The notes below the pieces were generated by a model that saw only the letters and a program-made list of their open reading frames with translations, was not told the origin of the DNA and ran no database searches. A DNA stretch of 64,000 bases from Gloeophyllum trabeum ATCC 11539 (taxonomy: Eukaryota; Basidiomycota; Agaricomycetes; Gloeophyllales; Gloeophyllaceae), in NCBI RefSeq assembly GCF_000344685.1, contig NW_006920411.1, positions 473,192 to 537,191 on the forward strand, read 5' to 3'. Position 1 is the first letter of the stretch; the number at the start of each line of letters is the position of its first letter. Shown here in pieces: positions 1 to 64,000 of this stretch. Both the position numbers and the translations under genes were made by a program.

Positions 1-1700
1 CTTGGACAACCATATCCCGAATACCCGGTTCAGGGTAATTAACCAAGGGAAATCCGACCCTGAGATATTGACAAGTAATTAACCTGTTAATTACAGCTTG
101 TTATTAACCGCTGCCAAGAACTCAGGGTATTTCACTGAGCACTAAGCCTTCAGACGGCCTCTCGCGGGGCTCATTGGCTAGGTAAGGACTTGTAGATGTC
201 CGGAGGGGAATCAAAGGGCTTCGCATATCGCATGCAATGTATAATATATAGATGTACTTAGTAAAATCAGTCATTCTAGTATGTCTACAGTGACTTGAGG
301 AACACTCTGCCCTCCGGTAAGCCCTTTGCCGCGCGTTTGCCGATACCCAAAAAGGGCATATTTGGCGCGGACAAACAACGCGCGCGGAAACGTGATGTTC
401 AGTTTCTTATGCAAACGACTGTAAATCGGGAAAAATCCGAAAACATATAAGGCGGTAGGGCCGTGCGAGCGGCAGAGCCCGCTACCGTAGACATAGATAA
501 GATTTGGTAGCAAGCTGAAAACTTGACATCCTGAGCAGCACCATATACTAATATATTTATTTTGCGAAAGCAGTTGTCATGATTTCCGACTGAGCATTCA
601 CCTCAACGATTTGAAGAGATGTCCACTCACTCCTCCCTCAGGTTCTGAGTATACAAGTCATTTATGTAAAACAGCTGACATTGAAGTATGCTGCTTTTAC
701 CTGGAGACCGCATCTCCAACGCCCCAAGCTAGGTCATGTCTGTTCTCTTGAGTCCCTTGACCAGCATCCGCCACCTTGGCTAAAGATGGAAAGAGAGATG
801 CCACGTGGTTCTACAATCAGGGTCCTTTGAGGACCCCATCTTTGATTGGTCCAAAGCCGTGTGCCGATCCTGCCGTCCGCCATATACGGTTAAGAGCCAA
901 ATAGTGTCAAATAGATCGCGTAGATCTTGAAACGATCGCAGGAAACCTGCGAACGGCCGGGGGGTCCAAGACCCACTACCTACGGTAGCGGGAATGTTCT
1001 CATGCATATTGGGGGTGCCACAACGTTAACCCTCCCAAAGGAGGGGCATTTCCCTGCGATTGATCCGTTCACTCCCTTCCGCACCGTGGCCACGAAGTCT
1101 TCGAATTCCATTCTTTGCTGTAAGTCTTGAATCCAGTTCTTAGCCGCTTGATCAAGTTCTGAAGTGAACGACACGACTGATACTTGACAGATATGCGGCG
1201 GGGCGCCTTAGTGGCCTGTCACTCCAGCCTCGGAAGCCGCGCCCCGGAGTTTCATCGGAATCTCCTCACGGCCAGCATTTATTCAGGGACCGAGTCATTC
1301 ATCCATAAAAACGAACTCGTGGCTGCGATATGGTTTCCCTACCTCTTCTCTACTTTCCTAGACGTAGCAAGCCGCCGACGCGTATCTGTCACCCCCTAGC
1401 ACTTGGCAACTCGCGCGCGCATACTGCAGGATTGTGGCATTTTTACCATACCAACTGGGAGCTACGGCGTTCATGCCGTTATCAGACTAGCACTGAGTCC
1501 AGAGTCGCGGAATACACGAGGAGCCAGTCATAGGTATATAAACAGTGACCCATGGCGACTGTCCGTTTACACTCACGGCGCCTCCTGGCAGTTGATATTA
1601 AAAGGGCATCTAATTTACCTACAGTATCATCTTCCCGCCGCTGTACACAATCTATCGGCTCGTCGCTTGCGAATCACAAAGAAATCCAGACCACTATCCA
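1..1700. other. Intergenic region, no supported gene
   Basis: I see no reading frame here with recognisable protein character or linked exons. The only supported items are a TATA-like box and a short upstream reading frame just before the transporter start, listed separately. The left part may be the far promoter or the tail of a gene outside the window. Confidence 0.5.
1535..1542 (+). promoter_or_regulatory. TATA-like box upstream of the sugar transporter
   Basis: The string TATATAAA lies about 160 bases before the transporter start codon and 10 bases before the ATG of a 50-codon upstream reading frame. It is the best core-promoter candidate here, but position and composition are the only support. 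Confidence 0.35.
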
Positions 1701-1704
1701 ATGA
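1552..1704 (+). other. Upstream ORF overlapping the transporter start (ATGA)
   Basis: An ATG in good context (CCATGG) opens a frame of 50 codons with no interruption. It ends at TGA 1702-1704, overlapping the transporter ATG at 1701-1703 as ATGA. That layout would suit termination-reinitiation control of the transporter. If transcription starts about 30 bases after the TATA-like box at 1535, the uORF start would fall outside the mRNA, so its role is unproven. Confidence 0.35.
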
Positions 1705-3965
1705 CCACTAGAAGTAGACGTTCGAGTTTCTCAGAAGATGAGACTGTGCCCTTGCTATCCCGCCTGACCAAAGAGGACAGGACCCCTTGGTACAGGAAAC
1801 GTAATCTGAGGCTCTTATATCTGGTCATGATCCCCACTTGTCTCGGTACTGAGATGACTAGCGGGTGAGTACAGCTCGCGAGTCCCCCGACCCGAAGACC
1901 AACCCCAAATCATAGATTTGATTCTTCCATGATGAACGGGCTGCAGGCAGTAGAAGCATGGAATCGCTGTACGTCGTCATCATTGATTATTCCGACCTGA
2001 TTTCAATGATTATCACAGTCTATGGGCATCCACGGTCCACAATGCTCGGCATCATGACGGCCCTTTACTCGCTAGGAGGCGTGTGCGCCCTGCCTTTCGT
2101 CGCACCTATCAGTGACACTCTAGGTCGTCGTCGCTCGATCGTCTTCGGCAGTGTCCTAATGGTCATAGGGGCTTTATTACAGGCGTCCTCACAGAACTGT
2201 ACGTCCCGACTCAGCGCAAAATAAGGGAATCGCTCACGGACGTCAGTTACTATGTTTATTACTGCAAGATTCATCCTCGGTTTCGGCATACCCTTCGCGG
2301 TGATTGCTGCCTCTTCTCTCGTCGGAGGTAAGCTTACCAGCGTGGCAATACTTAATGATACTGCAGCGGCTGAGCGTTCACCCAGAATTGTCTCATCCTA
2401 AGGAACGACCTATCCTCAGTTCGCTTTTTAGTTCGTCTTACCATATCGGTATGTTGACATCAGTCATGTCAGTGACTACAGATACCACACAGTCTTTCCC
2501 CTCTGTAGGGTCTTTCAGTGCTGCCGCGGTCACCCTTTGTACTTTTGCAATTGCAAACAACTGGGCCTGGCGTATACCATCACTCCTACAACTTACCCCT
2601 AGCGTCCTTCAAATTGCATTCATACATTACCTCCCGGAATCCCCTCGGTGGCTTGTCGCAAAACGCCGACATGCAGATGCCCTAGCCATATTGACCAAGT
2701 ACCACGCGGAGGGTGATGCGGAGAACGAATTTGTACGGATGGAATACGCAGAAATCCGCGAAACGCTAGAGCTTGACGCGAAGAGCAGCAAGAGCTCCTG
2801 GAGTGATATGGTCGCTACGAGAGGGATGAGGAGGCGCGTGCTGATTGCTGTATTCCTCGGAATTGCCACCCAGTGGAGTGGAAATGGACTCATCTCGTGC
2901 GTCGGTTCAGCTTGCTTCATGACGTATCGCCGACTAGAATTTTGGACGCGACGTTGGTGGCGACTCGGATAGATACTTCTTGGCGCCCATTCTAGACAGC
3001 ATCGGGATTCACGACAATCGTACTAAGAACCTAATCAATCTTGCGACCGTGTGCTGGGCCTTTGTAAACGGGACCACCATTGCTCTTACTATTCCCAGAA
3101 TCAGGCGCCGCGTCGCATACATGGTAGGTCCATTATATCCCACGTCGCCCGGATTATCTGAGAAGTTGGTGTATAGATCTGTACAATATCTTTGTTCTGC
3201 ATCTTCACCGCTTGGACATTCGCGGGAGCCATATACACTATCACGGGGAGCATTCTGGCAGGGCACGCAGTTGTTGCGTACGTATTCATTCTCTCTAGCC
3301 CTATAGTATACTGAGATTATTGCTGCCTGGCAGGCTCATGTTTCTATACAGTCCAGCATATAATATCGGCTATAACGCACTATCCTACAGTGCGCAATCG
3401 AGACTTCTTCCCGCCTGATCAGGTACTAACCGGGTTCAATGGGTAGCGTTCATGATCGAAGTCTTCCCTTATCATGTGAGATCGAAGGGTCTCACCATCT
3501 TTCAAACGGGGAGCAAATCAGCCGTATTCCTCAATCAGTTCGTAAATCCCATCGGTATTGCCAACGCCGGTGAGTGCGACCCTTTCGTTCATGGTTGATC
3601 GCGCGGTTGATCGCAAGGTGCAGGGTGGAAATATTACATTAGGTACGGGCTGGCCACGTTTGCTTCGGTATCAATATACCTGACGAAGGCAACCCTAGTT
3701 ATTGCGTATTCCTCTTATTCGAAATCGTCTTCGTATACTTCTTGTTTCCAGAGACGGCGGGCCGCACGTTAGAAGAGCTGGCATTTCGTAAAGACATCTG
3801 TCACTCATCGTCTCATGGAGTTAACGAGAAATGCTTGCAGTGTACGAAGGAGACGAGATCCGCCACGAGCAGGAAGGGGACATCGAAGACGAGATACATC
3901 ACGGTTATTCGTACTCAAGAGTACCTGTGGCATCACCATCGGGCGGGGAGGGATCGGGCAGGTAA
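1701..3965 (+). CDS. MFS sugar transporter (lactose permease / sugar porter type)
   Basis: A 12-helix major facilitator of roughly 500 residues that should carry a sugar across the plasma membrane. The start at 1701 gives a hydrophilic N-terminus (MTTRSRRSSF...). About 12 short introns are needed; when removed the frame stays open to TAA at 3963. Family marks seen in order: FDSSMMNGLQ after TM1, a GRRR loop after TM2 (near 2128), a PESPRWL signature after TM6 (near 2632), GNGLIS in TM7, then MIEVFPYHVRSKG (near 3450), NQFVNPIG and PETAGRTLEEL (near 3750). These are hallmarks of the fungal sugar porter family, lactose permease-like branch. The hydrophilic acidic tail (YEGDEIRHEQ...) is typical. 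Substrate cannot be read from the sequence. No frameshift was needed, so I call it intact despite the many exons. Confidence 0.85.
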
Positions 3966-4198
3966 TATTCCGCTCACATTACAGACGTGTTTCCATTCGC
4001 TTAACATCTGATGTCAGCGGCGCACTTTGAGTGTTCCAGGTTGACACCTTCTTGTATGCGGCGACCCAGAATAGACATAATTCCACCCACCCAAGGCGGC
4101 TTTATGCATGCTATTGAGATCGGCACGCATCGGATGACGAAGGGAACAGGCACCGGAAAGGCGTATACGTATGCGGATATCGACTCTGTTGCTCGTTT

Positions 4199-4890
4199 CT
4201 ACATCTTTGGTTTTGGTGCGTCCATCTTGATTTCTACCCCCGATGCTACAAGACGGCTACGTTTCAAATCCCAAATCTACCCACACGGTGAGCTATCTTC
4301 GTCACTTCCGCACTGTGCCAGGACACGCACCTCGACCCTAGCTGATTTGATGCGTGAGCCAATAGCCATCGTGGTGGCCAGTATCCTAAGTCGATCACCT
4401 TCGCCAGCCGGTGCGTGGAATACCGTGTCTATTGCCAATGATAGGCCTGGCATACCCAGTCTTGCATCCTTATCAAGAACGGTGAGGCATAGCAGGGCGC
4501 AACTGGAGGAATTATCAGATGATCTCTTAAGCAGCTAGTGCGTCTCCTCACTTATCTATCAAGTACATCAAGCATCCTCCGTGCACGTACCCCGCCCCAT
4601 TCAGCATGTCTGCGTACCCGGTCAGAATGCTATACCAGTGAGTTCGGATCACGTCTAATACCTTCCTGCGCGGTGATTTCACAAATGACGCGGCCTTCGT
4701 CTACTCCTTTGCCGTGTTCTTGCAGCTTATTCTTTACCGACACTTCCATAATGTTGAGTCTCCCCCCGATCGAGTCAGCGAACCCCCTGCCTTTCCTCAT
4801 CATGGACTGCAGCATATCCAAGATGAGTTTCTTTGTCTCGGGTTGTGCGTTTCCAGATATTTGTGAGACTTCCAAGTCCCCCATTGTCAA
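4199..4890 (-). CDS. Hotdog-fold acyl-CoA thioesterase paralog 1 (PaaI/THEM2-like)
   Basis: Starts at 4890 (MTMGDLEVSQISG...) and ends at TAG 4199-4201, with three or four short introns. The order GFADSIGGRLNIMEVSV, then DMLNGAGYVHGGCLMYLID, then a strand-rich tail ending IWDLKRSRLVASG...IKMD fits the 4HBT/PaaI thioesterase family, which hydrolyses acyl-CoA or aryl-CoA esters. The NG...HGG block holds the substrate-binding glycines of the family. It aligns exon by exon with the plus-strand gene at 5306, so the two are paralogs arranged head to head. The segment after LID (ALLCLTVLDKDARLG) is more divergent than in the partner. Specific substrate is unknown. Confidence 0.75.
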
Positions 4891-5305
4891 TAGTTCATGC
4901 AGACCATCGTCAAGGAAACGTACTAGCCATCTCCTACACCGAAAGCTTGGTCTTGAAATCTCGACTGGTGACTCAGAAAACGAAGTATGGGAGTGCTCTT
5001 GAGATGGTTGTCTCCTCGTGCAGTTATAAACATCGTCCCCGAATATTTACGTATGTCCACTGATGATCAGATTCTCCAAGAACTAAGCAGGGTCCAGGAT
5101 CTGAGGGACTTCACTTCTTGAGAATCCTAAGACTTCCTCCCCACATTTTGAATTCCGTGTGGGAGCAGGAAACATGGACCCATTTTGTGGCGCGAACGCG
5201 CAGACGATCTGCCACTTGCACGTGTTTATCTATAATCCCACTGCACCTTCTGTCGTCGTCCTCAAGAAACCGGTCGCTCTGAGCGCATGATGCCTCTCAT
5301 TCCCG
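4891..5305. promoter_or_regulatory. Divergent promoter region of the thioesterase pair
   Basis: These 415 bases separate the start codons of the two opposed thioesterase genes and must hold both 5' ends and promoters. No clear TATA box was seen, and no other gene is supported. Confidence 0.4.
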
Positions 5306-6086
5306 ATGCCCAAGGTGCTCATTTCACTAGAGGAGGCAGCGAAGATCCCCGGGAACGCCCCAGTTGAGGCGAAGCAGCTGGCGGCGAACTGGCTGCAGCT
5401 ATTCCTGTCGCCGAATCACGGGCGACCAGGTTTCGCGGATGCCATAGGCAGGAGGATCAACTTGACCGAGATTTCTATTAACCCTAATCCCAATGAGCCC
5501 GAGAGGAGAGTGTGCCGGGTAGTAGCTGAGATAATAGTTGAGACTGGTGAGTGTCATTTCCGCTCGTGGATGGCTTATCTTAACCTGTCTTACCTATAGA
5601 CATGGTGAATGGGATGGGTACGCTGCATGGGGCATGTGCTGCTTATTTGATAGACGAGTGAGTGAATGTTTTGTCTTCTCCTGTGTACCCCAAGAAAAGT
5701 GAATTGGGGTTCCTTGCAGCTGCTCGGCTTTACCCATCGCCGCGTACTCTCTCGTCACCGGTGGCTCCGGATCCTCTGGCGTTTCGCAAGCACTGAACAT
5801 TGTCTACCATTCCCCGGCGTTGCTGTGAGTCGTCGAGAATTCCTTGAACCATGCAATCTCAAGATGTACTTGTACTCAGGGGAGACAAGCTTCGAGTCGT
5901 TAGCACGAGTCTTGCAGTGGGGTCACGGGTGATGTCGGCTTGCTGCGAGGTGTGTATCGTGGTTCACTTCTCCATGTGCGGCTATATCCAAGTACCCCAC
6001 AGATCTGGGATGATAGCAGACATCGTCTCGTTGCCTCTGGAACACATATAAAGATGGAGCCGTCTAAGCCTCAGTCCAAGCTGTGA
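5306..6086 (+). CDS. Hotdog-fold acyl-CoA thioesterase paralog 2 (PaaI/THEM2-like)
   Basis: Five exons joined at GT-AG introns give an uninterrupted protein from MPKVLISLEEA to TGA 6084-6086. Visible in order: an N-terminal helix (KQLAANWLQLF), GFADAIGRRINLTEIS, DMVNGMGTLHGACAAYLID (the hotdog helix block with its HG pair), a SLVTGGSGSSGVSQ loop, NIVYHSPA, GDKLRVVSTSLAVGSR and a C-terminal IWDDSRHRLVASGTHIKM strand. This is the 4HBT/PaaI thioesterase layout; members act as small tetramers on acyl-CoA in cytosol or mitochondria. The four introns sit at the same codons as in the minus-strand partner, which shows gene duplication by inversion rather than convergence. Confidence 0.82.
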
Positions 6087-6391
6087 ATAGAGTCCAAACT
6101 GTCACATGTCCTGAGAATGTACGCTGAGTACTATGTAGTTCTTGAAGTCTCCTCTATGTGAGGGCTACTCCACAGAACCCGAATCCGTGCCCCCGAAATT
6201 GATAGGGCGAGACTCTATGTAATTATGTAAGTCTAGTGTCCGTCGTCCGTTCTCACAGCGTGGGCATGTACCTCGATGGGTCCATAAAGTCACTTTATCC
6301 TAACATTGTCTCAGTTGTCGCGGAGCCATCACTGATGAGCCTTGAATGAAAACGCACAACTGTATAATTGTAGTAAGTGCACTTAGTGCAT
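6087..6391. other. Intergenic, thioesterase 3' side to tRNA-Arg
   Basis: About 300 bases with no reading frame of protein character. It must contain the 3' end of the thioesterase transcript. Nothing else was seen. Confidence 0.45.
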
Positions 6392-6470
6392 GGCCGCGTG
6401 GCGTAATGGCAACGCGTCTGACTACGATTGTGTTATCAGGAGATTGCAGGTTCGACCCCTGCCGCGGTCA
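6392..6470 (+). tRNA. trnR-ACG: tRNA-Arg (anticodon ACG) with a 7-base intron
   Basis: A full cloverleaf can be drawn. Acceptor arms GGCCGCG and CGCGGTC pair with one G-T. A D arm GCG/CGC follows. The anticodon stem TCTGA/TCAGG encloses loop CTACGA(A), and the T arm GCAGG-TTCGACC-CCTGC is perfect. The loop is too long by seven bases; removing TTGTGTT after position 37 restores a normal seven-base loop with anticodon ACG. Introns at that site are the standard place for nuclear tRNA introns. Confidence 0.92.
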
Positions 6471-6591
6471 TTGTCATTCGATTATCTTCATAACTCTTTT
6501 ATCTGGTTACCCTCCACAACTTTTGTGATTCTTTTGAGGAATTGTCTTGCGCTCAAGTGTTACGCCCTCCGAACCCTGACCTGGGTTCACC

Positions 6592-7941
6592 ATGTCCAAA
6601 CGACCTTCATCACCATCTTCCGGCACTCTCATCAAACGGGCTCGTTCTGGTTCCCCCGAAGGGCACACGCAACAGATAGCAATATCTTCCTCTAACAATG
6701 AACGAGGCATAGTCAGAAGCATCAAACGCACGAGCAACTTAGAGGCTCCAATTGTCAGTCTGTCAGGCGCACACTCGGTACGTACTTCTCGCTAGGTATG
6801 AACATTGCGCTGGAGGAGAGACTTTGGACTGTAGGCTAAGTGAGGACCTTCCCAGGCAGAAATCTTGAGCTGTAAATTCGACCCGAGCGGGCAGAATATT
6901 GCTGCATGCTCGGCGGACCGCAGTCTTTGTGCGTCTCTGAATCACGCGTTTGTACTCTTTTGTTGACCTCGACTCCATTCCACAGCGTTCTGGAAGACGT
7001 ATCCACCGAACGTGAACTACGGGCTGCTACAAAATATTCACAAAGCGCCGATTCTCGACTTCCAATGGTCGCTCCTCCATCCGCTCATATACACCGTCTC
7101 GGCGGACCACACGCTCCTTATGACCGACGTGACGACCGGGGAACGCGTCCGGAAAATTCGTGCCCATCGCGGGATCATCAACTCCCTGGACAGGACCGTG
7201 GCAGGCGGCCCGGGTGTGGAACTCATCGCGACTGGCTCGGACGACGGGACGGTGAGGATTTGGGAAGGCGGGGATGAGGGGAAGAAGGACTGCGTCGCTG
7301 TGTTCGAGGTTGGGTGTCCGGTCACCGCCGTGTGCTGGAGCGCAGACGGGGCGAGCGTGTACGTCGGCGCGCTGGACAACGAGATTCATGTGAGTGGCAA
7401 ATGACCCTCCCACTAACCCCTCCACAGCTGACGAGCGCCACAGGTGTACGACCTCCGCAAGCAACAGCAGGTATCCACGCTTCTCGGGCACACAGACACG
7501 CCCACCTCGCTGTCCCTCTCCCCGAACGGGTCGTACCTCCTCTCGCCCTCTTTCTCGTCGCAGGTCCTCATCCACGACATCCGCCCGTTCTCACCGTCCC
7601 CGACGCGAATCCACCGCGTACTGACGGGTGCGCCGGCGGGCTTCGAGGCGACGCTGCTCAAGGGTGCGTGGAGCCGCGACGACGGCGGGAAGCGCGTTGC
7701 GGTCGGCGGCGCAGATCGCATGGTGTGCATATGGGACGTAGAGAGCGGGAAGCTGCAGTATAAGCTGCCCGGGCATAAGGGTACGGTCACCGCCGTTGAT
7801 TTCCATCCAAAAGAGCCCATCAGTGAGTAGAAATTTGGCTGTAACCTTTTTGTCGTTTGGCTGACCGTGCTCGCAGTTTTGACGGGCAGCAAGGACGCGA
7901 CAATGTTATTAGGAGAGATCGAGCCCAGCGTTACTGTGTAA
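6592..7941 (+). CDS. WD40 protein of the U5 snRNP (SNRNP40 / Spf38-like)
   Basis: Starts at 6592 in CACC ATG context and ends at TAA 7939-7941. Four or five introns are removed. The N-terminus is basic and serine-rich (MSKRPSSPSS...). After the first intron comes a run of WD40 blades: LSGAHS/EILSCKFDPSGQNIAACSADRSLSFWKTYPP, then HKAPILDFQW...HTLLMTDVTTGERVRKIRAH, ATGSDDGTVRIWE, YVGALDNEIHVYDLR, LGHTDTPTSLSLSPNGSYLLS and VGGADRMVCIWDVESGKLQYKLPGHKGTVTAVDFHP, ending GSKDATMLLGEIEP. This blade content and the short N-terminus match the U5 40-kDa spliceosome protein, a beta-propeller scaffold in the nucleus. Seven blades can be counted approximately. Another spliceosomal protein, the PPIL4-type cyclophilin, lies 2 kb downstream. 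Confidence 0.85.
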
Positions 7942-8116
7942 TCGTAAACCATGCACTCGCATTGAGCTCGCTGCTGCAATGCGGTATTTGAATTGATGTG
8001 CCAAGATGAGCAAGTACATAATACAGGGCAGCAACGATAGCAAGTACAACATATAGAATAGCAATGCGACGATAGCAAGACAATAATGATGGTCTGGAGA
8101 GCAAATTATAGCTGAT

Positions 8117-9534
8117 TCAAGATTGCGGACATCGGGGGTCGATGTAGAAACTAGGCAGAACATTGACCAGATGCTCAACGAACCAATACCCCTCCCCGGG
8201 GGCGGTATTTCTGCGGCGAGGGACGATCTGCGCGAAAGTCGCAGAGACGCCCATACCGAAAATGAACTGATCCAATATGGCAGGGTCCACGAGAACAGTG
8301 ATGTTCTTTGTAAGGGGTTCATGACACTCGACATTCGCCCATGCCTCAACTGTCGGCACCAGGATATCCGAGAGCCCCTCCGCGTCGGGGCTGGGCAGGC
8401 CCCACGGGGCGAGTATTACCTTGCCTAACCTAACATCCAGTTCCTCCTCGATAGCAGAAGCAGCATCTGCATGGTTTCTCCTTGGGCCTGCAGCGCTTGG
8501 CGGCACCACGCGCAGGATGCGTCTGGTGCTCGTCTCGACCATGCCGACGTGATGTGTGAGCGGAAGGCGCGTGGGCCCGAGGAGGGCGAGCAGGGTTGCC
8601 TCGTTCGGGTCGGGCTTGAGCCAGCTCGCGGGGTCGACGTCGGGGATCCATGGCCAGGTGTCCTCGTCCTCATCGTGCAGGTCGGATAAGGCTACCTGCA
8701 GGTCCTGGGGGTCTAGTTCCGATACGAACTGCTCTACTTCCGGGCGGACGAAGCCGTGGAACAAAATTGGGGAGTAGAGCTCTCTGCATCCCCGTGCGAA
8801 TGAGTAGGAGAGGGCGAGGGACGTGATATGCGTCTGGGGTAGCTCGATTTTCGCCTAGATGATCTCAGTTAGCGCGGGTTTGATTGTCGGCTATGCTATA
8901 CCTGCCGTACCAATTCCAGGAGCTCCTTCGTAGCCAGGAGCTCGCCCAGCATGTCCTCGTCGTAGTGGAACTTGATCCTGAGAAGGAAATCGACGTAGAA
9001 GCCGATAAAGTACCCCACGTCGCGGCACCAGCGTTTCAGCCACGCGTGCCCGATGTTGTACCAGTCACAGGAGAGGAACTGCTGGATCGTCGCGTAGGGC
9101 GAGTAGATGAACGTCTCGAGGCGGTCGTCCTGCTCTGCAGGGCGGCGCCGCGGGTTGGGCTTGCGCATCGCGGTGGGGTTCTTGTGCCGGTCGGGGTCGG
9201 GGCGGTAGGTGAGGATGCCGATGTGGTAGCGAAACTAGCAGGGCGGGGGACGTGCTTAGGATCATGACGTCCGTAGACGAATGGAGGAGGGGCGCGTACC
9301 CAGCAGTACAGTTCGTGCAAGGAGTCTGTGTGGTTCTGGGGAAAGGGCAGGTCCGGCAGCTGCGGCCACTCGCACTCCTGGTCGAACGCCTTGTCGGCCA
9401 TGAAGAGCTTGTCGACCATGTGGTACTTTGAGAAATTCCTGGAGAGCGATGTCACCAACAGTATACATGGTGGTCGACGGGGGGTACTCACACGTCCAGA
9501 TTACGGCCATTGAACCGCCCTTGGGATACAGCAC
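8117..9534 (-). CDS. Conserved fungal protein of unknown function (5' end unresolved)
   Basis: At least four exons join cleanly on the minus strand. They read LYPKGGSMAVIWTCE, then NFSKYHMVDKLFMADKAFDQECEWPQ, then FRYHIGILTYRPDPDRHKNP...YSPYATIQQFLSCDWYNIGHAWLKRW, then AKIELPQTHITSLALSYSFARG and a long last exon ending at TGA 8117-8119. The join near 9490-9440 uses a 49-base intron with donor GTACCC; read straight through, the region would look frameshifted. The last exon is acidic in the middle (SDLHDEDEDTW) and has a hydrophobic ILDQFIFGMGVSATFAQIV segment near its end. I recognise no catalytic motif. The exon at 9534 has an in-frame stop six codons upstream, so a further 5' exon must exist, perhaps within 9543-9797 (MGEVGASG... 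frame). Existence of the gene is well supported; its identity is not. Confidence 0.65.
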
Positions 9535-9919
9535 GCTCCCAGTCAGTTACCCAGCCCGGGGCCGCCATGGTATTTCTTCAGCGATTTGAAGGGTGGCTCG
9601 ACGGCTGTCGAAGGAACCGAACCACGTATATCTGTCCATCCTTCTGATTCTGAGTAAACTCTGTCAGACCCACGGCGAACCCTGAACATAGTCGTAATTA
9701 TAGCGGCCGGAGTCACGGTCAAAGAGGAAGTCCAGTCTACCGCGCGAGGGCGCCTTGAACCTTCTTCGTGAGGCCCACTGGCACCCACCTCTCCCATCTT
9801 CGCTCAGTGCTGCTGGCGTCGGGCTCTGCTGGACTACATTACTGCCAGACTAAGTCACTGTGTGTCGGGGCGCGAACAGAGTCGGACAGAAACAGACTAG
9901 ACGTTGAAGTCTGCACGGT

Positions 9920-11524
9920 ATGTCGGTTTTACTGGAGACGTCCTTTGGCGACATCGTCATCGACCTAGAAGTCGACGCGTGTCCCAAGACATGCGAGAAT
10001 TTCCTCAAGCTCTGCAAAGTCTACTACTACAACCTCAACGCGTTCTTCAATGGTATGTACGCGCTAATCTCATGTGAGCCACCCGCTAATCGTCGTGCAG
10101 TATCAAAGGACTTCCTAGCGCAGACCGGTGACCCAACCGCGACTGGCACGGGCGGGGAGTGTATATGGTCGTACATCGCGACTCAGCAGGGAAAATCAAG
10201 CCCGCGCTACTTCACCCCCGAGATCGTCCCGCGGCTCAAGCACACCGAGCGCGGGACAGTCTCGATGGCGGTCGCGCCCTCCGTGGAGGGCCTGAAAGGC
10301 GGCTGCGGAAGCCAGTTCTTCATCACCCTCGCCGACAACATCGACTACCTCGACGGGAAGCACGCGGTGTTCGGGCACGTCGTAGAGGGGCTGGACACGC
10401 TTGACAAGCTGAACGAGGTCTTTGTGGACCAGGACGGGCGGCCATTGAAGGACGTTAGGATACGGCACGTAATCATCCTAGGTAAGTCTCTCTCCCCTCC
10501 CAGCAATATTGCTCCGTAACACTGCTAGTACAGAGGACCCCTTCCCCGACCCCCCAGGCCTCGTCCGCCCCGACGCCTCACCCATCCGGCCGCCCGACAA
10601 CTCCACGCGCATCGCCGAGGACGAAGACCCGCTCGCGACGCTCCCCGAGGAGGAGGCGGAGAAGCAGCGGCGCGAGCAGGCCGCGCGCGCGTCCGCGCTG
10701 ACGCTCGAGATGGTCGGCGACCTGCCCTTCGCGAACGTGCGCCCGCCCGAGAACGTGCTCTTCGTGTGCAAGCTGAACCCCGTCACGCGCGACGAGGACC
10801 TCGAGCTGATATTCTCGCGCTTCGGGACGATCATGAGCTGCCAGGTTATTAGGGACAAGAAGACGGGCGAGTCCCTGCAGTATGCGTTTATTGAGTTTGA
10901 TAAGCGGGAGGATGCGGAACAGGTTGGTGATTATTCTATAACTTGGGAAGTTGGGCTTGACATGCTGCAGGCGTACTTTAAAATGCAAAATGTCTTAGTC
11001 GATGATCGTCGCATATGGGTCGATTTGTGCGTCATTAATGCTCTACACCATAACGGAAATACTGATCGAGATCTAGCTCGCAATCCGTGGCTCGTCTAAA
11101 CAACCAATGGTCCAACAACCCGAAGATGGGCCCGCGCATGGAACGCGGTGGAGGTGGGAAGCGCGGCAGGGGAGGTGGTCGTCCCGCCGGCGGCTTCGGC
11201 GGTCGTGAGGACCTCGAGGAAACGCGGAGGTACCGAGCGGACGACTACGGCGGAGCAGGGGGTGATTATGGGATGGTTTTCGATGTCCCGGACGAGAAGG
11301 ACGGTAGGCATCGAAGCCGAAGCAAAGAGCCGGAGCCCCGGCGGAGGTCGAGGTCGCCTCGGAGGGATAGAGACAGGGACAGGGAACGCGAGAGAGATAG
11401 GGACAGGGAAAGGGACTATCGCAGGAGTAGGAGCCGGAGCAGGGATCGACACAGGCGTCGAAGCAGGAGTAGAGACCGGGACGGCAGGCGAGAGAGGGAT
11501 GGATACAGGGAGCGGAGGCGCTGA
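9920..11524 (+). CDS. cyp6: Cyclophilin-RRM peptidyl-prolyl isomerase (PPIL4 type)
   Basis: Starts at 9920 ([19 protein letters not shown]) and ends TGA 11522-11524, with about five introns. Residues 1-170 form a cyclophilin domain with [32 protein letters not shown] and related signatures; it catalyses proline isomerisation. After an acidic and charged linker comes one RRM near 10755-11000 ([47 protein letters not shown]). The next exon carries [11 protein letters not shown], then an RGG-rich stretch and a long Arg-Ser/Arg-Asp tail (11340-11520), typical of splicing factors. Cyclophilin plus RRM plus RS tail is the PPIL4 / fission yeast Cyp6 (Rct1) architecture, a nuclear protein tied to transcription and splicing. 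The symbol follows the fungal naming and is the least certain part. Confidence 0.88.
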
Positions 11525-11913
11525 GGCGTCGAGAAGGACTTATACGACCGTATGTACCTGACTCCTATCCGCCATGTACATTGATCTGATATCTGCAATG
11601 AAGCTGCTGCCATTGTTAATCTGGTGCCCATAGTGAAGCCGCTGTAAGTGTATTAGCGGCGTCACGTGATAACCCACTGACGGGGGTGGTCCGAACTCAG
11701 ATCGGAATGACCAGCATGGATGATATACCCGAAACATCCTTGTGTGCCGCGGTCGCGCTACACAGCTTCGTTTAGCCCGCAATGACTCTCAGAGATATCT
11801 GCGTCATTCTTGCCACACCGCCCTTTCTTGGATTCCCCACTCACTCGCGGTTATAAACTCACCTCCACCTTTGCACTCACCCGTATCCCCGAACTTGTCT
11901 CATAGAGAATACG
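11525..11913. other. Intergenic, cyclophilin 3' side and BTB promoter
   Basis: About 390 bases holding the 3' end of the cyclophilin transcript and the promoter of the BTB gene. A TATA box is listed separately. No further gene is seen. Confidence 0.5.
11852..11857 (+). promoter_or_regulatory. TATA box of the BTB-domain gene
   Basis: TATAAA in the context GGTTATAAACTC lies 57 bases before the start codon at 11914, followed by a pyrimidine-rich stretch (CTCACCTCCACCTTTGCACTC). That spacing puts transcription start close to the ATG, as expected for a compact fungal gene. Confidence 0.55.
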
Positions 11914-12750
11914 ATGCTTAACGCCATTAAGGACCCCTGGAATTCACCCGACGCGGATATCATCCTCATCTGTGCCCCAGACGAAACCGACATTCGTCTG
12001 CACAAATGCATCCTCTCCGCGGCGTCCCCCTTCTTCGAGAACATGTTCTCCCTGCCGCAGCCGTCATGTTCGGACACGCCCCTGCCAGTCGTGCACATCT
12101 CAGAGGCCAGCTCCGTCATGGAGACAGTGCTGCAATTTGTGTATCCGATGCTTGACCCCGACATCGGCACCCTGGACGAGCTCGCCGAGGCGCTCGCAGT
12201 CGCGATGAAGTACGAATTGACAGTCGCCATCCATGCCCTCAGAAAGCTCTTGGTTTCACCGCGCTTCGTCGAGAAGGAGCCCATGAAAGTCTTCGCCATT
12301 GCATGCCGCTTCGACCTCGACGACGAAGCAAAGGTTGCATCGCGACACACTCTTTCCACCGACATCCTCGCCACACCCCTATCCGACGACCTCAAACACA
12401 TCTCCGCCTACTCCTACCGCCGGCTGCTCGACCTGCATCGCACGCGGGCCGCGGCCGCGCAAGAGGTGCTGCAATCCTCCAAACCGGGGTCCGTCAACAC
12501 GATCAAGTGCATGCAATGCAGCGCGGTCGCGTTCGGGAGCTACATGCCCCCGCGGTGGTGGACGGACTTTGAGAAGCGCGGCTGCGAGGAGCTCGCGGTG
12601 CGCCCCTGCACGCGGGTGATATTCTCGATGGCGTTCTTGTCGCAGTCGGCCAGGTCGGGGTGTCCGAGGTGTGCGGAGAGCGTGCTGAACTCCTACGTGT
12701 TCATCGAGGGCCTGAAGAAGCGGATCGACGAGTTACCGGACACCATCTAA
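11914..12750 (+). CDS. BTB/POZ domain protein, intronless
   Basis: One exon of 278 codons, unusual among its intron-rich neighbours. Residues 12-130 show the BTB fold: SPDADIILIC...ETDIRLHKCILSAASPFFENMFSLPQ, then VVHISEASSVMETVLQFVYPM and LAEALAVAMKYELTVAIHALRKLL. These are the dimerisation strand-helix pattern and the HKxxLxxxSPFF core. The C-terminal half has a CMQCSA...C...CPRC spacing of cysteines (CMQC near residue 200 and CPRC near 250) that might bind zinc. Basidiomycetes have many such BTB proteins, often thought to act as adaptors for ubiquitin ligases; partner and target are unknown here. Confidence 0.85.
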   Translation: MLNAIKDPWNSPDADIILICAPDETDIRLHKCILSAASPFFENMFSLPQPSCSDTPLPVVHISEASSVMETVLQFVYPMLDPDIGTLDELAEALAVAMKYELTVAIHALRKLLVSPRFVEKEPMKVFAIACRFDLDDEAKVASRHTLSTDILATPLSDDLKHISAYSYRRLLDLHRTRAAAAQEVLQSSKPGSVNTIKCMQCSAVAFGSYMPPRWWTDFEKRGCEELAVRPCTRVIFSMAFLSQSARSGCPRCAESVLNSYVFIEGLKKRIDELPDTI

Positions 12751-12935
12751 CCTCCCGATTAGCGTGTGCTCTCCCGAGGTTGTGCCTGTAACGTTATAGG
12801 ACCGGAATTTCCATCTAGCATATGTTTGATTCGTGCTGGGTACATTTGATACAGTAATCTCCTATAGTATGAACTGATACAGTGTAACCTTTTCTTCTCG
12901 ACCAATCCGTCGCCCTGCTACCGTTCGGCCTTCGC

Positions 12936-15073
<2,138 letters not shown>

Positions 15074-15302
15074 TGTCGTCGCGCTCGTCGTTCGGTCCTA
15101 TTTGTTGGTGCTGAAACTGCGTATGCGCTGCTCGTCGATGGTCTTGGACGAGTTGCAGACTCTTCAATACAAGTCGGACCGGATCCTGTACGATTCGGAT
15201 AACGAGCGCCAATTGATGATCTAGCCGCCGGCAGCCACGGGAAAGGCCTCAGCCGAATGCGTATGTTTGTCAGTGGACAAACAGCTTTTCCGTCGTTGTT
15301 GC
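15074..15302. promoter_or_regulatory. Shared divergent promoter, P5C dehydrogenase and DnaJC28-domain gene
   Basis: These 229 bases separate the two opposed start codons. Both products are expected in mitochondria, so a bidirectional promoter is plausible. No TATA box is evident. Confidence 0.45.
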
Positions 15303-16869
15303 ATGACCTTGACCACCGCTGCCGTTCGTCTTCAGCGCTCTAGCCGTCGTTTACTACCGTCATTTGCTGGGCCTGCGAGAGGGTTCACGCAAAGCTCTTT
15401 TAGGTATGATGAGCAGCAACAGCGACAGCAGCCAAGCTCAGGCTCAGCGAGTGCGAAGCTTTTTGCCGACGCCGTCAGAGAAGAGGCAGAGGAGGTCGAC
15501 GCATTAGCCAGGCGGGCGCGGAATCCACTACTCGAGAAACATGAGAACTGGACCGGGGAAGAATCCATGCAGGACGCTGTCCTGCGTATGCTAGTCGACA
15601 AGTACAAGCCGCTACGGAGCGGGCCTATCCAAACTGCCGACGAGAAGCTCAAGCGAGCACCCCCAAAGGTATCTGGCCCTGACTCGCCAGGCTATACTGC
15701 GTCTGCTACTACGGTTTCTGAAGTCGAAGACGGAGATGCAACGATCCGTGTTACTACGACTACTACTGTGACTGGAAGCACGGGCGAGCCTCGTAGGCAA
15801 ACAGACTCTTTTCTGCCCGGAATTGAAGGACACAAACCCTGGCATACGACGTTTACTGTCCCCTCACATGCAACGGCCTCCATTAAGCTCGGAAACATCC
15901 CGCCGCCGAAGAAACACACGCCGCTACCACTAGATGAGAAAGCTCAGAGGAAAGAGCGGGAAGCTCGACGGAAGGCACTGCACGCGACCAGGCTTACCGG
16001 CGCAAGGGAGTCCGCCATTGACTATCGGTTGGGAATCAAAGGAGGGACAGCGCAGGGTGCCCCCGGGGGGCGGCCGAACCCGATCAGTATCAAGGGATGG
16101 CAAGGCCTGGTGGAGGAGCGTATAGAGGTGTGTTCTGTTAGCATTGACTAACTATGTCACTAAGACATGCCTTCAGCGTGCTAGATTGGAAGGTCATTTC
16201 AATAAGATCAGCGGGCGCGGGAAACCCTTGACGAGGCAGCAGGACGAAGGGAACCCGTTTATTGCCAGGGAGGAATTCTTAATGAACAGGATTGTAAAGC
16301 GGCAAGGAGCTGCTCCGCCGTGGGTCGAACTGCAGGCCGGTGCGTATGCTAGACACTTCCAGGAGAATAAACACGACTGACTACTCTTTTGCGCAGAGCT
16401 TGAATCGGCCGTAACATCGTTCCGTGAGATCCTCCGCCAATCATGGACCCGGCGTGCCATACGAACGCTCACAATCTCGCACCCCGCCGTCCATCTCAGC
16501 TCGCTCACGCTCTCCTCCGTCACGGCTCTACGCGATCCCGAATGGGAAGAACGAGAGCGGTCATATCATATAACGGCTCTCGACGAGCTTAACGCTCTTG
16601 TGAGGAAGTACAACGGCGTGGCGCCCTACTCGGTGCGAAGGCCGTACTACAGGATTGAAGAGGAGCTTGAGAAGGCGTATAGGGAGAGTGGGGAAGAGAT
16701 ACTGAGAGGGGTCGACGAGAGAGTTAAAGGAAAGGGTAAGAAGCCTGAGTTGCGAGGGTATGCTGAAGCGGAGGATGGTGGTGGAGGAGGTGTTTTGGAT
16801 GGGCCGGGGGAGGTCCTGAGGATTCGCGACGTGATCAGGGAGTGGTTTGCATGGCTGAGGAGGAAATAG
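15303..16869 (+). CDS. DnaJ homologue subfamily C member 28 conserved-domain protein (DUF1992), mitochondrial
   Basis: The first in-frame ATG is at 15303, giving MTLTTAAVRLQRSSRRLL, a basic, hydroxylated, acid-free N-terminus that looks like a mitochondrial presequence. Two introns (after 16128 and near 16340-16396) are removed; stop TAG 16867-16869. The DnaJC28 conserved domain begins in the GWQGLVEERIERARLEGHFNKISGRGKPL block and continues NPFIAREEFLMNRIVKRQGAAPPWVELQAELESAV. These are the family's hallmarks: the small basic GRGKPL and the P-W-x-E-L. No J domain (HPD) is seen, as in most fungal members. The C-terminal half is helical and charged and ends IRDVIREWFAWLRRK. The biochemical role of the family is poorly defined; a mitochondrial, possibly chaperone-linked role is inference. 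Confidence 0.85.
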
Positions 16870-17660
16870 CCGCCTCGTAGTTAAGGTACGATGATTCACA
16901 TGAATACTTATACACTTCTCTCATATACTTCTCTTCATAGGTATGGCAGATGCTGCCATATGACCCTGTCGACGATCCGGAATGACCGTCGTCAGTGGGG
17001 CGTACGTATGAATGTACGACCTTGCTTTCTCGTCGTGCTGATGGGACGCTCTTCTTCGTATACAGCTACATTATGGTACTTTTAATCCTCTTATGTATTT
17101 TTCGTGGTAGAAATAGAGCTGTAGCGACTATCATATAATAGGGCTGGTAATTGGGCACGGTGATCAGCCACCGCATACCCCGCTTTGCATGAGGTGATGC
17201 CGCGAGGCCTCCTCGCGAGCCCCCTCGTACCTTACGACGACACTGGCTCCATCCCGTCCTCCCGCCTCGCAGCCCACGGCGTCTCTCATTTTTCGAGTAT
17301 TTTCCCTGTAATTTCCATACAAAACGTCAATGGTTGCCTTGGCCGTCGCTCGCAGGCCGTGATATACTAAATGCAGACAATGGCGAGCGAGCGAAGTCTG
17401 TTGTTCCCCGAGCTTCCATCGCCGGGGGGCGGGATTCTGCCTCATGGCTGCCTCGCGTTTTATGAGTAACATGGGAACGCCCCCCATTACGCATTCATCT
17501 AATCTATAAAAGCTGGAGACTCCCCCAAAGGGCTCTTCACCTTTCATATCGCTGGCCCCCTCGTCATCGACCCCGACGACGTCGAGACAACGATTGTGAA
17601 CGTCCCCGGCGACCTCAAGACTCCTCAAGATCTTGCCTCAATCGCACACTTAAAGTCGAT
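16870..17660. other. Intergenic region with promoter of the small unknown gene
   Basis: About 790 bases with no supported gene. A TATA box at 17505 probably serves the gene at 17661; no ATG occurs between it and that start. The minus-strand open frame at 17164-17628 has no recognisable protein character. Confidence 0.5.
17505..17510 (+). promoter_or_regulatory. TATA box of the small unknown gene
   Basis: TATAAA in CTATAAAAGC, 150 bases before the ATG at 17661, which is the first ATG downstream. A spliced or 120-base leader would be expected. Confidence 0.45.
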
Positions 17661-18123
17661 ATGGCCTCCGAAGTCGTCAGGTACCGCACCGAGACTGTCA
17701 CCGACAGCGACGATATTGCGGTCAGTGACGCCGCCTCTCGGGGCCCACTTAGGTCAATACTGACTGTATCAACCATCCTCTTAGCCCGGTGACATTGTTG
17801 CCGTCCAGCACTCGCAGTACGGCAAACGTGAAGGGTTAGTAGTAGGTTCGCACTATGACTATGCAGTGAGTGTCCGCGCCCGCCTTTGCTCTGGTATCGA
17901 ATAACCATCTGATATCATGCACCATGACAGGGAAGACTGATCGTTGAAGTCCAGATGGAACCCGGCGACGTTTATCACACCTGGTAATGCTCTCTATCTG
18001 TATTATTCTGATATAAGTGCTGACGAGAGTCTCTTCAGGGCGCCTACCGTGACGAGGATAAAGCGCACCATCTACCGCACGCCTACGAAGCACCGGACGA
18101 TCGAACGTCATATCTACTGGTGA
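17661..18123 (+). CDS. Small conserved-looking protein of unknown function
   Basis: Four exons join in phase to a product of about 100 residues: MASEVVRYRTETVTDSDDIA, PGDIVAVQHSQYGKREGLVVGSHYDYA, GRLIVEVQMEPGDVYHTW, then APTVTRIKRTIYRTPTKH...HIYW and TGA 18121-18123. The three introns have good GT..AG ends and each join keeps phase, which is the main reason to accept the gene. The middle reads as alternating beta strands (DIVAVQHS, LVVGSHYDY, RLIVEVQM), so a small beta-barrel fold is possible. No signal peptide or membrane segment. I do not recognise the family. Confidence 0.6.
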
Positions 18124-18686
18124 CGCACAAATCCAACTGTGATATGGAAGTGCGATTTTCACCATAAGGGCTCGTCCTTGGCTCCTCCCCCCTCACGTCG
18201 TGGACCCTACACGGCGTTTGCACGGTTACCTCCGGTACATGTCTTTCCAACGTGTACCCCAGGATTGATTTTCGGTTCTCCGGTCCTTGTAAGCCAGTGC
18301 AGTCGTTCCATTCACATCGATGTGCGTGTAGGCATACGAGAGACTTTTCCCTTGCTAGTTGCGTAACTTATCGAAGTGAGCTGGGTTTATTCTACATCTC
18401 CTTCCTGTCCTCTATTCCCATTCAAAAGGACTATATCCAAACTTTAGATTGCTACGATTGTAATGATATGTATTGGGGCGTGCGCGAGGTGAGTATGGAT
18501 GTGATGTAGTTATAGGGTTGTCAATGCAGTTTAATCCGCCTCGCCGAGAGTTCCGAGCAAAATGAAAACGAGAAAGCAAGACTGATTAGCGGGGGTAGGG
18601 TGCGGTACTAACGATACAGGAGCGTGGATGTTGTACAGAGTTTGGGCGAGCCAAAGCAAGGCATAAATATACGTGTACACGGTGCA
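18124..18686. other. Intergenic, convergent 3' ends
   Basis: About 560 bases between the stop codons of two convergent genes. Nothing coding is seen; it should hold both polyadenylation regions. Confidence 0.5.
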
Positions 18687-21172
18687 TTATGCTCGAAGCC
18701 CGACCGTCCGTGGAGGCGATAGCGGCCCTCCTGACAATGGTCGAACCGGCTGAGGAGCTTTTAGACGGGTTGGCGAGGTTTTCAATGTGGCTTGGTCGGG
18801 TGGCCGGATCGTTGGAGCCGAGTCCTCCTCGAAAGACGGTGTCTCCTCCAACGTCGTGGCTTCGCCGTTCTGAGCTACTGCTGCTGCACGCGCAAGCCGA
18901 TCTCTGGCAGCCTTGCACGAGTCCTGCAAGTCTCCAGGCCTAACCTCAACCTTGCGAGGTTCCGCCTTCTCGACCTTCACATCGCTCGGCTCCCTCTGCA
19001 GCGACGGCGACGCGCTCTTCCCCCGCCCCGCCGCAACATTCCTCACCACCCTCGGTCCGATCGGCGCCGTCGTCCCGCCTACAGATAACAACGACTCATC
19101 GTCAGCGCGGCCGCTCAGTACCCCGCACGTCCCGAGGACAACGTCTGGCCTCACCGTGTCCTGGGAGCTCCGCGAATGGACACTCGGCCTAGGGTGCACG
19201 ACGCGCTCGTAGAACAGCATGAACGCGCCCGAGCCCTCCGCGAGCACGCTCTCGAGCCCGCACTCGCGCACGCTGTCGTCGCTGATACGCAGCCAACCGC
19301 GGCCGGGCGAGGCGGGAAATTCGTCATCGCGCACGGGGCCGTAGCGCTGGCATTTCTCGCACTCACAGCCGAGCGGACAGACGAGGCGCGGCGGGGCGAA
19401 ACGGCGGGACCCGGCGGAAGGAGGCCGAGGTTTACGGCGGAAGCAGACGTAGTGTCCGAAGGAATGCTGGCCGTAGTGGCAGACGACCGCGGCAAGGCGA
19501 TAGAGCGTGCGAGGGGTAGCGTATGTTGCTGGGGTAGGTGTCGTCGAGCGGGGAATGGGCGGGGGAGGGGAAGAGATGGGCGCGGATGGGGTGGTGGACA
19601 GGTTGCCAGATGTGGTGTACGGCGTGAGGTCAAGGATTTCAGGGAAGATGACTCGACATGTATTTTTGGTGGCGTAGTGGCCATATATCATTGAGCGATT
19701 TAGGTGAAGAGCCAATACAGGAGGCGGCTATCATGAGTTAGACGGGAATCATTTGGCAGTCCAAATAGCTCCTCGCTTACCCGTGCAATCATTGCTTGTT
19801 TCGTCGACGCCCGACTGAACACCTTCTCCATCTTAACGCCACGGATGTCCTCTTCTATCTTCCCCTGTTCAAGAGCAGCCTTCACCCGGGATTCTAACTT
19901 CCTAGCCTCTCTTGCTCGCTTCTTCTTGGAAGATGATGGATTCTCGTCGTGGCTAGCAGCTTCGGTCAATCGCTCGGCCTCTTGGGCTAGACGTCGATGG
20001 GTTGCTATAAGCGAACACTTCCGACAGATACAGTCTGTGAGCACTTCTAGTCGTGTGTAGTCGGCAAGACACTCTTCAAGACGACAGCTCGCCTGCTAGC
20101 TTGTCAGCGACGACAAGGGAGAGGAGGATCTCAGCGCACATATCGAGGCAGAGCCAGTTGCCAGTTGTCAAACGCAAAGTGCATGACTGCCTCCGTGTAC
20201 CCACAATCCATACAGCTCCGCCGATTGGCGGTAAGCCCGTCAAACACACTCTTCCCGATATCTCTACTGATATCAGAAGGCATATTTGCTAGTCCCGCGA
20301 ACCCTCGATCCCGATGACCCTCCTTGTCCACTTCCAATGCCTCTTTCTTGATGCACTCTGACAAAAGCTGGAAGAGCTCTTGCGCATCTTGGTGCTCTCT
20401 CGAGGAAAAGAGCGCGTTGTGTTTCCCTCGGGACTGGTTGGACAAGGCGTTGATAATGTCTACAGGTCGGATAGAGGTGGGGTGTGAGCGGGGAGTGTTC
20501 AGGACTAGGGACGGTATCATGTCAGTACATAGATCTCCAGGCGGGACACGAAACGCACTATACAGTAAGTCCCTGAGCGCATCCAAGACCGGCGTCGGTA
20601 CATCCAAAGCTTCCGCTTTGGCGTGAATCCGCTCTATATGAGGTTGCAGATAGCATAGCGACGCCATGGCCTGCCGCATACGTTATAAGAACCGTCGGAA
20701 ATCCTGTCACACTGCGATACCGACCTGTAAAGTCGAATTCATGAAGCAGTACGTCCCGGAAATATTCACCAGACCGGGATAGTAGCCATCTTCCGTCCCC
20801 GCAATATCCTGGTCATTGTCTGGACCTTCATAAGCAGTAATTACAAGCGTATCTGACGTATAACGCACCGTGTTTCGCACTACCGTTCGCCACCAGCTGG
20901 TCTGCTCGTGTGCGGACATGTTTCTTCTTCAGTTTGCGCCGGTCCGAAGAAGAGGCCGAAGACGAGCTCGCGCTTGACGAGTTCCACGAGAAGGAAAGGC
21001 CCAGAGACTCGAGGAACATGGCGAAAGAATCGAAGACGGACGGGGAGTGGGCCTGGAAGGAGAACGCGAGGAGCGGGATGACTAAAACGACGGCGAGCGG
21101 GGCGAATTGCTGCACCAGCGGGTTGGCAGAGAGAGTCTGACACAGGGCTCTGAGCTGTTCCAAGGGGCTCAT
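18687..21172 (-). CDS. UBP1: Membrane-anchored ubiquitin C-terminal hydrolase (Ubp1/USP30-like)
   Basis: Starts at 21172. Residues 20-40 (QFAPLAVVLVIPLLAFSFQ) form one membrane segment, followed by a Ser-rich and basic linker. The cysteine box reads YYPGLVNISGTYCFMNSTLQ (near 20730-20770). Its active Cys is present, but the usual G-N-T-C is replaced by G-T-Y-C. Downstream are AMASLCYLQPHIERIHAKAE, QDAQELFQLLSECI, NRRSCMDCGYTE (zinc-like cysteines), CRKCSLI, the LALHLNRS box and the His box YGQHSFGHYVCFRR near 19440. It ends WLRISDDSV...GAFMLFYERV and a long disordered tail. This order matches USP-family deubiquitinases with an N-terminal anchor, such as yeast Ubp1 and animal USP30, acting at the ER or mitochondrial surface. 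Several introns interrupt the gene. Confidence 0.85.
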
Positions 21173-21331
21173 TGAGACGGCGGCGGGCAGCTCAAGCGTC
21201 GCGGTACGGACACATCAGAGATGCTGCCGTGCGATGTAAACCTTGGAAAGCTGGAAACGAATGCAGGTCCTACTTGGGTCGTGGAAAAGAGTTTTCCTGA
21301 ATATATAACATATGTGCCATTTCGAAAGTAT

Positions 21332-21414
21332 GGCTACCTGGCGCAATGGTAGCGCGTTTGGCTTCGATTGCCTAGCGTACCAAAAGGTTGCAGGTTCGAG
21401 TCCTGCGGTGGTCA
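21332..21414 (+). tRNA. trnR-TCG: tRNA-Arg (anticodon TCG) with an 11-base intron, copy 1
   Basis: Cloverleaf: acceptor GGCTACC/GGTGGTC with two G-T pairs, D arm GCGC/GCGC, anticodon stem TTTGG/CCAAA, T arm GCAGG-TTCGAGT-CCTGC. The anticodon loop CTTCGA(A) gives TCG once the 11 bases TTGCCTAGCGT after position 37 are removed. A near-identical copy lies at 23899-23981 on the other strand, on the far side of the Cdc7 gene. Confidence 0.92.
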
Positions 21415-21566
21415 TAACATTTTCTTGGCTTTTAGTTGTACGGTCACGTGTACAGCACGCGTTCTCAGACGCGCTCAACCTTGACATCACTTTGGCGCTC
21501 TGGTACGCGACAGGACCGTCTGTTTCCTTTTGTCTGTGCCTCTGCGACTCGTCTACTTCTACGCAA

Positions 21567-23792
21567 ATGGCTACAGCCACGTTCCTGTCGCAACACTCGT
21601 CCAATCCTCTGGAGGCCTCGCCATCAAACACTCGCAACCGATCCTACCGGCAGCGTTACATGAATGCTCTGGCAGTTCCGCAAGGCCACGCTTCATCCGA
21701 AGATCCTATAAGTGGCTTTGATATGCCTGAGAGAGAAGAGTATCACACGCACCTCGCCCAGCTATTCCCCAGGATGTCCCACATACATTCGAAGCAGGAT
21801 AACGTCGACCTACCAAATAGCAAAGTGGAACCGCTGTTGCCGAAACTGCCCGTCGAGGAAAACCTAGTGGAAGAGGCTGATGATGCACTGGAAGAGCAGT
21901 CAGATGATTCTACTTCTGAGGCTAGCACGGACGAGGAGATGACCATCAAATTAAAGCCACAGGAGGAACAAGACGAGATAGAGGAGGAGATCGAAGACCT
22001 CGAGGAGTCTGTCCCGCAGTTGACGGACGACTACAAGATAGTAGACAGGCTTGGGACGGGTACGTTCTCATCTGTGTACAAAGCCATCGACCTGGGGTAC
22101 CAGTGGAAGTGGGACAACTCGGTGTGGCACGGCCGACATCCGCCTTCCTCGTCCGCGCATTATCAGTCGGTCCCGCACTCGGACTCGGCGAAGGTCTTCG
22201 TTGCGATCAAGAGGATTTATGTTACGAGTAATCCTGAGCGCATACGGAACGAAATCGCGATTATGGAGGAGTGCAGGATGTGCCGGCACGTTTCGCAGCT
22301 TATCACTGCCTTCCGGCACCATGACCAAGTGGTATGCATTATGCCTTACCATCGAAACGAGGACTTCAGAGTATGTTGCGGTGTCGAATCATATAATGCA
22401 AGTCTCATGCCCTCTTTACAGCTTTTCTACCGTAATTTGCCTATGGAAGGCATCAAGTCGTACTTTCGTTGCCTCTTTCGGGCCTTACGAGATATACATG
22501 CTAGGGGTATAATTCATCGCGATGTCAAACCTGCCAACTTTCTATTTGACCCCCGAACGGGGGTCGGAACATTATGCGACTTCGGCTTGGCTAGTGTAAG
22601 TGCCTCTTCTTCCCAGCAGGCGCGGGCACTGTACTGCGACCCAACTATCTAAGGGCTTACGCTCTCATAGAGAATGGAACCCGGGCCGACACTTGGGACC
22701 TGTCTACACTCAGGCCCCACGCGCGAGAAGCCTCACGGCCAACTACGCAACCTCGGCGACCTGGATTTCGACTGGATCAAGAAAATGCAGAAGGAGGCAC
22801 GGCAGAAGAGCTCCTGGCCCTCTGACAGAGTCGGCTACCTGGAAAAAGACCACCGGTAAGGACCAGTCGCTGTCTCCCTGGTCATGCTGTGATGACGGCG
22901 TGCTTGATAGACCGCCGTCGAAGGCAAACAGGGCTGGCACGAGAGGCTTCCGAGCGCCGGAGGTCCTGCTTAAATGTGGGGAGCAGAGCGGTGGTGAATA
23001 CCCTAGTAGACTGTATTGCGACTAAGCTGAAATTCTGACCACAGCAATCGACGTCTGGTCCGCGGGAGTTATCCTACTATTTTTCTTGACCGGCAAATTC
23101 CCATTATTCCAGTCTAACGACGACATAGAAGCATTAATGGAAATTGCTGTCATCATCGGTAAACGGAAGATGGAGAAAACGGCTACTCTACACAGTACAT
23201 TTGTCCACCCATCCCAGTTGCCGGCCGTGTCATTAACTATGATGATACTGCAGGTCGAACCTTCGCGACTAACGTGCCCTCAATAACACCGGACGGTATC
23301 ACCTGGCGAGAGTTTGTAACGCGTCAGAATCCGGACTTGTTGACACCACCCAAGCCAGACTTACGCTATTATCCGTACTCATGCCGGGGATCCTCCTCAG
23401 ATAACCTACCGGCGTCGTCTGCCAAGTCCTCGAAGTCGGATCTCGAATCCTCGTCGCCGGAGCCGCCAGATCCCGACACTCATGCGGCGGATATTGAATG
23501 CGCCCTGGACCTTCTCGAGAACGTGATGAACCCGGAATGCACGAAACGGTTCACTCCTAGGGACGCCCTTTACCATCCTTTCCTCGTGGAACCGGAGAAG
23601 TATGAGGACGACGAATACTTCCCTCATCCGTTCGGAGAGGGAGTATGCTCAGAGTTCCACATGATCGACGACGAGACGGACGAACTGTGTGTTCGGGTTG
23701 GCACAGAGGACGGAGAGGAGATCCTTAGGGTCGAGGCAGGGGAGGGTATAGCGATTGGATCACACCCTTGTGAATTCCACCACGACTTGTAG
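21567..23792 (+). CDS. cdc7: Cdc7 protein kinase (DDK catalytic subunit)
   Basis: The start at 21567 (MATATFLSQHSSN) gives a long acidic N-terminal extension rich in E and D before the kinase core at 22020. Visible: LGTGTFSSVYKAID (glycine loop), FVAIKRIYV (Lys near 22209), IRNEIAIME (alpha-C Glu), IIHRDVKPANFLFD (catalytic Asp 22521-22523), TLCDFGLAS (DFG Asp 22578-22580), a long insert between DFG and APE, TRGFRAPEVLLKC, AIDVWSAGVILLFFLTGKFPLF and KRFTPRDALYHPFL. The large kinase inserts, including one after VYKAIDLGYQ and the long activation-loop insert, plus RGFRAPEVL are hallmarks of Cdc7 rather than CDK or CK2. With its Dbf4 partner it phosphorylates MCM to fire replication origins. Stop TAG 23790-23792. 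At least six introns. Confidence 0.92.
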
Positions 23793-23898
23793 TGTGTGCG
23801 ATTATTTGTGCGACTACACTAAGTAAACTATTTTTATGTAAATATGTGGCAGGCTTTATTTACACCTCCCCTGGAGGCAAAAGATTATAAACTATATA

Positions 23899-23981
23899 TG
23901 ACCACCGCAGGACTCGAACCTGCAACCTTTTGGTATGCTAGGCAATCGAAGCCAAACGCGCTACCATTGCGCCAGGAAGCC
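23899..23981 (-). tRNA. trnR-TCG: tRNA-Arg (anticodon TCG) with an 11-base intron, copy 2
   Basis: On the minus strand the sequence is nearly identical to the copy at 21332. The intron differs by one base (TTGCCTAGCAT). The acceptor arm reads GGCTTCC rather than GGCTACC, giving a T-T mismatch at the fifth pair. T arm and anticodon arm are intact. It is probably functional, but the mismatch may weaken it. Confidence 0.88.
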
Positions 23982-24165
23982 ATATCGAATTATTAGGCGT
24001 GGCGATGTCTCATTACCGGCATTATCTACCAGTCCGTAATTACTCCATGATTCCAGCGATTTCCCCCTCTATACAAGTATCACCTCGGTCACACGGACCC
24101 TCCCACCCCTACGAAGTCGTACCAGCCGGACAACATATACTGGTCACCTTTGAGTCGTTACAGCA

Positions 24166-24865
24166 ATGGCATTAAACTGGGCCATGCTGAGTCCCGAGCG
24201 GTCTCCTATACCGCTACCCAACGAGCAAACGATCACTTCCATCGATTCCGGTGCGGAACTCCTCTTGATAATCCCCAATGTACCACCATCCGGCTCAATG
24301 ACCTCTGGCGGATCTGGAAGCTCGAGAACCATGAAAGAAACAGGACGGATCTGGCTCACCGACCAACGAGTGCGCGTCACTGCTTTCTAGGCTTGTCTGC
24401 ACCTGGTTACTCAACTGTCTAATCTGCCGCTTGTTCGACCAGCTCGTCTTCGTGTCGGATACCAAAGGACAGCAGCCGTCCTTCGATTCACTCTCTGTGC
24501 TTCTAACGTCCATTCAGTCGACGAAGTTCGAGCAGCCGTACTTCGGCGCCAATTATCTCGTGATAGAGATTAAGCCGACAGCTGATGGAGGCCTCACGGA
24601 GGGCACTAAAGCCGAAGTTAGGCTGAAGGACAAGGGCCTCTTCTCTTTCGTCAGCGTACTGGAGAAGACGCGTGAGCGAGCGATTTATATGAAGCGACAG
24701 TCTGCTCTGGATGACGACGAGACATTGCGTAAGCCCAATAATGTCTGAGGTTTTGTTTAGACACTGACTCACTGCTCTATAGCCACATATCCTTCCACCC
24801 CTGATGCAGGTCCCTCTGGGTCCGTCGAAATGCCCGCTGACAATCCTCCTGCATACGATGGTTAA
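24166..24865 (+). CDS. GRAM-domain, PPxY protein (WBP2-like)
   Basis: Three or four exons: MALNWAMLSPERSPIPLPNEQTI..., GRIWLTDQRLVFVSDTKGQQPSFDSLSVLLTSI, FGANYLVIEIKPTADGGL and a short last exon ending NPPAYDG, TAA 24863-24865. The GRAM core is visible: a GxxxLTxxRLVF strand, then SFDSLSV, then YFGANYLV. The C-terminal PPAY is a WW-domain ligand. GRAM plus PPxY with the MALNW start is the WW-binding protein 2 / fission yeast UPF0664 pattern, a small peripheral protein. A link to Nedd4/Rsp5-type ligases through PPAY is inference. Confidence 0.8.
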
Positions 24866-25754
24866 AGTGGAATCACGGATGTTGTAAATGATGTACCTAT
24901 AATGTACTATGGATATATCTCGTTTCGGTGGACCATCGTCTGAGCGTTGGCTATTCATTTGCATCGCTATACACATCTTTCCGTGAGGAGTGTATTGGAT
25001 GTAGGTCTGCTCCTTCCTTAGCGGTATCAGTATCTGTCAGCAGTTGGCTTGTGCAGAATGTGCTCGTGTTGTTCCGACGTTCGTTGAGTTTAGGCTTTCT
25101 TCTCTGTTTTGGCACTCGTTTGTTCCGATTTGGACTCAAGGTACGGACGGGTTTAGCAGCTTTAGCTGAAAGGTCTTGAGCCACTGATGTTCAGGGTATA
25201 CGTCCAGTATTAGGAGGACCATACTCGCAGTTACATGTATGTCTCCGCTCTATGCTGACTTAGGGACATATAATCAGCCAATTCACAAGCTTCTAACCTT
25301 GGGGTCCCATCAAGTACTATATCAAGTCGGTCGCACAAGAGACGAGAGGCAGCGAATCGCCTATCAGATGACGTCGAAACCCAGAATACCAGTGTTCCTG
25401 GATGCGCACCCTCATACACGGAGTTCGCAACGAAAGTGGCAACCACGGATACATCAGCTGCTTCTATCTTTCCCAATAACTCAAATTCTCCACATGCGCC
25501 CAGCATTCCGAGGTTCCGAGGCCAGTATACCGGCCGCTTTTGAAAATACATATTATGGACGGGCGCATGGTGGCCCATGGACGGACGCCGTAACTTCACC
25601 CCGACAAGTTTGGCTCGGAATTGCAGACAGGTCAGGATTGATGTCGCTGAAGGCTTTTGCTTGCTAAGGTCACCCGCCCTTCAGCTGGATGCTAGCAGCC
25701 TGCTTTGCCCGAGCTTCGTACTAAGCTCTGAACTCGTTGCCGCTAGCTCAGACC
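24866..25754. other. Intergenic, start of the accessory region
   Basis: About 890 bases with no gene supported by motif or splicing. It contains the 5' side of the following DUF6533 gene. Confidence 0.45.
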
Positions 25755-27698
25755 ATGATGGGTGCGCTGGAGACGTTGCATTGGTATAGTCAACTGTGCC
25801 TTGTCACTCTTCGCCTGTCTGACAAGTAGAGGTATGCTCGTCCTAGGTTTTATGCACGTCATTCGGGAATCGCGGCGCTTCCCTTTGAACCGCTCACTGT
25901 GGCCGCGGTACAAGATTTACAGTTAGTCCGGTGAGCGGCATCAAGGATTGATTTATATATGTTGCGCCGCCGTTCATGCCTCGAATTGTCAGCTATGTCA
26001 GCTGGGCCGGGTATGCTGTCTTACTTCACGAGTTCGCTCTCACATTCGAAGACGAGGTATGCGGTTGGGCTGGTTAAGCGTTGCCTTAGGACTCAGCCCT
26101 TAACCAGGTGCGGCATATATGGCCTTCACGATGGTCCCTTGTCAAAGGGATCTTTTTGGCAAACCGCTACGGGGCCATAGTTTTGATCGGTCTTTTTAAC
26201 GCCCAACTGTCCACTCTCTGGACTAGTGACTCTCCTTTAGTAAGTCACCCCGCTGATACGATGCACGACGCTCGACGCTCAAGTTCACTTGCGTCCCTAA
26301 GTTCTGTTATAGATTCACTCCTATATGTGCTATAGTCATGTTCATTTCTTATGCTTCTATTCACGGTGAGTCAACTTCATTCCATCGCAACTCAAGTAGT
26401 CTGAAGGGCTTTCCGCAGTCTTGGTTCTGATGCGAGCGTGGGCTGTATGGGGACGAAATCCAAAGATCTTAGCGGGTCTGATTTTCCTCTTCGTCTTGTA
26501 TGCTCTCGCCAGCGCGGGTATAATGACGTACGGTATGGCCGTTGGCGTTCGTAAGTATCTAGACGCTCCAATGTCCAATATCGTGCATTCGTCGCTTACG
26601 TTGTCCTAGACGACGCTTTCCCTTACTTCTCCGCTCTCGGCATTTGCTCGGGCCCGTTACCTTGTGAGCCCATCTGCCCCCAAGTCCCAATGATTGTTTA
26701 CGGAGCGTGACGTTCTTGCAGCTTGGCAAGTGAGTCTCCTAACCGTGTATTCGCCATCTATGTCATTTACAACTAAAACGTAGTGGACGCTATGGTTGCC
26801 AAGGTCAGTTATGACTGTCGAGGAAGGGCACTTCTTGCTCAGGTTCTGACCAATCTGCGTTCCAGCTTGTTCCTGGAATCAGGTGTATTCATCCTTACTA
26901 TGCTCACGATCAGACACAACTTCCAAGACCAGCAGACGTCGCCCATCGTCTGCACCGTGTATCGGGACGGTACGCCGCATTGCTCATGAGTGCCTTTTGA
27001 CCTGCGTCTTATGAGGCTTCAGGGACTCTCTACTTCATTGTGAGGAGTCTCCCTTGTAGTGGCTTGTCTTACCCGAAATGATGCTCCGACAGTTCTCATT
27101 CGTAAATAGTTTGACGAACATTCTTGTTTGGTAAGTGTAGTTCACTAACTCAGTATCATGGCACACTAAGAGTACATTGCAGGGCATTCGCCTACGATGT
27201 AAGCTCCGTCTAGCTCACACACCGGGTCTACATATATGAACCAACGTGATATGCTCAGCGCATGCTCAACATGGTATCCATTATGTTCGTAGTATAATCC
27301 ATCTCCCGATGCGTTATAGCTGATCAGCCTTCAGTCTGACGATGGCTCTCGTCAACATAGCGGGGCAACGATTAGTCCTTGATCTACGCAAGGTGGATAG
27401 GCTCGAGTGGCAAAACCAGCCGCGCCGCAGCGCTGATGGTGGCTGGCAGCTCGAAGGCATCGAGACGGCCCCAGACGAAGGCGAACCTATCGCCTTTGAG
27501 CTGGTCACCAGCGGAAGCGGCATTGGTGAGGGTGTGGGAGACCGGTGCGGTTGGTGGGATCGGAGGGATGTGGATGTTTCGAAAGGCAGTATTGAGATTG
27601 GGGGGAGAATCGAACTAGGGCAACACAGCTTGGGTTGTGCTACTTCGGAAGTCCCGTCACATTTTGTCCCGAAGTCCTCGGAACTCGCTGCGAAATAA
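25755..27698 (+). CDS. DUF6533 multi-pass membrane protein, copy 1
   Basis: The conserved DUF6533 start is clear: YVSWAGYAVLLHEFALTFEDE, an intron, then VRHIWPSRWSLVKGIFLANRYGAIVLIGLFN, covering about 26013-26200. Later exons add the hydrophobic block RAWAVWGRNPKILAGLIFLFVLYALASAGIMTYG (near 26429-26540) and the last exon MALVNIAGQRLVLDLRKV... with a hydrophilic tail to TAA at 27696-27698. Family members have about seven membrane helices and unknown function; they are expanded in Agaricomycetes. A start at 25755 (MMGALETLH) is a guess; one or more small 5' exons and several middle exons (26580-27330) are not resolved. Confidence 0.65.
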
Positions 27699-27789
27699 CA
27701 ATTGATTTTGACAAGTGACTCACGGTAGTCGATGCCTGGGTGCCTGACTACCCCTCCTTTAGGACGGGATCAAAGCGTTGGACGAACCT

Positions 27790-27798
27790 GGTCGACAA
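27790..27798 (+). repeat. Target site duplication, left, of the MITE (GGTCGACAA)
   Basis: The nine bases GGTCGACAA sit directly before the inverted repeat and recur directly after its other end at 29253-29261. Confidence 0.85.
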
Positions 27799-29252
27799 CA
27801 GGCTCCTAAACCACCCGTCCTTAGCGTTCGCGCTCCTCTAATTACTAGGGCAGAAGTGAAATATTACGTAAGAAAATGTATTATATGAGAATTACCGGAT
27901 ACAGAACGAACAAGAGGAGGAGAACGCTATAGGACGGCTGGAACAAATCGTCTCCCCGAGATCACCGAGTCTGACTAAGCATGCCAAAAACGGCAGTAGC
28001 TGAAATGCTTCAACAGCAGTGGGTGTACTTTATGCTCACTGAATACTCAGCCCGAGAGCCTGAGAGCTTCATTAAATGTCTTATAAGTTGCTTCGAACTC
28101 ATTTGACTATGTTATGTGACCCCAATCGCCCACCCACTGCTGTTAAAGCATTTCAGCTACTGCCGNNNNNNNNNNNNNNNNNNNNNNNNNNNNNNNNNNN
28201 NNNNNNNNNNNNNNNNNNNNNNNNNNNNNNNNNNNNNNNNNNNNNNNNNNNNNNNNNNNNNNNNNNNNNNNNNNNNNNNNNNNNNNNNNNNNNNNNNNNN
28301 NNNNNNNNNNNNNNNNNNNNNNNNNNNNNNNNNNNNNNNNNNNNNNNNNNNNNNNNNNNNNNNNNNNNNNNNNNNNNNNNNNNNNNNNNNNNNNNNNNNN
28401 NNNNNNNNNNNNNNNNNNNNNNNNNNNNNNNNNNNNNNNNNNNNNNNNNNNNNNNNNNNNNNNNNNNNNNNNNNNNNNNNNNNNNNNNNNNNNNNNNNNN
28501 NNNNNNNNNNNNNNNNNNNNNNNNNNNNNNNNNNNNNNNNNNNNNNNNNNNNNNNNNNNNNNNNNNNNNNNNNNNNNNNNNNNNNNNNNNNNNNNNNNNN
28601 NNNNNNNNNNNNNNNNNNNNNNNNNNNNNNNNNNNNNNNNNNNNNNNNNNNNNNNNNNNNNNNNNNNNNNNNNNNNNNNNNNNNNNNNNNNNNNNNNNNN
28701 NNNNNNNNNNNNNNNNNNNNNNNNNNNNNNNNNNNNNNNNNNNNNNNNNNNNNNNNNNNNNNNNNNNNNNNNNNNNNNNNNNNNNNNNNNNNNNNNNNNN
28801 NNNNNNNNNNNNNNNNNNNNNNNNNNNNNNNNNNNNNNNNNNNNNNNNNNNNNNNNNNNNNNNNNNNNNNNNNNNNNNNNNNNNNNNNNNNNNNNNNNNN
28901 NNNNNNNACAGCAGTGGGTGTACTTTATGCTCACTGAATACTCAGCCCGAGAGCCTGAGAGCTTCATTAAATGTCTTATAAGTTGCTTCGAACTCATTTG
29001 ACTATGTTATGTGACCCCAATCGCCCACCCACTGCTGTTAAAGCATTTCAGCTACTGCCGTTTTTGGCATGCTTAGTCAGACTCGGTGATCTCGGGGAGA
29101 CGATTTGTTCCAGCCGTCCTATAGCGTTCTCCTCCTCTTGTTCGTTCTGTATCCGGTAATTCTCATATAATACATTTTCTTACGTAATATTTCACTTCTG
29201 CCCTAGTAATTAGAGGAGCGCGAACGCTAAGGACGGGTGGTTTAGGAGCCTG
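27799..29252. mobile_element. Foldback MITE related to the 6.1-kb element, with internal gap
   Basis: The ends are CAGGCTCCTAAACC and its exact complement. Arms of about 227 bases (27799-28025 and 29026-29252) are almost perfect inverted copies. Between them is a 105-base loop, seen twice because of the gap. No coding capacity. The first 20 bases and inner blocks (for example GAGGAGGAGAACGCTATAGGACGGCTGG) match the large element at 36979 with scattered changes, so it is a non-autonomous relative. Its 9-bp target duplication shows it moved by transposition. If the gap is artefactual the true length is 559 bases. Confidence 0.85.
28166..28907. other. Assembly gap (742 N)
   Basis: The 153 bases before the gap (28013-28165) are identical to the 153 after it (28908-29060). 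The gap therefore most likely joins two overlapping contig ends within the hairpin element and contains no real sequence. Confidence 0.8.
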
Positions 29253-29261
29253 GGTCGACAA
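29253..29261 (+). repeat. Target site duplication, right, of the MITE (GGTCGACAA)
   Basis: Exact copy of 27790-27798, immediately after the right end GGAGCCTG of the element. Confidence 0.85.
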
Positions 29262-29816
29262 ACGCCACAGCCAGGCAGGTGCCGCCGGCTATGCTAGTGC
29301 GCTAAGCGCCCATTTCAAGGCAGCCTCTCCAGCCACTGCCAGACGGCGAATGATGGATGTGATAAACATACGTCGGCGTGGGCACCTGTTGTTCCGGGTG
29401 CTTGGGAACATCATCAAGTATATGATATATGGGTGCAGGCATTCGGACAGCCCTAGGGCTGAACGCTGCCTGCTCTGAACCATCTTCTTCCCCCCCTCCC
29501 CACTCCGCCTGCAGCTGTCTCTCTCTGGAGGGCTATAATGTCCACTAGCAGGATCAAGTCAGACAAGTGGCAATAAGATTTCATCGGAAGGTTCTGTATC
29601 AGTATTAGAGCAATGCTGAGGTCAGTACACTATCGTAGGAGCAAATAGAGTGCAAAGACTGCTCGATCGTCAACTGGTCACCCGCTGACATTTCTTGCGA
29701 GCAGCGTCTTCTCTTCAGTAGATGCCTATGATTTGCAGCGTAGTCGGTGAGTAGAGCTGGGAAGTCATGAATGTTACAGTCTAAGTGGGTCTCACCCGTA
29801 TACGTATGTCTATCAG
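29262..29816. other. Intergenic and unresolved 5' end of DUF6533 copy 2
   Basis: About 550 bases. The first exon of the following gene must lie here (for example from ATG near 29722), but no join could be fixed. Nothing else is seen. Confidence 0.4.
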
Positions 29817-31415
29817 ATACATTTGTTTTGCCAGTTTTTGCATTCTGGTCTACGACAGTTTCCTGACATTTCAAGACGAAGTATGTATCTACAGCTGTCC
29901 ACCTTTTGATATGGAAGAATTAAATCTCGGGTTAGCTCCATTATGTTTGGCCTATGCTGAAGCCGCCCCACACCCTAGTTTCAGTGATGTTCCTGGTCAA
30001 CCGATACGGCAACATGATCTTGCTGGCACTTCTCAGCTCACAAGCAGCTGGATCATGGGTTCCACAGGATCATATGGTTTGTCTAAACTATGCGCTAAGT
30101 GCGTTCATGCCGATGAAGGACCTCCACTATAGTCCTGTGAAGCATTCACTATCACAACAAATCTCCTAGTGCTTGTCTCGCTCGCATCTATCAACGGTGA
30201 ATCTCGTTCTTGTAACTGTAACGAAAACTATGAAACAGTAGACACCGCAGCGGGCGTCCCTTTAAGGAGAGCATGGGCTGCTTGGGAGGGCCGCGACCGA
30301 CCCAACATAACGGCAAATCTTTATCTGACATTCACGGCCTATGCCATCCCAAGTGCCGCTTTGCTGATCTATGGTAGCGCTTCGGGGCAAGGTGCGTGGT
30401 GTATTTAGTCCCCAACTCATCTGCCAACTCCCGACACGCAGCCGGAGGGCGGACTGGCACATATGAAACATGCATTAATCATCTACCTCGTAAGTCAATA
30501 AGTAGAGACGCAAGGCACGAGCTCACGAACTGACCACCCGATAGGATGGCTTGTGCGTTGATGCCATGCTTCATCTGCACGCTACCAATGACTGACGGGG
30601 ACCTCCGAAGTGGGTGTTCTGGGTGCCAAGGTAGGCCCGAATTTACATGCCATAGTACGTTTTAGACTCATGAGCGCCACAGCATAGCGCTCAATACCAC
30701 AGCGTTCACCTTAACATCATTGAAGCTGCGTCGCCATTTGCAACCACTTGGTTCCTCCTACATTGTGAAGACCGCCTACAACGACTGTGAGAGCATTTTC
30801 ATGTCGCGCTTCGCGTCTCCGTATACTAATCTCTGCTGTAATATAGCTTTGCTGTGTTTCATAGTAAGTTCACTTCCCGTGATGACAAGCCGCGACTTGA
30901 AAGTTCGCCTCAAGTTCTCCGTCACGATCGACGTCTGGAATATTCTCTACTGGTAAGTCAGTCGGGTTGATTAAGAAGTATTCCCTAACACTGACAATCC
31001 GACAGGGCTCTCAGTGATTCAGTCAGTACCACGATCCGCTCCGACTATATCTGACTGATCTGATTTTGCAGAGATATCGCCACACACTGTCCCTAATGTA
31101 CGTCTCGTCGCCGAATTCATGGTCATGCCGATTGCTGAAGGGCTCCTCCCAAGGTTGACCCTGGCATTGACGAACGTCGTGAGCCAGCGTCTCGTCGTTC
31201 GACTTCGTGCGAGCGATGAACTGGACTATAACGAAGACCATATACTCGGCACGTTCTCGAAAGAGCTCGACATCATTGCTAGGCCCGCTTCGCCCATGAT
31301 CTTCGAGGAAGTGCCCAAGTCACCCACAAATAATGTCCGGACAGACATTTACGAATTCCGTCGCCCAGGACGATTGAGCCATATTTCCGAGGAGGTTGAA
31401 CTGACAGTGCATTGA
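29817..31415 (+). CDS. DUF6533 multi-pass membrane protein, copy 2 (5' end unresolved)
   Basis: The DUF6533 signature starts after acceptor CAG at 29816: YICFASFCILVYDSFLTFQDEV, then after an intron VSVMFLVNRYGNMILLALLSSQAAGSW (near 29970-30060). Further along, RAWAAWEGRDRPNITANLYLTFTAYAIPSAALLIYG (near 30270-30380) matches the RAWAVWGR helix of copy 1. The last exon reads MPIAEGLLPRLTLALTNVVSQRLVVRLR followed by a hydrophilic tail to TGA 31413-31415. The order of blocks is the same as in copy 1, 2 kb upstream, so this is a tandem paralog that has diverged widely. Function is unknown. The first exon and some middle exons are not fixed. Confidence 0.6.
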
Positions 31416-31959
31416 AGTAGTGAATATGTTTGAGTGACTAGTTCGCACCAGGCACAGTGTAAACACTTGTAATCGTTTGTTGGTCGCCTAATAAATACCG
31501 TAGGATCAAAACTGTCGGCGCGAAGAAGTGCATGATCAGTCCCCATTGCCACAAGCACTAAGTTATGTCCCTTCTCCCGGAGTTCTCCGTCACCGACGTG
31601 CCACACACCACGATCCCCGGCAGAAGAACCTCCAATATCTACCTAACTAGTAGACCTCTGGACTAGTTGGATCGAGTGGATGGATCCGAAGGCCGCGTCG
31701 TGACCCGATTCTGGGTCCCGGCGGGAGTATGTATGCTTTCGCCCCACTGGCTACGGCTCTGCTGCACCGTCGATAGCGCGCCCGATGGATGTCCCGGCTT
31801 ATGCACGCCGCAACATAGGGTGCGTCAGATCCGCTGATGCAGGCAAGATGAGGATAGGATTCCTTAGATGAGCCTATCACTAGGACTAAAGTGCTCGAGA
31901 CATCATCATTATGGCTGAGACGTTGAGAGTATTGACGAGACGAACCGTTTTCAACTTCA
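31416..31959. other. Intergenic, convergent 3' ends
   Basis: About 540 bases between the DUF6533 copy 2 stop and the kinase A stop. No gene seen. Confidence 0.45.
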
Positions 31960-33253
31960 CTATTGACCAACGAACCACCTTATGTCGTTGAAAATCCGCT
32001 CGGGAACAGATTCATCTTGGCGACGCAGTCTTGCTCGCATCATCGACGGATTTGCATTGGCCCACAAAGTTCGGAAGTTATTCACGAGTACGTCAGCCGG
32101 AGGCCGCTGGGCAGGGTTCTCGGTCATCATGGCCTGTATGAGAGGTAGCAGCCATTCAAGGCCGTAGTACTTCTGATATCGAGTAGGTTTCTGGCTCCTC
32201 CATGATAAACGACAGACTCACCTGGTAGAATTCGGTCTGGTAAAGGTGACCTAGGGTGAATATGTCGACTTTGAATGGATCGTATGGGATGATCCTGGAA
32301 AGCTCGGGAACATCTTGATCACGTCCTTTCCCACCGACCACAATATGGCGTTCGCCTGGTCGAAATCGAGTAGATAGTCCGAAATCCACGAAGTAATAAC
32401 GGACCGGCGTATCTATACGCTGGAGAGGTTTTACTTCCCGCAGAGCATCGGGGGATAAAGTCCGTCGGACGGGGTGCCATCCTTCAGGGTACAATGGGTG
32501 ACCATCCATCATGATGTTCGGACCAGAGCAGTCTCTTGGAACAGTATCAGTAGGCGAAAGTCTGTAATACACGACAGGATAGCTTGCCTGTGTGCCACAT
32601 TCAAGCTGTGCATAAACGAGAGCCCCTAAGCGCCGGCGTGTCTGAGGCATTTCAGCGTAGGAGAAACACAGTGCGTACCTCCAGGGTCTGAGCTACAAAA
32701 TCAAACACTTCTCCTATAGCGCCAAACTCCGGGTCATTGAAGGGGCGCAGAAGGGGCATCACCATGAACGCCTTATCAGGCTCTAGGAGGTCGTGAAATA
32801 CATCTAGTATAGGTACGCAATGGTTTCGAGGATCATGTCTATATTGCTCCGAGGACAGGAAAGATGCTATGCCGATCTCAGGCGTGGACCGTTTGGTATG
32901 CTTCAAAATAACGACAGTTCCATCCTTTCGTTTGGCATCTAAAATTTGAGGAATCTGAAAGCACGTTAGCACAGGCATATCGGGCTATTGCACCAATACC
33001 TTACTCGCTGTCGTATTGCATCCTCACAGAACTCAGGATCGATGTTCTTGCCTATCCACGACGGCGTCCATCCTGCTTTGTACCGAGGACGAAGTTGGTA
33101 TCCACGGGATTCAAAGTAGTCGTAGCGATCTCTCCAGGACATCTCCACTTCGGCGAGAGCCCAGACTCCCTCCTCCGTAGATTCGGCATATTTTTGAGCT
33201 GTCCTAGGGGATAATCTAGCGTACGAGGGTAGTTCAGGCCGGCTGTTATTCAT
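31960..33253 (-). CDS. FunK1-like fungal protein kinase, copy A
   Basis: Starts at 33253 (MNNSRPELPSYARLSPRTAQKY) and ends TAG 31960-31962. The N-terminal unit has WRDRYDYFESRGYQLRPRYKAGWTPSW, then a kinase core: VVILKHTKRST (beta-3 Lys), EIGIASFLSS (alpha-C Glu), NHCVPILDVF, FMVMPLLRPF (hinge), LSFMHSLNVAHRDCSGPNIMMD (catalytic Asp codon at 32531-32533), VRYYFVDFGLSTRF (DFG Asp near 32384), then DVPELSRIIPYDPFKVDIFTLGHLY and LIQAMMTENPAQRPPADVLVNNF. HRDCS..NIMMD with YYFxDFGLS is the fungal FunK1-like branch expanded in Agaricomycetes. All core catalytic residues are present; a typical glycine loop is not. The intron splitting AHR|DCS has a GC donor (GCAAGC). Target unknown. Confidence 0.8.
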
Positions 33254-33623
33254 CTAGACACCAGTGCGCTTGTTCCTTTCTAAGATGACAGTACGTTCAG
33301 CCTTATGGTCTCGGTCGCAATCGCCTGCACTGAGGTTGAGCCCGAAGTGTTGGTATGTGTGGACGTGTGGGTCCCACTATGAGAGCTTTGCAATGATGCA
33401 TCGGGGTCATCCTGCACATCTCGAGTAGTAAACGTGGATCAGCCACGCCTTCTCTTAGTCTAACTTCCGACTATCATGAGGCAACTTCAAGAAGCGTCCC
33501 AACCTATGCCAGGTGGGAGAAGTGCCAAGTGATAAATACAGCGTATGGCAGATGGAAAGAGGTTTCCCCTCCTCTTCCTTCTAAACCCCAGTACGCTCCG
33601 TTCCTCCATTAACACCCTCAGTT
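33254..33623. promoter_or_regulatory. Divergent promoter region, kinase A and unknown membrane protein A
   Basis: The 370 bases between the opposed start codons carry both promoters. No TATA box stands out. Confidence 0.4.
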
Positions 33624-34501
33624 ATGGCCGGCGCCGCCGATATTTTTGGATATGTCACAGGGGCCGTCTCATTTGTCGTCCTGATGATTACTGGGTCTCG
33701 GACCCTTCTGCCGAGCGTGAAGATCAAGCAACTAGATGAAATCTTGGACGACACCGAGAAGACCTTGCGCAGCGTAGTCGAGGACGGCTTTATCAATGAC
33801 CAGAGAGTGGTCAGAATGATGTACCAGTCTCTGACTTCGTGAGTACGCGTAGCGCGTAGGGTGTGGTGTTGCGTACCAACCGTACCGAACTATCTCTTTC
33901 AGTATCCAGAAACGGTCCAGACATCTTCGCGCCCGAACGAAGTGCGCCACTTCGCTCTGGAAGGAATGGCATGAGTTTTTCCAAGGGCTCTCGAGAACAA
34001 TCGTTGGATGTATAGAAGAAGCGAAGGATTTGAGGGCTTTGGTTATCGTATGTCAGTAACGACATCGAAGTATAACGATACTCACTTCTTTCCAGTCTAC
34101 CAGCGAAGAGGAGCGACGTCGTCTAGAGCGCCAGGGTGGCGCTGAAGTAATATTTGTCGCATTACGATCTCAGCTAGAAAACATTAGCGAGGAACAAGCC
34201 GCTAGACAGCCCACATACCGGTATGCATTCTTGATTTGTACGCCTGCTGCAATGTGCCAATGTTACGCAGTGACCTTACGCCCTCCACTATCGATCAAGT
34301 CAGTATGGACTATGTCTGGGTATCAAGTACCCTTCCCAGCCGTAAGCGTCATCATTGTCCTTGTACCGACATCCGGTTGAAATAGGTTTACTAGATCGAA
34401 GCGACCAACCCAAATACGTGGACCCCTTCGAGCAACCGATTGAAGTGGACATCACAGATCAAGCAACGGAAGGCTTTGCCGTCGACTTCGATACGCACTA
34501 G
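33624..34501 (+). CDS. Unknown protein with N-terminal membrane segment, copy A
   Basis: Starts at 33624: MAGAADIFGYVTGAVSFVVLMITGSRTLLPSVKIKQLDEIL. Residues 8-25 form one hydrophobic segment. The rest is helical and charged: DTEKTLRSVVEDGF, then exon 2 RSRHLRARTKCATSLWKEWHEFFQGLSRTIVGCIEEAKDLRALV, exon 3 STSEEERRRLERQGG...LRSQLENISEEQAARQPTYR, and a final exon DQPKYVDPFEQPIEVDITD...FDTH with TAG 34499-34501. It has no known domain that I can name. It is paralogous to the gene at 44148 (the same exon borders and motifs LPSV-K-L-E-DTE and KEW-F-GLSR-I-GCI-AKDLRA). It is divergent from kinase A, and the other copy is near kinase B, so a functional link to the kinases is possible. Confidence 0.65.
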
Positions 34502-35479
34502 CATTGAGATGCGTCAGGTACAGGGTGAAGGGCAAAGCTCGTACCGTTTATTCCTGAGAGATCCTCCATACTTTTACGGTCTTCTGATATGACTATCCCT
34601 TATATCGTTTGTGTATCCTGTAACAGATCTTGTCATGCATACTGGTTTATGATGTATCGCATAGCTGGAACAGGGACGAGCCCTGCAGCAGCTCCCCGAA
34701 TCCGGCCTTGAAGAAAAGCGAGGACGAACTCAAGGTTTGCAATGGCCAGCATTCCCGCAGACCCGAGGCTCGCCATCCCACATTCTCTTACGTCTATATA
34801 TGTAATCAGTACACGGGCTACCGGAGGGGTCCGCATTCACCTTCGAGAATGGGCTAGACACGGGACTAAGGGGTTCCAATATCCTCAGATTACTTGTGGC
34901 TTACAGTGGCTCAGAGGGTTAGTAAGGTTGAGCAATGGTGCAGTTCACTATTCTTCAATACGCAGATATACTGGTACGGCGAGACATTAAGAAGTAGAAC
35001 GAATGGCTCGACACGATTTCCATCCCCGCCCAGGTTCTTCCCTGCACAGTGTATATGCCATACCTTCTAATCCGACCAACGTCTGGCCATTACACCCCTT
35101 GTCCCACGCTGTTTGTCGTAAAGGTTGCCTGTAGCGAGAAGGGCCACTGCCCACTCCGGAAGACAGATAGATCGATGTCAATCGTAATGACTAAGGCCCG
35201 CCTGTTTTCGCTTGTTGCGTATGCTGTTTGCATAGTGTCGTTCCGCTGCATTCGAATACAGCGCTTATGGGCCGGTATCGTCCATGGGCGTATAGCGCAC
35301 GCTGCATACGGCGCCTATGTCGACGGTTGGGCTTGACCCGACCATCTACCAGCGAAGTCGATAACCTGCCCAAGGTTGCCGGAAAGTAGCCAAAGCTCTG
35401 CATCACGCGGCGCTCTGCTAAATGTCAATGGTGAACGAGGTTGCACAAAAGTAAAGCAAGTGGCGAGTACATACGCTTA
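34502..35479. other. Intergenic, no supported gene
   Basis: About 980 bases with short open frames on both strands but no motif, splicing or similarity that supports a gene. It separates the two kinase units. Confidence 0.45.
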
Positions 35480-36758
35480 TTATCCCGCGAACCATTTTAT
35501 AATCCGTTCTGAAATAGTTTCATCTTGTCGTCGCAACTTCATTCTCAGTGCAGAAGGATTGATATTTGCACGCAAGGTGGTGAATATGTTTATCGAAGCT
35601 TCAGCGGTGGGGCGCTGGCCGGGATCCTGGGCCATCATAGCCTGTATGAGAGGAAGAAGGCACTCCATTCCGTGAAACTTCTGAAGGTACACTCAGTCAT
35701 TCATATTCCTGCACGTGAATTCGGACGTACCTCGTAAAATGCTGCCTGATATAGGTGCCCTAGAGTGAAAATATCTACCTTGAAGGGATCGTAGGGAGTG
35801 GTCCAGGATAGTTCGGGGACATCCTGGTCCCGCCCCTTCCCACCTACTACAAGCTTTCTCTCGCTGTCCAAACGGGTGGATAGCCCGAAGTCCACAAAAT
35901 AATAGCGTACTGGAGCGTCGACCCGCTGAAGAGGCTTCACTTGGTGGATAGCATCAGGAGAGAGATCACGTCGGACGGGATGCCATCCTTCCGGATAGAG
36001 GGGACGGGCATCCATCATGATATTGGGACCCGCGCAATCGCTGAGAAAGATATCAGTGAAGTTAGGAGACAGCAGAATATGCTACTATACCGATGCGCGA
36101 CATTTAAGCTGTGCATGAATGCAATACCCTAAGCAGCGCAGCTTGAGATTATGGTCCAGTGCAAGGAAATCTACTGACCTCAAGGGTTTGCCCTATGAAA
36201 TCGAGCACCTCGCCGAAGGCACCGAATTCTGGGTCATCGAAAGGGCGCAACAAGGGCATGGCAAAGAACACCATCGTAGGATCCACAGGATCAGGAAATA
36301 CGTCTAAAACAGGGGCACAGTGGTTTCGCGGATCTCCTTTAAATCTCTCGGAGCATAAGAACCGAGCTATAGCAATTTCCTGCGTGGTGCGCTTTGTATG
36401 TTTGAGCGCAACTACAGTTCCGTCTGGACGAGTTGCATCCAGAATCTGAGGGAGCTTCACTGACTATGAGCTTCAGGTGAGACCGGTTATTGAGCCAAAA
36501 TCTCACCATCTGATCGATAGCATCTTCACAGAATTCTGGGTCAACATTGGTACCAATCCAGGAAGGTTTCCATCCTGCACGATATCGGGGACGTAACATA
36601 TACCCTCGGGATGCAAGATATGGCTGACGATCTCTCCACCACATCTCCACCGGGTCAAGCTCCCAAGTACCCTCCTCTGTAGCCACAGCATACCGCTGAG
36701 CTGTCGCAGGGGATAACCTCGCGTAAGATGGCAATTCCGATGGGCTGTTGGTCACCAT
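35480..36758 (-). CDS. FunK1-like fungal protein kinase, copy B
   Basis: Starts at 36758 (MVTNSPSELPSYARLSPATAQRY) and ends at 35480. It matches kinase A along its full length with the same exon layout: WWRDRQPYLASRGYMLRPRYRAGWKPSW, VVALKHTKRTTQEIAIARFL (Lys and Glu), FFAMPLLRPFDDPEFGAFGEVLDF, GIAFMHSLNVAHRDCAGPNIMMD (catalytic Asp codon 36037-36039), VRYYFVDFGLSTRL (DFG Asp 35890-35892), PYDPFKVDIFTLGHLYQAAFYE and LIQAMMAQDPGQRPTAEA, ending SERIIKWFAG. Catalytic residues are intact. Its intron between AHR and DCA uses a GT donor where copy A uses GC. The 6.1-kb transposon starts 221 bases upstream of its start codon, likely within or next to its promoter. Confidence 0.8.
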
Positions 36759-36968
36759 CTAGCTGGGGAATTCGAGGCTCGGGAGCTGGGGATAATTGGT
36801 GGGATTAGGGATGCATGCAGCCCGCCAGCGGCGGTGGACAACGGTATTCACGTAGTTGCGATTGCTGCAGTATAATATACAGCCAAGTATGCAAGGACGA
36901 GAGTATATGTACCAGCCTGCTTGGGAGAAGCTAGTATATGTTGCAGCTGAGTACGTGCCAGAAAGTGC

Positions 36969-36978
36969 AATCCTCCCT
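36969..36978 (+). repeat. Target site duplication, left, of the 6.1-kb element (AATCCTCCCT)
   Basis: Ten bases directly before the element end CAGGCTCC; repeated exactly at 43111-43120 directly after the other end. Confidence 0.93.
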
Positions 36979-37281
36979 CAGGCTCCTAAAACCATCCGTC
37001 TCGCGTCCTCGTTCCTCTCTACTAGGACACGTGTGAAAATGTTTATATAATACAATCTATTTTTACAGAATTTCCTGATTAAGATGACTAGTGAGGAAGA
37101 GGACGCTATGAGACGGCTGGCGGAACTCGTCGTCCGAGCTTTCTCCGCAATTAGGTAAGCCCTCTAAGCGACTAAGAAAATGGCCTTTTCAAAGTCTCGT
37201 CGACTGCCCGATCCGGTTATCCGAAAGCGCTCTGTCACGCTCGTCGTGACCGGCCTTGCGTCCTCCTTGAGGACAAGCTAG
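36979..37281 (+). repeat. Left terminal inverted repeat
   Basis: Matches the complement of 42810-43110 along its whole length with at most a few changes, until TCCTTGAGGA, after which the two arms part. It contains an inward-facing open frame starting MAFSKSRRLPDP. Confidence 0.9.
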
Positions 37282-37332
37282 TTTCCTAGTCAGGCTACAG
37301 CTGTCTTCTTAGATCAGATCATTGTGCACACT

Positions 37333-39949
37333 ATGTCATCATCCAGTGAACAGAAGTGGACATTCAAGCGTATCCGAGATCTCGTGCAAGCAAAGCTCGG
37401 TAAGAGACCTTGCCTATGGCAGATGAAAGTTGCCCTTGCCCTGTACGAAGGGAAGAAAGATGTTGTAGCAGTGGCGCCAACCGGTGCTGGCAAGACACTC
37501 TCATTCTGGATTCCATTACTTATGGTTCTCGAGGACGGACAGGACAAGACAGGTGTGATCATTACCCCTTTAAACCTACTTGGTAAGCAAAGTGCAGAGT
37601 CGGAGCTTCTGGCTCGTGCGGGTATCAGCGGGGTAGCAATCGAGGCGAAGACTGCAACGGATAAGACATTCAAGGCACAGTTTTCTAGATATTCTAATAC
37701 ATCATCTTGCTGATGACTGAATCCTTGCAGGATGTGGAAGCTGGGAAGCATAGAGTCCTTGTAGTTAACCCCGAGATCCTATCAATGGAGGGCGGCCATT
37801 TCGAGAGGCTGTGGAAGAAGTCGGCCTTCACATCCAAGCTCTTGTACTTCGCGTTTGACGAAGGACATTGTGTGAGCACATGGAGCGAGTTCCGGAACAA
37901 ATACAAATATATGGCAAATCTCCGGTATCTCATTTCGGAAGCGATACCGTTCTATGTAACTTCAGCCACGCTCCCGGACCCCATTCTCCATGATGTCGTT
38001 AGCATCCTCCAGCTACATCCAAAAAATACGGAGTACATCTGTCGATCAAATGATAGACCAGATATCCATCTGGCTGTGCATCGCATGCTGTGGCCCGCAA
38101 ATTCCTTTCGGGATCTTGATTTCATAATAAAATCTGGATTTAAGGAAGGTGATCCGCCACCTCCGAAATTCCTCATATTTTTCGATGCTCGGAAGGAGAC
38201 CGAGGCGGCGGTTAAGCATCTACGCTCGAGGTTACCAGAGTCACTCCGGGGTAAAATCAAATATTTCCATTCGGTAATGACCTCCGAGTACCGAGAAGAT
38301 GAATACAACGCGCTGCGGGATGATGAGATATGGGGACTCTGCGTAACGGATGCATTTGGAATGGTACGTTGCAGAAATAGGAACTGGACTTATATTGAAA
38401 TGGCTCGGTTACAGGGGCTTGATTTACCTGATGTCAAGCTAATCATACAATACAGAGTCACCTGCGATGCAAATACATTATGGCAACGATTTGGCCGTGG
38501 AGCGCGGGGAGATGGACAAGAAGGCATTGCCGTGCTCTTTGCAGAAAAGAGCTTCTTTGACAGCGAACGCGCAAAAGCTGCAGAGAAAAGGGCAAAGAAA
38601 CCGAAGAAACGGAAGCCACGTACACAGAAGGTCAAGGACTCGAATGCGAAGCGTGCCCGCATCGCTCCTACTACCAGCGAGTCTCACGCATCAGAAGACG
38701 AAGATGATCCTGATGCTGATAGTGATGGGATGTCAGATAGTACGGCACCAACAGATACTGAGGCTGGCAGGGCCACTGTACCAGAGACATCCGGAGCCGG
38801 ACACGGGGAGCAAGGCAGGGCGCAGAATTTGGAGAAAGTCGCTGAAGATGCTGAGCTGGAGGAAAGGCGAGCTGTTTATCTGGAGCCGTTGAAGCGAGAC
38901 GAAACAACTATACGCAACGCGCAATCAGCACGTTTGCTCCATCCAGTAATGGACGATTTCATTAACGCCCCGACACGGGGATTTTTGTGCCGGAGGAAAC
39001 CCATGTCATTGTTCTTCTCGAACGACAAGCGTGGTGAGTCCTTCTATAGATCCGATTTTGGAGAGTATTCTCATGACCGTATGCTAGCCTGGGATCATCA
39101 AGATTGCGATAAAGGCTCACCTGCAGGCTGTTCGCGCTGTCGTCCCAAGCAGTCCCGACTCTGCTGTGATCTGTGCTCCCCCCTCGAGAGGTCCTTGACT
39201 CTATTCGGCTCCTCGGACTTGGATGCACCGGCGGCGAAGATGTCCAAGAGATCCCCACTCAAGCCATACGACTACACCGATAAGACTCAAGAATTGCTCA
39301 CGGAGCTTCTCGACTGGCGTCGACGAACAGCACCACTCCAGCTTTCAAGCTCAGCCCTGAAGAAATTCGGCCCCGATGTTTTCATTGGCTTGAAGACATT
39401 GCAACGGGTAGTGGACTGCGCGCACCATGGCAAGATGAACTCAGTCGAGAATCTCAAGCGCGAAACAAGCTGGAAGAGCGACTGGGCTGATCGACACGGC
39501 CTGTCGCTGCTGGAGACTGTGCAGAAGTTCTACCCGCAGGCCGAGCCGTCAGTGCCTCCGAGCGGGGGGTCGAAAAGCAGCGTTTGTAACGTGCTCACGG
39601 ACTCTTCTGCAGCGAACACCGATAACACCAGTGCGCGCAAGCGGAAGCCGGTGACTTGCAGCCGTTGTAAGCAAGTCGGACACAACAGTACGTGCTTGTA
39701 TCAGATCGTGTAGTCTCTCTCAGTCCCATCCCTGTACCATAGATCGAAATGCGAAGTGCCCACTGAAATCAAGCCAATCTACCAATGTACCTGCCACAGA
39801 CAGCGAGAATGCGCCACCGGCGGGACCCTCAAATACAGCAAATGGTGAGTAGCCAGTACTTTAGATTCACGCCCAAGTCATCACTCCGTCTGCTAGGTTA
39901 TACGGTCATCCAGTTCCAGATCAACCTCGACAATCCCCCGCCTTGCTAG
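37333..39949 (+). CDS. RecQ-like superfamily 2 helicase with C-terminal zinc knuckle (transposon-borne)
   Basis: Starts at ATG 37333 (MSSSSEQKWTFKRIRDLVQ). Helicase motifs in order: LWQ (motif 0), AVAPTGAGKT (Walker A near 37475), NPEIL, FDEGHCVSTW (37857-37868, DEGH rather than DEAH), YVTSAT, LIFFD, GLCVTDAFGM|GLDLPDVKLIIQY joined over an in-frame 51-base intron at 38361, and LWQRFGRGARG (motif VI near 38490). Then a Lys/Arg-rich linker (nuclear localisation likely), a region rich in Cys (DCDKGSPAGCSRCRPKQSRLCCDLC) and, split by an intron, a knuckle CSRCKQVGHN-R-N-A-K-C. Further small exons end ...LDNPPPC, TAG 39947-39949. One intron near 37676 seems to use a GC donor. The helicase probably unwinds element or target DNA during transposition; that is inference. 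Confidence 0.8.
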
Positions 39950-39953
39950 TTCA

Positions 39954-42716
39954 TCATACATCGAGATCACCGTCATCACCGTCGACATTTTCTACATCAA
40001 CCCACTCTTCCGCATCATCTTGCTTTGTTTGTTTTTGTGTAGTATAGAATTGCATACCATCCCGTAGTGTATCGGGAATGATATGTGCCGATTTTCGCCC
40101 GGGAACCTCTGCGTGAGTGGCCATCTTCCTCATATATGTTACGAGCTTATTGATCGTCTTCTGCATCATAGGTGGAGAGTGCTTGAAAGTCCTGTGGTCC
40201 ATAACAAACATCTTTTCGAAATTGATTCTCATATTCTTCATGACCCCGATCAAGCTGGAATGCATCAGTATATGATTTTTCGTATGGTTCGAGTATTTGC
40301 CGCCGTAAATCCTCTGTTGTAATATCATCAGAAGACTGGTAATGAAGCCTCAATTCTGCTTGCCTTGATGTACAGGTTATTGTGCTCTACCCACCAATCA
40401 ATCCCTCGGAACGAATGTGGTTTGCCTTTCGGGTTGCAGAGAATATTCATCCGGATTGCGCGCCTTCGAAAGGTTAGTTTTCAACCACTGTTCACCGTTA
40501 TTTCACTTACTTCAGTCTCTCAGGGTATACGAAATGAACGTCGTGTAAGAACTTCACCATCTGCGTTGCGTACTTATGCTTCCCGCACGCGCGGAAAATA
40601 AATACCCAAGGCATGAAGCAATCCTCCACCCGGCCAATGTCACCTGCGTTCATGGCGTAGGTCAACTCTTCGTACAGCAGGCAGTGCTGATTTTTGAGGA
40701 GGGTATTCTCATACTGTTCGTCTCGGACTTTCCCCGGCCGAAGCCGCTGCGTAGGGAGCTCCTGACCGGCGACATAGTTACGCACAAGGTGCGAGGAAAC
40801 GGTCACAATCTCCTCCCACGTTGGTTTTGCAGCGGCCCATTTCTCTAGGCTGTCGATGTTGTGGTTTAGCTTGTGCACCTGCTCTCTCCAACAGTCCAGC
40901 CGTGATGCAATGCCAACGTGCTGGATGACTTCGTGCATCCGGCGGAAACCAGGTTTGCTTGATATTTTCCCTGTTTCTTTTGGCCGAATCTCACCGACTT
41001 GTTTCAGTAGGCTTGTCTCGTCATCACGCGCAGCCCTAGGACTAATGAAGATCTTCCATATTGCATCGGCACATGCCATCTTCAAATGGAAGAGCCCCAT
41101 AACGAAGACGACAAACTGGAAACGCCGCCATGGCGTCGACTCCTCGCTTCGCGATTTCTGGAGGCTCTGGACACGCTCGCACGTTGAGAGATCTCCGTGG
41201 ACCAAGATGACGTGATCATCTATGTCTGCGGAATCTTTTGGAGTCCGCGGCTCACGCTTGTCACCAATACCGCCTTGCCGAAAGAGGTTCTCCATAGCGT
41301 TCGCATTGCCCTGAACTGTCGACTGGTTTTCATCCATTGCTGCGGCGGGAACCTGCTTGGACTTCACTACTGGAATGGAATCTATCGGCTCGGGATCGGT
41401 GAGTTCTTTCACAAACTGCTGGAAGTATGGTGGACCGTGTGATAGAAGGTCACGCAGGAACGCCCAAGCATTGAAACGCTGGCGGCGATCCAAGCCTGAC
41501 TCATGCTCTTCTTCGGGATGTAAGTCCAATAGTTCTGTCCAGTCGATGTCCTCATTTGCTGACTTATAGGTTTTTGGGTTATTTTGTGATTTACGCCACA
41601 AGTCCTCCGAGCACTGCAAATCCTCGCGTGTAACGCCATGGTCAAGCTGTAGAAGTGTCCCGGAGGTCAAGTGCAAGATAGGATCCTCCGGGTTCTGGAC
41701 GGTGGGCACGCTGTGCTTAATCTCAACATCGAAATTGTCATATGCATATGCCGCAAGAAGGGTGCGTCCGAGTTCCCTTATTTCGCGTCCAGCCTCCTCT
41801 GAGAGGCTTGAGATGGCGTGATCGATGGCTGAACATGATATCGAGATGCCTAGCTGCGATAGGAGCTCAATGACGGCTTCGGGCGCATTGCAAGAGTGCA
41901 GGAATATGCCGACCATGCTCTGAAGTACGTTGCAACGTTGGTTCGTACTCTGCATCATGACGCTCATGCACAGCACCTTCTTCTGTTTGTTATGTCAGCT
42001 GCTTTTCTTATGACACCCACCGCTGTGCTCGTACTCACCATTGTAAGTACCGCGTCGTCCCGTTCTGCTGCCTTATACGGGTCTTGCTCACTCTCCGGAT
42101 CATCTGGATCCTTGACTAGATCGGGTAAGTCAAACTGCTTCCACAGTGCATCTTCATCATCCGAAGCCGGTACATCTTCATCGGCATCCTGCATGATGGT
42201 GTCTTCATCACCACCCGCAGCAGCGGCAGGTGCTGTTCCATGACGACGACTATAGTTTCTGTCAACAGATCGCTTCGCCCGTGCAGCATCGCGCCGCCGC
42301 CGCTGAACAAGTACTGAATCCGCGGAGAGCATCACCCCAAGCATATCCCATACGAGCGGTGCCAAGGTACGCATATGGTTCGCTATGTCCTCCAAGTCAA
42401 AACTCTCTAATACAGCATTGGTAACCGTCTGTGCGTGGAAGTGCAACCCAGTTTGCGTGTGCGTCAATGCGGTGATCTGTTTCGAATATGTTTCCTTCAG
42501 CAAGGTGTGTGCCGATTGCATTGTAGCTTCGCGGCTCGCTGGGTGTCGAGAAAACCGCTGAATGATATTTGGTGCATTGACAACTAGCTCCTGTACTGAC
42601 TCATGGCCCTCAAGATCTTTATTGTCGAGCAGCGAGAGGACAAGATCAGACACAGTACTCCGTAGAGCCCTTAGGGAATCCAGGACTCCCCACAGCTGTC
42701 CGGTAGATAGGACCAT
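39954..42716 (-). CDS. DUF6589 protein, candidate transposase (transposon-borne)
   Basis: Starts at 42716 (MVLSTGQLWGVLDSLRALRS). Exon 1 (to about 42044) is helical, with an acidic stretch (DEDTIMQDADEDVPASDDEDALW). Exon 2 (41976-40507) holds the conserved DUF6589 core: ISCSAIDHAISSLSEEA, AYAYDNFDVEIKHSVPT (about 41720-41745), LDHGVTREDL, VILVHGDLSTCERVQSLQKSRSEES, PWRRFQFVVFVMGLFHLKMACADAIWKIF, then FMPWVFIFRACGKHKYATQMVKFLH. Small exons add AIRMNILCNPKGKPHSFRGIDWWVEHNNLYIK and, after a GC-AG intron, NFEKMFVMDHRTFKHSPPMMQ, ending at TGA 39954-39956. The Asp residues in DNFD and HGD, followed by a conserved His block, look like parts of an RNase H-like catalytic fold, but this is inference. 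No zinc finger is evident. Confidence 0.8.
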
Positions 42717-42809
42717 GTTGGATGGGATTATTGCATTTCTTTCTCCCTGTCATTCTATATAATACTCCGCATGTTGTACTGCCTACAATATGAACAGTAT
42801 GTGCATGTT

Positions 42810-43110
42810 CTAGCTTCCTCAAGGAGGACGCAAGGCCGGTCACGACGAGCGTGACAGAGCGCTTTCGGATAACCGGATCGGGCAGTCGACGAGACTTTGA
42901 AAAGGCCATTTTCTTAGTCGCTTAGAGGGCTTACCTAATTGCGGAGAAAGCTCGGACGACGAGTTCCGCCAGCCGTCTCATAGCGTCCTCTTCCTCACTA
43001 GTCATCTTAATCAGGAAATTCTGTAAAAATAGATTGTATTATATAAACATTTTCACACGTGTCCTAGTAGAGAGGAACGAGGACGCGAGACGGATGGTTT
43101 TAGGAGCCTG
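42810..43110 (-). repeat. Right terminal inverted repeat
   Basis: Complement of 36979-37281. It ends ...GGTTTTAGGAGCCTG. The inward-facing frame MAFSKSRRLPDP also occurs here, on the minus strand from 42909. Confidence 0.9.
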
Positions 43111-43120
43111 AATCCTCCCT
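43111..43120 (+). repeat. Target site duplication, right, of the 6.1-kb element (AATCCTCCCT)
   Basis: Exact copy of 36969-36978. Confidence 0.93.
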
Positions 43121-43560
43121 ACAAAGTTAAGGACGCGAGTCGCTATAAATGGAAGGCCGAGACACTGTGCGGTAACCCCGCAGCGTTGCGAAGGACTTCG
43201 TCTGAAGTCGGGGCGACTCGCTTCGGAATGGGAATCCTAAGGCGGTGAGGAGGTTGTGTACTCACTGCAATTCATTCGTACACCGGTAACACCACCTCCC
43301 ATGATCATGAGAAGTTGAATGGTTTTGTATATCAGTACACATGTAGTTTCAATTTTTTGAAATTGAACCCCAAAGTATAATACCAAGTGAAGGCTTTGTG
43401 TATAGATTGGCCCTTGTCCGGACTCAAAGTGCCACAATGTCATCAATATCGGCGCCTTGCAATGACTGCATGATGAGACAGAGAACAAAAGAAATTTTCC
43501 AAGTTGCGTACGGAGTGAAGACAACTAGAATCATCACAAGTGAAAAATATTGTCCATGGG

Positions 43561-43620
43561 TGGGATTGAACCTCGAGCTCATATCATTGCATCTCACGGC
43601 CGTTTTCCTAACCATTAAAG
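43561..43620 (-). other. tRNA-like sequence with A and B boxes (tRNA relic or SINE head)
   Basis: On the minus strand, TTTAATGGTTAGG (43608-43620) resembles a box A of Glu-type tRNAs and GGTTCAATCCC (43561-43571) a box B, about 40 bases apart. The acceptor and anticodon stems do not pair, so a working tRNA is unlikely. A decayed tRNA or the head of a SINE are both possible. Confidence 0.35.
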
Positions 43621-43807
43621 TAGCGCTAGAGCCTACCGCACTGTCATCCGTGGACGCAGAGCCTGCTGGCGGCTGCCAGTCCGTCTGTGCTCTGCAGTTG
43701 CAGACGCACGTAATGCAGGGAGAGCGGCATGTCACATCTGTGGCGCTCAGCCTCACTGCATGCCCGGCTGGAAGTGTAGGGCATACAGTGCCATACGCTT
43801 TCGCCCC

Positions 43808-43870
43808 CTCAGCACTCAGCACTCAGTACTCAGCACTCAGTACTCAGTCCTCAGCACTCAGCACTCAGCA
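43808..43870. repeat. Tandem repeat of a 7-base unit (ACTCAGC type)
   Basis: About nine copies of CTCAGCA / CTCAGTA in a row, with small substitutions. It is a short minisatellite without coding value. Confidence 0.85.
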
Positions 43871-44147
43871 TTTAGTGTTCACGCCGTAGACTGGTCATGA
43901 GTCTAATGGGAACATGAAGAAGTTTCATGTCGGACTCTCACTTGGGCTCAGCGACTGGATTACCTTGATGGGCTCGGCCAGGCATCGGGCACGCGCATCC
44001 CATGCCTTGTCCGTCTCGTCGCGGAGGGTGCTAAGGGCCCTGATGGAGAAGCTTCGCAGGTATGCTAAATAGGCAGCCATGATTGAGGTGGATGCCCATT
44101 TGCCCTTCCAATATCTCATTCATCAGGCTGGGGCCACTTGCGCTTCG

Positions 44148-44806
44148 ATGACTACTTCAGCGGTCGACGTCTTTAGTTACGTCGCAGGCGTCATATCACT
44201 CATCGCCCTTGCATATACGGCCTCTCGTGGTTACCTCCCGAGCGTCAGGATGAAGGAATTGCAGGAAGTCCTGGAAGATACAGAGAACATCCTTCATGGC
44301 GCCGTAGAGGCTGGATATCTCAGGAACCCGTGGTTCATCTCTAAAGTTCGATATAAACTCAGCTGGCAAGTTGTGTCGGTGTCATCCCTATAGCTGCGAC
44401 GACTTAATCGTTGAACAGCTTGAAGCGCAAGTCAGATCAGCTACGCGCCAGAAGCCTCTGCGCCACATCACCCTTGAAGGAGTGGAGGGAGCTATTTGCA
44501 GGACTATCACGGTCAATAGGTGGGTGCATAAGTCAAGCAAAAGATCTGCGTGCCGCAGTCGTTGTAAGAGACCCGATGCTTTTTATTATACCTAAGGTCA
44601 ATCTCTGTGTTTAGACGACTAGCGAAGCAGCTCGCCGCCATCTCGATAACGAAGGCCAAAGTGACCCTACGTTGCAGCAGGATTATGCAGAAGTAGGAGG
44701 CGAAGATAGGATTGCACTCTATGCTGAACGGGTTGAGCGTGCAAGACCAAGTCGCCGTACGTCGGTCAAGCTCACGGAGGAAGACATGTCGCCTGATCTT
44801 TCATAG
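44148..44806 (+). CDS. Unknown protein with N-terminal membrane segment, copy B
   Basis: Starts at 44148: MTTSAVDVFSYVAGVISLIALAYTASRGYLPSVRMKELQEVLEDTENIL, with one hydrophobic segment at residues 10-26. Exon 2 has KRKSDQLRARSLCATSPLKEWRELFAGLSRSIGGCISQAKDLRAAV, exon 3 TTSEAARRHLDNEGQ..., ending LTEEDMSPDLS, TAG 44804-44806. It parallels copy A at 33624 exon by exon but has a different C-terminus. The 6.1-kb transposon lies between it and kinase B, while copy A directly adjoins kinase A. Function unknown. Confidence 0.6.
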
Positions 44807-46510
44807 GCTGTAGAGTCCCAGCCCGTTCGGCATCCTGCCCACCCTCGTTGCATATCAATATCACAAATCCCGTCACTCACCTCTGCGAGCCATTAGGAGG
44901 TGTGCATCGATCCATTGCTGACACTTAGAGTGTATACACTGACCTATGGGGTAGAAGGCCAATCGCAAGCTCAAGCTGCTGAGCGCGATTCCGGTAGACC
45001 GGAAGCACTACATTACGGGACGGATTCGGACGACGTATCCGTCGCGAGTTTGTTTGAGCCGCCTCCCATCCTCTCGGATGAGGAGCCTGACTCAGTCCCT
45101 GGGCTCACTGTGATTGGCAGCACTGCTTGTGAGGTTTAGCAAGCGCACAGGCTATTATGTTACAGTATGAGAGGGTGCTCACTATGCCTCGCAATCTTTG
45201 CAGCTTTGTAACATTAGGGATCAGTTTCTGGAGCAGACCTGTATATGGATCATGATGTGCTATCTAATGTTAGTCCCATTATACAATCACAAAAGCATAG
45301 CATTGAGGGGGTGCCGAATCATCTTCAATAGGGCACGTTCCATGGAGTGAGTTCAGGTTGGCCCCTGCCGAAGTTGAGAGTCACTGGACCGTACGCTGGC
45401 ATTGTGGCACTGAATCGATTACAATCCCGAATCCCCGCTACACACATCTTCCAACCTGCACTGGAGTCTCTTCACGAGGGTCACATAACGGCACTCCTTC
45501 CAGTTATATGGTCGCAGATACCGCATATTGTGTTGTTCCTGTGTATGGCGGAACGGCGCCTGAGGGAAGTGAGTTTTCATGTTAGAAACCATCCACCTAG
45601 GATCCTAAAGCCTTCTGAACAGTTGATACCGTCTATGTGGAGAATGCGCTCGTCTGTCAACACTCCTCCGACAAGCGCATCTAACGGTTATATCTTGACG
45701 GTTACCGCGATCCGTTAAAGTACGTGGCAGAATGAAGTGCTACGTACATACATGGGGCATGTAAAATCCATCGTTATCCGTAAGTGCAACGACATACTGG
45801 ATATAGGCAGCAGCGGGGCTAAATCCACGTCTGACATGGAGAGTTTACTCGTGTTGTGTATGGACGTGACTTACATGATATGCGCCCCCATTACTCATGC
45901 CTAAACAGCCACGTATCAGTCCTCGGGGCACGGAGGGACGACGTTGATACCTATACTGCTCGAGTACATTGCTTCTCCCTTCATTGCTAATTCACCCATC
46001 TCCCACCTATCTTATGAACGGCGAATGTCCCGTGGCGGGACATCGGTGAACAGCTTGCCGGTCGCTTGGAATACAAGATCGCATTGCATGGCTCTACGCC
46101 AATCGCCTCGGAGAATCCATAATACGTCATACTTATTCTGGAGGAACAACGCATTGCCTGCCTCTTTCAATCGTTATGCGTCCGCGTCAATGTACGACTT
46201 TCGCGACCTGAAAGCAAGATAGAATCCAAGGGTAAGGTGTCGAGTCTGTTCAACTTCGTCGACCATCCCTTGAAATATCGCGAATCGTGCGAACCAAATG
46301 GTCACGAACTTAACTAATAAGATTACGGCGGCCAGCCTTCCATACATACACGCGCAGCTGCATGGTCGAACTAGTAGGACTTACACAATGTCCTATTCCG
46401 TCCAAATAACTCGAGAACAGACGGAATCCAGTCTTGCAGATTTTTGTGTCGTCTGCCCCGCCCACGACGTGTCGATACAGAGTAAGGAGGGATATCAGCG
46501 TACGAAATCA
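44807..46510. other. Intergenic, no supported gene
   Basis: About 1.7 kb. One open frame at 44900-45139 (acidic, proline-rich) could be an exon of something unresolved, but no partner exon was found. Otherwise I see nothing coding. Confidence 0.45.
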
Positions 46511-49489
46511 TCACGACTCTGGTAACGAAAGGCGAGCACTCTTGGGCTTTCTACTAGTACCAACTTGGTCTTCGCTTTTCCGCTTATATGTGAAAGACGG
46601 TGCGTGTTGACCGGCAAAATGAGATAGGAGTGCTTGGTAGACGTCACGCGTGGGGTTTTGCGGGTTGCGGAAGCCCAGAAATCGAAGTCGGAGACATGAG
46701 ACGCGTCGTGCGCCCGAGTTGTATTGGGCCTTGATTTCGCGGATGGACAGGTGACTGCATTCCGGGACTCTGTCCTTAACAATTTGCGAGTATGCCACCT
46801 TTGTCTTGGACGTTTACTCGTCAGAAGCTGCTATTTGAGTGACAGTCGCCGTGTTTACTCACATCATCTGTGAATGTGCACCACTCTTCAGAGGACAGGT
46901 CTTCAGCTTGACAGACTTCATAGAACCCAGCAAAGAACAGTTTCGTGGTGGTGGAAAGATGGGAGACGTTCACAAAAAGAGCTCGTTGTTTAGACTGCGC
47001 TAGGGCGGCAAGATCTCTTTCAGATGCCGTGAAAATATATCCATCTTTACCTGGTGCATAGGGACACCAGGGATTCCGATCTAGTCTGGGGCATAGATAA
47101 CTTGTGATACCGAGGTACGAAAGAGGGTAAAGACCTTGCTTGTCCTTGGGAATGCTGTCCCACGATGAAAATTTAGAAAGAATCGGATCCAAAAACTGTG
47201 AATACCTTGTAACAAGGCCCTTCTTGCTGCCGCCGAGAGCTTTGTTTAGTTCTACCTTGGTAAAGTGCGCGATGCCATCCGAAAAATCGGGCATGTCCCC
47301 TGCATGGTTTAGTGGCGGCCCCACCACTTGGAGTGTCTCGAACTGTGCAAGCCGCCCCGCGGGGATAGGCGAGATATATGACCCTGCCAGCGGGAACATA
47401 CGGCCTCGCCCATCTGACGGAGCCCCGACTGGGGTTATTTGGGGCGGCAGTACGTGTATGAATCGGACCGGGCAATTAGTCACCTCATATTTCAACTCGT
47501 TAGCATACCCTGCGCAAGCAAACACGGATGTGACATACCTCTCGACTTGACTGCTCGTCATTATTCGGAGTAGCAGCCACGGTCTCCAAAACCGGCGCCG
47601 CCTCAGATGGGAGTCTTCCAGTATTTTCCTTGACGGGTGTGTTCATTTGAGGTGTCGCATCCAGTTGGTTCTGCAGGTCAACGATGCGACCATCCTTCTG
47701 GACAACCTCGGCGTGTAAATCCGACAGCTGTGCTACCAACGCTTCTTTCTGCTGCCGAATCGAGTCGAGTTCTTGCTCTCGGCTGTCCAAACGATCCTGT
47801 TTTTGCCTAGCCAGATCCTCCAGGTCGGATAGTTGCTTCCGGAGGGCCACATTTTCTTCTCCAAGCTTCGTCATTGCCACTTTAGCCGCCTCCGCTGCTT
47901 CATTATCCTTTTCCGCGAGAGACTTGTGCTCTGTTATCTGGAGAGAGAGCGCCTTGTTGTCTCCCTGAAGCTTGATCATTGCCACTTCTGTTAATGCCGC
48001 CGCTTCAGCATTCTTCGCCGCGAGAAACTTGTGCTCTGAAACCTGACAAGAGAGAGCTTCGTTTTCTTGCCGAAGCTGCGCCATTGCCACTTCGGACACT
48101 GCTGCTGCTTCACTGTTCTTCGCCGCGAGAGACTCGTGCTCTGACATCTGACGAGAGAGAGCTTCGTTCTCCTCCATGAGCCTTCGATTCTGTTCCGCAA
48201 GCTCATCATGCTGCCCAAGACAACCGCGTCTCCCTTATCAATGGCTCGACGGAGAGAACAGCGGACAGTCTCACCGTGACCTTGAGCTTCTCCATGTCCT
48301 CACGCACTTGCTGCATGGCTTTCATTCTCTGTATGCGTTCATCCAACTACACAGAAACGGTCAACCGCGGCTGCTCTCTTGAGCGAATATTCTTACGTCG
48401 GATAAAAGCAGGATCTTCATCTTGTTGAGCTTGCTGTTGTCCCTGTCTAGCTTCTGTACGCGAGTTGTGAGCTGTGGAAGAGAGTACACATCCCGCTAAT
48501 ATTAGTGGGAGTTCGGCATGGTCGGGGCCCAAGACGCACTGATGCTACAGTCGCATCCAATGTCTCCTTCTCATTCCGTAGATTTTGCATGTCCGAGATT
48601 GACTTGGTAAGCTTTCCAGCAGCACAGTCAGCGGTATTACTAGGCGCACGTAAGAGGAGGCACACACTTCACTCAAACACTCGTTAAGGGCAGCTTGAAG
48701 GGAAGACGTATTCCCGCGGAGGACGTTCTTCTCCTTGAGCTGCTCTTCTGCTTCATGTATCACCTTCTCTAGCTAATGTACGATGTGAGCCATGGGCGGA
48801 ATAGCATCCAGCATGAGACGTACGTCTATCTTCTCCGTTAGAACTCGTTGCAGATCCTCCTTGAGGACGTTCTTCTCTCTCACTTGCTCCTGGGCCTCGA
48901 GGAGGTCCATCTCCAACTATTCAAGTCAACGCATGGCCGTACACCAATACCTGGGAAGACACTCACCTTCGTCTTCTGCTCTAGAACTCGCCTCAGTTCG
49001 TTCTCAAATGCATACCTCTCGCGCCGCGCTTCATTAGTTACGTGATTGGACTTCTCCAGCTGAAGCAAGAGAGAACAATACGGATCAAAGGTGTGGCCAC
49101 TCTGACATACAACTGGAGGAGCAACTCACATCGCACTTGAAGCCCTCTCTCTCCTTCTCCATTTCTCTCAAGCGTATATTCAAGTCATCCTTTTCTTTCT
49201 CCAGTTCCCCCAGGCGTACGTTCAGGGTATCTCTTTCGTGTTCAAGATCTCCCAAGCGTACATTCAAGCCCTTCAGATGAGGATTATCCTCATCGACCAG
49301 GCTATAGACCGCTCCCTACCCGCTCTCAGCCACGGGCACTCGCTGCTTACGATAGACTTCTCATTGACGTACCCTCTGAAGCTCTTGCACCCGCTTCCGC
49401 AATTCAACGATCTCCATCGAATATTGCGATATCTTGCGGCCCATGTTCCCTATGAGGGTAGCGTCGAAGTCCGCCCCCGCTTCTGCCAT
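46511..49489 (-). CDS. Coiled-coil protein with conserved C-terminal domain (DUF6697-like), copy C
   Basis: Starts at 49489 (MAEAGADFDATLIGNMGRKISQYSMEIVELRKRVQELQR). Many short exons encode heptad-rich coiled coil: LNVRLGDLEHERDTLNVRLGELEKEKD, RRERYAFENELRRVLEQKTK, MEENEALSRQMSEHESLAAKNSEAAA repeated in variant form to 47550. Within it a roughly 39-residue unit (NEALS-Q-SEH--LAAKN-EAAA--EVAM-L) recurs about three times. From 47500 the globular part follows: YISPIPAGRLAQFETLQ, DGIAHFTKVELNKALGGSKKGLV, LCPRLDRNPWCPYAPGKDGYIF, ALFVNVSHL, KLFFAGFYEVCQAEDLSSEEW, ECSHLSIREIKAQYNSGARR, RLRFLGFRNPQNPTRDVYQALL and a basic tail. The C-terminal domain resembles what I remember of DUF6697; function unknown. 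Paralog of the plus-strand gene at 52950. Confidence 0.7.
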
Positions 49490-49766
49490 GATGTCCGCTT
49501 CTCTGGCACGGCCTATCCCTCCTCAAAACCCCGAAGTAGTAGAATACCTTTCAACAAGCTTGTTGAATACTCGTGTTATAGTCGTCGTTTGTGAGTTATA
49601 AGGTGGCCTCCGTCGCCGCAGTCGGCGCTGGAGAGAAGGCACGAGCCTGTCAATCATACTTGCGGGCGAGAATACGTATTCCCATAAGCGCGCCTGCGGG
49701 ACCCACAAATAGCCACTCTGATCCTTCCCCAGCCGCGACTAGCACCCGGGTCCGCGTGTACGGGGC

Positions 49767-51048
49767 ATGATGGCGGTGAACTACTGGTTGATGAAGGCTG
49801 AGCCAGACTCCAGGATTATCAAAGGAATGGACGTGAAGGTGAGCGCGGAAGAAGATCCGGACGCGTCGGGGCGGCGTCACACTTGACTTTCACCGTACGA
49901 GCAGCTGGATCTGATGACGCGAGGCGCAGTTCAGCGTGGACGATTTCGAGTGTCTTAAGACGACTGCCTGGGAGGGCGTGCGCAATCATGAAGCGAAGAA
50001 TTTGATGAAGAGCATGAAAGTCGGAGATCAGGTGTGTCGAGGCTGCTCAAGGCGCACCTCATACCGGAACGTGAATGGCGTGTTAGGTGCTATTTTATCA
50101 TTCGAATTGCAAGGATCCCGGTGGGTGGCGATCTTCGTGTTCGCGAGAGAGTTCCTCTGACGCGTGGGTTTACGTCGGGACAGGTATCGCTGGTTTCGCG
50201 GAGGTACGTCGGTAGCGTGCATGACGTGCTGTATGATAATGCTGCCCCATGTCGCAGGTCTGCAAAGAAGCCTACCCGGATTGTGCGTGCTAACCCCTCT
50301 ACGAAAACTGCAACTCACTTTGCATTCGCTTTCCGCAGACACTGCGTGGGATACGTACGTCTACCGCCCTCTACCACTTACCGTACCTCACGGCGCCGTA
50401 TAGGAGTCATCCATATTATGACCCGGTGGGCTCGGAATTGTTCCATCTCAGACATCGCGACCCTCTACTTACACGAATACGCCTAGAAAACGGATAAGGA
50501 CAACCCGAGGTGGTACATGGTGGATCTAGCATTCAAATCTCGCGCGAAACACTTTGTACCCTTGTCACTACTTCGACACATTGCCGCCCTTCCGTCAAAC
50601 ACTCCGCCATCCTCAATTGAGTACTTGGGGGAGGATGGCGTGCAATCTATCAAAAGTGTGTTATCTACCCTTTTCCGAGTCCCCGATATAAAAGGGCCGC
50701 CTTGCTGACCCTTGGGTTGTAGCGATGGCGCTTGTTACCCGAGGTCGCCTGAGTGTGCAGAAAGTCGAACAGAACACTTGGGATGCGCTCCAGCTCCTGG
50801 CTGAAAGAGGGGGGTGGGAGGATTTGGACTTGAAAGGCAAGGAGAAGGGCGGAAAAAGGGGGACGGCGAAGAACGCGAAGGCTGGTGCAGGAAGCAAAAA
50901 GGGAAATGCCGCAAATGAGTCCGGCGAGGAGGAGGTGAGCGAAGAACAAGGGGAGAAGTCCGCGGCGGGAAGGGGCAGGAAACGAAAGACGGCAGACGAA
51001 GATGAGGCAACCCCGAGAAGGTCGACGCGTACGCGGGCAAAGAAATAA
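49767..51048 (+). CDS. EVE-domain protein (THYN1-like) with basic C-terminal tail
   Basis: Starts at 49767 (MMAVNYWLMKAEPDSRIIKGMDVK). Exons join to FSVDDFECLKTTAWEGVRNHEAKNLMKSMKVGDQ, LFYHSNCKDPG, AGFAEVCKEAYPDC, TAWD, DNPRWYMVDLAFKSRAKHFVPLSLLRHIAAL, and after an intron LVTRGRLSVQKVEQNTWDALQLLAERGGWEDL. That is the EVE fold in order: NYWLMKAEP, WEGVRN, FYHS, AEV-KEAYPD, W--VD, and the LV-RGRLSVQ end. EVE domains bind modified bases in DNA or RNA, such as 5-methyl or hydroxymethyl cytosine. The last 80 residues are Lys/Arg-, Gly- and Glu-rich and end RRSTRTRAKK, a probable nuclear targeting and nucleic acid binding tail. Stop TAA 51046-51048. Middle exon borders (50085-50480) are approximate. 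Confidence 0.82.
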
Positions 51049-51360
51049 TCTTGGTGATATGTCAGTGAGGGTGTATGCTCCGGTCACATGCTTTACGTCG
51101 TCCTTGTTTATTTCTCTCATCTAGTTGCTGAAGTAATGCTGCAGTGATTGGTTCCGTGTGGCAGTGACCAAGCTAATTAACGAGACGCGTCTGCCGCCGG
51201 GACGCGATCGGCCCTGCCCTAAGCTGATCGGGATCACGTGCCTTGAAGTACACTCCGAGTCTCCTCACTGACGTTCTGGTCGCGTCGATATGACGTTCAC
51301 TACGAGCTCCATACTCACTATGATCCATTGCGCCTGCTTCAAAATCAATATGCCTCGACG

Positions 51361-51366
51361 TATAAA
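51361..51366 (+). promoter_or_regulatory. TATA-like box before the SDR gene
   Basis: TATAAA only 21 bases before the ATG at 51382. If it is used, transcription would start downstream of that ATG, and translation would begin at a later one such as 51502 (ACCATGG). This leaves the N-terminus of the SDR open. Confidence 0.35.
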
Positions 51367-51381
51367 GTCCCCCAGCTCGCC

Positions 51382-52510
51382 ATGTTCTCCCTCTTCCGCA
51401 ATACACCTCGTCTGTTCTCGAGACCACCACCAGCCGCTGCTGCAAAACCGCTCAATTTCAGGCCTACTCAGAGTTACAGATTCGTAGCGACGAAAGCAAC
51501 CATGGCCGAAGGAAACAAGAAATTTACCATCCAAAACCTCTTCAATGTTGAAGACTGGGTCGTCGTGATCACAGGCGGCGCGACGGGCATTGGCCTGATG
51601 ATGGCGCAGGCCTTCGCCAACAACGGCGCGCGCGTCTACATTACGAGCCGACGCCAAGAGGCGCTTGAGACCGCCGCGAAGACGTGGGGAACTTCTTTGG
51701 CTCATCCCAAAGGCAAGATCATCCCCATTCAAGCCGACATTACCGAGAAGCCGAGTATCGAGAACTTGGTGAAGCAGGTTTCGCAGAAGGAGAAGTATGT
51801 CGACGTGTTGGTCAACAATGCTGGTATAAGTGTAGGGAGCAGCTCGGTGGAGAAGGGGCATGAGAGCGCAGAGGAGTTGGCGAAGGAGCTCTTCAGTGAG
51901 GAGCAGAAGAACTGGGAAGATGTGTACCGGACCAACGTCATCGGGTATGTGTACCGAATGTTTTCCCAGCGTGAACCGATATACTGATGCATATATGCGC
52001 TCAGATACTTTTTTACGACAGTGGCGTTCCTTCCTCTGCTAAGTGCGGCGTCAAAGGCACGTCCAGGACATACTGCCGCGGTCATCAACAACACTTCGAT
52101 GTCTGGAATCACCCGCACGACGCAGCACCACTACAAATACAACGTGTCGAAGGGCGCCGCGATTCACCTTAACACGCTGCTGGCGCAGGAGCTCCGTCGG
52201 CCTGGTGTCAAGGTCCGCGTCAACAGCGTCGCACCTGGTATCTTCCCCTCAGAAATGACCAGTGAGTAGTATATACTTTGGGACTCCGCGCTTCCAGATG
52301 CTGACTGTTGAACTAGCCAACGAGTCGGACGAGACGAACAAGAGCCAGATCCCTGTTGACGAAAGCTACGGCGAGAAGAAGGGTATTCCGGCTGGTCGTC
52401 CAGGACGGGAGGAAGATATGGCGCAGCTCGTCCTGGCGATGGCCGTGAATGAGTACTTGTACGGGCAAACTATCGCGCTCGATGGAGGTTACCTCCTCGA
52501 GCACCCTTAA
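51382..52510 (+). CDS. Short-chain dehydrogenase/reductase
   Basis: The ATG at 51382 gives MFSLFRNTPRLFSRPPPAAAAKPLNFRPTQ, a basic leader that could be a mitochondrial presequence. A second good start (ACCATGG) lies at 51502 just before the mature domain. The Rossmann core is clear: VVVITGGATGIGLMMA (cofactor loop TGxxxGxG), ITSRRQEAL (Arg pair suggesting NADP), VDVLVNNAGIS, INNTSMSG (catalytic Ser), YKYNVSKGA (YxxxK, Tyr codon 52138-52140), RVNSVAPG and a C-terminal YLYGQTIALDGGYLL. Two introns, near 51945 and 52263. Stop TAA 52508-52510. A NAD(P)-dependent oxidoreductase; substrate unknown. It lies with the EVE gene between the two coiled-coil paralogs. Confidence 0.9.
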
Positions 52511-52949
52511 AGGGGTTTGCACGGGTTTCAGAATAGGGAACGTGAAAGAAGTACGATTATAATGTGTATCGATAGTGTATTTTTGCCTCGAGCTCGAGCT
52601 TGATACCGATTGAATCAATCACATCATTCAGTCCGACTTACACCGCTTTAACTTGAACTACGACGTCGACCAGTGTACGTATGGAGCGCGAGGCCACCTG
52701 TCAATGTATGCATGCTCTGTAAGCATAGTTTGCATGAGGTGGCCTTGCACCGTTGCCGGCGGCGACGTTGACTCGAAGAAGAGATCTGCGTTAGATCTGC
52801 GGAAGTAATTGATGGGCTGCTTAGCGCGCGCACCGAGGCAGTCAACGACTTGGACGCGTCCTCGCCCATTACCTGCTCGTTCTTGAATTCGCAAATCACG
52901 AGAAGTTCAATCTCCCAGGGAAGGAGGGGCATTGGCAAGATCTGCCGTT
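52511..52949. other. Intergenic, promoter of coiled-coil gene D
   Basis: About 440 bases; no gene seen. It must contain the SDR 3' end and the promoter of the next gene. Confidence 0.45.
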
Positions 52950-55255
52950 ATGGACGCGGTGAACCAAGACAGCCAGGCGGAGGACGACTACGAGCTCATC
53001 GAACGGCTGGCAAAGAAGGTCGCGCACTATGGCGCGCAGAATAAAGCTCTGCGGGTTCGCGTGAAGGATCTCGAGGAGGTACGCTGGATCCGTTTCTGCT
53101 ATAGGATGTAGAAGGGATATGCCTAACGTCCTGCCCGTATACTATAGAACTTGAATGAACGCGACGCCGAAACCACTCGTCGCGTGAAGGAGCTTGAGGA
53201 GGTATATATATGCTGATGCCGCTAAGAAAAGCCTGATACCTAACGTCCTCCGTGTTGTCTATAGACCTTGACTGAACGCGGCGCCGAGGCTGCTGGCCTT
53301 CGCGTGCGTGTCTCGCAACTTGAGGAGGTAAGCTAGTTTGTGTAGCCACGGTCATATATGCTCTCGGCTAAGTAGCCGCTGCGCTCTACAAGTCTCTAGC
53401 GAGAGTCAAATATGAACGGGAATCGGATCGGGTTGCAAGAGTGGAGGACACTGGGCTCCGGACCCAGGTACAGGAGTTGAAGGAAGAAAAGGACCAAATT
53501 TGGGGCGAGGTAAGTTATTGTTGAATGGAAAGACCTCGAGCTCTGTCTCTTTGTGCTGACACGTTCGCAGTGGCACAAGGCAATGGCAGATTCCTTCGAA
53601 AAGGATCAAGCGCTGGACAAACTCCGGAAGGAAAATTCTATGCTTCGCGCCCAGCTCGCCGATGTGAGGAAGATTAAGAGCGAGAGTACTGATGCCCTGA
53701 GTACCAATGAGGCATATATGCCAGTCCTCCTCGCGGAGCGTGATTCTGCGAACATACGGGCAGCGGATGCGGAAGCCAGACTGGTCGAGGGAGAGGCGCG
53801 CAGTGCCGAGCTGGAGAAGCGCCTGCAAAACGTATCTCGCGAGAAGCAGTCCCTGGAAGAGTCCGTCCAGATTCTGACAGGGGAGCGGGATGCTAGATCT
53901 GAGGCGCTGGATAGTATACAGCGAATTCATCAGGAGTCGTCTCAGCTGGTCAGTGCAAGCTGCTCCTAGCACTCCGCGCTGACACGGAGATAATTAGCTA
54001 GCCAACCTTATGATTCAGGTGGAGCAGAAAGAGGACGAACTGGGAAGACTTCGTCGTGCTCTTGCATGTCCTGGTGGATATGCCGCGACACCCAATACGT
54101 CGAAGATCTCCACCCGCTCGGTAGGATATGTGGGCATATAATACGTCTTCCACGTCCTGACATTTTATAGGCAGTGACGAGCTCGTCCCAGACAAGTTCA
54201 TCCCAGACCAGTACCGTATCTTCATCCAGGAGAACACGCTCTCACATGCGTCGACTTGGGTGCGGCTTGGAAGGAGAATTGAGCGATTTATCCGACCAAG
54301 ACGACGCCAGCACGGACGAAGATGCAGCTGTTGTACAAAGGAACTCTCGATTTCACCCAAAGCAACTGTCGTATGTTTCGCCCATCCCAAAAGGGCGGAT
54401 GCAGGTCTTCGCGTCCCTCCGAGCTCAGGCACCAGTGGATCCGAGTCTCCTACCACCCGATTTCCCGGACGACATAGCTCATTTTACAAAGACCGAATTA
54501 GCGGATAATCTTGGAGGAAATAAGCAAGGCCTTATAGTGAAGTACGCGATTCACACCCTACGAGAATCGACGTATTGCTAACAAGCTCTGATTGATAGCA
54601 TTGCAAAGGAGAAATGGCACCTCCACCGGCTCTCCCATGAGCTCGGTATAACAGGTTACTTATGCCCGAAGCTAAATCAGAACCCGTGGTGCCCGTACGC
54701 ACCTGGTAAGGATGGCTACATGTTTGTAGGCCTCGGAGGAGACGCCGTAAAACTCGTGGAGCCGGAACAGCGCGCGCTCTTTGTCAACGTCTCTGAGGAC
54801 CAGAAGTCCAAACTGTTCTTTGCCGGATTTTATGAGGTATGCAAGGTGGAGGACGTGACGCTGGATGAATGGAATACAATACCAGACTATGTCAGAACTC
54901 GTCCTCTTACTCTATAACGCGGACATCCTTGTCTGACCGTGGTTGATCGTGCTAGGTCAAATCTCAATATTCTCAGACCACGAAGGACAAAGTGGCGGAG
55001 TGTTCTCACATGTCTGTCCGGGATATCAAGGCGCAATACGACATCGGCGTTCGGCGAGCTCCCTGTCGAAGGCTTCGTTTCCTGGGTTTCCGTAACCCAA
55101 AAGACCCTTCGCGCGACGCTTACCAGGCGCTAATCACCCATTTTGCTACCCCGCCTCGCACTGCGGCCGCCGCCACAAATAAAAGGAAAAGCGAGGATCG
55201 CCTTTCGAATGTCAGGAAGACAAGGGTGCGATTGTCCCTGCCCCAGAGGCCTTGA
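52950..55255 (+). CDS. Coiled-coil protein with conserved C-terminal domain (DUF6697-like), copy D
   Basis: Starts at 52950 (MDAVNQDSQAEDDYELIERLAKK). The coiled coil is encoded by short repeated exons: after ...RVKDLEE come NLNERDAETTRRVKELEE (53148-53201) and TLTERGAEAAGLRVRVSQLEE (53265-53327), each on its own exon. Longer heptad stretches follow (MADSFEKDQALDKLRKENSML..., 53580-53950). A Ser/Thr-rich linker precedes the C-terminal domain: SYVSPIPKGRMQVFASL, DDIAHFTKTELADNLGGNKQGLI, LCPKLNQNPWCPYAPGKDGYMF, ALFVNVSEDQKSKLFFAGFYEVC, ECSHMSVRDIKAQYDIGVRR, RLRFLGFRNPKDPSRDAYQALI, ending LSLPQRP, TGA 55253-55255. Paralog of copy C in opposite orientation. Function unknown; coiled coil plus domain suggests a structural or adaptor protein. 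Confidence 0.75.
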
Positions 55256-56862
55256 TCCTTCCTCGTTTGCCTTATGTTATGAGCGAACAACCCCTGAACG
55301 CGCAGTATGGAATACTGCAAAGCCTGCGGGGAGCTTGACAAGACGTCTCATATAACTTAGAACCATACCGGCCTGGGTATGGCCTTCCCGTTACAGTCCA
55401 TAATCTCCGTCTTTATGACGAGACCATGAAGCCAGTGTTGTGAATAACATATCACTCGCTGTGGTTGCTGCGGTGAGCATGATGCCCCATTGCACCCCAA
55501 GTCAGTACGCACTGTATGTTTATGCGCAGCAGATTCAAAACACCTTGCTAGTGGCCGGATGGAGCGGCAATTTTAGGACCCGAGACTAAAACTAGTACTC
55601 CCCGGGTAATCTATCATTGGCCAACGTCATGAAGCTGCATGCTTATAGCTAGTAAAGGCCGACTGGAGATGGATGCACCTGATCGCAGTAGGAGTCGAGT
55701 GCTGCTGGGAGTGAGTGAAAAGCCAGTCAGGACTCATGCACAGCCCCCTCGTGCGTCGATCTCAGCGTGATCTAGATAAATTCCTTGGCGTACCTCCTGA
55801 GCAACGACCGCCCAAGCGTAGACCACAGGGGCCCATACGCGCGAGTATGCATGACCATTGGAAGTACATCGTCATACACTGAGCTTGTTCGAAGAGGTAT
55901 TTACGAGAGGTTGAGTTGGAGACGACGCGCGTGTACTTTAGCTTGACATGCTGTTTTGGCTACGTGCTCATACATACAAAGCTGTGAAGCTATATATGGA
56001 CCACAATCCAGGAGCGTACCTGAGCTTGCCCCGGTTGAGCCTGGCCGTCTGAGAGCCGACTTGGAATATCCAGCAAACGGCAGTGTGTGGATTTCTGATA
56101 GAAGAACTTAGACTTCAGAGGCAGTCGAATGGGCGCAGCAGCGAGTTCGGCACGGTCATGGCGGGTCATAGCACCCACCCCCTCGAGAATCATGAGCACT
56201 GTATCATATGGGAAATCTGATACTTGAGGAGTCATGAAACATATACTCCAGGTGGACCAATATCAGCATTGTGCGCAGCGATGGTGGGTCAGAAGGTACG
56301 GGAGCCAGCGGTGGCAGACATGCAGTATCATACACCGACGGAAAGCTAGCGCCTCGCGAAAAGAGCTCGGATGAGAAAAGGTAGAGGTGGATTCCGGAAA
56401 CCTACGTTGCTGCGGTTGGCTTTCATAGCATCATGTCCGGGGTTTACACGACAGGCGCGCCTGACATGCGACGACGACCGAGAGCCTCTTGTCGGCAGCT
56501 GCAGGGCTATCAGCAGTCGAAGGTGGAGGATCAGACTCACCGAAACCTATTCTAGCTATCTATCATAACGGTAGATAGCTTGAATGAATACACTTGATCG
56601 AGAGTATTTTTGCTGAGCTGGAGGGTCCCCCGTGTAAATAAGATCGCGGAACAGGGGGAATTAACGGCATCGCAAACACTGCCTCCGAGCAAGAACCGGT
56701 CCTGTGACGAAAAGTATTCTGGTCGCCTATGGCATGCTGGCGCTGGGCGCGCAAGCGCTGCTGTGCAACTGCGCCCTTGTCGCAGGTTGGATTCCCCTTT
56801 CCACCGGAATTCGAGCGCATATAAGAGAGCGCTCCTGCAGGCTTGGTGGTTGCTGAAAACGC
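55256..56862. other. Intergenic, no supported gene
   Basis: About 1.6 kb. Short open frames occur on both strands (for example minus 56552-56998, which overlaps the following gene) but none shows domain, splicing or membrane character. It contains the promoter of the SPFH gene. Confidence 0.45.
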
Positions 56863-58197
56863 ATGGAAATGTCCAACCTTGATCGCAAAGACCGCGCCCC
56901 TTCCGTGAGCGAGGGGTCGTCTCGTGGGAACGTCGTCGACCACGACGCACCGAACGGTACACCAGACCCCCTTCATCCTCGGAGCATTCGAAGCTCACCG
57001 CTGCATCTGTTAGTGACTGGAGATGGCGTCTCGCCGAGGCGATTCAATCCGGGCAAGGCGACCAACCATACGGTCATAACTGTCCAGCCGCTCAAGCGGA
57101 GTGAAATGCAGGTTGGTACAAGTTGAACTGCAGTCGGGCATCATTTCCTCACACAAAGGTTTCTCCATAGCCGTCGTATGCGCAGGATCTGGGGACGGCA
57201 GAAGTGCAACATGGCATCTACGGCACTATGCTGCAGACGCTGGGTGCATGCGTAGGTCTGTGCGGCGCGGTTCCCTGCTTCCCATGCCCGAACCCATACC
57301 GCAATGTCCAGCAAGGTACGTCAAAGAAAGAGGCGTACTTTACTGAAAGTCTGCTAATATAAGTGTGCAGGTTCCGTGGGACTGGTCTCTCGGTTCGGAC
57401 AGTTCTACAAGTCCGTCGATCCCGGTCTCGTCAATGTCAATGTATGCACCGAGTCATTGCGGGTTGTGGACGTCAAGATCCAGATAAGCCCCATCGGTCG
57501 ACAAAAGGTCATCACGCGAGACAACGTCGACGTCGAAATGTATGCGTTCCCCCTCTTGCCCGCGTACCCCTCTAACCTCTCCCCTTCCCCCAGCGACTCT
57601 GTCATCTACTTCCAGATCAACAACCCCTACCGTGCCGCCTTTGGCATCACCGACCTGCGTCAAGCGCTCATCGAGCGTGCGCAGACCACGCTGCGACACG
57701 TCGTCGGCGCGCGCGCGGTCCAGTCAGTCGTCACCGAGCGCGAAGCCATTGCATTCGAGATCGCCGAAATCGTCGGCGACGTCGCGGACAAGTGGGGCGT
57801 CACCATTGAGGGCATTCTCATCAAGGACATCATCTTCTCCCCCGAGGTCGCCGCCTCGCTCTCCTCCGCCGCCCAGCAGAAGCGCATCGGCGAGAGCAAG
57901 GTCATCGCCGCCCGCGCCGAGGTCGACGCCGCGCGCCTCATGCGCCAGGCAGCTGACATCCTCGCCAGCCCGGCCGCGATGCAGATCCGCCAGCTCGAGG
58001 CGCTGCAGACCATGGCGAAGACGGCGTCGAGTAAGGTTGTCTTCGTGCCGATGCAGCTCCAGAACGACGTTATCTCGCAAGTTGCGGGACCATCCGGGGA
58101 GGGATCGTCGACGGGCAGGATGATTAGTTCTGAGGCAGGAGAAGGTATCGGTCCTGCTGGCCGTGCTGGCATTCTATCCAGTGTTGCAGATATCTGA
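56863..58197 (+). CDS. Stomatin-like SPFH/Band 7 protein
   Basis: Starts at 56863 (MEMSNLDRKDRAPSVSEG). Exon 2 encodes LGTAEVQHGIYGTMLQTLGACVGLCGAVPCFPCPNPYRNVQQ. Its hydrophobic hairpin with cysteines (CFPCP) is the stomatin type of membrane insertion and palmitoylation site. Exon 3 is the band 7 domain: GSVGLVSRFGQFYKSVDPGLVNVNVCTESLRVVDVKIQISPI, RDNVDVEM, FGITDLRQALIERAQTTLRHVVG, EIVGDVADKWGVTIEGILIKDI and a helical AAQQKRIGESKVIAARAEVDAARLMRQAADIL coil, then ASPAAMQIRQLEALQTMA and SSKVVFVPMQLQNDV. It scaffolds membrane proteins or lipids, most likely at the plasma membrane. Stop at 58195-58197; two introns. The N-terminal 60 residues are hydrophilic. Confidence 0.88.
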
Positions 58198-58580
58198 TCT
58201 CCTTCTGTTGAAGCGTCATGATTTCCTCCGCACTCGCCTTTTTCCTCGCGCGATCTATGGCCATAGGCCGTGTAGTTATATATCAGGCCGAGTACTCATG
58301 CATCCATGGGCCGACAAGTTCGTCCTGGATCATACCCGCTACGATATTATGATAATCAATGGACAATCCTTGTTTAACGCAACGCCTCTCGAAAGATACT
58401 GTAATACAGATGCTAATACACACTGGTAAGATATTGTTCAAGAAATCAAGCATCCATCCATCCAATCTAGTCTAATCAATTCAAGAACCCCTCGTCCCGT
58501 CAGTCGTGTGCCGGGCTCGGCACACTAAGTATGATCGCACAATACACCTGAGAAGCATTCTTCAACACAGGCAGCGACGG
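58198..58580. other. Intergenic, convergent 3' ends
   Basis: About 380 bases between two convergent stop codons. Nothing coding. Confidence 0.5.
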
Positions 58581-60390
58581 TCAGGACTGCAAACCTACCA
58601 GACTGAACCAAAATCCACATGCATAGATATCTCGCATCACCCTGGCGTGCACCGCCGATATGCGCGGATCGAGCACTACACGCTCGGGGCCGAACACAGG
58701 CACATCTCTCCTCGCTTCCTCCTGGCCCTCATCTTCTTCTTCTGTCGTGTGGCGTTTCTCTGGTGCAGACGGGGGTTCCAGGCTGAATGGCGCGATGACA
58801 GCAGTGTCAGATTTCTCTTTCTCTCTGTGCCCTGTCGGAGCATCGTCCCGCCTGTACTCCTCCAGCATGCGTTCCCAGAACCACGCCCGCTCTTCGTCTC
58901 CGTCCCCGCCGCCGCCCTCTAGCTCCCACGGGCGCACTTGCATATTCCCCCGACGCCAAATATTACTGCAGAACCTGGATAGATCTGAGTCGAGGTCCAG
59001 GATGAGAGGAACAAAGCACTTACCCTCTCCAAGCGGAGTACATCTGCATGGCGCCCAGTGCCGTCAATGGCACCGCGAAGAGGCGCCACGCACGGTTAGC
59101 CTGCGGAGGCACCGGGATCGTGGTGATGAGAATGATGGCGAGGGCCAGGCCTGCGAGGAAGTCGGTAAGCCCTACAACGTACCTACACGAGAATTAGTGA
59201 GGGGTGGAGGTGAAAGGGGAGAGCGTTTACCAGAATATCTGCCGCGGGAGGTTGATGTTAGTCGATGCATAGGCGAGGAAGCGGGGGAGAGACACGGTCT
59301 CCAGCGAGCTGTAGATTTCTTCGTATATCGGGAGGAGCTATATTCTTCGTGTCAGAGAAGACCATATGCCCTTCGCCGTCGGACTCACTACATCCGGATG
59401 TGTATTCCACGTTAGATCCGCAATGACAGCGTCGCGCATGCGCGAGTCGAGCGTGAGCTCCTTGCTAGACCCCGGCCGGAGGAACGTCGCCACCGCTTTG
59501 CTTGTCTCCCCACGCAGCGGCTGCATCTCCGTGTTCACGCACAAGCTCTCGGCTCGGCACTGGCTGCTCTTGGAGAGCACGGCCGAGAGCGGGATAGACT
59601 GCGAAGCGGCGGACGCGGAGCGTTCAGGCATCGCGAGCGCGGGATGCGTCTCGACCCTGCTCAGCGTGCACTTGAGGGCTTCGCATGATGAATACGAGCT
59701 GAAGGAGACCTTGTCGTTGCTCGTGGTGCTGGATGGAGCGGTGGCCCGCCGCTCGGCGGCCTTGATCGAGTGCTCGGTGCGAGCATGCGAAGGCGTGGAG
59801 AAGGGGAATTCGGTGCTGGCCGACCCAGGAGAGTATTGTTGCTCCGACTCGGGAAGGGAGAAGAAGCGGCGGCGATAGTCCTGTACGGGTGATTTGTCGG
59901 TCGATTGAATATCGGTTGGATACGAAACTTACCTGGTACCAGACTACAAAGTGGAGATTCTCGAGCGAGTATTCCTAAACAAACCCATTTACGTCAGCAT
60001 CCGTATAAACGATATCTGAACACTGGGGGGATGCGATGCCCTCTCTCGACGCCGACCAAAGACAGCCTCGCCCAAACAAACGTTGGGTGTTTGGCCAGCC
60101 AAACACCAGCCTTAACCGCAGAGAGAGAAATGGCACGCACCACAAAAGCAAGATAGGCCTCGAAATCGGGCAATCTTAAAGACGCCAACATCAGCGACAC
60201 ATCATGTCGAACGGTAAGTGATAGACGCATACCCGATCGGCGTGCAAGTGTTTCCAGAGAGCACGTTTGCGAGCCTGATGTCTCTCAGCTGCGGGCTCAA
60301 ATTGAGTTTCGCAGCGAGACGGTCAAGAGTAGGAGTCCATTTTCTGAATTTGCGCCATACCGGTCGCGACGCCCGTCGTCGTTCTGGCAT
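58581..60390 (-). CDS. RGS-domain multi-pass membrane protein (Rax1-like)
   Basis: Starts at 60390 (MPERRRASRPVWRKFRKWTPTLDRLAAKLNLSPQLRDIRLANVLSG) and runs through about eight exons. RGS elements: LASLRLPDFEAYLAFVV, EYSLENLHFVVWYQDYRRRFF, a Ser-rich insert, then AVATFLRPGSSKELTLDSRMRDAVIADLTWNTHPDVV and LLPIYEEIYSSLETVSLPRFLAYASTNINLPRQIFW, the split RGS pattern of Rax1. Next come YVVGLTDFLAGLALAIILITTIPVP and WRLFAVPLTALGAMQMYSAW, two or three membrane helices, and a charged C-terminal tail with GNMQVRPWELEGG and RMLEEYRRDDA. In yeast Rax1 marks old cell ends for bud site choice; a role in polarity here is inference. Stop at 58581. Exon joins in 59350-59430 and 58950-59010 are approximate. 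Confidence 0.78.
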
Positions 60391-61168
60391 TCAAGACCAA
60401 GAGTTAGCAAGATTATGAGTGTACAGCAAGCTCAGTCGAGGATATGTTCGTCGCTAAAGCTGCAACATGAGACGGCGGGTAAGAAGCAGCCCAAACACCG
60501 GCGACTGGAATAAAAGTGGCCCTCGAACAGGCCCCACAAATGTATACCGAATAATCGAAAACAGACATCCGTGCGTGTAAGTATGACAGCCATCCTCGCC
60601 GCGGATGCAAATCGTGGATCGCGAGGAAACCGGACGGCCAAGTTGGGTCCCCGTTCGAATGCCGCCGGCAGCGCAGATTCCAGGGGCCACATTCGGACCA
60701 ACTTCGGACAGGTTGACGCTTTCAACTGGGATATCGACCGCCGGGAGGAAGGGTTCTATGAGGTTTCAAGGCGAGGTTCGGTCAGACTGGTATGCGAGAA
60801 AGGCGAAACGTGTGGCAGGTCGTACATTCGCCAGCGCAAGTCGCGTCACTGTAAATACCAATGAACAAGTTGTGGCTAGCGCGCCACAATACCTTTCCCC
60901 TGGGATTCGCCGTTCAATACTTTGCATAATCTATCATGAAGATGAAACGAACCCCGTATACTATAGAATTAACACAGGATCTGCATCCCACGGATATACT
61001 CACAAGGAATAAAAATATACAATGGTGGTATCCTGCTCGGAATCTAGTGTGCGCTAAGAGTTAGAACTGCCTGACGTACATACACGGACGCCAACCTATC
61101 CACATTCCAGACCTAAGTCTATGGTGATGATGCCAGCCATGATCATGATCAGCATGGAAAGAGAACCA
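60391..61168. other. Intergenic, no supported gene
   Basis: About 780 bases. Overlapping short frames on both strands (60432-61012) lack protein character. It should hold the RGS gene promoter and the 3' end of the coiled-coil gene. Confidence 0.45.
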
Positions 61169-64000
61169 TCACCGCGTCTCCCTCCACATCCCGTCATCAT
61201 CCCTGCCTCTCCGCGGGCTCCCCACGAAATACGGCGGCACGCCCCCCACATCTCCTCGCGGCTCCGAGTCGAAATCGAGTGCGCCAGACGTCCACGCACC
61301 CACAGACGACAAGTTATTCATCAGCCCCGCAAGCCCCGGCGAGGCCGTCCTCTCGGGCCCCTCGCGTGATCCTCGAATGGGAGAAGAGGAGGGGGTCTTG
61401 TCTCTGCCTAACCTCTGCCCTATTGACGCCATCGCCGGCACGGGCTGGGCAACCGCACTGGCGGAAGCTACACTGGCGCCGACCACCCCGCCCAGCCTGA
61501 AGCTCTGCATCTTCCGGCTCAGCGTCTGCAGCACGCTCTGCCGATCCGGCCACCCCTCCTGCCTCCCGCTCGGCACGGGCCCCGTCGGCCGGTCCTCGTC
61601 CCCACCATGGCTAAGGAAGGTGCTGTGTATCGACGAGTCACTCAGCCCCCGTGGCTTCAGTGTGCGCTCGAGTAACGTCCGCTGGAACCCCTCGTCCTCG
61701 TTGGATACCTGGGGGGAATGCACGTCGATAACCGCATCTACGTTCCGCGAGAGTCGGGCGCTGTCATCCTGCAACTGCGGCCTCATCCCTCTCCTTCCAA
61801 TCGTCGCAACAGCAGCCGCTGGGGACCTCAGCTGCGGGACAGCAGAGCGGGGCTTGCTTCGCGCCCTCTGCGCATCCTTTGGCACGACGATCCATGCGTC
61901 GCCCTCCGCAGGCTTGGGTGCACCTGCGAATATCCCCATCACACTCCGAGACACGTCCCCTGATCCTCCAGCCGGTGACGATGCTCCCGAGCCTGATCCG
62001 GATGCAACATTCGAATAGGACGATGACACCGCGCGACCGACGCCCCCGCCCGAGAACTCCACATTCACCGTTGTCGAGGTTGCCGCCAGCGCTGGCCCTA
62101 GCTTAGGCACGAGCTTCGTCGTCGGTCTGCCCCTTAGTGCGCTTGGCCGTAGGGTCCCGGCGTTGGCGGTACTTGAGCTTGGACCGGAGGGGACGGACCC
62201 AGTTCCGAAGAGCTTCGATATCGGCGCCATCCACGATGCTGGACCAGAGCCAGAACCCCCAGAGGACCCACCCGATCCTTTGGCAGGGTCCATCGCCATA
62301 TCCCGCACTTTCGGCGCAATACCAGGATCGAGGATCACGTCGTTGAGCGTTACGCGCAGCTGACCCAGTTCCACGAAGATCTCACGGAAGATCTTGAACA
62401 AAGCTCGCAGCTCCTTCCGCGTGCATGTAGTCACTACCTTGTCGTCCTCCAGTAGAGCCCGATACTGCGCGCGCAGACTAACTACTTCGTTCACGATAGC
62501 GTCCACAGTCGTGCGTGATAGGTGGCCAACGTCAGCGCCGTGCAAGTGTTGGCGCTTAAGTCGATTCGTCAGCGTTAGTGCATCTGCCTGTGTGAGTCGG
62601 TTAAACAAAGTAGTGACGCGTTCAAGGATGTTGCCCATCGCCGACCCTTGATGCGAGTCAGTCAACGAGGAGGACTCGGAGTGACCGTCTCCGGGCGATA
62701 TTGATGAAAGACGATCAGAGTAGGCTGGAGACGGGGCGAGCATGCCCTGCCACGAAGGCTCGGTCTGCACGGCTTTGGAACGCGACAGCAGGAGGAGCGA
62801 TTTCTGGCCTCGTGAGCTGGAACCATGTTCCCCTGAGGCGTCAACGTCTATACCCTCACCATGACCAGATGGCGACTGTCGCGAGAGCGCGTAGCTGAAT
62901 GCGCTCAGCTTCGTATCGTCCGTAGGTGATAGGGGGCGTCTATCGGTTTCAGGCGTAAGGGGTTCCTACCAATTGGCTGGGTGTCAATGATTTGCATTGC
63001 ACATTCCGGGAATACTTACAAAGTCTTTGCGAGATGTGTTGCGCTCAGTGCTAGTAGATCGCCTGCCTGTGAAGAAGTTCGTTGACAGAGGTGATAGAGC
63101 ACCAGCGGGTGCACTGATATTCGGCGAACGGATATACGTGATGGATGACTGACTGTTCGTCACGCGGTGTCGCGAATGTGGCGTCTCCACTAAGAGCAAT
63201 TTGTCAATTGGACCCTCAGTAGACAGAGAAAACGCTTACTACCTGTTCTTGAAAGTAGACTTGCGCGTTGCTCCTCTACTTCTTCCTGCAGAGACCGGTA
63301 GTCTTCTCGCAACTCCGTCAGAAGATTCTGCAGCTCGGCATTGTCGTGCTTCAGCGCCTCGTTGTCGGCTACCAAAGATTCCAATACTTTCGTGACTTCA
63401 GGATCTTCCGCATTAGTCGAGTGACCGAATTGCTGTAACACTATCAGAGACTAGGGTCACTTATGATTGACCGAATGCGTACCGATTGTTGTAATGACTC
63501 GAGTCGGGATCGCGCCTCTGTCAAGATTTCCTCGGACAATTCGAGCCTATGTGACCGCTGCTTCTCCAGCTCTTTATAGAGTCGACGGACTTCCAGTTGC
63601 AGTTTGGCTACAGAAGCATAAGACATGAACCCTGTCTCAGGCGCAGCAAGCGATACTTACAAGATTTCTCTTTCAAAGCGGCTAGCCGCACCTCTGCCAT
63701 CCGAGCCCGATGTGCTTCGCTATCCCGCTCCTGCTGCAGGTCATCCTTCTCCTGTGCAATCACAGCTAGACGCGTGTCCCAGCCCACAGAACGCGCAAGC
63801 TGCGCTTGCAACCGCGAAACCTCCGCGCGCGCGTCAGACAATTGCTGCAACGCCGTCTTATTGGACGACTCCGCAACCTCCGAGTTGACCATTGCTTGTG
63901 TGAGGCGCTACTAGGCGTACTTAAGGCCGGAAGGTATCACTAGAAACGGCAGATGCTGACCTTCTCCAATACTGCATTCTCTTTCACAAGGAAGGATACA
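61169..64000 (-). CDS. Long coiled-coil protein, unknown function (5' end beyond the window)
   Basis: The gene continues past 64000, where the partial first visible exon reads SFLVKENAVLEK. Next exons carry heptads: RLTQAMVNSEVAESSNKTALQQLSDARAEVSRLQAQLARSVGWDTRL, KLQLEVRRLYKELEKQRSHRLELSEE, LESLVADNEALKHDNAELQNLLTELREDYRSLQEEVEEQRASLLSRTG. Then a Ser/Pro-rich linker (NFFTGRRSTSTERNT, PLTPETDRRPLSP). A helical domain follows: MGNILERVTTLFNRLTQADALTLTNRLKRQHLHGADVGHLSRTTVDAIVNEVVSLRAQYRALLED...FKIFREIFVELGQLRVTLNDVILDP, and a long disordered Gly/Ser tail to 61169. The joint 63905-63960 uses the acceptor TAG before RLTQ. The shape suggests a cytoskeletal or spindle adaptor; I cannot name it. 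Confidence 0.75.

What the first reader, a model, noticed from the sequence alone, without database searches (positions are those of the whole stretch)
36979..43110. Complete 6.1-kb DNA transposon with RecQ-like helicase and DUF6589 gene, 301-bp inverted repeats and a 10-bp target duplication
Seen directly: near-perfect inverted repeats starting CAGGCTCCTAAAACC, an exact 10-base duplication AATCCTCCCT at both flanks, and two convergent, intact-looking genes. DUF6589 proteins are common in Agaricomycete genomes and usually left as unknown; here one sits inside defined ends with a helicase. No known transposase was recognised, so the DUF6589 protein is the likely transposase or its partner. Near-identical arms and intact genes suggest recent movement. 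This looks like a DNA transposon group without an accepted description, perhaps a distant Mutator relative judging by TIR length and target-duplication size.
Basis: partly seen in the sequence, partly recalled or inferred. Interest (0 to 1): 0.88.

Follow-up and report, generated by a model that had tools for sequence, protein, structure and literature searches.

The report
AcademH-type jumping gene in wood-rot fungus
This is a complete DNA transposon of a brown-rot fungus that carries a likely cut-and-paste enzyme hidden under the label DUF6589 plus a RecQ-like helicase; it matches the already named AcademH group, and its relatives and empty target sites show that it has moved.

Summary
The window (Gloeophyllum trabeum ATCC 11539) has a 6,132-bp element at 36979-43110: inverted ends of 303/301 bp differing by one 2-nt indel, a 10-bp target duplication, convergent RecQ-like helicase and DUF6589 genes. 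Uninterrupted copies of the target are found at 22 other places. Of 22 end pairs in this assembly (this element included), 18 have exact 9-bp duplications, one (this one) 10 bp, one 9 bp with a mismatch, two none. The six DUF6589 loci found are the six loci found with this helicase. A second lineage (DUF6589 21-24% identical, other ends) also makes 9-bp duplications (8 of 12 pairs tested). DUF6589 is predicted to be an RNase H-fold DDE transposase (triad in 67 of 72 rows), nearest in fold to P element and Hermes. Helicase, DDE transposase and 9-10-bp duplications are the published signature of AcademH: a new member of a known kind, not an undescribed or Mutator-like group. New here: DUF6589 read as that transposase, and a pair of inverted sites inside 54 of 68 ends, changing in parallel between families. 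Sequence comparison with a reference AcademH was not possible.

The parts
36969..36978 (.). left copy of the 10-bp target duplication AATCCTCCCT
   Evidence: single copy at empty sites L079 and L080
36979..37281 (+). left terminal inverted repeat (303 nt)
36992..37017 (+). outer site A of the left end
37093..37120 (-). inner, inverted site A' of the left end
37333..39713 (+). RecQ-like SF2 helicase gene with introns (GAGKT, DEGH, SAT and QRFGRGARG motifs read by eye from the frames)
39954..42716 (-). DUF6589 (PF20231) gene with introns, predicted DDE transposase; its 495-aa frame 40510-41994 was folded
42810..43110 (-). right terminal inverted repeat (301 nt)
42969..42996 (+). inner site A' of the right end (mirror of the left; place computed from the arm)
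   Evidence: arms identical here
43072..43097 (-). outer site A of the right end (mirror of the left; place computed from the arm)
   Evidence: arms identical here
43111..43120 (.). right copy of the 10-bp target duplication

Best explanation
The element is an autonomous (or until recently autonomous) AcademH-type DNA transposon. The DUF6589 protein is the transposase. Inferred steps: it recognises the two inverted sites inside each terminal repeat, brings the ends together, cuts next to the YAGGCTC termini with a D86-D268-E457 active site, and joins the ends to target strands 9 (here 10) bp apart, so that gap repair leaves a 9-10-bp duplication. The RecQ-like helicase is an accessory enzyme, most likely for unwinding or remodelling the ends, the strand-transfer complex or the donor gap. 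Shown here: boundaries, duplications, empty sites, co-location of the two genes, predicted fold and conserved triad. Inferred: catalysis, site recognition, the helicase's role, and the assignment to AcademH by signature rather than by direct sequence comparison.
Confidence: 0.86

Rival explanations
1. A separate, unnamed superfamily of helicase-bearing DDE transposons that only resembles AcademH in helicase and duplication length.
For: No direct comparison to Academ reference proteins was possible; no held paper contains the word DUF6589.
Against: RecQ-family helicase, DDE fold, 9-10-bp duplications and presence in Basidiomycota coincide with what is said of AcademH / fungal Academ in the passages read.
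Confidence: 0.09
2. KolobokH: fungal Kolobok transposons that also encode a RecQ helicase.
For: RecQ helicase in a fungal DNA transposon; one Kolobok of a red alga even has it on the complementary strand, as here (PMC9587614, passages).
Against: Kolobok makes TTAA-specific 4-bp duplications and has 5'-RR termini; here 9-10 bp of mixed sequence and 5'-CA or 5'-TA termini; KolobokH helicase lies downstream of the transposase domain.
Confidence: 0.01
3. Mutator (MULE) relative.
For: Long terminal repeats and a 9-11-bp duplication are typical of MULEs (recalled).
Against: No MULE domain in the six element frames scanned at E <= 0.1; the genome's four MULE matches, three over the cut-off, are elsewhere.
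Confidence: 0.03
4. The end signal is a DNA hairpin: the helicase opens the ends and the transposase recognises the folded A/A' stem with its mismatch, rather than two double-stranded sites. (A rival on mechanism, compatible with AcademH membership.)
For: Both lineages can be drawn as a stem with an unpaired position after CCA; z -5.5, -6.2, -4.8, -3.7 for four ends; parallel change of the two sites.
Against: Two inverted copies of one protein-binding site would look the same; a fifth end gave z -1.9, though its stretch was cut before the inner site ended; 14 of 68 scored ends have no clear inner site; the sites of L043 differ at one base.
Confidence: 0.1

Closest known systems
AcademH (Academ superfamily)
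   Same: RecQ-like helicase plus DDE transposase, 9 or 10-bp target duplications, occurrence in Basidiomycota (PMC10045372, PMC10799480, PMC6416283; section or passages read)
   Different: No difference found, but transposase homology and terminal motifs of reference AcademH could not be compared. The paired inverted sites in the ends and the name DUF6589 do not appear in the passages read.
AcademX
   Same: same superfamily if AcademH is right
   Different: 3-4-bp duplications and an XPG nuclease (recalled); no XPG domain in the frames scanned
KolobokH
   Same: fungal, RecQ helicase
KDZ (Kyakuja, Dileera, Zisupton) and Plavaka
   Same: DNA transposons of basidiomycetes
   Different: 7-8-bp (KDZ) or 2-3-bp (Plavaka) duplications (PMC12730594, passages); no Pfam hit to them in the element frames
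P element and Hermes (hAT)
   Same: nearest solved folds: RNase H-like domain with a large helical insertion before the last acidic residue
   Different: no sequence match among solved chains at E <= 1

Membership tests
AcademH | 9 or 10-bp target duplication | tested here: met
   19 of 22 exact in lineage 1 (18 x 9 bp, 1 x 10 bp), 8 of 12 exact 9 bp in lineage 2
AcademH | encodes a helicase beside the transposase | tested here: met
   all six DUF6589 loci detected in the genome have one
AcademH | DDD/E transposase | tested here: met
   by predicted fold and conserved triad only; no activity shown
AcademH | transposase sequence related to reference Academ transposases | not testable with these tools
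   no Academ reference sequence is held; original paper not held
AcademH | terminal sequence motif of reference AcademH | not testable with these tools
   not given in the passages read
AcademX | XPG nuclease and 3-4-bp duplication | tested here: not met
KolobokH | TTAA 4-bp duplication | tested here: not met
   definition
Mutator/MULE | MULE transposase domain PF10551 | tested here: not met
   (six frames); genome matches elsewhere
Plavaka / KDZ | Plavaka PF18759 or KDZ domain; 2-3-bp or 7-8-bp duplication | tested here: not met
   (no hit); Plavaka matches lie elsewhere in the genome
hAT / P element | sequence membership | tested here: inconclusive
   fold resemblance only; no sequence hit among solved chains

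The most novel reading that the evidence does not exclude
In two lineages whose DUF6589 proteins share only 21-24% identity, the terminal repeats contain an inverted pair of sites with a common ACCANCC(G)TCTC core that change in parallel between families and can fold into a stem with one mismatch at a fixed place. The most novel reading is that helicase-type Academ transposons mark their ends with a DNA stem that the RecQ-like helicase exposes and the DUF6589 transposase reads, which would explain why this lineage needs a helicase at all.
Probability: 0.1. Interest if true: 0.7.

Novelty: new member of a known kind. Interest (0 to 1): 0.42.

Why it matters
DUF6589 is a label on hundreds of proteins (906 relatives at E <= 0.001 in one search; those of the 120 listed that have an organism name are mushroom-forming fungi) that carry names such as 'hypothetical protein'. 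Reading it as the transposase of helicase-type Academ elements turns them into transposon markers, gives defined ends and duplication lengths for annotating small nonautonomous copies, and offers elements with which the question of why a cut-and-paste transposon carries a RecQ-like helicase can be tested.

Tried and rejected
Led nowhere: the original AcademH paper and the fungal cut-and-paste survey are not held. Paper searches for DUF6589 / PF20231 gave no paper for the name and four listings for the string pf20231 that I judged unrelated from title and start of abstract alone. PMC9674265 does not mention Academ, PMC12411881 lists Academ-2 copies in a bolete, PMC10294476 treats animal Academ without helicase. 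No relative of the DUF6589 alignment was confirmed in viral contigs (20 pattern stretches) or prokaryote genomes (66). Foldseek alone gave no significant hit. A paper search for Academ with subterminal palindromes showed nothing to the point among 10 of 206 listings. L041 has no target duplication; no inverted ends were found for L040 and one only for L042.

Considered and rejected: KolobokH (TTAA), Mutator, Plavaka/KDZ, a single-copy host gene (six paired loci, many end copies). I first thought the 84-100-bp foldback elements each carry one outer-type and one inner-type site; only 2 of 6 do, and in those two an outer site has G after CCA, so the T/C-versus-G rule of the seven families is not general in lineage 2.

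Rows dropped before counts: of 67 lineage-1 ends, 21 had no partner within 20 kb in the fetched stretches and were not scored for duplications; two left ends had two right ends each and were counted once. L039 was missed by the motif and is reported apart. Lineage 2: the 12 pairs were picked from 51 end places; 7 of the 18 stretches I first asked for were never fetched. One search counted ends with overlaps between loci; one search recounted them by place: 69 ends, 1 skipped for unread bases, 54 of 68 above the best shuffled score. In one search seven families and the inner range were chosen by hand, and the permutation ignores relatedness.

Full report
What is there. The element spans 36979-43110 (6,132 bp). 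The window is from Gloeophyllum trabeum ATCC 11539 (P0001, 100% identical over the aligned part, contig length 3,398,809 as contig C2). The arms are 303 and 301 nt and identical but for one 2-nt indel. AATCCTCCCT stands once on each side and nowhere else in the window. The + strand carries a helicase (DEAD and Helicase_C; best solved relatives WRN, then RecQ; best named model recQ_fam, below its cut-off). The - strand carries DUF6589 (PF20231, E 3e-88). The two genes converge. The DUF6589 gene has an ATG at 42716 and a stop at 39954, and GT-AG introns at the two junctions I inspected by eye; in the helicase, intron 1 has a GC donor where the sister copy L039 has GT. The deposited models of both genes are marked partial (P0001, P0179). 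So 'intact' is likely for the first gene and open for the second.

It moved into a repeat. Joining the two flanks with one copy of the 10-mer and searching the same genome gave 26 rows: 22 run through the junction in one piece (18 of them over 160 bases or more at 92-98% identity; four shorter), 2 are the element's own flanks, and 2 lie beside the junction. Two of the 22 were read in letters and hold the 10-mer once. These are empty sites.

It has relatives by their ends. With the TIR as query, 40 of 85 candidates were scored and matched; the 20-base end motif has 67 places against 2 for the reversed control. Of 22 end pairs, 18 have an exact 9-bp duplication, the window element an exact 10-bp one, one has 9 bp with one mismatch, two have none; 21 ends without a partner were not scored. 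None of 462 mismatched flank pairings shows an exact 8-10-bp match. Nineteen of the 22 pairs are 1.0-2.7 kb long and show no match to the DUF6589 or helicase frames; one is an 18-kb interval that holds a DUF6589 gene and a helicase with other DNA between them; one of 5.8 kb has an unread interior; one is the window element. A further full element, L039 (6.2 kb), has 339-bp perfectly matching arms, a 9-bp duplication (flanks) and the same two convergent genes, 63% identical in the transposase core.

The two genes belong together. DUF6589 matches fall at six loci (11 matches, 12 candidates scored) and matches of this helicase at six loci (10 matches, 12 candidates scored), and they are the same six; five are convergent, one (L040) divergent. 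In other fungi, 15 of the 120 listed DUF6589 proteins (of 906 found) lie on a contig whose exact length also appears among the 120 listed helicase relatives (of 128 found): 6 of the 85 on contigs under 100 kb and 9 of the 35 on longer ones; the species is the same in the 14 that are named, two of which are G. trabeum itself. Equal length is taken as the same contig, which is an inference, and on a long contig it does not show adjacency. The other 105 show no such match; many are on contigs too short to hold both genes.

A second lineage behaves alike. L041 and L042 carry DUF6589 frames 21-24% identical to the window's and ends beginning TAGGCTCGTGACC. Of 12 paired ends tested, picked from 51 end places, 8 have an exact 9-bp duplication, 2 have 9 bp with one mismatch, and 2 have none, including L041 itself. 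So the 9-bp stagger is seen with both lineages.

The ends. In lineage 1 a ~26-28-bp site lies at about +14, with an inverted copy between about +111 and +156. Of 68 ends scored, 54 exceed the best of 1,340 shuffled controls (29), 52 of these 54 with CCAT outside and CCAG inside; 14 ends have no clear inner site. The two copies change in parallel: of the 54, 47 have ATCCTC in both, 4 have TTCCTC in both, none is mixed (the two L039 ends, TTCCTC in both, are split by an alignment gap there). L039 has GTTGTC in both where the window has GTCCTC in both; against this, L043 has GTCCTC outside and GTTCTC inside. In L041 and L042 the outer half of the site is shared and the inner half differs, again in both copies. 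Re-pairing sites among seven hand-chosen families reaches the true sum in 4 of 5,040 permutations, the true one included, and in 4 of 120 within lineage 1, a weak test that ignores relatedness. The base after CCA is T or C in the outer and G in the inner site in these seven, but not in two small lineage-2 elements. Folded as single strands, four ends give z from -3.7 to -6.2, and a fifth, cut short, -1.9. Two inverted binding sites for one protein explain this most simply; a recognised hairpin is possible.

What it is called. PMC10045372 (section 11 read) states that AcademH makes 9 or 10-bp and AcademX 3 or 4-bp duplications and links this to helicase and nuclease. PMC6416283 (passages) says fungal Academ copies carry DEAD/DEAH recQ_fam helicases and are often annotated as host genes. 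PMC10799480 (passages) places AcademH in Basidiomycota, Ascomycota and Mucoromycota. PMC8290104 (passages) reports putative nonautonomous Academ in another mushroom. The first AcademH paper is not held. KolobokH also has RecQ but TTAA duplications (PMC9587614, passages). On these grounds the element is filed as AcademH; left untested are sequence homology to a reference Academ transposase and the reference termini. No held paper contains the word DUF6589, so the equation of DUF6589 with this transposase appears not to be in that library's texts; it may be in print elsewhere.

How it probably works. Transposase binds the paired sites, pairs the ends, cuts beside YAGGCTC and inserts with a 9-10-bp stagger; the helicase assists at a step that is unknown. 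Only the products (ends, duplications, empty sites) are seen; the enzymology is inferred.

Noticed in passing
L019, L021 and other short copies versus window, L039, L043 ends: The short copies carry ATCCTC in both sites (47 of 54 clear ends), while the three readable full-length copies carry TTCCTC; a full-length source with ATCCTC ends was not found in readable sequence.
   Followed up: partly
L083-L088: Foldback elements of only 84-100 bp with lineage-2 ends; 3 of 6 have an exact 9-bp duplication, 2 have one mismatch, 1 none.
   Followed up: partly
L038 (two right ends) and L031/L061 (two right ends): Two elements each have a second right end followed by the same flank, as if the right part plus target duplication had been duplicated in tandem.
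   Followed up: no
L040 3396-8640: A DUF6589 gene with stops and a helicase in divergent, not convergent, orientation and no detectable inverted ends; its last acidic motif looks altered by eye.
   Followed up: no
window 36960-43280: The insertion lies about 19 bp inside the edge of a repeat found at some 20 other places in the genome; what that repeat is was not determined.
   Followed up: partly
window 37600-37800: The helicase's first intron starts with GC, the sister copy's with GT; splicing may be weakened.
   Followed up: partly
window 46824-47642, 18690-19727, 21309-22649, 11857-12747, 51247-51984, 57358-58194: Ordinary gene pieces elsewhere in the window: DUF6697, ubiquitin hydrolase, protein kinase, BTB, short-chain dehydrogenase, Band 7 (4 of 10 frames scanned had no hit).
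   Followed up: no
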